Virus record (IMG/VR): IMGVR_UViG_3300030106_002721
Location: 1-28,776 of that record
Source: a virus
Length of the DNA: 28,776 nt
Reading direction: 5' to 3' (one strand)
The translations under genes were made by a program, and so were the position numbers. The notes beneath the pieces are model-generated. The model was not told the origin of the DNA. It did no database searches and saw nothing but the letters and a program-made list of their open reading frames with translations. This document shows, piece by piece, positions 1 through 28,776 of the stretch (position 1 is its first letter; every line of letters begins with the position of its first letter).

Positions 1-642
1 GGTCATAACAATAACTATTGCACCACCAGGTTGTAAACGCTGACGAGGACCAGAGGTATACCACTCATACGCTTGATCGAGGGCCGTGTCGCTTAGTGCG
101 TCTTGCTCGGAATGCGGATCATCGATAATAAGCAGATCGGCACCACGACCAGTAACCGCACCGCCTGTACCAGCAGCAAAGTATTCTCCACCTTGAGATG
201 TTTCCCAACGACCAGCAGCCATGCTATCGGGTTGTAATTCAGTTTTAAAAATTTTTTTATATTCTTGCGTATCCATAAGGTTTCTGACTTTACGTCCAAA
301 GCGAATAGCAAGTTCTCCTGTGTGAGTGGTTTGCATTATCTTTGCTTTTGGATTTTTGCCAACGAACCACGCAGGAAATAAGAAGGACGCAAACTCCGAC
401 TTTGTGTGTCTAGGAGGCATGTTAATGATTAATCGTTTTAATTTACCAGATGCAATATCTTCAAATTTTTTAGAAATTATTTTGTGATGTGAACCTTCTT
501 TGAACTCTGGCCAAACAGATCTTACGAATGGTAAAAAATTTTTTTGTGACTGTTCTTGAACAGAATATTCTAATTTTTTTATTTTTAATTTTTGAGCTAG
601 AAGTCTTGCTTCTTCTTGAGTTAGTGTCTCTATTGATTCCAT
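1..642 (-). CDS. terL: Terminase large subunit, N-terminal part (cut by window edge)
   Basis: Encodes the ATPase motor that packages phage DNA and cuts concatemers. The first 214 residues are visible; the gene runs off base 1. Residues 76-83 (PPRHTKSE) form the Walker A-like loop, with Thr where relatives usually have Gly. Residues 170-175 (LLIIDD) followed by PHS form Walker B. The nuclease domain lies outside the window. The start is the ATG at 642; no good Shine-Dalgarno precedes it, and the leader (643-750) is full of hairpins. Last gene of the leftward unit and separated from the small terminase by about 4 kb. Family assignment is firm; the T80 change is probably tolerated. Confidence 0.93.
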   Translation of the reverse strand, partial: MESIETLTQEEARLLAQKLKIKKLEYSVQEQSQKNFLPFVRSVWPEFKEGSHHKIISKKFEDIASGKLKRLIINMPPRHTKSEFASFLFPAWFVGKNPKAKIMQTTHTGELAIRFGRKVRNLMDTQEYKKIFKTELQPDSMAAGRWETSQGGEYFAAGTGGAVTGRGADLLIIDDPHSEQDALSDTALDQAYEWYTSGPRQRLQPGGAIVIVMT

Positions 643-854
643 ATTTTTTCAGACCCTGACTGACAGAGTCAAACTTGCCTAGCCTTCGGCAGGCAAGTAC
701 CTGCCGCTGCATTTAGGGGGTAGCCCCTATGGCAGCATACTATATATGGTGGTTTTTGGCAAATAGGAAATCTTCTACCAGGTAATACCTGTAAAATCCA
801 GGGTCGCTACAGGTAGTAAATTAGTTGTGGATAAGTATGGAAAGAAAGTAAAAA
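643..854 (-). promoter_or_regulatory. Structured leader and possible operator region upstream of terL
   Basis: No gene is seen here. Read leftward toward terL it holds: palindrome CAGGTAATACCTG (779-791) and a further CAGGTA half-site at 810-815; a TATAGT-like -10 near 740-745; a hairpin with arms GCTGC/GCAGC and TAGGGG/CCCCTA (706-736); a hairpin with arms CTTGCC/GGCAAG and a GCC-TTC-GGC tip; and TGACT/AGTCA just before terL. The 13-mer TACTATATATGGT (738-750) recurs at 1418-1430. The hairpins are seen directly; promoter and operator roles are inferred. Confidence 0.4.
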
Positions 855-880
855 TCCTCCCTATGCACAAATAGGGAGGA
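855..880 (-). terminator. Rho-independent terminator after the 88-aa gene
   Basis: Perfect 10-bp inverted repeat TCCTCCCTAT/ATAGGGAGGA with a 6-nt loop. On the minus strand it is followed by TTTTTACTTTC, a U-rich run. It lies 16 bases beyond the stop codon of the 88-aa gene, so it ends that transcript and isolates terL from it. Confidence 0.8.
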
Positions 881-895
881 CTAGATTAGAGATTA

Positions 896-1162
896 CTAGA
901 GGCGTTCAGTAATACCGAACTTTTGTGCAAGTTCTGACATTAGCTTTTGACCGAATGCTCTGACTTCAGGATTTTTACTAGTTTGGACAAACTCAAAAAT
1001 AGCATAATCCATATGCTGACAAACTGCTTTGTAGTTGATTGTTTTAGTCCATTTGTCATTAGAAGTTGACTCAAGGATTTCTCGCTTAAGCTTTTCAACT
1101 TCGGACTTCATAGCTTCATCTACGACAGTCTTAATGTCAGTTAAAGTTAGATCGTTTGACAT
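896..1162 (-). CDS. Hypothetical 88-aa helical protein
   Basis: Not recognised. The 88-residue product is charged and predicted mostly helical, with Lys/Glu-rich heptad-like spacing in residues 10-35 and one Cys. It has no signal peptide, membrane segment or metal-binding motif. Its start is well supported: AGGAG lies 6 nt before the ATG. It has its own promoter (TTGACT-17-TTAAAT, 1185-1213) and its own terminator (855-880), so it is a single-gene unit between the tRNA-Cys and terL. Such isolated promoter-gene-terminator cassettes are often accessory genes; no function can be assigned. Confidence 0.8.
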   Translation of the reverse strand: MSNDLTLTDIKTVVDEAMKSEVEKLKREILESTSNDKWTKTINYKAVCQHMDYAIFEFVQTSKNPEVRAFGQKLMSELAQKFGITERL

Positions 1163-1184
1163 GTCATTCTCCTTTCTACTTTCT

Positions 1185-1213
1185 ATTTAACAACATTATG
1201 GGATTACAGTCAA
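1185..1213 (-). promoter_or_regulatory. Sigma-70 type promoter for the 88-aa gene
   Basis: Minus strand TTGACT (1208-1213), 17-bp spacer, TTAAAT (1185-1190). The predicted start lies about 15 bases before the gene's Shine-Dalgarno. The spacer contains AATCCCATA, also present in the promoter-like sequence at 8523-8551. Confidence 0.55.
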
Positions 1214-1230
1214 ACACTTTATAAGAGGAC

Positions 1231-1264
1231 GAAAAATACGGCGCATCCAGCGCTGCATGGCGCA
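1231..1264 (-). terminator. Probable terminator of the tRNA-Cys transcript
   Basis: On the minus strand an imperfect GC-rich hairpin built from GCGCCAT and ATGCGC arms is followed by GTATTTTTC. It lies about 55 bases downstream of the tRNA 3' end and upstream of the promoter of the 88-aa gene, where a transcript end is expected. Confidence 0.5.
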
Positions 1265-1316
1265 ATACCCTATATGGTAAGAGGGAAGATTCGTGGGCAT
1301 CAGCCGATGGAGAATG

Positions 1317-1390
1317 TGGACTCGTGGGCGAGATTCGAACTCGCATGATCGTAGTTGCAGTACGATGCATAACCTTTCTGCCACCACGAG
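1317..1390 (-). tRNA. tRNA-Cys (anticodon GCA), CCA encoded
   Basis: Cloverleaf read on the minus strand: acceptor CTCGTGG/CCACGAG (7 of 7 pairs), 3-bp D stem with a GG-containing loop, anticodon stem TCGTA/TACGA with loop CTGCAAC (anticodon GCA), 4-nt variable loop, T stem GCGAG/CTCGC with loop TTCGAAT. The discriminator is U, the known identity base for cysteinyl-tRNA synthetase, and CCA is encoded at 1317-1319. All stems pair and the identity base is kept, so it is likely functional. It would decode UGC and UGU. Flanked by copies of the island repeat. Confidence 0.95.
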
Positions 1391-1557
1391 ATCTGGCATG
1401 CAGCTGCCTGGTCTGGGTACTATATATGGTATGTGCTAAGATAAGATCGTGAGATCTTCGCTAATGCAGAAGGAGCGTGATCATTGCACCAGCAACCCGT
1501 GCCGCCTGGGAGAGCAGCACTAGGCCAACTATAGTAGTAATGAGCGTGAAAACTTGC

Positions 1558-1869
1558 TTAATGGGGAATCAACTCCTGCATCTGTGTCCACGGCATCGAC
1601 CCGGGACTCACCAGCAGAGAGGCACCATCAAACCAATCCAAGAACCAGTATTCCAGCCGATGCAGCTCTTTGTGCTCGTTTACGAAACCTCTGAGCTCGT
1701 CACCTGGTCCGCCCCAACTAAACTGCCATCGCCAGTATCCTTCAGGCTGCTTGTCAAAAGTATGGGGTTCTACATAATCAAACGCAAGAGCCTCATAATG
1801 CGGATCTTGCAGATCTTTCTGGCGATCTTTCCATTCTGCTTTTATTCTTTGCTTACAGCTTTTATTCAT
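1558..1869 (-). CDS. Conserved hypothetical phage protein (103 aa)
   Basis: A 103-residue aromatic-rich protein. The central part, with motifs YWRWQFSWGGPGDE and RLEYWFLDWFDGA, resembles a family of short phage and plasmid unknowns that share WRWQFSWGGPSDE-like and EYWFxDWFDGA-like segments (recalled, not searched). No catalytic motif, signal or membrane segment. The start is well placed: AGGAG 8 nt before the ATG and a consensus-like promoter (TTGACA-17-TATATT) immediately upstream. The stop codon region (CCCCATTAAGC) coincides with a degenerate island repeat, so the C-terminus may have been reshaped by it. Function unknown. Confidence 0.8.
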   Translation of the reverse strand: MNKSCKQRIKAEWKDRQKDLQDPHYEALAFDYVEPHTFDKQPEGYWRWQFSWGGPGDELRGFVNEHKELHRLEYWFLDWFDGASLLVSPGSMPWTQMQELIPH

Positions 1870-1889
1870 CTTCTTTCTCCTTTTTCCTA

Positions 1890-1918
1890 AATATATGGGA
1901 CTTTATCACTGTTGTCAA
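1890..1918 (-). promoter_or_regulatory. Strong sigma-70 promoter for the 103-aa gene
   Basis: Minus strand TTGACA (1913-1918), exactly 17 bp, TATATT (1890-1895), about 20 bases before the start codon and next to the AGGAG ribosome site. The surrounding 55 bp are duplicated around 2382-2437, where a second promoter-like sequence lies. Confidence 0.75.
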
Positions 1919-2237
1919 GCACCCAGTTACCTGGGCCGCTCCAGCTCCTCTAGTATACTACCTGTGCCAGTCGTGAGTCGGTGGCGATGGAGAATGAAGA
2001 AAGGAGAACAAACTACGAACAACGGCAGCTGCCTGGGGACAGTGCACAAATTTTTCCTTACACACCTTACTTCTTCGCAAAAGCCTCGCTAATGGAGAAC
2101 AACTACCCGGGCTGGGGACAGTGCACCACTTTATCCCTTTCACAGAAAGATTCGCAAAATCTTCGCTAATGGAGAACCATCTGGTGACCCGGTAACCCAG
2201 CTCCACACCTCACACCTCTTGGTGCAGATCTCGTGAC

Positions 2238-2366
2238 CTAAGCGTAATGGAGAATCAGCAGAATGGCGATCCACGCAACTGGTTTCCTAGTCTGGGGAAA
2301 CCTTATGAGTATGGCAATGGAAATGGCAGCTGTGCCTAGTAGCCAATGGAGAAGTATACTTATCAT
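2238..2366 (-). CDS. Small hydrophobic ORF (42 aa) in the repeat island
   Basis: Encodes 42 residues: a hydrophobic stretch (residues 3-21), a short basic hinge (R22 to K28) and a second hydrophobic stretch ending ILLILHYA, so it could be a helical-hairpin membrane peptide. The island repeat codes for ILLHW near the start and LILHYA at the end. There is no Shine-Dalgarno, but a promoter-like pair (2374-2402) ends just before the ATG, so translation would be leaderless. A second stop-terminated hydrophobic frame at 1461-1562 ends similarly. Resembles type I toxin peptides in form only. It may be fortuitous. Confidence 0.35.
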   Translation of the reverse strand: MISILLHWLLGTAAISIAILIRFPQTRKPVAWIAILLILHYA

Positions 2367-2373
2367 GATCCCA

Positions 2374-2402
2374 ATATTATAGGATTCTTTCACGGCTGTC
2401 AA
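2374..2402 (-). promoter_or_regulatory. Promoter-like sequence upstream of the small hydrophobic ORF
   Basis: Minus strand TTGACA (2397-2402) with TATAAT at 2376-2381 (15-bp spacer) or TAATAT at 2374-2379 (17-bp spacer), followed by ATTGGGATC. It is part of a duplicated segment shared with the promoter at 1890-1918. Confidence 0.5.
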
Positions 2403-2437
2403 GCATCGAGTCTACCTGAGCCGCATGCTCCATGAGC

Positions 2438-2881
2438 CTATGGTTCGGTGGCGATGTCGCAAGATTCACGGTAATGGAGAAACGATTCCATCACCTGCAG
2501 CAGCTTACCTGGATCCCAAGGATAGGGGATAATGGCCAGGGGCTCTGTGTCAAGACCCGTAATGGAGAGTTCACGGGCCATGCCACCTGAATATATATAC
2601 AAGGCTCTATTAGGGAGGGTCGCAGCCATGATAAAATTCAGTCCACCTGCTTCATTGTAGCTGTAATTCCACGATATTTGACGTGGAGTCAATGCTATTT
2701 TTTTCAGCTTAGTACATTTTAATTCTACAAAAAAGCTTATTGGATATCCGTCTTTACCACGAAAAACTCCATGTAAATCAGGAACACCAGGCGAACTGAA
2801 AGATTCTATTCTAGTCCAATGTACTTCAGGAGTAATCTCCTTAAGTTTTTTCCAAAATTTAGTTTCTGGTTTTGCTGTCAT
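2438..2881 (-). CDS. PD-(D/E)XK nuclease, VRR-NUC-like
   Basis: A probable DNA nuclease of the PD-(D/E)XK fold. From Met at 2881 (147 aa), GVPDLHG gives D35 and FFVELKC gives E53 and K55, spaced as in VRR-NUC and related phage resolvase-like nucleases; TPRQISW follows, where these families carry a conserved Gln. The open frame extends to an ATG at 2938, but that would overlap the preceding small gene by 80 nt; the inner ATG overlaps by only 23 nt and starts just before the typical ETKFWKKLKE helix. The last 40 or so codons contain two island repeats, so the C-terminus looks modified. Next to the methyltransferase, so modification, restriction or recombination roles are all possible. Confidence 0.72.
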   Translation of the reverse strand: MTAKPETKFWKKLKEITPEVHWTRIESFSSPGVPDLHGVFRGKDGYPISFFVELKCTKLKKIALTPRQISWNYSYNEAGGLNFIMAATLPNRALYIYSGGMARELSITGLDTEPLAIIPYPWDPGKLLQVMESFLHYRESCDIATEP

Positions 2882-3035
2882 ATGGCACACCATCTTCATT
2901 TGCAATGATGCTTTTTGAGAGTATCTTGCCAAAAACATTAAACCAAAAATGCTTAAACACAGTTGACTTAGCTGCGTGCATAGCTTTCAATGCTTTTTGT
3001 TGACGATCAATACTCAATTTTATTCTGTCATCCAT
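2859..3035 (-). CDS. Small hypothetical protein (58 aa)
   Basis: A 58-residue basic protein, likely helical in its first half, with no known motif. AAAGGAG precedes the ATG by about 7 nt, a strong ribosome site lying inside the end of the methyltransferase gene. It overlaps the methyltransferase stop by 16 nt and the following nuclease start by 23 nt, so it is part of the same translation-coupled string. The strong ribosome site is the main evidence. Function unknown. Confidence 0.6.
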   Translation of the reverse strand: MDDRIKLSIDRQQKALKAMHAAKSTVFKHFWFNVFGKILSKSIIANEDGVPYDSKTRN

Positions 3036-4039
3036 AACATATCTCCTTTCTTAATACTCATCCCAATATAGTAAGGTATCATTGGGACTAAACTATTACC
3101 TAATGATTTAAGTCTGTCCACCCTTTTGGGTACCCCATTAGCCACTCTACCCACGTTGGGTTCAGACTGCCACCACTGTGACCAGCCAATCTCCCCTTCT
3201 TCTTGACCTTCTCGTAATTCACATTCGGACCTGCGTCTCGCCAATCCCTCGCTGTCGGTGTCGGAAACTTCTGTGTCGGCCACATCAGATTCGGGTGCGC
3301 TACCTGATCGTTCAAACTGATCGGCATACCCTTCTCTAGTTTCATCTTCATCCTGGTCTTGGAAGAAGGACCACGGCCACTGTGTGCGTCTGGTGTCCTC
3401 CATAGCTTCACTAGTCTGCCTAATCCTATCGATCCGTCTATCCCGTTCTGATTCACTTTCCTCAATGTTCCGTTCTTTGTCATTCGAAACTTGTCGTTCT
3501 TCCCTATTATAGATCCAGTTGTCCCATCCGAGCTCATTGGTGTTGGCAATAATCCATACCCTTTCCCTTTGGTGGTTGGAGCCGATGCTCGAAGCTGAAA
3601 TACTAAACGCCCTTGTGGCGTAACCTTCACTCTCCAAGTTCTCGAGTACGGTGTCCAAACCGAGTTTAATGTGTCCACTAACATTTTCTCCAATAACCCA
3701 AGTCGGCCTGAGTTCTTTGACAAGTCTAAACATTTCTGGCCAAACGTGTCTCGGATCTTGCTCGCCTTTTTGGCGTCCAGCGATGCTGAACGGTTGACAC
3801 GGATATCCTCCTGTGATGATGTCGACTTCAGTATGTCCATTTGCTGATAATCTTTCACTATTTAACTCCTTTACATCGTCATAAATTGTAACCCACGGCC
3901 AATGCTTGCGTAAAACTTTTTGACAATATTGATCGTAGTCACAAAACGCTACAGTCTCAAAAGCACCTGTAGCTTCTAAACCTAAACTAAATCCACCTAT
4001 ACCTGAAAACAAATCTAAATGTTTATACTTCTTTGTCAT
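3020..4039 (-). CDS. DNA (cytosine-5) methyltransferase, Dcm type
   Basis: Transfers a methyl group from S-adenosylmethionine to C5 of cytosine in DNA. The 339-residue product has the C5 motifs in order: DLFSGIGG (9-16, SAM binding), GGYPCQPFS (77-85, nucleophile C81), ENVSGH (118-123), QRERVWI (157-163) and RLKSLGNSLVP (309-319). The target-recognition region lies about 165-300; its sequence specificity cannot be read. The ATG at 4039 was chosen over one at 4072 because it starts just before the SAM domain and limits the upstream overlap to 17 nt. No partner restriction endonuclease is certain, though a nuclease gene lies two genes downstream. Likely protects phage DNA. A second conserved-looking frame lies inside 3100-3858. 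Confidence 0.95.
   Translation of the reverse strand: MTKKYKHLDLFSGIGGFSLGLEATGAFETVAFCDYDQYCQKVLRKHWPWVTIYDDVKELNSERLSANGHTEVDIITGGYPCQPFSIAGRQKGEQDPRHVWPEMFRLVKELRPTWVIGENVSGHIKLGLDTVLENLESEGYATRAFSISASSIGSNHQRERVWIIANTNELGWDNWIYNREERQVSNDKERNIEESESERDRRIDRIRQTSEAMEDTRRTQWPWSFFQDQDEDETREGYADQFERSGSAPESDVADTEVSDTDSEGLARRRSECELREGQEEGEIGWSQWWQSEPNVGRVANGVPKRVDRLKSLGNSLVPMIPYYIGMSIKKGDMLWMTE
3100..3858 (-). CDS. Overprinted gene inside the methyltransferase (252 aa)
   Basis: A 252-codon frame, same strand but shifted, lies wholly within the methyltransferase. It starts at GTG 3858 with AAGGAG 7 nt upstream. Its text matches, from memory, a widespread phage family often found with C5 methylases: FGQKCLDL (39-46), TWRVKVTPQGRLVFQL (74-89), YGLLPTPMSSDG (101-112), LWRTPDAHSG (152-161), PTPTARDW (199-206) and the closing SLNPTWVEWLMGYPKGWTDL (231-250). 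Sampled GC is about 48-60% across the overlap and about 33% just outside it, as expected if two frames are constrained. Function unknown. The alternative is that this family is an artefact of methylase composition; the ribosome site argues against that. Confidence 0.7.
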   Translation of the reverse strand: MKDYQQMDILKSTSSQEDIRVNRSASLDAKKASKIRDTFGQKCLDLSKNSGRLGLLEKMLVDTLNSVWTPYSRTWRVKVTPQGRLVFQLRASAPTTKGKGYGLLPTPMSSDGTTGSIIGKNDKFRMTKNGTLRKVNQNGIDGSIGLGRLVKLWRTPDAHSGRGPSSKTRMKMKLEKGMPISLNDQVAHPNLMWPTQKFPTPTARDWRDAGPNVNYEKVKKKGRLAGHSGGSLNPTWVEWLMGYPKGWTDLNH

Positions 4040-4427
4040 TTTCTTCTGGTATAAATATTGGACTCTTACCATCTTTTGCTGCCAAATCTTTATCTATGTA
4101 ATCAAGCCTATTGTCATTTCGTACACTATGACCTTGATATATGCTATCCATTAACTGATTAGGTGTTAACATTTCATGTGTGCGATCTGAAAAGATAATT
4201 ACATATACATGTGTTTCACTTGTCTTAGTTAAGACTTTCCATCTTTTAAATCTGTGTATTGCTTTGCCAAAAGATTTAGATATGTACTCTTCCATTTTGT
4301 GTTTACCTAACAGTCTTTCTTCTTGACCTTTAAGTGTTATTTTCCAGATGGGTTGTTCATACATACCAGTTCCAGGATTGATTGCGCCCTCATCTATCTG
4401 TTCTAATGCTACTATTATTTTAGACAT
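4023..4427 (-). CDS. Hypothetical protein (134 aa)
   Basis: Not recognised. A 134-residue soluble protein with alternating beta-like segments (for example VYVIIFSD near residue 75) and an acidic end. No metal or nucleotide motif is seen. Its ATG overlaps the previous stop by 8 nt (ATGTCTAA), and its end overlaps the methyltransferase start by 17 nt, so it is probably cotranslated with it. Possible accessory factor of the methylase by position only. Confidence 0.75.
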   Translation of the reverse strand: MSKIIVALEQIDEGAINPGTGMYEQPIWKITLKGQEERLLGKHKMEEYISKSFGKAIHRFKRWKVLTKTSETHVYVIIFSDRTHEMLTPNQLMDSIYQGHSVRNDNRLDYIDKDLAAKDGKSPIFIPEENDKEV

Positions 4428-4623
4428 CTTTTAATTTTCTCTTACCTCCTTTCTTTGCTTCTTGTTCTAATGTGTATTTGATTTTCGGTAAAAAGATTTT
4501 TACCAATGGATTTTTAAGATTGTTTCTACCAAACAAAGACATGTCTAGCACCTTGCACATAATGTCAAACTCTGTTTTATCAAGATCAATCCTTACAAAT
4601 GCTTTTTTATAAGATCTCGTCAT
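4420..4623 (-). CDS. Hypothetical small basic protein (67 aa)
   Basis: Not recognised. 67 residues, Lys-rich, with a central amphipathic segment and a strongly basic end. AAGGAG lies about 8 nt before the ATG. It is the first gene after the small terminase stop and has a promoter-like sequence just upstream (4647-4675), so it may head a unit that includes the methyltransferase. Nucleic-acid binding is plausible from charge but not shown. Confidence 0.72.
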   Translation of the reverse strand: MTRSYKKAFVRIDLDKTEFDIMCKVLDMSLFGRNNLKNPLVKIFLPKIKYTLEQEAKKGGKRKLKDV

Positions 4624-4646
4624 TCTAGATTCTCCTTATTCTTTAT

Positions 4647-4675
4647 AAGTTATCCCATAAAGTTATAAATTGCAA
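4647..4675 (-). promoter_or_regulatory. Possible promoter between terS and the methylase unit
   Basis: Minus strand TTGCAA (4670-4675), 17-bp spacer, TAACTT (4647-4652). The spacer holds TTTATGGGA, which continues into TAAC, resembling the TTGCAA and TATGGGATA arrangement at 16006-16030. The -10 is weak. Confidence 0.35.
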
Positions 4676-4677
4676 GG

Positions 4678-5148
4678 CTAATCTTCTGGAGTAATTTCAA
4701 TAACGTCTGTATTTATGCTAAATTGTTTTTCTATTTCTTTGAGTTTTTCTTCAACTTCAGCCTTAGATAGCTGATCTATTGAACCTGTAAGTATTTCTTT
4801 TCTATCTATATACAATCCTGCCGCCTGGCCTCTTGACTTTTCAGCTGCTACAGCTGCTGCCCAATTACCTGCCTCCTCTGCACCACGAGATAAATCGTCT
4901 AATCTACGAATATGTCTACCATATGTTACTTTGTATTTTTGTTCCCATTCTCTTCGTAATCGTTCTATTTCATTAACAACTAACGGAAACATTTTAGGAT
5001 TTGTCAGATTAGCTGCAGCTTGCTGTGCTGACTTCTCAGAAAAACCAGCTTCAATTGCGCACTCTTTTGCAGACATTCTATCACCTTTAGTAACTAGTAA
5101 CACTGCAAACTTATGTTGTTTTGTTGTTAACTTTCTTACGTTGCCCAT
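4678..5148 (-). CDS. terS: Terminase small subunit
   Basis: Binds the packaging site on phage DNA and loads the large subunit. The 156-residue product opens with LTTKQHKFAVLLV followed by a helix-turn-helix-like segment, SAKECAIEAGFSEKSAQQAAANL (residues 26-48), the hallmark of the Terminase_2 family. A long helical middle (about 60-115) and an acidic C-terminus fit the oligomerisation and motor-contact parts. No strong Shine-Dalgarno precedes the ATG at 5148. About 4 kb of accessory genes separate it from terL, an unusual gap. Confidence 0.85.
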   Translation of the reverse strand: MGNVRKLTTKQHKFAVLLVTKGDRMSAKECAIEAGFSEKSAQQAAANLTNPKMFPLVVNEIERLRREWEQKYKVTYGRHIRRLDDLSRGAEEAGNWAAAVAAEKSRGQAAGLYIDRKEILTGSIDQLSKAEVEEKLKEIEKQFSINTDVIEITPED

Positions 5149-5187
5149 ATCAAAATCATATATAGTTGTTTTATATATACATTATTA

Positions 5188-5215
5188 TTATTATTTATCA
5201 CTAATTATTTCGCAA
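5188..5215 (-). promoter_or_regulatory. Possible promoter for terS
   Basis: Minus strand TTGCGA (5210-5215) with an AT-only TAATAA/AATAAT tract 16-17 bp downstream. The sequence between here and the terS start is almost pure A/T, so the exact -10 is uncertain. Confidence 0.3.
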
Positions 5216-5230
5216 GGCATGTATAGTAAA

Positions 5231-5320
5231 AGTTACTAGGTAACCTATAAGTTACCTATAAGTTACCTATAAAATATAGTAGAATCAAGAACTTATTACA
5301 AAAGTAACCTAGGTAACCTC
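5231..5320. repeat. GTTACCTATAA tandem repeats between divergent units
   Basis: Three head-to-tail 11-bp units (5240-5250, 5251-5261, 5262-5272): GTAACCTATAA, then GTTACCTATAA twice. Two more GTAACCT cores lie at 5304-5310 and 5313-5319, the last pair forming an ACCTAGGT palindrome. The first unit is preceded by ACTAGG. The array lies between the divergent terS and plus-strand small-gene units and holds no ORF. Eleven-base phasing suggests cooperative protein binding on one DNA face: operator, origin iterons or terminase site. Confidence 0.6.
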
Positions 5321-5335
5321 ATATTTAGAAAAAAA

Positions 5336-5363
5336 TTGTAAAAGATAAAATAAAATATATTCT
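5336..5363 (+). promoter_or_regulatory. Possible promoter for the plus-strand small-gene unit
   Basis: TTGTAA (5336-5341), 16-bp spacer, TATTCT (5358-5363), ending 10 bases before the first ATG, so the first message would have little or no leader. It lies next to the GTTACC repeats. Confidence 0.3.
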
Positions 5364-5373
5364 ATACAACTAT

Positions 5374-5496
5374 ATGCCTATTTCACGAGCACAAATACCA
5401 AAGCAGTTGACTGGTGGTAAAAAGAAAAAGTTGAAACGTCAGGCTGCAATTGCTATAAATATGAAGAAACGTGGTAAAAAACCGAAAGGAAAATAA
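5374..5496 (+). CDS. Small basic protein (40 aa)
   Basis: A 40-residue peptide rich in Lys and Arg, with runs GGKKKKLKR and KKRGKKPKGK and a short hydrophobic AAIAINM between them. No Shine-Dalgarno is present. It is followed after 2 nt by a second basic ORF in the same direction. The basic repeats suggest nucleic-acid or membrane contact; nothing more can be said. Confidence 0.55.
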   Translation: MPISRAQIPKQLTGGKKKKLKRQAAIAINMKKRGKKPKGK

Positions 5497-5498
5497 TC

Positions 5499-5585
5499 AT
5501 GCCTAGTCATTACGATAAAGAAGACAAAGAAAAGAAGAAGAAAAAAAAGAAAAAGAAAAAGAAAAAAGATAAGAAGAAAAAATAG
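5499..5585 (+). CDS. Poly-lysine micropeptide (28 aa)
   Basis: A 28-residue peptide: MPSHYDKEDKE followed by twelve consecutive lysines, Asp and four more lysines; lysine makes up 18 of 28 residues. Its TAG overlaps the GTG of the next gene by one base (TAGTG), so the two are probably coupled in translation. Similar short His-Tyr plus poly-Lys peptides occur in marine phage genomes (recalled). A nucleic-acid-compacting or membrane-active role would fit the charge. The long A/G tract is also slippage-prone, so length may vary between relatives. Confidence 0.55.
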   Translation: MPSHYDKEDKEKKKKKKKKKKKKDKKKK

Positions 5586-5935
5586 TGAAACCACCGAAGA
5601 GACCTGATGTTATTGAAATAGGTCCTTTTAAAGTCCATTTAAAGCTCGTGAGCCACGATTTAGCCTACGAGGTAGGTGAACAGCAAGGCTCTTTTCACTC
5701 TAAACCACCACTTACAATAGTGCTTGATGAAAACATCATGCTATTGGAAAATGAAAATACCTTTAATTTATTGGTTCATGAGCTATTTCACTGCTGTTAT
5801 TATCAATACAATTTAGAAAAGGCTAACGAAGAAGAGAATGTAGTAAACGCCTATGCTAACTTTGTCACAGAGCTATTTACCAGGAGTAATGTTAAAGATT
5901 ATCTTGTATACTTAACACGAGATAAATTAAATTGA
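5585..5935 (+). CDS. Predicted zinc metallopeptidase-like protein (HExxH)
   Basis: A 116-residue protein with LLVHELFH (residues 62-69), giving H65, E66 and H69 as zinc ligands and catalytic glutamate. EEENVVNAYANF (82-93) follows and could supply the third ligand, as in the phage family with a HEVxH then EEEVV arrangement. The N-terminal half is beta-rich. Start GTG at 5585 overlaps the stop of the poly-lysine gene. Related phage proteins are usually annotated as putative peptidases or SprT-like; the substrate is unknown. Confidence 0.72.
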   Translation: MKPPKRPDVIEIGPFKVHLKLVSHDLAYEVGEQQGSFHSKPPLTIVLDENIMLLENENTFNLLVHELFHCCYYQYNLEKANEEENVVNAYANFVTELFTRSNVKDYLVYLTRDKLN

Positions 5936-6147
5936 TCATTAAATATTTTTTAGTAGGAATCTTTTGCGTAACACAACCATATGATGATTGTATTCGTGTG
6001 GCAGGTGAGAGATATTTTGATACAAAAGAATCTTGTGAACTAGCAGCTCAGAGTTTTGGTAATATAATGATGGCACAGAATCCTACAAATACTGTCGCTG
6101 TGCAATGTGTTGATGCTTATCCTATTATGTTGAATCAGGATGCGTAG
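5932..6147 (+). CDS. Small exported or membrane-anchored protein (71 aa)
   Basis: 71 residues with an N-terminal hydrophobic stretch (MIIKYFLVGIFCV) that reads as a signal or anchor, then a polar part with three further cysteines (C20, C35, C59), which would suit periplasmic disulfides. The start is TTG at 5932, overlapping the preceding stop (TTGA); no upstream ATG is available. The end overlaps the convergent DUF3310-like gene by 23 nt. Function unknown. Confidence 0.6.
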   Translation: MIIKYFLVGIFCVTQPYDDCIRVAGERYFDTKESCELAAQSFGNIMMAQNPTNTVAVQCVDAYPIMLNQDA

Positions 6148-6355
6148 ATATAAGTTTATCTAAATACCACCTGGCTTTTTTTAAATCTTCTAATCCGTTC
6201 TTGAATTTTTGCCTTACGACATATTTAATCACATTACCGCTAAAATAATCTAACTTAAATTCTGCAATAAAATCTGACACTTGGATTTTGGCTCCGACAT
6301 AATATGGCGGGTTTATTTTATCTAAAACCTTGGACTTTTTATCTTTCTCCACCAT
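6125..6355 (-). CDS. DUF3310-like phage protein (76 aa)
   Basis: Contains PPYYVG early and the signature GNVIKYVVRQKFKNGLEDLKKARWYLDKL (residues 40-68, in pieces GNVIKYVVR and GLEDLKKARWYLDKL), typical of the DUF3310 family common in phages, which some annotate as nucleotide-kinase-like. The 76-residue size matches the family core. It overlaps the preceding coiled-coil gene by 31 nt and the convergent plus-strand gene by 23 nt. The biochemical role is not established. Confidence 0.82.
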   Translation of the reverse strand: MVEKDKKSKVLDKINPPYYVGAKIQVSDFIAEFKLDYFSGNVIKYVVRQKFKNGLEDLKKARWYLDKLISTHPDST

Positions 6356-6507
6356 TCTTTGTCCTTGTTCTTTTCATTTAGTTCGTTATTCATTTTCCGT
6401 AAAAAATCATTTATTTCTATTTGATCTTTGACCTGGTCCGTGAGCCGTGCAACTTTCTCCCTTAACAATTTTACTTCGTCTCTTATCGTTTTTATTTCGT
6501 CTTCCAT
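6322..6507 (-). CDS. Coiled-coil protein (61 aa)
   Basis: 61 residues, almost all a charged heptad-patterned helix (about 3-50, for example IKTIRDEVKLLREKVARL), likely a dimeric coiled coil, then a short basic tail. GAGAGG precedes the ATG by 8 nt. The ATG overlaps the stop of the small membrane ORF upstream (TAATG). Function unknown; such coiled coils often pair with membrane peptides such as the one just upstream. Confidence 0.68.
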   Translation of the reverse strand: MEDEIKTIRDEVKLLREKVARLTDQVKDQIEINDFLRKMNNELNEKNKDKEWWRKIKSPRF

Positions 6508-6617
6508 TATTTTAACCTCTCTCTATGTATCCTGGCCTGGCGATCACCTATTACCCACACCATATAACCAATAAATAATAATATTAAAGTATTCAATACT
6601 AACAATCCTAAAATCAT
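6507..6617 (-). CDS. Small membrane peptide (36 aa)
   Basis: A 36-residue peptide: hydrophobic residues 2-24 form one membrane helix (MILGLLVLNTLILLF and following), then a basic cytoplasmic tail RQARIHRERLK, so N-out topology is likely. Its ATG overlaps the previous stop (ATGA) and its TAA overlaps the next ATG (TAATG), so it sits precisely in a coupled gene string, which supports translation. Function unknown. Confidence 0.65.
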   Translation of the reverse strand: MILGLLVLNTLILLFIGYMVWVIGDRQARIHRERLK

Positions 6618-6844
6618 ATGTACCTCATTTCTATATTAGCTTCTGTTTCAATTACAACACGAGCACCACAAGATAAAATAGCCTTATCATTACCACCATA
6701 TCTTACTTTAGATGGCCCGTTTATAATTACTTCATGACAATATGTATTTTTTTTACCTTCCTTAACTGTAATCACAGGTTCATTTTTATTATTCTTTTTA
6801 TTACTACGAATGATGTGTTGATTAACGTGTATATATTTTTTCAC
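6614..6844 (-). CDS. Conserved hypothetical phage protein (76 aa)
   Basis: 76 residues: MKKYIHVNQHIIRSN, a polar middle with PVITVKEGKKNTY, and a C-terminal CGARVVIETEA segment, probably beta-rich. Similar short proteins with KYIHVNQHxI and SCGARVWIET occur in marine phages (recalled). Start GTG at 6844 with GGAGG 5-6 nt upstream, overlapping the preceding TGA (GTGA). Function unknown. Confidence 0.75.
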   Translation of the reverse strand: MKKYIHVNQHIIRSNKKNNKNEPVITVKEGKKNTYCHEVIINGPSKVRYGGNDKAILSCGARVVIETEANIEMRYI

Positions 6845-6945
6845 TTACGCCTCCTATTTTTATATCTACTAGATCTACGTCTTCTTTTTTTAGATCCCAT
6901 CTTCCGTCTACCTTTATGGAACCCTGCTCTGCCTGTATGAGCCAT
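6841..6945 (-). CDS. Small arginine-rich protein (34 aa)
   Basis: 34 residues; the second half is nearly all Arg, Lys and Ser (GSKKRRRRSSRYKNRRRK). Its ATG overlaps the oxygenase stop (TAATG) and its TGA overlaps the next GTG (GTGA). It also carries the GGAGG ribosome site of the next gene. Likely nucleic-acid binding from composition; this is inference only. Confidence 0.6.
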   Translation of the reverse strand: MAHTGRAGFHKGRRKMGSKKRRRRSSRYKNRRRK

Positions 6946-7604
6946 TACTTATCGATACCTTTGCCGACATCTGCACCGGGAACCTTGGATCTTAAATGTA
7001 TATTAAATGCCATAGATCTACGCTCACCTTCACTACGGAACGGATAGACCTGGTGCGATAACCAACTAGGAAATATATATAGATCACCTATCTGTGGTTT
7101 AGCCATGTAAGAATGTTTGCTAAATGTATTTGGCACACTACCTAAAAACTCTAAACAACCAACACTAGGATAATGATCTTCTCTTCTAAACTCTTCTTCA
7201 TAGCCTGATGGTATCTTTAAAAAGAATACACCTGATAGCTGCGAGTCGTGTATATGTACAGGATTAAAGTCACCTGCGTACTGACTTACAACCCATGAAG
7301 TATAAGTCATGTTAGTATTTTCTGGATTAAATTGCTTACCAACAGTTTTTAGTATATACTCCGTCACTAATTTATTTATCACTAACTCTAGTGATTTAAT
7401 TTCGCCCAAGGATAACGCTACTTCTTTTTTCACATTACCAGCCAGGTTAGCACTATAATCTAATTGTTCTGATCTTTTATCATCGTTTAATATATCGTCA
7501 GCCTTTTTATTTACTTCGTCAACTATATTCTGTGGAACAGAACTCTTCATGATCCGTGGTCCGAAAGGCGTGAACATATCATAACTAATTTGTTTCTCTT
7601 GCAT
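6945..7604 (-). CDS. 2-oxoglutarate/Fe(II)-dependent oxygenase family protein
   Basis: A 219-residue protein of the phage 2OG-Fe(II) oxygenase group (2OG-FeII_Oxy_5 type). NPVHIHDSQLSGVFFL (114-129) supplies the first iron ligands (H117, and H119 or D120), GDLYIFPSWLSHQVYPF (173-189) the distal ligand H184, and ERRSMAFNI (194-202) the 2OG-binding Arg. The fold would be a jelly roll. Reaction: oxidation of a substrate with O2 and 2-oxoglutarate, giving succinate and CO2; substrate unknown, perhaps protein or nucleic acid. AAGGAG precedes the ATG. The leader (7605-7786) is structured. Confidence 0.85.
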   Translation of the reverse strand: MQEKQISYDMFTPFGPRIMKSSVPQNIVDEVNKKADDILNDDKRSEQLDYSANLAGNVKKEVALSLGEIKSLELVINKLVTEYILKTVGKQFNPENTNMTYTSWVVSQYAGDFNPVHIHDSQLSGVFFLKIPSGYEEEFRREDHYPSVGCLEFLGSVPNTFSKHSYMAKPQIGDLYIFPSWLSHQVYPFRSEGERRSMAFNIHLRSKVPGADVGKGIDK

Positions 7605-7786
7605 CTATACTCCTTGAAGGTGAGGGCAAAGAATAAAAAATAAAAAAACTCTGCCCTCGGTCATGTTCAGAAAGGTGCTAGTCTCTCCTAGCCGTCACAC
7701 CACTTCCTATCTTTATCAGGTAAGGATCAAGTATTACAGTCAATGAACTGCGAAGATTAATAGAGGAGTAATACTTGCGTTTCATT
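7605..7786. other. Structured spacer with two inverted repeats
   Basis: Holds CAAGTATTAC (7728-7737) and its exact complement GTAATACTTG (7768-7777) with a 30-nt loop; GAGGGCA (7622-7628) and TGCCCTC (7652-7658) around an A/T-only loop; and a GCTAG/CTAGC hairpin near 7677-7692. On the minus strand it is the leader of the oxygenase gene. A 35-codon frame without Shine-Dalgarno (start near 7784) covers the first inverted repeat and is probably not a gene. Could be an attenuator or operator. Confidence 0.45.
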
Positions 7787-8272
7787 CTAGGTGTCAGATG
7801 AACCCCCTTCGCTGTGGGGATTAGGTCTAAGGACTATCTCTTTTACAACAACGTCCTTAATCTCGAACTCGGCAAACGGAGGGATCGGCTTGTAGTTTGG
7901 AGACCCAGGAGGAAATACTAGTAAGTTGTCCCAATCTCTCTCGTCTACCCTTTTTTGCACTCTCTCTACGGCCTCCTGTAAAGTATCATGCAAAACTTTG
8001 TAATGTATTGTCTCTGTTCTTTGAACAGCTACATCATGATATTTTGGAAAATTGTTATCTGTTACGAAATCAGTGTCATTTTTTTTGGCTTTTAAGAAGG
8101 TTATAGCCTGTTGTAGACTCTCGTCTGCATGATCCTTCTCTGCATATTTAATCAAAGTTAATATTGCTTCTTCTTCTGTCATTCTATGTTCTCCTATATA
8201 AATACATCCACACCATATACACGAGCTACCGTTGTGCTCTGGGCAATAGCAAATTGGACATAGATCATTCAA
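7787..8272 (-). CDS. Zinc-ribbon hypothetical protein (161 aa)
   Basis: The first 25 residues carry CPIC-Y-C, then CIWCGC (C5, C8, C10, C18, C21, C23), a probable zinc-binding knuckle; a helical part (MTEEEAILTLIKYAEKD) and a charged, Pro-rich C-terminus follow. The start is TTG at 8272, overlapping the previous stop by 8 nt. An inner ATG (MTEEEA, 8182) has its own AGGAGA site, so a shorter form without the zinc part may also be made. Function unknown; possibly nucleic-acid contact. Confidence 0.65.
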   Translation of the reverse strand: MNDLCPICYCPEHNGSSCIWCGCIYIGEHRMTEEEAILTLIKYAEKDHADESLQQAITFLKAKKNDTDFVTDNNFPKYHDVAVQRTETIHYKVLHDTLQEAVERVQKRVDERDWDNLLVFPPGSPNYKPIPPFAEFEIKDVVVKEIVLRPNPHSEGGSSDT

Positions 8273-8411
8273 TGTTTCTCTTCTTACACTCTTGCATCGT
8301 CAAAAACTCTATGACCTTGCCTACAGATCTAAAGTCTTTAGCTCCTAATTTTTTTAACAGTTGCCATATGTCTATTTTGACTGCAACTGACTTATATTTT
8401 AAAGCATTCAT
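8265..8411 (-). CDS. Ribbon-helix-helix-like small regulator (48 aa)
   Basis: 48 residues with the shape of a ribbon-helix-helix DNA-binding protein: a short beta strand KSVAVKI (7-13), helix DIWQLLKKLGAK (14-25) and second helix SVGKVIEFLTMQE (29-41). AGGAG lies 6-7 nt before the ATG. This is the only candidate transcription regulator in the window; phage regulators of this class bind short inverted repeats as dimers. Candidate sites include the GTTACC array and the CAGGTA palindrome, but no link is shown. Confidence 0.62.
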   Translation of the reverse strand: MNALKYKSVAVKIDIWQLLKKLGAKDFRSVGKVIEFLTMQECKKRNIE

Positions 8412-8420
8412 TTCTTTCTC

Positions 8421-8522
8421 CTAAAAAAGTACGGTAAATACAGCTATAGTAATTAGAATTTGCTTCCAAAATATAGCTAGAAATACTAGCACTATAAATA
8501 TATTTAACCAATGTATGCCCAT
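8421..8522 (-). CDS. Small membrane peptide (33 aa)
   Basis: 33 residues, nearly all hydrophobic: two short membrane-spanning stretches (LNIFIVLVFLAIF and ILITIAVFTVLF) separated by WKQ. There is no Shine-Dalgarno; the ATG directly follows a promoter-like TAAATT. The stop TAG lies within the ribosome site region of the next gene (ribbon-helix-helix). May be a real membrane peptide or a fortuitous frame in AT-rich DNA. Confidence 0.42.
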   Translation of the reverse strand: MGIHWLNIFIVLVFLAIFWKQILITIAVFTVLF

Positions 8523-8551
8523 AATTTATATAATTATATGGGATTTGTCAA
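8523..8551 (-). promoter_or_regulatory. Promoter-like sequence upstream of the regulator gene
   Basis: Minus strand TTGACA (8546-8551), 17-bp spacer, TAAATT (8523-8528). The spacer contains AATCCCATATAAT, and the region forms CCCATA/TATGGG inverted repeats. It would drive the membrane peptide, the ribbon-helix-helix gene and the zinc-ribbon gene. Confidence 0.5.
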
Positions 8552-8736
8552 TGAATTGTATCATTTTTTGGATCCTCCTCCTCGTATTCAATAGTAAATT
8601 CAATGTGAAATGTAGCTCCACAACTAGGGCATGAGTATACCTTTTTACCATCTTCTTTTTCATTCTCATCCACTGGTATTACAATATCTTTACAATTGTA
8701 ACACTCAGCAGTTACGAGCTTTTTAGTGTTCCCCAT
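8548..8736 (-). CDS. Zinc-ribbon protein (62 aa)
   Basis: 62 residues with two CxxC knuckles, CYNC (12-15) and CPSC (36-39), separated by an acidic loop, and a glutamate-rich tail: a classic zinc-ribbon layout. AGGAG precedes the ATG by 5 nt. The gene overlaps the end of the DNA polymerase gene by 25 nt and is probably cotranscribed with it. Likely contacts nucleic acid or the replication proteins; exact role unknown. Confidence 0.72.
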   Translation of the reverse strand: MGNTKKLVTAECYNCKDIVIPVDENEKEDGKKVYSCPSCGATFHIEFTIEYEEEDPKNDTIH

Positions 8737-10586
8737 GACTCTCCTATCTTTGGATCTACTTTGCTTGGCACTTCTAGCTCAATACAGTTCTCCATAATCT
8801 CTTTTATTTTCTTGACCTGTTCCATATCTTCACACGAACAATTAAGTTCATCGTGCACTTGTATATGTGGTGTGATACCAGCTTTATATACTTCGACCAT
8901 GGCTTTTTTAGTTTGATCAGCCGCACTACCTTGTATTAATTTGTTTAATGCTTTGTATGTAAACGCTCTTTTAAGATTACTACCATACTTTCTTATGGCT
9001 TCATCACGTGGTAATGGTTTATGCACACCCCATTTAGTCGGTTCATATAAATCAAAATGACATATACGACCAAGTATAGTTCTTACCTGGCCATTATCAT
9101 TTGCTGACTTACTAGCCAGGCTCATTAATTGTTTTACAAATGGCACACGAGCATGATATTTTTCGAATAACTCTTTTGTATCATCTTCACCTAGTCCTAA
9201 CTCACTACCTAATTTTTTTTGACCCATACCATAAAACAATCCTAAGTTCATAGTCTTGGCTGTCTTACGATCTATACCTGCCATTTCAGCAGCTATCTGA
9301 TGAAAGTCTGTGTCTGTTTTATCCTGATAAGAATTAACAAACTCATCTGCACCTGACAATCCACCATGCGTTAACGCTGCAAAATGTACAACTAATCTAG
9401 GCTCTTGTTGTGAATAATCAAAACTACCCCACATGTGATTACCTTCTGGTATGAACAATGACCTGATCATAGGTCCGATGTTCTCGTTCCGTGCTGGTAT
9501 CTGCTGTAAATTAGGATTCGACATACTTAATCTACCTGTAATCGTACCACCTTGATCTGACTTCAATTGATTAATCTCACCATGTATACGACCATTCTGT
9601 TCATGTTTTAATAATGAATCTATAAAAGTAGATCTAGCCTTGAATAATTCCCTTGATTCTACTATCTTTTTTGACAAAGGATCTTGTAATGTCGCTAAAA
9701 AATTTTTGTCAAAGCTAGGTAAACCTGTAGGCGTTTTGTTATAAGATATCTTTTTCTTATCAAATGCTTTTGCTACTGACAGCGGTGCAAACACTTCTAC
9801 TTCAAATCCTACGTCTTTTTTTATTTCTAATAATAATTTTTTTTCTTTTGCAATTATTTGTTTTTTTAATTTATCTGCCTTTTCTAAATCTACTCGTACA
9901 CCTTTCCATTTCATTTCAACTAAAACAGGTAATAGTTCTGACTCTAAATAAAATATGTGGTGCAACTCTTGTCGATTCATCTCAACTTTAAGTGCTTGCC
10001 ATAATCTTAGTGTAAGATCTGCGTCCTGCTCTGCGTAAGGTCCGACATACTGATAAGGTAGTTTGTACATTTCAGCCTTAGCATCAATCTGCCAGGCTTG
10101 TGCAGCTTCATATAATAAACTTTCATCTTTCTTTTCTTGTATGTAATCTTTAGCAACAGCGTTTAAATTGTATTGACCTGGCATTCTGTTCTCATCTATC
10201 AATGCTGCAGCTATCATCGTATCAATAATCCTGCCCTTAACATTAATACCCCATCGCTTTAGCCACCCTATGTCATAACTAGCATTGTGAAATATTTTAT
10301 CGACATCATTTTCAAAATATTTTTTTAAATGTTTCTTAAGTATCTCTTCATCAAAGTTACCACCACCCTCATGCCTTATTGGATAATAACCTTTAAACCC
10401 ATCTACAGCCACAGCAATACCAACAACGTGACCTTTGCCAGTAGCCCAGCCTGGTCCAGTGTCCTTGATTCCTGGGTCGTAAGTCTCTAAATCTATGGCT
10501 ATTTCTTTGGCCTGTGATAAATCAGGCAAAGTTTGTGGTGGATTCCATTCTTTTGGGGGTTCAAATAGTGGTCTCTGGGTCGACAT
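8712..10586 (-). CDS. polA: Family A DNA polymerase with 3'-5' exonuclease
   Basis: Replicative phage DNA polymerase of 624 residues, lacking the 5' nuclease of bacterial Pol I. Exonuclease: AIDLETYD (D32, E34), HNASYDIGWL (D105), YAEQD (Y184, D188). Polymerase: motif A DYSQQEP (D390), motif B RKTAKTMNLGLFYG (R440, K444, Y452), motif C HIQVHDEL (D579). The residue equal to E. coli Phe762 is Leu448; viral polymerases vary here (Phe, Tyr, Leu), and Leu has been linked to slower, more accurate synthesis and temperate-leaning phages. All catalytic residues are present. Overlaps the nuclease gene upstream by 26 nt. Confidence 0.96.
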   Translation of the reverse strand: MSTQRPLFEPPKEWNPPQTLPDLSQAKEIAIDLETYDPGIKDTGPGWATGKGHVVGIAVAVDGFKGYYPIRHEGGGNFDEEILKKHLKKYFENDVDKIFHNASYDIGWLKRWGINVKGRIIDTMIAAALIDENRMPGQYNLNAVAKDYIQEKKDESLLYEAAQAWQIDAKAEMYKLPYQYVGPYAEQDADLTLRLWQALKVEMNRQELHHIFYLESELLPVLVEMKWKGVRVDLEKADKLKKQIIAKEKKLLLEIKKDVGFEVEVFAPLSVAKAFDKKKISYNKTPTGLPSFDKNFLATLQDPLSKKIVESRELFKARSTFIDSLLKHEQNGRIHGEINQLKSDQGGTITGRLSMSNPNLQQIPARNENIGPMIRSLFIPEGNHMWGSFDYSQQEPRLVVHFAALTHGGLSGADEFVNSYQDKTDTDFHQIAAEMAGIDRKTAKTMNLGLFYGMGQKKLGSELGLGEDDTKELFEKYHARVPFVKQLMSLASKSANDNGQVRTILGRICHFDLYEPTKWGVHKPLPRDEAIRKYGSNLKRAFTYKALNKLIQGSAADQTKKAMVEVYKAGITPHIQVHDELNCSCEDMEQVKKIKEIMENCIELEVPSKVDPKIGESWGTLKSS

Positions 10587-10842
10587 ACTCTATCTCGATA
10601 TTCATTTCTTGTTGTTTCTTTGATTGCATTCTATTTATTCTTTGACCTGTTTGTTTGCCACTTTTGCGAATTGATACAGTTTTTGCGTCTATAAGTTTAC
10701 AGTTTCCCTTACTATCTACAACCACTAAATCAAAAGGACTATGAGGGCACATAGCCATGGCTACATAATATCCTTTTTTTATATACTTAGCAGCTATAGT
10801 TAACTCACCCATAACACCTTTTGCGCTTTTAGTTCTATTCAT
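10561..10842 (-). CDS. PD-(D/E)XK nuclease-like protein (93 aa)
   Basis: A small nuclease-fold protein, perhaps a Holliday-junction-resolvase-like or PDDEXK_5 relative. GVMGELTIAAKYIKKGYYV (helix with E13) leads into SPFDLVVVD (D38) and KLIDAKTV (D52, K54), the E...D...(D/E)xK arrangement. Start: the ATG at 10842 overlaps the helicase stop by 8 nt (ATGAATAG) and is preferred over an in-frame TTG at 10857. Placed between helicase and polymerase, so a role in replication or recombination intermediates is likely. Confidence 0.75.
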   Translation of the reverse strand: MNRTKSAKGVMGELTIAAKYIKKGYYVAMAMCPHSPFDLVVVDSKGNCKLIDAKTVSIRKSGKQTGQRINRMQSKKQQEMNIEIEYVDPETTI

Positions 10843-12394
10843 GAAACATCTCTGCAAACTCTCTGTCCGTATCTGATCTGACTAAATGTAAATTTTTCTT
10901 AGCTCTTGTGATACCAACATAAAATACTCTTCTTTCATTATCAGGATCTTTATAATAAGCCTCATCAGCTTTTCTCGGTAAGTCAGATAACAAAGCTACA
11001 TTGTCAGCTTCACCACCTTTGGCACCATGTATTGTTGACAGATTGATCCGTGGTTCGTGACTCAACTTTTCTTTTCTACGTAACAAAGACACTATGTAAG
11101 TAACCTCGTGTGCTGGCATACGATCCAAAGCATGATGCCATATTCTATGCGCAGGTACTAACAGACCGTGATACACACACAAATCTTCATAAGTAAAGAA
11201 CGCATCTGGATCTGCATGAATTAAACCTTTGTGTCCATACTCTACACCACGTCTAACTGTCATGTAATGATACATAGTTTTTGCTTCGTCATACGATATG
11301 GCTTTTCTATGTTTGGCTAAATTAGTCCAAGCCATAATAGCTGTTAATCTTTTTTTACTTACTGAGGGTTGACCGTGTACAGAGAAATAAAAACCTTTCG
11401 TTTTCATCTCATCTGCTATTTGTTCTAAAGTATAATTATCTCTCGCCAGGACTAACCATTCACCTTTATCTCTTTGTATCTGTTGATAAACAGAATTACG
11501 ATTTACATGATGTTTAACAGATCCACGACTCACAGCTATGTTACTTTTTTTTGGTGACCATACTTTAGGTATTCTATTTTCTACTTTATTTATTAAATTG
11601 GTAGCAATTTTATGCACCTCTAAAGGCACTCTGTGTGAAGTATCTAGTATATATCTCTCACCTTGCAAGTTAATTAAATCACTTGGATTAGCACCAGCCC
11701 ACTTAAATATAGATTGATCATCGTCCCCAGCAATATATATCTCCTTAGATTTATCCATAATTTTTTTGACCATCTCCCATTGTATAGGTAACAAATCTTG
11801 TGCCTCATCTATAATTAAAACATCAAGACCGGGTACAATGTCATCACGATTAGATTTACTGAACTCTATGATCATGTCAGTAAAATCATATAGTTTTCTT
11901 GTCTTTTTATATTCTGTAATACCATCGGATATATATTTAATTTTCATCCACCCACCTTCCATGTGTGGCATCTCTTGATATTGTTGTTTCAAAGTTATAT
12001 TTCTAACTCTAGCCATGTCTATAACTTTAGCAAAGATATCGTCTTGCATTTGAAAACCATTGTTATCCATCTTACGATTAGTATTAGATAGTTTTATACC
12101 CAGTAACTCTGATAATTCTTTGTAATGATTATCTTTCATAACATCATCTTTACTCAAACCTAATTGTTTAAATGCTAAACTGTGTAAAGTTCTAAAATAA
12201 TTAAAATCTTTTTTATCAAGATTAGTAAACTTTTTTATAGCCCTGGTCCGTGCTTCATTAGCTGCTTTTACTGTGTACGCAAAGTATCCTATACGATTAG
12301 GTTTAATACCTTCCTCTAATTTTTTTTCTACTTTACGAAGTAAATACTCTGTCTTACCTGTGCCAGGTGGACCTAATATAATTTTAGTAGTCAC
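10835..12394 (-). CDS. UvrD/Rep-like superfamily 1 helicase
   Basis: ATP-driven 3'-5' DNA helicase of about 519 residues, shorter than UvrD (about 720). Motifs in order: GPPGTGKT (8-15, Walker A), AYTVKAANEA (Ia), DEAQD (196-200, Walker B), GDDDQSIFKWAG (III), STIHGAKGGEADNV (V) and RVFYVGITRAKKNL (VI). Start: GTG at 12394 has GGGAG about 8 nt upstream and overlaps the previous TGA (GTGA); an in-frame ATG at 12409 lacks a ribosome site. Part of the replication block; may unwind duplex ahead of the polymerase or process recombination forks. Confidence 0.93.
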   Translation of the reverse strand: MTTKIILGPPGTGKTEYLLRKVEKKLEEGIKPNRIGYFAYTVKAANEARTRAIKKFTNLDKKDFNYFRTLHSLAFKQLGLSKDDVMKDNHYKELSELLGIKLSNTNRKMDNNGFQMQDDIFAKVIDMARVRNITLKQQYQEMPHMEGGWMKIKYISDGITEYKKTRKLYDFTDMIIEFSKSNRDDIVPGLDVLIIDEAQDLLPIQWEMVKKIMDKSKEIYIAGDDDQSIFKWAGANPSDLINLQGERYILDTSHRVPLEVHKIATNLINKVENRIPKVWSPKKSNIAVSRGSVKHHVNRNSVYQQIQRDKGEWLVLARDNYTLEQIADEMKTKGFYFSVHGQPSVSKKRLTAIMAWTNLAKHRKAISYDEAKTMYHYMTVRRGVEYGHKGLIHADPDAFFTYEDLCVYHGLLVPAHRIWHHALDRMPAHEVTYIVSLLRRKEKLSHEPRINLSTIHGAKGGEADNVALLSDLPRKADEAYYKDPDNERRVFYVGITRAKKNLHLVRSDTDREFAEMFHE

Positions 12395-12702
12395 AATTCT
12401 ATCTCCCATCCGATTACAAAACCTGTGTTACCTGTTACTTCGTATCCAGGAGCCATGAACCAATTACCGTGCACAATTCTTATCATCGGCACAATTTCGT
12501 TAGCAGTGTATCCCGTTACTAAACCATACTCTAAATATTTAGTTTTCTTACCTGCATAAAAGCTAGTACGATACTCACTATTATAAAACACTCCATAAAT
12601 ATTATCATCCAAGGTACACCTTGCGTGAGGATGCACTGAGTTATAATCACCTACGAGTCCTACATGCATTGATAAAGCCACTAAAAAAGATAAACAATTC
12701 AT
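12391..12702 (-). CDS. Exported small beta-rich protein (103 aa)
   Basis: 103 residues. The N-terminus (MNCLSFLVALSMHVGLVGD) reads as a signal peptide; the mature part is rich in Tyr, Gly and alternating polar and apolar residues (EYGLVTGYTAN, WFMAPGYEVTG, GFVIGWEIEL), ending in an aromatic-hydrophobic strand like small outer-membrane beta-barrel proteins. Related marine phage proteins share the EYGLVTGY motif (recalled). Odd to find within a replication operon, between primase and helicase. Its ATG overlaps the primase stop (TAATG). Could act in the envelope, for example in superinfection exclusion; this is speculative. Confidence 0.65.
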   Translation of the reverse strand: MNCLSFLVALSMHVGLVGDYNSVHPHARCTLDDNIYGVFYNSEYRTSFYAGKKTKYLEYGLVTGYTANEIVPMIRIVHGNWFMAPGYEVTGNTGFVIGWEIEL

Positions 12703-14228
12703 TAAAAAGGAACCTTTGGTTGTAAATCTGGTATAGGTAAATCTGATTTATCACCTTCATCTTCTCTAGGTATATACCATAGATGATAAACCTTGCCTCT
12801 AATTTTTTTCTTTGTAGAGTCACCGTTAAGTTCTCTTATCCTTGCACACATTTGTGTTGAACTAAAATTACTAAATCTTTTCTTTGTTAAATAATTCTCT
12901 AATGATGACAATCTAAAATAAGTTACTTGCTCATCCTCTGGTGACCATGCTTTATCAATAAGTATCTCGTCTATCGTCATAGCCTCACCTTGATCATTTA
13001 AAAAAGATTCTAAATAATTATCAAATCTACCTACCTTAGTAACTTCCTCTGGCATTTCTATTACCTCTACTAACGCCAACAAAGATTGTATTCTAGCATC
13101 CCAGTCCTTTGCAGTCATTTTGTTTGGTAAAATATTTAGTGTGTTCATACATGCTTTTCTAAATTTACTTTGATCAAAGAACTCGTCTGTATTAATACAT
13201 AGTCTTCTACCATCTACATTTAAAAACCAAACTGACTCGTCAGATTCATACTTAGTCAAATCTGTAACATCGTGATCATAATCTTGACCTATACCAAACT
13301 TACGAGTCCTACATAACTGTGAGTTACATACAGAGCACATAGGCTGATCTTTACATTTATACTGATATTCTTTTTTTTCATGTTGATTAACTGTCTTTAA
13401 GACCTGTTTAGATGGCAGTATCGGATCCATAAATGTGTGGTTAAACTCATCTATTTTGTCTTGCCATTGATCTGGCCATTTTTTCTTAGCGTAGACTGCG
13501 TATTGATATAAAGTATTATCCCTTCCCCCCTCTGGTATTTTCTCATTCATTAAGTGTTCTAGACAGGGGGGACCGTCAAAAACATTTGTATTCTTTTGTG
13601 TGGTTGATAACTCTTTAAGTTCTTGTTCTGTTAGTGCGAGTTTATTGTGAAGTGCGAAGAACTCTGTTATACTATAGGGTTTGCCATTATTATCTATCGC
13701 ATACCTGTTATTAGATTCTTTGTGTGCACCAAAGTAAGGTAAGTTTAAAAAATTACCTGTGTCGCCTCTATCAGCACGTATCTCAATTTGTTTAGGAAAT
13801 ATCTCACAATTAGCAAAACCTAAAAAAGCTGCAAAGTCTGCTAACTTATCTCTCATTATAGATGCACTAACAGATTCTTTTGTAAATAAAAATATATGTG
13901 CACCACCAGATTTTGATCTACATACCACTAATGGCATAGATTTCTTATTAATTTTTTGTACTAATTCTTTTAGATTTAAAGGATACATATCTACATCAAT
14001 ACAACCCCAATAACATTTAGAGTCATCCATGATAGGTATGATACCTAGGCTAGGATCTTTACCATCAAGATGATCCTGCCACATTTGATCAGTAATCTGA
14101 CCTTTTGTTATGTAAGCCTTACCGCCCTGCTTACCGTTTTCTTTTTGTTCACCAACACGATATTGACCATAGGCTCTATCTAAGCCTCTAAAAATATTTT
14201 TAAATGTCCCAATATCGTACTCTAACAT
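12702..14228 (-). CDS. Archaeo-eukaryotic-type primase (TOTE-like)
   Basis: 508-residue RNA or DNA primer synthase of the AEP superfamily. WGCIDVDMYP (D78, D80) is the metal-binding DxD motif, and CRSKSGGAHIFLFT (103-116, H111) the sxH nucleotide-binding motif, as in the TOTE/primase-polymerase group. A cysteine cluster (CKDQPMCSVCNSQLCR, about 293-310) followed by KFGIG is a zinc site seen in these primases. The C-terminal 150 residues are not recognised and contain no helicase P-loop; helicases are separate genes here. It makes primers for the family A polymerase. This is unlike T7, where a TOPRIM primase is fused to the helicase. Confidence 0.88.
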   Translation of the reverse strand: MLEYDIGTFKNIFRGLDRAYGQYRVGEQKENGKQGGKAYITKGQITDQMWQDHLDGKDPSLGIIPIMDDSKCYWGCIDVDMYPLNLKELVQKINKKSMPLVVCRSKSGGAHIFLFTKESVSASIMRDKLADFAAFLGFANCEIFPKQIEIRADRGDTGNFLNLPYFGAHKESNNRYAIDNNGKPYSITEFFALHNKLALTEQELKELSTTQKNTNVFDGPPCLEHLMNEKIPEGGRDNTLYQYAVYAKKKWPDQWQDKIDEFNHTFMDPILPSKQVLKTVNQHEKKEYQYKCKDQPMCSVCNSQLCRTRKFGIGQDYDHDVTDLTKYESDESVWFLNVDGRRLCINTDEFFDQSKFRKACMNTLNILPNKMTAKDWDARIQSLLALVEVIEMPEEVTKVGRFDNYLESFLNDQGEAMTIDEILIDKAWSPEDEQVTYFRLSSLENYLTKKRFSNFSSTQMCARIRELNGDSTKKKIRGKVYHLWYIPREDEGDKSDLPIPDLQPKVPF

Positions 14229-14246
14229 AACCTGACCTTGAATTTT

Positions 14247-14281
14247 TGTGGGGGCGAGGCGTGAAGATGCTCACCCCCACA
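14247..14281 (-). other. Stable hairpin between SSB-like and primase genes
   Basis: TGTGGGGG (14247-14254) and CCCCCACA (14274-14281), an 8-bp GC-rich stem with an inner GAG/CTC pairing, standing out in AT-rich DNA. On the minus strand it follows the SSB-like stop and is followed by AAAAATTC, not a U run, so it is more likely an RNA-stabilising or processing hairpin, giving more SSB than primase, than a terminator. Confidence 0.55.
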
Positions 14282-14287
14282 ATAGAC

Positions 14288-15076
14288 TTAAAATGGATTT
14301 GGACTTCCAACAGATTGATCTTGCTCTGGTTTAGCCGTGACTTCACCAGCAGCTATGCTTTTATGAAACACTTTTGCTTCATTGTATAACTGCATATCTG
14401 TAACAGGACCAAGTAAGTCTATCTCCCAACCGAACCATTTACCTTTTTCATTGTCTTCTTTTTTAACTTTTAAAGAATACATGTGGCTAAATGAAGGAGG
14501 ATTAAAAGGACCTTTCGATCCAGGTACCCTGATGTTTAACATCATAGAGTTCCATTTCCTACTTTTTTTAAGTTGGGTTGCTTTCAATGTGATCAAAGCA
14601 GGACTGCCAACGCCTGTCTTTTGATCATAGAGAATTACAAAGTGGTTTGCATTAGTTTCTACGTAGTTACCGTTTTCAAGATAATCTCTATTATCTTCTT
14701 TATTCCTAGTTGTTTTTGATAAAATATCACTATTTGCATCATAAACATTTACTGGAGGTTGGTTCTTACCTCTGACAGGTAGCCATTCGGCATACTGTCT
14801 TTGATAAGCACACGGCACTACTACTATTCCCTCCTTTCCGTCATAAGCTTGACCTGTGACAGTATTAAATATCTGTCCCATTTTAAGATTGTCATCTTTA
14901 TCAAGCTCTTCAGATCCATTCATTAAGATCTTAAGTCTTGGTGTGGCTAAGTCTTCATTAGTAAGACCACTTAGACCAGCACCAGCATCAGACTCTAAGT
15001 CTGTCATAGCTACGACTGCATCCACTTTTTTTTCCACAACCTCTTGCTGAGGTTTCTTTTGTGCGTTATCCGTCAT
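14288..15076 (-). CDS. Single-stranded DNA-binding-like protein
   Basis: A 262-residue protein that fits phage SSB-like proteins: a polar, Gln/Lys-rich start, a long beta-rich core (for example GIVVVPCAYQRQYAEWLP, HFVILYDQKTG, MMLNIRVPG) and a disordered acidic end closing in SVGSPNPF, like SSB tails that dock replication partners through a terminal Phe. Start: the ATG at 15076 has AAGGAG 5-6 nt upstream and is preferred to the ATG at 15100, which lacks one. It sits before the primase. The OB fold is inferred from size and context. Confidence 0.7.
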   Translation of the reverse strand: MTDNAQKKPQQEVVEKKVDAVVAMTDLESDAGAGLSGLTNEDLATPRLKILMNGSEELDKDDNLKMGQIFNTVTGQAYDGKEGIVVVPCAYQRQYAEWLPVRGKNQPPVNVYDANSDILSKTTRNKEDNRDYLENGNYVETNANHFVILYDQKTGVGSPALITLKATQLKKSRKWNSMMLNIRVPGSKGPFNPPSFSHMYSLKVKKEDNEKGKWFGWEIDLLGPVTDMQLYNEAKVFHKSIAAGEVTAKPEQDQSVGSPNPF

Positions 15077-15099
15077 TCGTTTCTCCTTATTCGTTGTCA

Positions 15100-15651
15100 T
15101 TATTTTCGTTTCTGTACGAGTTTTGTTTTATTGGCTACGTACACACCAAATTCGTCTGGCAAAGACACACCTTTTTTGTGTTGCTCAGTTACGAATGCTT
15201 TCATGGTTTGATAGTGAACATCTTCTTTATCAGTGCTCACCATACCCAAATCTTGTATTGCAGCTTTAAGCTTTACTGCTTGTGCATCTTCACCCATGGC
15301 AAAAGCTACAGTGACATTACTTTTTACTAAATCACCATATCCGTTGTCCCTGAGCCATGCATAACAATAACCTCTATCTGCTACTTTAATTCCTGGTCTT
15401 ACCTCTTCAGTAATTTTTACTTCGGTGCCATTGTCAAGCGTAATGCTTGATAAACCTTTTTCTGCTAAAAATTGTGGTATCTCCTCTTCAGATAATTTTC
15501 TTACACCTTCTTTTTTTTCTTTAAGTGTATCCTCAAGTTCTACAACTTCTTGCTCTGCTATTTCAAGTCGCTTACATTTATCAGCTAAAGCTTTTAGTGA
15601 AGAATCATCGACATCAGAAAAGACATCATCTTCAAAGTTTATTTTCGTCAT
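15100..15651 (-). CDS. Conserved phage replication-neighbour protein (183 aa)
   Basis: 183 residues: a coiled-coil first part (about 25-60), then a conserved pattern KGLSSITLDNGTEVKI, AWLRDNGYGDLVKS, and a C-terminal YQTMKAFVTEQHKKGVSLPDEFGVYV. Similar proteins next to phage SSB genes share SFTLxDGSEV-type and WLRxNGFGDLIK-type blocks (recalled). No enzyme motif. AAGGAG lies upstream of the ATG and the stop overlaps the SSB region start. It may be an SSB or helicase partner. Confidence 0.75.
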   Translation of the reverse strand: MTKINFEDDVFSDVDDSSLKALADKCKRLEIAEQEVVELEDTLKEKKEGVRKLSEEEIPQFLAEKGLSSITLDNGTEVKITEEVRPGIKVADRGYCYAWLRDNGYGDLVKSNVTVAFAMGEDAQAVKLKAAIQDLGMVSTDKEDVHYQTMKAFVTEQHKKGVSLPDEFGVYVANKTKLVQKRK

Positions 15652-15964
15652 TCTTATTTCTCCTTATATCTATCTCAATAGGATGATACTTTTCACGTTT
15701 TCTATCCCATTTAAGAACTTTATAATATCCCATATTTATATCAGATGCAACAGAACATGCAATACCAATTATTGAGGGATCACCAATTAATAATAAATAA
15801 TCATCATTTGAAAAATCCTTAAGTCCATCTTGCAACTGTTGCACGACAGAATCAGAACTTAATAATAATTGAAAACCTGGTGGTATGAGGGGAACTAATT
15901 TACCATACTCCTCAGCACTGAGGATATCTTTATATGGCATCTCTTGTATAACGTAAACTGTCAT
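15632..15964 (-). CDS. Conserved hypothetical phage protein (110 aa)
   Basis: 110 residues from the ATG at 15964, chosen over the ATG at 15982 because the latter lies in the promoter's transcription-start zone. Contains DISLAEEY-like (DILSAEEYGKLVPL), DDYLLLIGDPSIIGIACSVA and YYKVLKWDRKREKYHPIEI, matching a recurring phage unknown with the pattern DYLILIGxP and LLKWD (recalled). Alpha/beta, no catalytic motif. First gene of the leftward replication operon, directly behind the divergent promoter, so an early product. Confidence 0.75.
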   Translation of the reverse strand: MTVYVIQEMPYKDILSAEEYGKLVPLIPPGFQLLLSSDSVVQQLQDGLKDFSNDDYLLLIGDPSIIGIACSVASDINMGYYKVLKWDRKREKYHPIEIDIRRNKNDENKL

Positions 15965-15983
15965 TCTATTTTCTTCTCCCATT

Positions 15984-16011
15984 ATTATACACTTGATTTA
16001 TTTTTTTGCAA
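15984..16011 (-). promoter_or_regulatory. Promoter of the leftward replication operon
   Basis: Minus strand TTGCAA (16006-16011), 16-bp spacer, TATAAT (15984-15989), followed by AATGGGAG. It overlaps a promoter pointing the other way (15993-16020), so one protein could regulate both. Confidence 0.72.
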
Positions 16012-16020
16012 GTATATAAT
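15993..16020 (+). promoter_or_regulatory. Promoter of the rightward helicase unit
   Basis: Plus strand TTGATT (15993-15998), 16-bp spacer, TATAAT (16015-16020), followed by TATGGGATAC and then AAGGAG of the helicase gene. It shares its core with the leftward promoter, so the two would compete for polymerase. Confidence 0.7.
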
Positions 16021-16044
16021 TATGGGATACAAGGAGAATTTAGA

Positions 16045-17496
16045 ATGTATAGTTATAGTTATAAGTTTAAAACCGAACCTTTTCAACATCAAAAAGCTGT
16101 ATTAGATAAATGCTGGGATAAAAAAGTTTTTGCTTTCTTTATGGAAATGGGCACGGGTAAGTCAAAAGTATTGATAGATAACCTGGCCATATTACACAAA
16201 AAAAGAAAAATAAATGGTGCCTTAATTGTTGCACCAAAAGGCGTGTATAGAAACTGGATGATATCTGAGTTACCTAAACATCTACCTGACAGCGTAGATC
16301 ACTCTGTCATATGTTGGACACCTACACCAAATAAAAAACAAAAAGCCTTATTAGATTCGTTGTCCGTGTTCTCTGAAAAATTAAAAATATTTTTGATAAA
16401 TGTTGAAGCGTTAAGCACAACTAAAGGATTCACTGCAGCTTTAGAGTTTTTAAAAAATCATGCAGTGCTCATGGCAGTTGACGAGTCTACTACAATAAAA
16501 TCACCTACAGCAACAAGAACTAAGAGTGCAATAAAACTAGGAGCATATGCCAAGTACAGAAGAATACTTACAGGATCACCAGTTACTAAATCACCTTTAG
16601 ATTTATATACGCAGTGTGCATTTTTATCTGAAGACTTGTTAGGTTACACATCTTACTGGGCTTTTAAAAGTCGTTACGCACTAATGGCACAAAGAAATGC
16701 TGCAGGTGGTGCACATACTTATCAGCATGTTATCAAGTATATAAGACTTGATGAGTTAAATGAAAAACTAGAAAAGTTTTCGTCACGAGTCTTAAAAGAA
16801 GATTGTCTTGATTTACCAGAAAAATTATACACAAAAAGATTTGTTGAGTTGACAAAAGAACAACAAAAAGCATATCAAGAAATGAAACAGTTTGCTATAT
16901 CAGAATTAGAAGGCAATACTATGACTGCTTTTTCTGGTCTTACACAATTGATGAGACTACATCAAATAACTTGTGGTCACATGACTACAGACGAAGGTGA
17001 GTTAATAACTTTAAAAAACAATAGAATAAAAGAGTTACTTGACTTTTTAGATGAAACAGATGGTAAAGTAATCATCTGGGCAAATTATAGACATGACATA
17101 AAAACAATAACTAAAGAACTGGAGAACAAATATGGAACACAAACTGCGTGTAGCTTTTACGGTGATACGGCTGTGGACGATAGGGATCAAATTGTATCTA
17201 GGTTTCAAGATCAAGAGGATGATCTTAAATACCTGGTTGCTAATCCAAAGACTGGAGGGTATGGACTTACTCTTACTGCTAGTCACACTGTCGTGTATTA
17301 CAGCAACAGTTACGATTTAGAAATACGTTTGCAATCAGAGGACAGAACACACAGGATTGGTCAAAACAATAAAGTAACTTATGTAGACTTTATTGCTGAA
17401 AAAACTGTTGATGAAAACATTGTCAAATGTTTAAGATCTAAGATTGACATTGCGACAGAGGTGCTTGGTGAAGACTTGAAAAGCTGGCTAGTATAA
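16045..17496 (+). CDS. SNF2-like superfamily 2 helicase
   Basis: 483-residue ATP-dependent DNA translocase or helicase. Motif I MEMGTGKS (33-40), motif Ia IVAPKGVYRNW, motif II VDEST (145-149; the usual DEAH is DEST), motif III LTGSPVTKSP, motif V GYGLTLTAS and motif VI QSEDRTHRIGQ (about 430-440), the SNF2 signature. Start: ATG 16045 with AAGGAG 8-9 nt upstream; an earlier in-frame TTG lies inside the promoter. First gene of the rightward unit. In phages such proteins accompany AEP primases and family A polymerases and probably open the origin or fork. Confidence 0.93.
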   Translation: MYSYSYKFKTEPFQHQKAVLDKCWDKKVFAFFMEMGTGKSKVLIDNLAILHKKRKINGALIVAPKGVYRNWMISELPKHLPDSVDHSVICWTPTPNKKQKALLDSLSVFSEKLKIFLINVEALSTTKGFTAALEFLKNHAVLMAVDESTTIKSPTATRTKSAIKLGAYAKYRRILTGSPVTKSPLDLYTQCAFLSEDLLGYTSYWAFKSRYALMAQRNAAGGAHTYQHVIKYIRLDELNEKLEKFSSRVLKEDCLDLPEKLYTKRFVELTKEQQKAYQEMKQFAISELEGNTMTAFSGLTQLMRLHQITCGHMTTDEGELITLKNNRIKELLDFLDETDGKVIIWANYRHDIKTITKELENKYGTQTACSFYGDTAVDDRDQIVSRFQDQEDDLKYLVANPKTGGYGLTLTASHTVVYYSNSYDLEIRLQSEDRTHRIGQNNKVTYVDFIAEKTVDENIVKCLRSKIDIATEVLGEDLKSWLV

Positions 17497-17510
17497 TATA
17501 ACTTTTATAC

Positions 17511-18149
17511 ATGGCTTATCTTAATCATAACTTACCTCCTTTCAGTGCTTATATAAGGGACGAGTATTTATATGATCATGAGAAAGGACACGGTGAATTT
17601 ACTTTTGCTGATGTGCATACTGTAAATAGTCTTGAGCGAAGAGCACTATTATTTGAGTGTTTATTACCAAACGGTGTAAATTGGACTAGAAGACCAATAC
17701 ATGCTTTTTGTTGGAAAAAAGATGCACCTAAACATCCTTTAAACATACATCAATATTGGGACTGTTTTTCACCATATGTGGACGTACAAAGAAGAAATAG
17801 GTTAGCTAATTGTAGAGCTGAATTAGTAGACTATAAAGGTACAAAAAGAAAAGGCACATACATGTTTACCATAGACTGGGCATGGGAAAACAAAGCGGGT
17901 ATGTTAGATACTAACTTTAGCGAAGATCCTGAGCATAAGTGTGCACATATGTTTCGCATGGATGATGGTAACTTCTTTGCTTACCCAAATAATAGAACTA
18001 TTTGGTATGATGATGCTTTTATGGAAGAAAGATTAACAAAAAACCCTGGATATAAGATTGATCAAAACTTTTACACAGTAGAAAATACAAGAGAAGAGGA
18101 CACAGTTACTGATGATTCTTATATGACTCAGTTTGAACGTCCCGAGTGA
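17511..18149 (+). CDS. Conserved hypothetical marine-phage protein (212 aa)
   Basis: 212 residues, aromatic-rich. Conserved-looking blocks: LPPFSAYIRDEYLYDHEKGHGEF (start, in two halves), GRALxF-like region RRALLFECLLPNG, RRPIHAFCWKKDA, YWDCFSPYVDV, YMFTIDWAWE and CAHMFRMDDGNFFAYPNNRTIW. The same order recurs in proteins of uncultured marine phages (recalled), always without a known domain. No signal or membrane segment. The start lies 14 nt after the helicase stop without a clear Shine-Dalgarno, so it may be coupled to the helicase. Function unknown; perhaps replication-associated by context. Confidence 0.75.
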   Translation: MAYLNHNLPPFSAYIRDEYLYDHEKGHGEFTFADVHTVNSLERRALLFECLLPNGVNWTRRPIHAFCWKKDAPKHPLNIHQYWDCFSPYVDVQRRNRLANCRAELVDYKGTKRKGTYMFTIDWAWENKAGMLDTNFSEDPEHKCAHMFRMDDGNFFAYPNNRTIWYDDAFMEERLTKNPGYKIDQNFYTVENTREEDTVTDDSYMTQFERPE

Positions 18150-18919
18150 AAATATTTTTTGATCATATTACAGGTAAATTAACACATTATGATTTACTTT
18201 ACAGTTTACCCTTAGCAGAGTTTGACAAGAGTGAATATGATTATGCATTTAACAATGGCTGGTTACCTCTTTCTTGGTATTATACAAAGATAAATCACAT
18301 CACATGGATCAATGCCAGATCCAGTAGACTGCAGCTATCAAAGTTTACATTCTCTAAAAAACAAAAATATACATTAAATAAAAAAAATATAAGTGTTCAT
18401 ACTTACGATAAGTTACCTACGTATTTAGTAGATGATATTGCAGAAATATATAAAAAATATATTCGTCAAAAAAATTATTATGAAATAAATAATGAGAAAG
18501 AAAGTGAAGAATTCATGCGTGATGATCCGATTGATTGGAAGTATTTTGTTTACTTTTATAAAGATAAACCTATTGCTTTTACCGAAGCCATGATGGTTGA
18601 CAATCATTTTATGACAGGACAATTTGCATGGGATTATGAAAATCCTAAATTAGGTATGGGCACTTACGCCACATTGTACGAGATAAAATATTGTATGAAC
18701 TGGAATTATCAGTTTTACTATTTTTCTTACAGTTATGAAAATAGTAGTGCTTACAAATCAAAGTATGATGGCTTTGAGTTTTGGACAGGTAGAAACTGGT
18801 GTAAAGACAAAAATGTGTATATTCAATTATGTAAAAATGATAGTGATATAAAAAATTTAGCAGATCTTAATGATAATCAACAAAAGTATTTTAATTTAGT
18901 TTTTGGCGCTCATACCTGA
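18146..18919 (+). CDS. Arginyl-tRNA-protein transferase (ATE)-like protein
   Basis: 257 residues with the two-part outline of ATE/Bpt aminoacyl-tRNA-protein transferases, which add an amino acid from a charged tRNA to a protein N-terminus. N-terminal part: YDYAFNNGW (31-39) and ARSSRLQLSKFTFSKKQK (57-74) match the ATE pattern GWRRSG then RCRPLQFxPSKSxKK. C-terminal part is GNAT-like: YKKYIRQK (102-109), LGMGTYATLYEIKYC (169-183), YYFSYSYENSSAYKSKY (191-207) and a final W. The cysteines that bind Fe-S or zinc in true ATEs are missing, so the chemistry may differ. Start GTG overlaps the preceding TGA. Its end overlaps the convergent gene by 24 nt. Confidence 0.68.
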   Translation: MKIFFDHITGKLTHYDLLYSLPLAEFDKSEYDYAFNNGWLPLSWYYTKINHITWINARSSRLQLSKFTFSKKQKYTLNKKNISVHTYDKLPTYLVDDIAEIYKKYIRQKNYYEINNEKESEEFMRDDPIDWKYFVYFYKDKPIAFTEAMMVDNHFMTGQFAWDYENPKLGMGTYATLYEIKYCMNWNYQFYYFSYSYENSSAYKSKYDGFEFWTGRNWCKDKNVYIQLCKNDSDIKNLADLNDNQQKYFNLVFGAHT

Positions 18920-19408
18920 CAAAGGATTGTTTAAAGCCTTGTCAATTTTCAAGTCAAGACTTTCTTCCAACAACTTCATCTCATCTAATAATTCTCTAGC
19001 ATCTTCTTTTTGTCTGTCTTCAACGTCATTTACAATTTCAGTAATATGTCGAACATCGCCCTCCATTTGACGTAGATCTGTTTTAAGATCATCTTTTAAT
19101 TCACGACTTACCTGAGATATTAGATTTATTTCTTCTAAAACTATGTCTAATTCACTTTTTAAACCTTCTACTTTTTGTATGACTATTTCCATTTGTGCCT
19201 TAGTATCAGACTCTACTAGAGATATTTTTTTATCAAATCCAGAAAGGTCAGGCTCTGTATACGTCAAAATTTTATCCTTCATATTGAGGTAATCCTGATA
19301 AAAAGTAAAAGTAGCCCAGGCGCCTGATCCTAGCGCTCCTAATAGGGTTAAGATGGCAAACACCTTTCCCCCGGTAACCTTCATTCCCGCATACTCAATA
19401 CTGGGCAT
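18896..19408 (-). CDS. Membrane-anchored coiled-coil protein (170 aa)
   Basis: 170 residues: one membrane helix near residues 16-37 (VFAILTLLGALGSGAWATF), then a long charged coiled coil to the C-terminus (for example QKVEGLKSELDIVLEEINL). GGAGG precedes the ATG by about 9 nt; it overlaps the upstream gene by 14 nt. It lies in the lysis/envelope region, last before the strand switch. Spanin-like or tail-chaperone roles are possible; nothing diagnostic. Confidence 0.72.
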   Translation of the reverse strand: MPSIEYAGMKVTGGKVFAILTLLGALGSGAWATFTFYQDYLNMKDKILTYTEPDLSGFDKKISLVESDTKAQMEIVIQKVEGLKSELDIVLEEINLISQVSRELKDDLKTDLRQMEGDVRHITEIVNDVEDRQKEDARELLDEMKLLEESLDLKIDKALNNPLSGMSAKN

Positions 19409-20933
19409 TTATTATATCCTCCATAGTTTGGCCTTGAGCCATGTCAAATAGAATACCATATTGATCTTCTATTGTCTTGTTTAAATATTCATTAACATTT
19501 GTATCCACAATTGTGGCTTGTGTGTCAAAGAATGTTTTAGTATTACCTAGTATTTGCATAACAATCAATGTTTTCATTTGAGCTGCATCATCATATCTTG
19601 CTTTATCGTCAATTTTTTTGACAATTTTAGTTGCAGCTTTTTCTTTTGCACTCGGCTCTTTTACAGGTTTTTCGGGTTCTTCAGTTTCTTCCTGTTGTAC
19701 TTCTTCTTGTTCGGTACTATCTTCTGGCTCCACAGGGGACTCCTCAGTAGTTTCGCTATCGGGTTCGTTTGTTTCTTTTTCTGTTGGTTGTTCATCTACT
19801 TCTTTTACTTCTGGTTCGGGAGCCGTGGTCTCTGGTTCTGGTATCTCTTCTACAGAGGCGACTTCCATTTCTATCTCCGCCTCTACTGTTTCTACGTTAA
19901 CAGGCATCTCCATTTCTACCTCAACAGTAGGCATTTCCATAGGTGCAGAAGGTGTAAACTCTGTATCAAAATTCATTTCTAAGTCTATTTCCATCTCTAC
20001 TGTTTCAATCGTTACTTCCTCTGTTTCAGGCTCTATCGGTGCAAAATCTACCATACCATCATCAATGCTTATATCATTAAATTCAAATACTTCTTCAACA
20101 AACTCAATCTCTATAGGATCAAAAATATTTAGATAATATATTTCTTCAAGTGTTGTAATTTGTTGTGTTATGATTGTACTAATCACATTGTAAAACACAT
20201 TAACAGTCACGTCATCAAACAAAGGGCCGATTGCAAGATTAATGTCTCTACCACCTACTTCAACTGTTATTCTATTAAGTGAGCCACTGAAATCAAAAGC
20301 TCCAGTGTAAGATTGATAACCAGATGCTATACCAGATTCAGATAAGATATCAGTGCCTTGAAAGACTGTGTTAGATCCGTCACGACCTGTAATGTGCATG
20401 TAAATTCTATCTTGAGCATCACGTTTTTCTACTTCTATTGAGTATCTGACTTGACCACCTTTATCTATTTCTAAATCAGATATATCAATATTATTAATTA
20501 TAAAAGTTGTGCCCATTCCAGATACACCCATAGTAGAGGTATTGTTACCTGAGCCAGTAATCTGTGCACATCTATCTGATCCTAATTCACCACAAGTATT
20601 ACCAGTTGGCATGGAGGCAGGCCCTTGACCACCCCAATCTATGTTCATATTACCGTCATCACTAGAACCCACGTATCCGTTAGAACTATCTAATATATCA
20701 CCTGAGTCTTCGTTAGTAACAGTAGTAGTGGTAGTGGTTGTTGTCGTGGTAGTAGTAGTTATTATCTCTGTACCTTTGTCCTCTTCAGTTACAACGACAC
20801 TTTCTTCTTCAGTAATTGTTACACCCGGGATACATAGACCCTCTACATCGGGTAAACAAGTGTTAGCTTTAGAATAAAAGGAGACCAGTAGTAATAAGGA
20901 ACAAAGTCTTATAAAGCGCAATATGTCCTGCAT
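19395..20933 (-). CDS. Large exported acidic protein with poly-Thr tract
   Basis: 512 residues. Signal peptide (RFIRLCSLLLLVSFYSKA, cleavage near 23), thirteen threonines in a row (59-71), a globular middle (about 95-260, with MGTTFIINNIDIS and GYQSYTGAFDFSGSLNR), then a long low-complexity stretch of Glu, Pro, Thr and Val (about 290-430) and a helical C-terminus. AAGGAG lies 6 nt before the ATG. The N-terminus overlaps the previous gene by 65 nt in another frame. Likely envelope- or virion-associated; comparable proteins occur in Pelagibacter phages (recalled). Function unknown. Confidence 0.78.
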   Translation of the reverse strand: MQDILRFIRLCSLLLLVSFYSKANTCLPDVEGLCIPGVTITEEESVVVTEEDKGTEIITTTTTTTTTTTTTVTNEDSGDILDSSNGYVGSSDDGNMNIDWGGQGPASMPTGNTCGELGSDRCAQITGSGNNTSTMGVSGMGTTFIINNIDISDLEIDKGGQVRYSIEVEKRDAQDRIYMHITGRDGSNTVFQGTDILSESGIASGYQSYTGAFDFSGSLNRITVEVGGRDINLAIGPLFDDVTVNVFYNVISTIITQQITTLEEIYYLNIFDPIEIEFVEEVFEFNDISIDDGMVDFAPIEPETEEVTIETVEMEIDLEMNFDTEFTPSAPMEMPTVEVEMEMPVNVETVEAEIEMEVASVEEIPEPETTAPEPEVKEVDEQPTEKETNEPDSETTEESPVEPEDSTEQEEVQQEETEEPEKPVKEPSAKEKAATKIVKKIDDKARYDDAAQMKTLIVMQILGNTKTFFDTQATIVDTNVNEYLNKTIEDQYGILFDMAQGQTMEDIINAQY

Positions 20934-21402
20934 CGCTTACTCCTTCTTTTACAGGTTTTGCAGCCTGAACATAATCAGTTTTATATTTACTACCGTCTGG
21001 AATTTGATCGGGATTGTCCTTCCAATATTGAGCAGCTTCCGCCCCGATAAGGCCTTGTACAGGGCACGGGGTCCCTGCATCGGTCATTGCAGACCAGACT
21101 CGTGGGTCTTGACACAAAATTGACACAGCTGCAACTTTCATACCATAAGCATACATAGACCTACTTAATTTTAATTTTTGACACAGCTCATCGTCAATGA
21201 CTATACCACTCGCAAGTCCTACAATATTATTTTGTACACTAGCACCAACACCTACCTTACAGATATCGCTGTTCGAGTTGATTATGGAAGGTGCATTGGC
21301 CGTAGGCGGGGTCGAGTTGGTCACAACCGTGCTAGACACGGTATTCGTCTCTCCCCAGGCCTTACCTGCAAATAACAAAAATAATATTAGAATGTATTTC
21401 AT
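20869..21402 (-). CDS. Exported protein with C-terminal membrane segment (177 aa)
   Basis: 177 residues: signal peptide (MKYILILFLLFAGKAWG), Thr/Asn-rich linker, a conserved-looking core GASVQNNIVGLASGIVID and SMYAYGMKVAAVSILCQDP (about 52-100), four cysteines suited to periplasmic disulfides, and a C-terminal membrane helix (YKTLFLITTGLLLF). No ribosome site precedes its ATG, which directly abuts the stop of the cysteine-rich micropeptide (TAGATG), so it is translated by coupling. Core resembles conserved unknowns of marine podoviruses (recalled). Confidence 0.78.
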   Translation of the reverse strand: MKYILILFLLFAGKAWGETNTVSSTVVTNSTPPTANAPSIINSNSDICKVGVGASVQNNIVGLASGIVIDDELCQKLKLSRSMYAYGMKVAAVSILCQDPRVWSAMTDAGTPCPVQGLIGAEAAQYWKDNPDQIPDGSKYKTDYVQAAKPVKEGVSDAGHIALYKTLFLITTGLLLF

Positions 21403-21450
21403 CTATCTGCATATACATTCGCCATTACAATGTTCACAACAAGTACACAT
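21403..21450 (-). CDS. Cysteine-rich micropeptide (15 aa, six Cys)
   Basis: Sixteen codons: MCTCCEHCNGECICR. Six of 15 residues are cysteine, with CxCC, CxxC-like and CxC spacing and one His, suited to binding a soft metal. The ribosome site is near perfect (TAGGAGG, 5 nt spacer). Its stop abuts the ATG of the exported 177-aa protein, which has no ribosome site of its own, so this peptide could be a leader that loads ribosomes onto that gene, a metal or cysteine sensor, or a product in its own right. No family is recognised. Confidence 0.65.
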   Translation of the reverse strand: MCTCCEHCNGECICR

Positions 21451-21459
21451 GATATCCTC

Positions 21460-21897
21460 CTAACTTAAACTAGCCATTATATCCGACATGCGTTTTGCAC
21501 GATTTGGGGTCTGTTTGGCCCAACGAGAATCGAGCATTTCAGCCGCCGCTGTTTTATAATCTGGTGGTGTCTTTTCTTTTAAAGCTGCCCACATATTACG
21601 AAACTTACTTACGCCTGTTTTTCCAAGCTGAAAAACCATTTCAACCAATAATTCCTTACAGTGATCGTGCACCGTGTACTCACCAAGTAACTCTTCAGCA
21701 CCTGATATAGCATTCTCTAAATCTTTTTCTAATATTTCCATTAAAAATGACTCTTCATATTCTTTGTCATCCTCCCAAAAATCTTCAACGCAGAGGTGCC
21801 CGACTCCCACAGTTCTTTTTCCCAATGTGTCGAGGTAAACCTTGTTACGGTAACCCTCATTATGACGTACAGACGCCAAAAGTCTTTCCATATCCAT
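21460..21897 (-). CDS. Endolysin, T4-type lysozyme (GH24)
   Basis: Cleaves the beta-1,4 bond between N-acetylmuramic acid and N-acetylglucosamine in host peptidoglycan. 145 residues; HNEGYRNKVYLDTLGKRTVGVGH (12-34, in pieces) holds the triad E14, D23, T29 with exactly the T4 spacing E11, D20, T26. C-terminal SRWAKQTPNRAKRM is typical. No signal peptide, so it needs a holin to reach the wall. Followed 3 nt upstream by the holin candidate. Identity firm. Confidence 0.94.
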   Translation of the reverse strand: MDMERLLASVRHNEGYRNKVYLDTLGKRTVGVGHLCVEDFWEDDKEYEESFLMEILEKDLENAISGAEELLGEYTVHDHCKELLVEMVFQLGKTGVSKFRNMWAALKEKTPPDYKTAAAEMLDSRWAKQTPNRAKRMSDIMASLS

Positions 21898-21899
21898 TT

Positions 21900-22127
21900 C
21901 TAATACTCCTTATAATTCTTAATTAAAAACTCTTCCATCCAGCTCATCTTATCATCAATGGCTACGATTTGTGTTTTAATCACAGCAATATCTTGTTGCA
22001 TTTGTGCTACAGCATCTGCTTTTTTTTCTATAGCGTTAAGCCTTTCCGACCACATACCCCATGTAACACCAAAGCTCAACACTATACCTGCCAACCAAAT
22101 GGCATCTTTACTATTAAAACTAAACAT
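21900..22127 (-). CDS. Membrane coiled-coil protein, holin or spanin candidate
   Basis: 75 residues from the ATG at 22127 (ATGTTTAG, 8-nt overlap with the upstream stop); an ATG at 22148 lacks a ribosome site. One membrane helix (AIWLAGIVLSFGVTWGM, 9-25) followed by a coiled coil (about 30-65). Directly precedes the lysozyme, 2 nt apart, so a holin-like or membrane-accessory lysis role is likely by position; single-helix proteins with a coiled-coil tail also occur as spanin components. Confidence 0.62.
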   Translation of the reverse strand: MFSFNSKDAIWLAGIVLSFGVTWGMWSERLNAIEKKADAVAQMQQDIAVIKTQIVAIDDKMSWMEEFLIKNYKEY

Positions 22128-24039
22128 TATATTCCCACTCTCCTTCATCAGAAGGATCTTTAAACATTAGACTGTCGGCCTCCATCATATCATTCATGCC
22201 ACCTTTTTTCAAACCTATAATACCACCGTCAGCTACATTGTACATATCGCCAGATCTATCTAAAGTTCTATTCATAATATTAACATCACGATCTCTCATT
22301 ACAGGGTTGATTTGTTCAAATTTTTCTGGCATACCCTCTATCATGTTGTATACAGGTCCTTCTAATTGAAATCCTCCTTTACCGCCTGGTGCTCTAAACA
22401 TATTTATTTGTTGTTTCATACTTTCTGCTTGAGCTATCATAGCTGCTTCTCTAGTCACTAAATCTTTAAAAGGATCTGTTAGTTGTTTGTAAGTTGTGTT
22501 TGGTGGTATAATACCTGCGGTTACAAAGTTATTTAATGCCTCTTCCAAATATTGATTAGCAGATCCCTCTGATATATCGCCCTTACGTATAGCTTCCATA
22601 AATAAAGACATGATTGAGTCTCCCGCTCTTTGTATTGGATTCAAATCTTTTCTTAAAGGTGGTCCGATGTTTGGGTTATTAGCTTCAAATAAATCAGCTG
22701 CTGGTTGATCGGTCATCGCCATCATAATACCTTCTTTAGATTTATCAGATAATTCTTTAGCTTTATCATCAATGTCTGCCATAATCATTCTAGAACCCTC
22801 TTCTTCGCTTTTTGTGGGTGTATCTAATTCTTGTATTTCTTTTCTTGCCTTAAATAAATCTTCTAATTGTGTTTTACGTCCTTGTGGTAAAACTCCACCT
22901 GGTGCGTTAGGCAACGCTCCACCTTGTTGTAATTGTATTATACCACCGTCTTTAGCTGTTACATATTTTAAGTATTCATCATATGTGCCAGATCTATATC
23001 TGCCAGTAGTAGGATCAAAAAATGTAAAAAAGTTTTGTTGTTGTGGTATAAAATTATCTGCATCTGTCCCGGGGTCCGTGGTATCATCATCGTCATCCTC
23101 ACCTGGCTGAGTGCCTGATATTGGATTTGGATCTCCTCTTCCTTCTCTATTAGCTCTAGCCTGTTTGACAGTTTGCGCTCTAAACTCATCTAATTGATAC
23201 TTTTGCATCTCAGGTGTAGACATTATTTGATTATATAAATTACGATCATTAGCTACAGTTGCAGCAAAATTATCTAAATCTTCACCAGTAAGTCCCAATA
23301 CATCTCTTGCATATACAAGACCTCTAAGACCTCTGGGGCTACCTCCAGCTATTGCATCTAAACCTCTAAGACCTATATTTGCTACAGGTGATAATGCCAT
23401 TAAACCAGTAATTGGATCTCTATCATATTTAGTCATGCCAGGTTCAAATATTTCACTTGATCTTTGTTGTAAAAAGTCAGGCGACTCATAAAAATCTTTA
23501 ATGGTGCCTCTATCTCTTAAAATACCATCTAAGCCAGCATAATCCGTTAAAATATTACCTCCCTTACCACCTATTCTAGTACCAAGACCTTGATCTATTC
23601 CTGTTCTTAATTTAGCAATATCGGTGTCACTAAGACCATACTTAGCCATAAAGGCTTTTGTCTTTGTACCACCAGTAAATAATCCTGCTTTGTATGCATC
23701 TTTTAAATCATCAATAAAATCTTTTGTGGTTCTATTTGCTACACCTACATTAAGGTCAGCTTTGTCTTCTGCTTTTTTTTGATTTGAGGGTTCTAAACCA
23801 ACGTTTAATTCAGCTTTGTCTTCTGCTTTTTTTTGAGCAAACTCTGCTTTATTTTTTGCTAATAATCTATCAAACTCTTTTTTTTGATTTTCAGGTCTGT
23901 CTTTAAAAGGAGTTTTATTTTCTCCTCTCTGTTTCGCTGTAGTTTTTTTACCTGATTTTAATTTAGTTGTAGTAGCTTTTTTTTCTTGTTTATCTCTTGT
24001 AAAACGCATGCTACCTCTTCTTGATCTACCCTGACTCAT
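22120..24039 (-). CDS. Large structural or internal virion protein (639 aa)
   Basis: 639 residues. Basic, disordered start (about 1-60); an 18-residue tandem repeat QKKAEDKAELNVG and QKKAEDKADLNVG (69-82 and 87-100); helical core; acidic Asp-rich run (315-320); and two DGGII motifs (364-370, 604-610). AGGAGG lies before the ATG, within the end of the previous gene (TAATG). Size, repeats and position beside other large genes argue for a virion component such as an internal or ejection protein. No enzymatic motif. Confidence 0.68.
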   Translation of the reverse strand: MSQGRSRRGSMRFTRDKQEKKATTTKLKSGKKTTAKQRGENKTPFKDRPENQKKEFDRLLAKNKAEFAQKKAEDKAELNVGLEPSNQKKAEDKADLNVGVANRTTKDFIDDLKDAYKAGLFTGGTKTKAFMAKYGLSDTDIAKLRTGIDQGLGTRIGGKGGNILTDYAGLDGILRDRGTIKDFYESPDFLQQRSSEIFEPGMTKYDRDPITGLMALSPVANIGLRGLDAIAGGSPRGLRGLVYARDVLGLTGEDLDNFAATVANDRNLYNQIMSTPEMQKYQLDEFRAQTVKQARANREGRGDPNPISGTQPGEDDDDDTTDPGTDADNFIPQQQNFFTFFDPTTGRYRSGTYDEYLKYVTAKDGGIIQLQQGGALPNAPGGVLPQGRKTQLEDLFKARKEIQELDTPTKSEEEGSRMIMADIDDKAKELSDKSKEGIMMAMTDQPAADLFEANNPNIGPPLRKDLNPIQRAGDSIMSLFMEAIRKGDISEGSANQYLEEALNNFVTAGIIPPNTTYKQLTDPFKDLVTREAAMIAQAESMKQQINMFRAPGGKGGFQLEGPVYNMIEGMPEKFEQINPVMRDRDVNIMNRTLDRSGDMYNVADGGIIGLKKGGMNDMMEADSLMFKDPSDEGEWEYNV

Positions 24040-27023
24040 TATGGTTTCCTCCTTCCTGCAAAGTACATAATACCTTGCTTGTTTATACTACCACCTCTTT
24101 TAGCTGTTGCAATAGCTCCGTATAAATCATCACTAGCTAAAGCAGCACGCTTACCTGGTGATAAGTTACCACCTATAGGTCTGAAAGGACTAGATACATT
24201 GCTTGCGACATTTACTCGAGGCTTAGTAATAAATTCATTTGACATATTATTACTAGATGTATTCATAAATTTTTCTACGCCCATCTCTTCGACAGGTCCA
24301 ACGGTAGGTGCAGTTTCTCTAGGGAATATAGGTTCAAATGTTTTTGGCTCTACATCAGGGCCTGGTTGTGATGTGTTTGTAAGCTCATTAGTAAATAAAT
24401 ACTGTATCACTGCTTCTGGATCTTCAAAATCTAACCCTTGTACTTTTTCGTTATCAGGGTCATCAAGTATTAATCTAGCTAGTTTAACTGCGTTTGCTCT
24501 TCTAATTTTCATCTCTACAGTGTCGTCTATAGTGCTTACCATCATCTTTAATGTATCAGGACTTGATAAAATTTTAGCCTGATGTTTAGCAAGTAAAGCA
24601 ATACCAAGTCCAGTTAACGGACTCATGCCAGCTCCTGTAGCTAAGAATGCACCCGTAATACCAGAGAAACCAGCAAGACCTGCTCTACGTGCTACGAATT
24701 GTGAAGTTTCTGCTATCTTATTTGCATAACCTATTTCAGCTATTTTTAATAAATTCATCAAATCTTTTACAGCAGCTTTACCGCCTTCTATGCCTAAAGG
24801 TTTACCATTTTGTCCAAGCGTATTTGCGTATAAAGCAGTCATAAACTGTTGTCCTTGCTCTGTGTCAAGTTTCAATGTTCGTCTAAATCTTGCTGGATCA
24901 AAGACATTTACTGTCATTATATCTTTTTGATTAAATGATATACCAAACTCACCACCACCAGCGATATTGACTCTTTGTGTAAGATCAGCTTTACCAAATT
25001 CAACTGCTCCTGTTCTTCTGTTATATGCTACTGCTTGACTAGACTGTTCCCATAAATCACCTAAAAATGCTCTAGCAGAAACATTGATTGGGTCTAGATC
25101 AGGATTTGCTTTATTTCTTGTTATGATGGCAGAAAGGTCGTTGATAGCCATTGCACTAGGATTTCTAAAGAAATTGTCAAAAATTGTATTTGCTAATTGA
25201 TCAGGATATATGTATCCCTCTCTAGGTAAAGCACCTTGCAAGAACATATTTTGATCTACCTGTTCAAACATTTTTGCGACTGGTGTTTTATAAGTGTTTG
25301 CACCAAAACCAAATATTTCGTTTGCTCTTAATAAAGATGATTTTACTAAATTCATTTGTTGCATAATCACTTCATCTGGTTGACCGCCTTGTCCTGTAAT
25401 AACTCTCCATTCCCCTATGTCATTGAAACCTTGCTCCATAGCTTTTTTAAAATATCTAGCTTGCGTAGCCATATCATCAACTTGTTTTACACCAAATTTA
25501 GAAGAGTATTCACCCCATGCTGTGTTCAGCTGCTTTTGTAAAGCTCTAAATTGTGTAGCATTTAAATATTCTGGTAACTCACTCATTGACAACAGTAAGT
25601 TTTCAAATCTCGATAAGTCTTCAAAACCACCTAAGGTTCTTGGGGATCCAGGTATAAATTGACCTCCCTCTAAAGTAATTTTACCTCTGCCTAAATCATC
25701 GACATAATTTTTTGCTAATTGTTTTACTCTAAAAGTAGGTATATACCCTTGTGTAATTGATTGACCGAACTGATTAGTTCCTAAAGGAATCATTTCGTCA
25801 AGGGCTTTTGCCTTAGCTGCAAAGTCGTCATACATAAAAGCAGAAAGTCCCGCAAACTTGTTAAATTTTTTCTGAGCTTCATCTGTTAATAAAGCACCTG
25901 CATCCATAATGGTTGCAAAAGGCGCTAATTCATTTAGGCTTTCCATAATTCTTTTATCACTATACCACATGATATTAGCTCTATTAGCACGTAGATCTGT
26001 ACCAATAAGAGGAAACACACCTATAACTTTACCGTACCATTTAGCCCAAGATCTATCAGTCACGTTTGCTATACCAAACGGTATCTTTTGTTCTATAGCT
26101 AACTGTGCTAAATATTCAGCATTTGTGCCTTTTTGCACACCGTAAGTCCATCGTGCAAGACCTTTCATCATTTTAAAAACAGGATCTAAGGCTGCTGCAC
26201 CGCCTGTAAATATCATGCTGTTTCTTGCGTGTATTAAATTTTCTACCCTTGGATCTGATGATAGTTCAGGATCAGGTAAACCCTCTAGCTCTCTAATTAT
26301 TGCATTCATACCATCATACGCAGTTGCTGCAGTATATGCACCTAAACCAGCAGTTGTAGCTACAGTTCCTGTTGCAACAGGGTTGTTTTTTGGATCTATT
26401 AAACCTTTTAATAAACTATCTCTATCTGCAAAATATAAAGGTAACAAACTTAAAAAATCACCTGCTATGCTAACATTTTGTTTATTTACATCAGGTGCAA
26501 AACGCATAGTAGTATTTGCTAAACCCATAAAACTATCACCAAAATAGTTTAAAGCTTCATCAACACCTAATGTTAAATCTTCTCTGCCTTGACCACCTAA
26601 TCCTGTAAATTTAGGTAGAAATGTAGCCCAGTTTCTTTTATCTTCTTCAAGTTTTTTTTGCCATGCTTCATTTTTTGATCTTAGCGGGTCTTCTATGTAA
26701 GCTTTTTCTAACTCTACAGCCTTTTGATATTCTTTTAACGCTTTTATTTCTGCTATTTGATCTGCTGAGTAAGTATCTACAGGTTGTGTCTCAATACCAT
26801 TTTGTGATCTAATATTATTAATTAAATCAAGTAATAATTTTTTATCATCCTCAAACTTTTGTGTGCCTACTTGATCAGGATTTAGAAAATTTTCTTTATC
26901 AGGCACTTGAATTTTTATGTCGTTTTCACCAAAAATATTAATTAAAACATCGGATGGTATTGCAAAAGTATTTTGCAAATTCATAGTCGGATATCTTTCT
27001 TTTAAACTAAATACGCCTTCCAT
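24039..27023 (-). CDS. Very large internal virion (ejection) protein (994 aa)
   Basis: 994 residues, mostly helical, with two glycine/alanine-rich hydrophobic stretches that could cross a membrane: TGTVATTAGLGAYTAATAY (about 215-235) and TGAFLATGAGMSPLTGLGIAL (about 785-805). The C-terminus carries LSPGKRAALASDDLYGAIATA and ends in GIMYFAGRRKP, a tail seen in other marine phage virion proteins (recalled). Size and position match the T7-like internal core proteins that are ejected to bridge the envelope. It may also have a role in adsorption. No lytic motif is found. Confidence 0.68.
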   Translation of the reverse strand: MEGVFSLKERYPTMNLQNTFAIPSDVLINIFGENDIKIQVPDKENFLNPDQVGTQKFEDDKKLLLDLINNIRSQNGIETQPVDTYSADQIAEIKALKEYQKAVELEKAYIEDPLRSKNEAWQKKLEEDKRNWATFLPKFTGLGGQGREDLTLGVDEALNYFGDSFMGLANTTMRFAPDVNKQNVSIAGDFLSLLPLYFADRDSLLKGLIDPKNNPVATGTVATTAGLGAYTAATAYDGMNAIIRELEGLPDPELSSDPRVENLIHARNSMIFTGGAAALDPVFKMMKGLARWTYGVQKGTNAEYLAQLAIEQKIPFGIANVTDRSWAKWYGKVIGVFPLIGTDLRANRANIMWYSDKRIMESLNELAPFATIMDAGALLTDEAQKKFNKFAGLSAFMYDDFAAKAKALDEMIPLGTNQFGQSITQGYIPTFRVKQLAKNYVDDLGRGKITLEGGQFIPGSPRTLGGFEDLSRFENLLLSMSELPEYLNATQFRALQKQLNTAWGEYSSKFGVKQVDDMATQARYFKKAMEQGFNDIGEWRVITGQGGQPDEVIMQQMNLVKSSLLRANEIFGFGANTYKTPVAKMFEQVDQNMFLQGALPREGYIYPDQLANTIFDNFFRNPSAMAINDLSAIITRNKANPDLDPINVSARAFLGDLWEQSSQAVAYNRRTGAVEFGKADLTQRVNIAGGGEFGISFNQKDIMTVNVFDPARFRRTLKLDTEQGQQFMTALYANTLGQNGKPLGIEGGKAAVKDLMNLLKIAEIGYANKIAETSQFVARRAGLAGFSGITGAFLATGAGMSPLTGLGIALLAKHQAKILSSPDTLKMMVSTIDDTVEMKIRRANAVKLARLILDDPDNEKVQGLDFEDPEAVIQYLFTNELTNTSQPGPDVEPKTFEPIFPRETAPTVGPVEEMGVEKFMNTSSNNMSNEFITKPRVNVASNVSSPFRPIGGNLSPGKRAALASDDLYGAIATAKRGGSINKQGIMYFAGRRKP

Positions 27024-27712
27024 TACTTATCTTTCTCCATCATTTTTGGGTTACCTGTTGCTATCGCAACTACGTTTTTACCTACCTCTTTTATTTCTGG
27101 TGGTATCATGGTTGATAAAGCTCTTACATCTCTAACAGTTAAATCAGCTTGTTTTTGTAAGAAAGTTTTTTGCTGTTTTTTAACCCAGCCAAATTGACTT
27201 AATTCATATCCCTCTGTATCTATTGGATACATATCTTGATACGGATCAACCCACACATAATCTACACCTTCTACTTCATCACCAGAACCAGGTGCACTAG
27301 GTATGTCACTTAAATATTTTTTATATGGTAAATGATCTTTCAGAGATTTAGGATCAGGCTGTATCAATGTTTGTTTACCATCCTCACCTACAACTATTTT
27401 TGGTATATTGTCGTTAATAATACCTCTTCTGAGTATTTCTCTTTCTTCTAAGTCATTTGGTATATTACCTGCAAAATCTAATATTTCTTTACCTAATTCA
27501 TATATGACACCAGCAAGTCCTGCATAACCACCAATTTTACTAACTTTACCAAACTTAGATAATCTACTAAAAGGTTTTTTACCTCCAAATTTATCATAAT
27601 ACTCGCCAGGGTGGTTTTTTTTCAACCATTGTTTATACTCCTCTTTGATCGGAGCGGTATACTTAGAATTATATTCAAACTTAGATGTGTTTTGAAAATA
27701 TTTGTCAACCAT
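27023..27712 (-). CDS. Virion-associated hypothetical protein (229 aa)
   Basis: 229 residues; a helical basic N-terminus, a glycine-rich hydrophobic patch (KIGGYAGLAGVIYELG, about 59-74), and a Pro/Tyr/Asp-rich middle (VWVDPYQDMYPID). GAGGAGG precedes its ATG, which overlaps the previous stop (TAATG), and its own stop overlaps the next ATG. It is cotranscribed with the virion genes and is probably a minor internal component. Not recognised. Confidence 0.7.
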   Translation of the reverse strand: MVDKYFQNTSKFEYNSKYTAPIKEEYKQWLKKNHPGEYYDKFGGKKPFSRLSKFGKVSKIGGYAGLAGVIYELGKEILDFAGNIPNDLEEREILRRGIINDNIPKIVVGEDGKQTLIQPDPKSLKDHLPYKKYLSDIPSAPGSGDEVEGVDYVWVDPYQDMYPIDTEGYELSQFGWVKKQQKTFLQKQADLTVRDVRALSTMIPPEIKEVGKNVVAIATGNPKMMEKDK

Positions 27713-28776
27713 TATTTAACCTCCTCTGGAAACGTAATAGCTGAAAATGTTTTAGTTTCAGGATCATAAGCCATTTTTGGCATGTTTGTTACATTTATTG
27801 TACCCGCTGATTGATATCCGCTTGGATAAGTTCCTTTATTAAACTCATATAACACTTTCAAGTCATTGTTTGCTAATCTTAGCTCTTCACGCACTGTAAT
27901 CAATCCTGCAATGACTGTTTTAGAATCAATAAATCCAGTAATTTTTAAGCTTTCATATGCTCTTCTAATATCATCTAAGTTTAATCTACCAGATGATTTT
28001 CTAGCTCTCGCAAGAGCGTATGCAATAGCATTAATTCTAACTCTGTTTTCAGCAAGTTGTGGTTTAAAATCACCCCAGAACTGTTGTGATGATTCACTAT
28101 TAGGGTCAAAAAAATCATTGACATTTACAAACTCACCAGATCCCTCAAATGTTTCAATAAGCCCATCACCAAAACTTTGTTGTACGTTTTGTAAAGTATT
28201 AGTTAAAATAGAAATTTGATCCTCAGCTGCTAACAAGTCAGCTATCATACCAAAACCTCTTTGTTTAATATCTTGTATTAAACCGGGTAGACCAGCAGTA
28301 GATGGATCTTTAATAAGATTTGATATAACTGTATCAATACTAAATATATTACGATCATAAAGTTGTATCGTAGATAATTGTTCAGTAAGTGCTTTTTTTG
28401 GTAGCACATCATCAGCAGTCATAGCTACTTTTTGATTTACTGTAAGATCTGCTATACCGTTACCGATAGGAATCCATATGGGCTGTCCGTTTGCTTGTAA
28501 TATTGCATCACCGTTAGCGTCTAATTTAGGTATTAAATATTCACCATTTTTTAATTCTTTTATTTGAAAGTTTCCATATTCACCAGAGTCAGGATGTGTA
28601 AAACTACCCATAACAAAATCTTTAAATATCTCTACTGCATCTTGTTTTAAGGTATATCTACCTGTATCAAAAGGCATATTTTTTGGTAAATATACTTCTT
28701 TATTATTATTTTGATTATCTGTAGCTAGCACATACTCTGTATCGTCTGTAGGCACATGTACACTAGGATCTAATTT
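27712..28776 (-). CDS. Virion-associated hypothetical protein (5' part outside window)
   Basis: The frame is open to the window's right edge: seven codons precede the first possible start (GTG at 28755), and that GTG has no ribosome site, so the true start probably lies beyond 28776. At least 354 residues are seen. It is mostly polar and helical, with RINAIAYALARARKSSGRL and similar alpha-rich stretches; the end reads SAITFPEEVK. Its stop overlaps the next ATG. Likely an internal virion protein of the same operon. Confidence 0.68.
   Translation of the reverse strand, partial: KLDPSVHVPTDDTEYVLATDNQNNNKEVYLPKNMPFDTGRYTLKQDAVEIFKDFVMGSFTHPDSGEYGNFQIKELKNGEYLIPKLDANGDAILQANGQPIWIPIGNGIADLTVNQKVAMTADDVLPKKALTEQLSTIQLYDRNIFSIDTVISNLIKDPSTAGLPGLIQDIKQRGFGMIADLLAAEDQISILTNTLQNVQQSFGDGLIETFEGSGEFVNVNDFFDPNSESSQQFWGDFKPQLAENRVRINAIAYALARARKSSGRLNLDDIRRAYESLKITGFIDSKTVIAGLITVREELRLANNDLKVLYEFNKGTYPSGYQSAGTINVTNMPKMAYDPETKTFSAITFPEEVK

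Follow-up and report, generated by a model that had tools for sequence, protein, structure and literature searches.

A marine-phage arginyltransferase relative lacking the metal-binding cysteines is almost always paired with a phrog_3704 gene, suggesting an undescribed protein-tagging system

We identified a predicted aminoacyl-tRNA-dependent transferase related to arginyltransferases (ATE) in a viral sequence of 28,776 nucleotides (IMG/VR record IMGVR_UViG_3300030106_002721; the whole stretch is referred to here as the window). In marine phages this ATE relative is almost always paired with a second gene, designated C1, which suggests an undescribed phage protein-tagging system. We observed homology to ATE, similarity of fold over the whole length of the protein, absence of the metal site, purifying selection and a recurrent, tight pairing with C1. 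We put at roughly 60% the probability that this phage member of the ATE/Bpt superfamily is an aminoacyl-tRNA-dependent transferase that has a nonmetal N-terminal domain and works together with C1. To our knowledge, studies of the tagging of proteins with amino acids by ATE/Bpt enzymes have so far dealt with cells only, and no paper on phage arginyltransferases was found in the open-access literature searched. The two genes are arranged as follows.

17511 to 18149, plus strand: C1, the phrog_3704 partner gene, encoding 212 amino acids with an all-beta predicted fold and overlapping the start of the ATE-like gene
18146 to 18919, plus strand: ATE-like gene, encoding a predicted aminoacyl-tRNA-dependent transferase of 257 amino acids with a GTG start and without the metal-site cysteines

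Sequence and predicted fold of the ATE-like protein

The ATE-like open reading frame is intact, stop codon included, and its GTG start overlaps the stop codon of the upstream gene (GTGA). Because dN/dS was 0.07 to 0.09 between the close relatives compared, it is neither a chance frame nor a decaying one. A search with hmmscan placed the Pfam domain ATE_C (PF04377) on the protein with an E value of 2.2e-8 and 35.2 bits, above the curated cutoff of 25 bits. Nearly all relatives tested also exceeded this cutoff, with one (L126) falling just below it.

18440 to 18781, plus strand: GNAT-like ATE_C domain, residues 99 to 212, with the signatures QFxWDY, xLxxG, Y-K and GFE

Five NCBIfam arginyltransferase models also matched the protein at an E value of 1e-4 or better, all far below their equivalog cutoffs; one of them spans residues 27 to 225, and the other four start at about residue 56. 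No Pfam match to the N-terminal family ATE_N (PF04376) was obtained in the window, and a homologue (L127) gave a weak one (E = 0.023, profile positions 22 to 72). Yeast ATE1 was a direct sequence match of the window protein in the PDB (E = 8e-4). A profile built from the phage family found ATE1 alone in the PDB (E = 1e-9 to 1e-3, with yeast ATE1 at 1e-9), and it matched the Bpt of Acinetobacter over 162 columns (E = 9e-10).

The structure of the window protein was predicted with AlphaFold2 from 19 sequences. The resulting model had a pLDDT of 81.3 and a pTM of 0.82, and pLDDT fell below 50 at residues 1 to 20 and 113 to 115 only. When the model was used as the query in Foldseek, ATE1 structures ranked first (E = 4e-9), followed by A-PGS, FemX, L-PGS and LFTR, all of which are aminoacyl-tRNA transferases. 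VIA-align superposed the model on human ATE1 with a Z score of 18.2 (231 residues, 3.5 Å), the alignment running from residue 1 to residue 257. The two-part ATE fold, a small N-terminal domain and a GNAT-like domain, is thus present in the model, with residues 1 to 20 at low confidence. An earlier sequence-only reading of this DNA had called the protein ATE-like, had traced both the N-terminal and GNAT-like halves of arginyltransferases in it and had named GW (residues 38 and 39), RLQLSKFTFSKKQK and LGMGTYATLYEIKYC as motifs; the ATE_C score and the fold match to ATE1 support that identity, both halves align, and all the motifs are present. The same reading had proposed superposition on ATE1 and had held that it would fail if no ATE/GNAT double fold were predicted or if the best hits were to plain acetyltransferases only; Foldseek and VIA-align returned the double fold, with ATE1 first and other aminoacyl-tRNA transferases next. 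By homology and whole-length fold, the window protein belongs to the ATE superfamily; fold alone is no proof of activity.

It could be argued that the protein is an acyl-CoA-dependent acetyltransferase that resembles ATE merely through the common GNAT core. The best non-ATE structures reached a Z score of 14.5 over 148 residues, many GNATs scored 11 to 12, and a divergent relative (L240) also matches Acetyltransf_6 (E = 2.5e-6). Against this, ATE1 was far ahead of every acetyltransferase in both structure searches, and the sequence profile retrieved nothing but ATE1 from the PDB. Furthermore, the acetyl-CoA signature Q/R-x-x-G-x-G/A is absent, and P-K-L-(G/S/N/D/H/Y)-x-G stands in its place. 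Pro167 occupies the Q/R position across the diverse set, and in roughly one third of members the first glycine of the loop gives way to Ser, Asn, Asp, Tyr, His or Gln. We regard an acetyltransferase as improbable.

Loss of the metal site and conservation of core residues

The metal site of yeast ATE1, which takes up zinc or an Fe-S cluster, consists of C20, C23, C94 and C95 (PMC10115844, PMC9884297). In order to compare the phage proteins with cellular ones, 120 Pseudomonadota genomes were sampled, 77 of which carry an ATE_N gene (the Bpt branch). The cysteine sample, which was unbiased as to cysteine, comprised 30 extracted proteins and one Acinetobacter Bpt. The latter came from a record (L113, CAKLQH020000030.1) that matched the L020 type under the name "Acinetobacter phage MD-2021a"; we rejected it as a phage since it is a piece of Acinetobacter chromosome with ftsK, trxB, aat, bpt and tufA, and it was used solely as a Bpt yardstick. 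All 31 cellular proteins keep four cysteines in the N-terminal half, whereas the 74 distinct phage members have no conserved cysteine in the N-terminal part, as the sequence-only reading had anticipated for the window protein. Indeed, the first 75 residues contain no cysteine at all in 38 of the 74. Two stretches of the window protein lie at or near the positions of the cellular metal site.

18146 to 18166, plus strand: N-terminal strand and D6-H7 pair (M/V-K-I/L-F/Y-F-D-H), invariant in one alignment of the family
18296 to 18328, plus strand: region aligned with the metal site, codons 51 to 61 (H51 to R61), from joint alignments with cellular Bpt

In the second stretch, the cysteines of the CxxCxxC...R segment of Bpt are replaced by H51, W54 and A57, and W54, R58 and R61 are invariant across the diverse phage set. 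D6-H7 sits near the place of the first metal-site cysteine of the cellular enzymes. A D/E-H/N pair is found in 85 of 107 distinct phage members, the rest being short, truncated or unmatched by the pattern. MKIFFDHI had itself served as a search pattern, and loci fetched by C-terminal patterns alone were used as an independent check; the MKIFFDHI start is kept in these as well.

Other residues also set the phage proteins apart. In the alignment, the GF-RRS, YRP, RH..G.M and KM motifs of cellular Bpt are lost from the phage sequences; GF-RRS, YRP and KM vary little or not at all among 17 cellular sequences. It therefore cannot be assumed that the phage protein has the same acceptor and amino-acid specificity as Bpt and ATE1. 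In common with cellular Bpt, the window protein has G38, R61, Y105, G172, Y203, K204, E211 and W218. Judged by these alignments, it falls within the ATE superfamily and is no canonical Bpt or ATE1.

The absence of Bpt-invariant residues besides the cysteines makes a catalytically dead tRNA-binding protein possible: a relic of the fold that binds tRNA or peptide and serves as a regulator, perhaps with C1 or free tRNA as its ligand. Such a protein might well have lost the metal site together with several otherwise invariant residues, and a form of 161 amino acids (L176, L241 to L258) consists of ATE_C only, with the N-terminal domain wholly missing. The core residues shared with Bpt (Y105, G172, K204, E211 and W218) are nevertheless invariant, and the gene is under strong purifying selection, so that a noncatalytic role seems doubtful to us.

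Comparison with known aminoacyl-tRNA transferases

Bacterial Bpt is a leucyltransferase that acts on N-terminal Asp or Glu; it is represented by NCBIfam arginyltransferase PRK01305 and by Pfam ATE_N plus ATE_C. The window protein is similar to it in length, has the ATE_C domain and common core residues, and can be aligned with it in the N-terminal half. Unlike Bpt, it has no C...CxxCxxC metal site, GFRRS, RH..G.M or KM, is encoded in phage contigs beside phrog_3704, and is only about 15% identical to Acinetobacter Bpt. Eukaryotic ATE1 (human 8tzv, yeast 7tif and 8e3s) matches the fold over the whole length with Z scores of 13 to 18; the phage protein is half its size, without the large inserts and without C20, C23, C94 and C95 (PMC10115844, PMC9884297). 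LFTR (Aat), FemX and A-/L-PGS (MprF) share the GNAT-type aminoacyl-tRNA transferase fold class, but their structural scores were lower and no sequence match to them was found.

Distribution of the ATE-like gene in phages

A search of IMG/VR with the single protein returned 31 relatives, and a profile search returned at least 546 among the matches listed. Contigs with the ATE-like gene carry phage terminase, portal, capsid and replication genes nearby. When cellular genome contigs were scanned with the C-terminal profile, none of the matches was close enough to be confirmed as a relative, and no INPHARED phage matched the window protein or the L019 and L024 types. PolA of the window phage is 54 to 56% identical to that of pelagiphage HTVC023P and of an environmental relative. 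The window phage also encodes a terminase, a primase and the following.

1317 to 1390, minus strand: tRNA-Cys (gca), the single tRNA gene of the window
6945 to 7604, minus strand: 2OG-Fe(II) oxygenase (phrog_81, E = 1.5e-33)
16006 to 17496, plus strand: SNF2-type helicase upstream of C1 (Pfam SNF2-rel_dom, E = 1.6e-21; phrog_62, E = 2.8e-118)

The helicase is a conserved neighbor in the phage type of the window only. The tRNA-Cys was considered as a dedicated amino-acid donor and rejected: it is the sole tRNA in the window and in two other contigs (G009 and G014) and is absent from six other ATE-bearing contigs.

The ATE-like gene is paired with C1

C1 matched the phrog_3704 profile with an E value of 1.9e-55 over positions 1 to 207 of 223. 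In the first fetches, a sample that followed similarity to the queries, favored their close relatives and consisted mostly of contig fragments, the ATE-like gene adjoined C1 in 110 of 124 phage loci (some of these loci overlap each other on the same contig, and 71 of the protein pairs are distinct). Four loci were cut off at contig ends, and the remaining 10 form one subfamily of 224 amino acids within L021 to L031. Each of the 92 pairs measured was spaced by exactly -4, -1 or +3 bases. Divergent members fetched later (L229, L232, L234 to L237, L239 and L240) also have no adjacent C1, the absence here and in L021 to L031 being judged on the DNA available per locus. C1 is thus not universally needed. 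In Kyanoviridae-like contigs (L176, L241 to L258), C1 directly follows the 161-residue ATE_C-only form.

C1 also occurs alone. phrog_3704 is present in 112 isolate records and is common in cyanophages and pelagiphages; the C1 of the window belongs among these proteins, and the best of the listed isolate matches are 39 to 64% identical to it. Twenty C1-bearing records were fetched for C1, including HTVC023P, HTVC027P, Syn19 and three other Synechococcus phage records. Nineteen of them, unlike the window, have no adjacent ATE-like gene and no ATE_C anywhere, and the remaining one carries ATE_C beside C1. In a tree of C1, which includes clades with the reverse gene order, the ATE-adjacent state changed seven times, at least five of these changes being forced by well-supported branches; the branches leading to L019 and L020, two of the deepest members, are very long, which leaves their position uncertain. 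On several occasions the pairing of C1 with the ATE-like gene has been gained or lost, and both gene orders are involved.

C1 evolves slowly, with a dN/dS of 0.014 to 0.026, and both it and the ATE-like gene are under strong purifying selection. In GenBank and RefSeq phage records (H1 to H20), phrog_3704 proteins are labeled PurM (phosphoribosylaminoimidazole synthetase) or ferredoxin. We rejected both names as misannotation, as no Pfam family supports either. The predicted model of C1 (pLDDT 73) is mostly beta; its best matches were Tudor domains, headed in Foldseek by that of SETDB1 at a weak E value of 0.016, and VIA Z scores were at most 4.3. A function of C1 as a Tudor/SH3-like reader is, on this model, only a lead.

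SET-domain genes and other neighbors of C1

The SET domain defines a family of protein lysine methyltransferases. A SET-domain gene was found beside C1 in L109, L112, L170, L181, L183 and L191. In two phage lineages other than that of the window, SET joins the pair: the order in L248 is SET, ATE-like, C1, and in L238 it is SET, ATE-like, one small gene, C1. Our main argument for C1 as the acceptor, the adaptor or the reader of a protein mark is that protein-modifying enzymes of two unrelated types cluster around it.

Small, very basic proteins with the C terminus K-x-Y-R-G/N-Q-G-K/R are encoded in 57 loci, often near phrog_3704 (for example, L176:1023-1157, L191:4987-5130 and one in L117). They are possible Lys-rich targets. 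As a common acceptor, the basic proteins ending in YRGQGK were rejected: they recur near C1 in Kyanoviridae-type loci and are absent from the window.

A different context was noted at L229:2069-3001 and L240:1912-2976, where the ATE-like genes are divergent and C1 is missing. Both ATE-like genes directly follow an amidinotransferase-like gene, and both face a convergent gene (with weak DUF6875 similarity in L240). Such surroundings might mean that the enzyme is a tailoring enzyme that adds an amino acid to a metabolite, a peptide or a virion glycan, with no protein acceptor. The amidinotransferase-like assignment, made by eye and with no Pfam match in L240, is consistent with this, as is a radical-SAM gene directly upstream in L231. 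These contexts are rare, however, and C1 and SET are the recurrent neighbors; we give tailoring little credence.

Relationship to N-degron tagging

Bpt and ATE1 tag N termini with destabilizing residues for proteolysis. By analogy, the phage enzyme might add a destabilizing residue to host or phage N termini and so direct the proteins to degradation by ClpS/ClpAP, a possibility that the sequence-only reading had raised for host proteolysis. Membership in the ATE superfamily speaks for this, and the presence of the Bpt branch in 77 of the 120 Pseudomonadota genomes sampled indicates that the pathway is widespread. Additionally, the 347-kb phage-like contig that carries L020 encodes a ClpS homologue (Pfam E = 6e-12).

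L193:1450-1749, minus strand: ClpS homologue, on the same contig as L020

This homologue has N-N-D and H at the positions of N-D-D and H in Escherichia coli ClpS. On the other side, ClpS was found in only 1 of 15 ATE-bearing contigs tested, most of them partial, and Aat in none of the 15; the Bpt-specific residues are missing; and the near-fixed partner is C1 rather than a protease component. The host could supply ClpS where a contig has none. The ClpS on the L020 contig keeps the idea alive for that phage only, and we consider N-degron tagging unlikely as the general function. A diversion of host proteolysis by way of ClpS is conceivable, with weak support; the tight pairing with C1 and the recurrent SET neighbor make a phage-encoded partner or target as likely as host proteolysis. 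On the same contig, a cluster of 15 tRNA genes adjoins the C1-ATE pair.

Proposed function

Folds of the kind seen in ATE1, LFTR and FemX accommodate the CCA end of an aminoacylated tRNA and transfer its amino acid onto an amine (PMC10115844). In the reading that we prefer, an aminoacyl-tRNA-dependent transferase working with C1, the GNAT-like half would bind a charged tRNA at its 3' end, and the amino acid would be handed on to an amine, probably at the N terminus or in a side chain of a protein or peptide. The small N-terminal domain, held in the cellular enzymes by the four-cysteine metal site, may here be held by nonmetal contacts and would still order the acceptor cleft. The C1 product would take part as the acceptor, as an adaptor to the acceptor or as a reader of the mark. 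More tentatively, the genes may form a cassette in which a metal-free ATE-type transferase, joined by SET in some lineages, modifies phrog_3704 or a target that it presents; the mark might then be a regulatory or virion mark and not a degradation tag.

A large phage-borne branch that lacks the metal site would reveal what the enzyme can do without, and it would test whether the Zn/Fe-S site has a regulatory or a structural role. The branch also gives a concrete partner in phrog_3704, a common protein of cyanophages and pelagiphages that has been labeled PurM or ferredoxin without support.

Follow-up and report, generated by a model that had tools for sequence, protein, structure and literature searches.

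Metallothioneins bind several d10 metal ions through thiolates and have few or no aromatic residues. Those described, for example the bacterial SmtA type, share with the phage peptides reported here a high cysteine content, CxC and CxxC spacing, tandem duplication of cysteine units and the expectation of no large metal-free fold, but they are several times longer, and the 12-residue phage forms keep one aromatic residue. Phytochelatins, the (gamma-Glu-Cys)n-Gly peptides of plants, algae and fungi, resemble the phage peptides in very small size, cytosolic location, multiple thiols and alternation of Glu and Cys; unlike the phage peptides, they are made by an enzyme from glutathione rather than on the ribosome and contain gamma linkages, and we know of no phage gene for them. 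The Zn(II) affinities of short poly-Cys phytochelatins range from micro- to picomolar (PMC11191002). The CPxCG-related small zinc-finger proteins of haloarchaea are, like the phage peptides, small stand-alone Cys4 proteins (PMC2253796, PMC6562870); however, they are full one-domain zinc fingers, are longer and belong to archaeal hosts, and whereas they are defined by two CPxC(G) knuckles, the peptide studied here contains CxxC and CxC and lacks CPxCG. One CPxC, resembling the CPxC half, occurs only in a separate phage peptide type, CPICEFD..CDC. Finally, mycobacterial polycysteine leader ORFs are reported to be leaderless, cysteine-responsive operon attenuators (Canestrari et al. 2020, cited in PMC13236596). 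They resemble our ORF in being short, Cys-rich and directly upstream of a gene, whereas our ORF has a strong Shine-Dalgarno site, a mid-operon position, variable neighbours and conserved non-cysteine residues.

The six-cysteine micro-ORF and its neighbours

The window, by which we mean the whole 28,776-base virus record analysed here, carries a micro-ORF encoding MCTCCEHCNGECICR between an endolysin gene and the gene for a 177-aa protein (Table 1). On the minus strand, the junction reads AGGAGG-ATATC-ATG TGT ACT TGT TGT GAA CAT TGT AAT GGC GAA TGT ATA TGC AGA TAG-ATG AAA TAC, with the TAG of the micro-ORF directly abutting the ATG of the 177-aa ORF. This confirmed the first-pass annotation, which had described six cysteines in 15 residues, a strong ribosome site, a stop abutting the next ATG and the lack of a Shine-Dalgarno site for the 177-aa ORF itself. 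The peptide consists of the 12-mer core of the family described below plus a CTC insert and contains no Phe, Tyr or Trp. Cysteine makes up 40% of its residues versus 0.57% (28 of 4,951 residues) in the 12 large phage ORFs counted. As a null model, we generated 600 first-order Markov versions of the window and counted ORFs of 9–30 aa with at least four Cys and at least 25% Cys. These averaged 0.17 per version, and across all 600 none had an AGGAG/GGAGG site and none held six Cys in 15 aa or fewer; in the window itself, the micro-ORF is the sole ORF of such a Cys-rich kind with a ribosome site. We regard the micro-ORF as very probably a real, selected peptide gene that is presumably translated.

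Table 1. Positions of the micro-ORF, its ribosome site, the flanking genes and the tRNA gene in the window
Feature	Position	Strand	Remarks
Microprotein gene MCTCCEHCNGECICR, 15 aa, six Cys	21450-21403	(-)	Stop TAG 21405-21403; conserved family and synonymous codon variation
Shine-Dalgarno AGGAGG	21461-21456	(-)	5 nt before the micro-ORF ATG; overlaps the endolysin TAG stop
Endolysin, T4-lysozyme type, 145 aa (upstream gene)	21897-21460	(-)	Pfam PF00959, E 1.5e-9; PHROG endolysin / tail lysozyme
177-aa protein (downstream gene); signal-like N-terminus, C-terminal hydrophobic segment	21402-20869	(-)	phrog_20531, unknown function
tRNA-Cys(GCA)	1317-1390	(-)	ARAGORN

A SAR11-type host is likely for this phage, because its DNA polymerase is closest to those of phage 023Pt_psg01 (56% identity) and Pelagibacter phage HTVC023P (54%) and relatives of the 177-aa protein occur mostly in Pelagibacter phages. 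The 177-aa family has four invariant Cys (48, 74, 97 and 113); the structure model of the protein, with a mean pLDDT of 54, was too poor for use. Across the window protein (20869-21402) and its homologues, the first ~14, signal-like residues vary freely and the remainder is strongly conserved, as if signal segments had been exchanged between members.

Relatives of the junction were fetched through the neighbouring genes and not through the peptide. Every contig in which the 177-aa gene lies within ~85 nt after the endolysin contained an unbroken Cys ORF preceded by a ribosome site of the same kind and encoding MCTCCEHCNGECICR, MCTCEHCNGECICR, MCEYCNGECICK, MCEYCNGECGQGC, MCECCDGGCGR, MCECCGGGCGR or MCECCGGGCGFGC, and GGAGG was retained in all relatives examined. 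The tiny ORF that had been anticipated upstream of 177-aa homologues in related phages was therefore found there intact, and the configuration named beforehand as contrary evidence, in which the ORF is broken and the 177-aa gene has the ribosome site instead, was absent from this junction in the relatives examined. Other endolysin junctions differ: in two contigs (L055, L094) the Cys ORF follows the endolysin and a gene other than the 177-aa gene comes next, in one (L146) the endolysin is joined to a TM/coiled-coil (D0-type) gene without a Cys ORF, and in three (L028, L051, L090) unrelated genes, with no Cys ORF, come after endolysins 93–96% identical to that of the window. From these differences, the Cys ORF is a unit that is gained and lost.

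Two near-identical phages (L083:3153-3200 and L085:4448-4492) differ locally by one in-frame Cys codon (six versus five Cys), with the core CEHCNGECIC unchanged. In another clade (L117, L149, L150, L119 and L123), a different Cys peptide of 17–25 aa, of the CPICEFDLEDCDC / VCPICEFDLEDCDCFTY type, lies near the endolysin, on its downstream side.

A family of cysteine peptides in phage genomes

Judged by sequence comparison, MCTCCEHCNGECICR belongs to a large unannotated family of Cys peptides of 11–28 residues (microproteins of 11–18 aa and fused forms of up to 28 aa), whose genes lie at many different gene junctions in uncultured marine phages and which have the main form M-C-[ED]-[YF]-C-[NG]-G-E-C-[IV]-C-[RK]-stop. 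The search pattern fixed only the M, four Cys, one Gly and the stop and left Glu8 free; it matched at least 120 times in viral contigs and 53 times in 257 Gb of bacterial and archaeal genomes. Among the matches listed, MC..C.GEC.C[RK]-stop was present in 88 of 96 distinct viral contexts versus 0 of the 53 cellular matches, leaving no family member in the bacterial and archaeal genomes searched with this pattern, and because of this difference the family appears to be phage-specific. A scan of 357 fetched viral loci gave 161 short Cys-rich ORFs versus 11 in reversed/complemented controls, a measure of specificity rather than of genome-wide frequency, as many of these loci were ascertained by the peptide itself. 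In total, the family comprises 132 ORFs at 122 deduplicated loci. The same scan yielded further types, namely an 18-aa type (MCECCEDYDCICKGVNHV), fused 28-mers with up to nine Cys, MCDCKTDQDCICRLK and MCECCDGQCLGR, and CxxC and CxC spacing recurs in several of the peptide types. At several loci the 18-aa type and the 12-mer overlap, the ribosome site of the 12-mer lying within the 18-aa type, and some loci contain overlapping tandem pairs or fused repeats.

Among the matches listed, the 12-mer occurs in 52 distinct DNA versions, which specify 19 peptides. Throughout these 52 versions, Glu8 is always Glu, through both GAA and GAG; position 10 holds Ile, Val or Leu, for which six codons occur; Arg or Lys closes the peptide, with seven codons between them; and Gly7 is encoded by all four Gly codons and Cys by both TGT and TGC. 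The residues kept amid synonymous codon change are thus the Cys, the Gly-Glu pair, Ile/Val and the terminal Arg/Lys, and position 4 of most 12-mers is aromatic (Y or F). An RNA fold or ribosome loading alone would not yield such codon drift with retention of residues. These DNA versions bore out the earlier expectation of Cys positions conserved at the level of the protein, and the family combines a ribosome site or coupled start with synonymous drift and residue conservation, as a protein-coding microgene does.

The family ORFs lie in changing surroundings. Downstream, we found six recurrent gene families and singletons: D0, a TM/coiled-coil protein (phrog_20984; n=35), D1, the 177-aa family (n=30), D2, a tail completion/Neck1 protein (n=24), D3 (n=10), D4 (n=7) and D5 (n=3), so that most copies do not adjoin the 177-aa gene. 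Upstream, about a dozen families recur, among them a phrog_9114-like protein (n=41), U1 (n=24), the endolysin (n=20) and U3 (n=9). Most junctions have a strong ribosome site or coupled start together with stop-start overlap, and at the family loci no metal-related gene stands consistently next to the ORF.

Searches with blastn (two ORF forms) and tblastn (the fused 28-mer) found no annotated homologue in 50,697 phage records, with weak sensitivity for sequences of 36–48 nt, and a direct scan over long stretches of four genomes from related phages brought up no family ORF. Hits from the PDB sequence search were confined to venom peptides, small and rich in disulfides, that matched by chance (best E 0.12). 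The peptide strings had no match in the literature searched, the small phage gene families of Fremin et al. being outside this comparison, and none of that literature joins metallothionein with phage auxiliary metabolic genes. In Pelagibacter phage HTVC025P, an unannotated 48-aa ORF beginning MFDNWFKSWEDMYSYKTFKQ with a strong ribosome site lies in a 400-nt annotation gap (L244:2155-2301).

The proposed metal-thiolate peptide and its rivals

The best explanation, which we judge to be about evenly balanced, is that the ORF specifies a free, ribosomally made, phytochelatin- or metallothionein-like metal-thiolate microprotein, an accessory gene product of pelagiphage-like viruses; metal binding by the peptide thiols as such we consider marginally probable. 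An accessory phage microgene would give rise to a free 15-residue peptide whose thiols would form a metal-thiolate site, in which a single Zn(II) or Cu(I), or possibly an Fe-S cluster, would be bound by the core CxxCxGECxC, where four of 10 residues are Cys, and the extra CTC of the window copy and the tandem or fused copies elsewhere would add capacity. Such a peptide might buffer metal or redox state in late infection or, in an alternative use, deliver metal to, or withhold it from, a late phage or host protein. An all-disulfide peptide is disfavoured because some members have odd numbers of Cys (five and nine).

The metallothionein-like product suggested by the first-pass annotation is the best reading, with the same even balance; the fused 28-mer matched no family, and hence no known metallothionein family, in Pfam or NCBIfam. 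Metallothioneins are recognized by a Cys share of ~15–35% or more with CxC/CxxC, and the family members have 33–40% Cys, with CxxC and CxC in most of them; because its sequence matches no described family and its metal binding is only predicted, the peptide cannot be filed as a metallothionein. Counting further against the proposal, the typical 12-mer with its aromatic position 4 is unusual for classical metallothioneins, a peptide of 12–15 aa may be short-lived in the cell, and the sequence pattern would look much alike if the peptide served in redox chemistry, docking or partner binding.

Cysteine modules also occur on other phage proteins. In cultured pelagiphages, a small amphipathic protein, often encoded just upstream of a D0-type gene, has interchangeable C-terminal tails consisting of either lysines (HTVC034P, HTVC202P) or a Cys module with metallothionein-like spacing. 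The Cys tail is CKCKDKGKCQCK in HTVC021P gp54 (L420:1313-1435), CKCKGKCKCK in HTVC121P gp52 (L430:401-520) and the nine-Cys CKDCKCDCHC..CNCEGC in HTVC106P gp36 (L427:401-598). Six uncultured-phage proteins of 93–304 aa and unknown function (L396, L398, L399, L404, L405, L409) begin with MCECC[GN]GDC[KR]L (MCECCGGDCKLC); the longer Cys-N-terminal protein tested had no match in Pfam, PHROGs or NCBIfam. Stand-alone, tandem, fused, C-terminal and N-terminal use of one kind of Cys unit is what would be expected of a portable metal-thiolate site, and the forms may or may not all be homologous.

As short phage proteins often do, the peptide might instead act on one specific protein of the host or phage, docking through a small knuckle formed by the Cys residues, metal-bound or not, and altering its target rather than buffering metal. 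The conservation of the non-Cys residues Gly7, Glu8, Ile/Val10 and Arg/Lys12 and the presence of similar Cys modules on other protein bodies are consistent with such binding, but a chemical role would account better than a single fixed surface for the wide variation in type, length and spacing and for the tandem repetition, and we consider binding of this kind unlikely. Less probable still is a role in thiol/disulfide redox chemistry together with oxidoreductases of the phage or host or with late exported proteins: although the CxxC and CxC motifs and the four invariant Cys of the 177-aa family would suit it, the peptide has no signal peptide and would therefore be cytosolic, several members have odd Cys numbers, and most copies are away from the 177-aa gene.

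Returning to the metal-thiolate proposal, we tentatively suggest that marine, probably SAR11-infecting phages may carry a mobile class of tetrathiolate-peptide genes of 11–28 residues, among the smallest natural metallothionein-like proteins, which would be missed by gene callers, precisely inserted between late genes and used to manage host metal or redox state in infection. If this is true, an abundant group of ocean viruses would encode metal-binding peptides of just 11–15 residues, under the length cut of standard gene callers, and phage infection would be linked to the trace-metal or sulfur economy of SAR11-type hosts. The peptides are short enough for synthesis, and the case would show that micro-ORFs can be functional and be gained or lost at stop-start junctions.

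Leader and coupling readings of the junction

A Cys-responsive leader, in which ribosome pausing at the Cys codons tunes translation of the next gene as in the mycobacterial polycysteine leader ORFs, had been put forward on the strength of features that the locus does have: six Cys codons, a stop abutting the next ATG, a next gene without its own ribosome site and a tRNA-Cys on the same contig. A leader or attenuator, whether cysteine- or metal-responsive, is nevertheless unlikely, and we place its probability very low, because the neighbour changes, no conserved RNA structure was found and no terminator follows. Instead of a fixed link to one regulated gene, the peptide precedes at least five other recurrent families besides the 177-aa gene, in mid-operon positions. 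Neither a ribosome-position-dependent RNA structure nor a terminator was seen: folding of the window region is no stronger than that of shuffled versions (z 0.5), the consensus fold of ten relatives reaches just -2.5 kcal/mol, and a scan between the micro-ORF and the 177-aa gene found no terminator-like site. The conservation of non-Cys residues amid synonymous change and the similar Cys modules inside longer proteins also argue against it, and the proposed partnership with tRNA-Cys did not hold up, as no tRNA genes were present in 40 other loci fetched as family or pattern matches (partial contigs). The leader or attenuator of the 177-aa gene was rejected as a candidate on its changing neighbours and on the RNA folding and terminator scans.

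Translational coupling, also suggested by the first-pass annotation, is not special to the peptide, because the 177-aa gene commonly abuts the stops of other upstream genes too. Where the Cys ORF is absent, the 177-aa gene usually begins at or a few bases from the stop of the gene before it, with no ribosome site at 23 of 40 starts of this kind; stop-start overlap here reflects the general packing of operons. A role independent of the peptide, in which the short ORF does no more than bring ribosomes to the following start codon, would suit the ribosome sites and overlaps seen at most junctions, but is scarcely credible and, on the protein-level conservation, is already largely refuted, since it would not keep amino acids while codons drift, and the U1/D2 junctions of cultured relatives are coupled without a micro-ORF.

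In these cultured relatives (HTVC111P, HTVC112P and HTVC026P; L425, L417 and L418, near 1501), U1 and D2 join directly at AGATAATG. At the U1/tail-completion junction of another phage locus (L251:5200-5320; cf. L247:1860-1980), the micro-ORF lies between two copies of this 8-bp direct repeat. The insert is a clean 36-nt unit with the stop-start overlap recreated on both sides, an arrangement that suggests precise insertion between genes.
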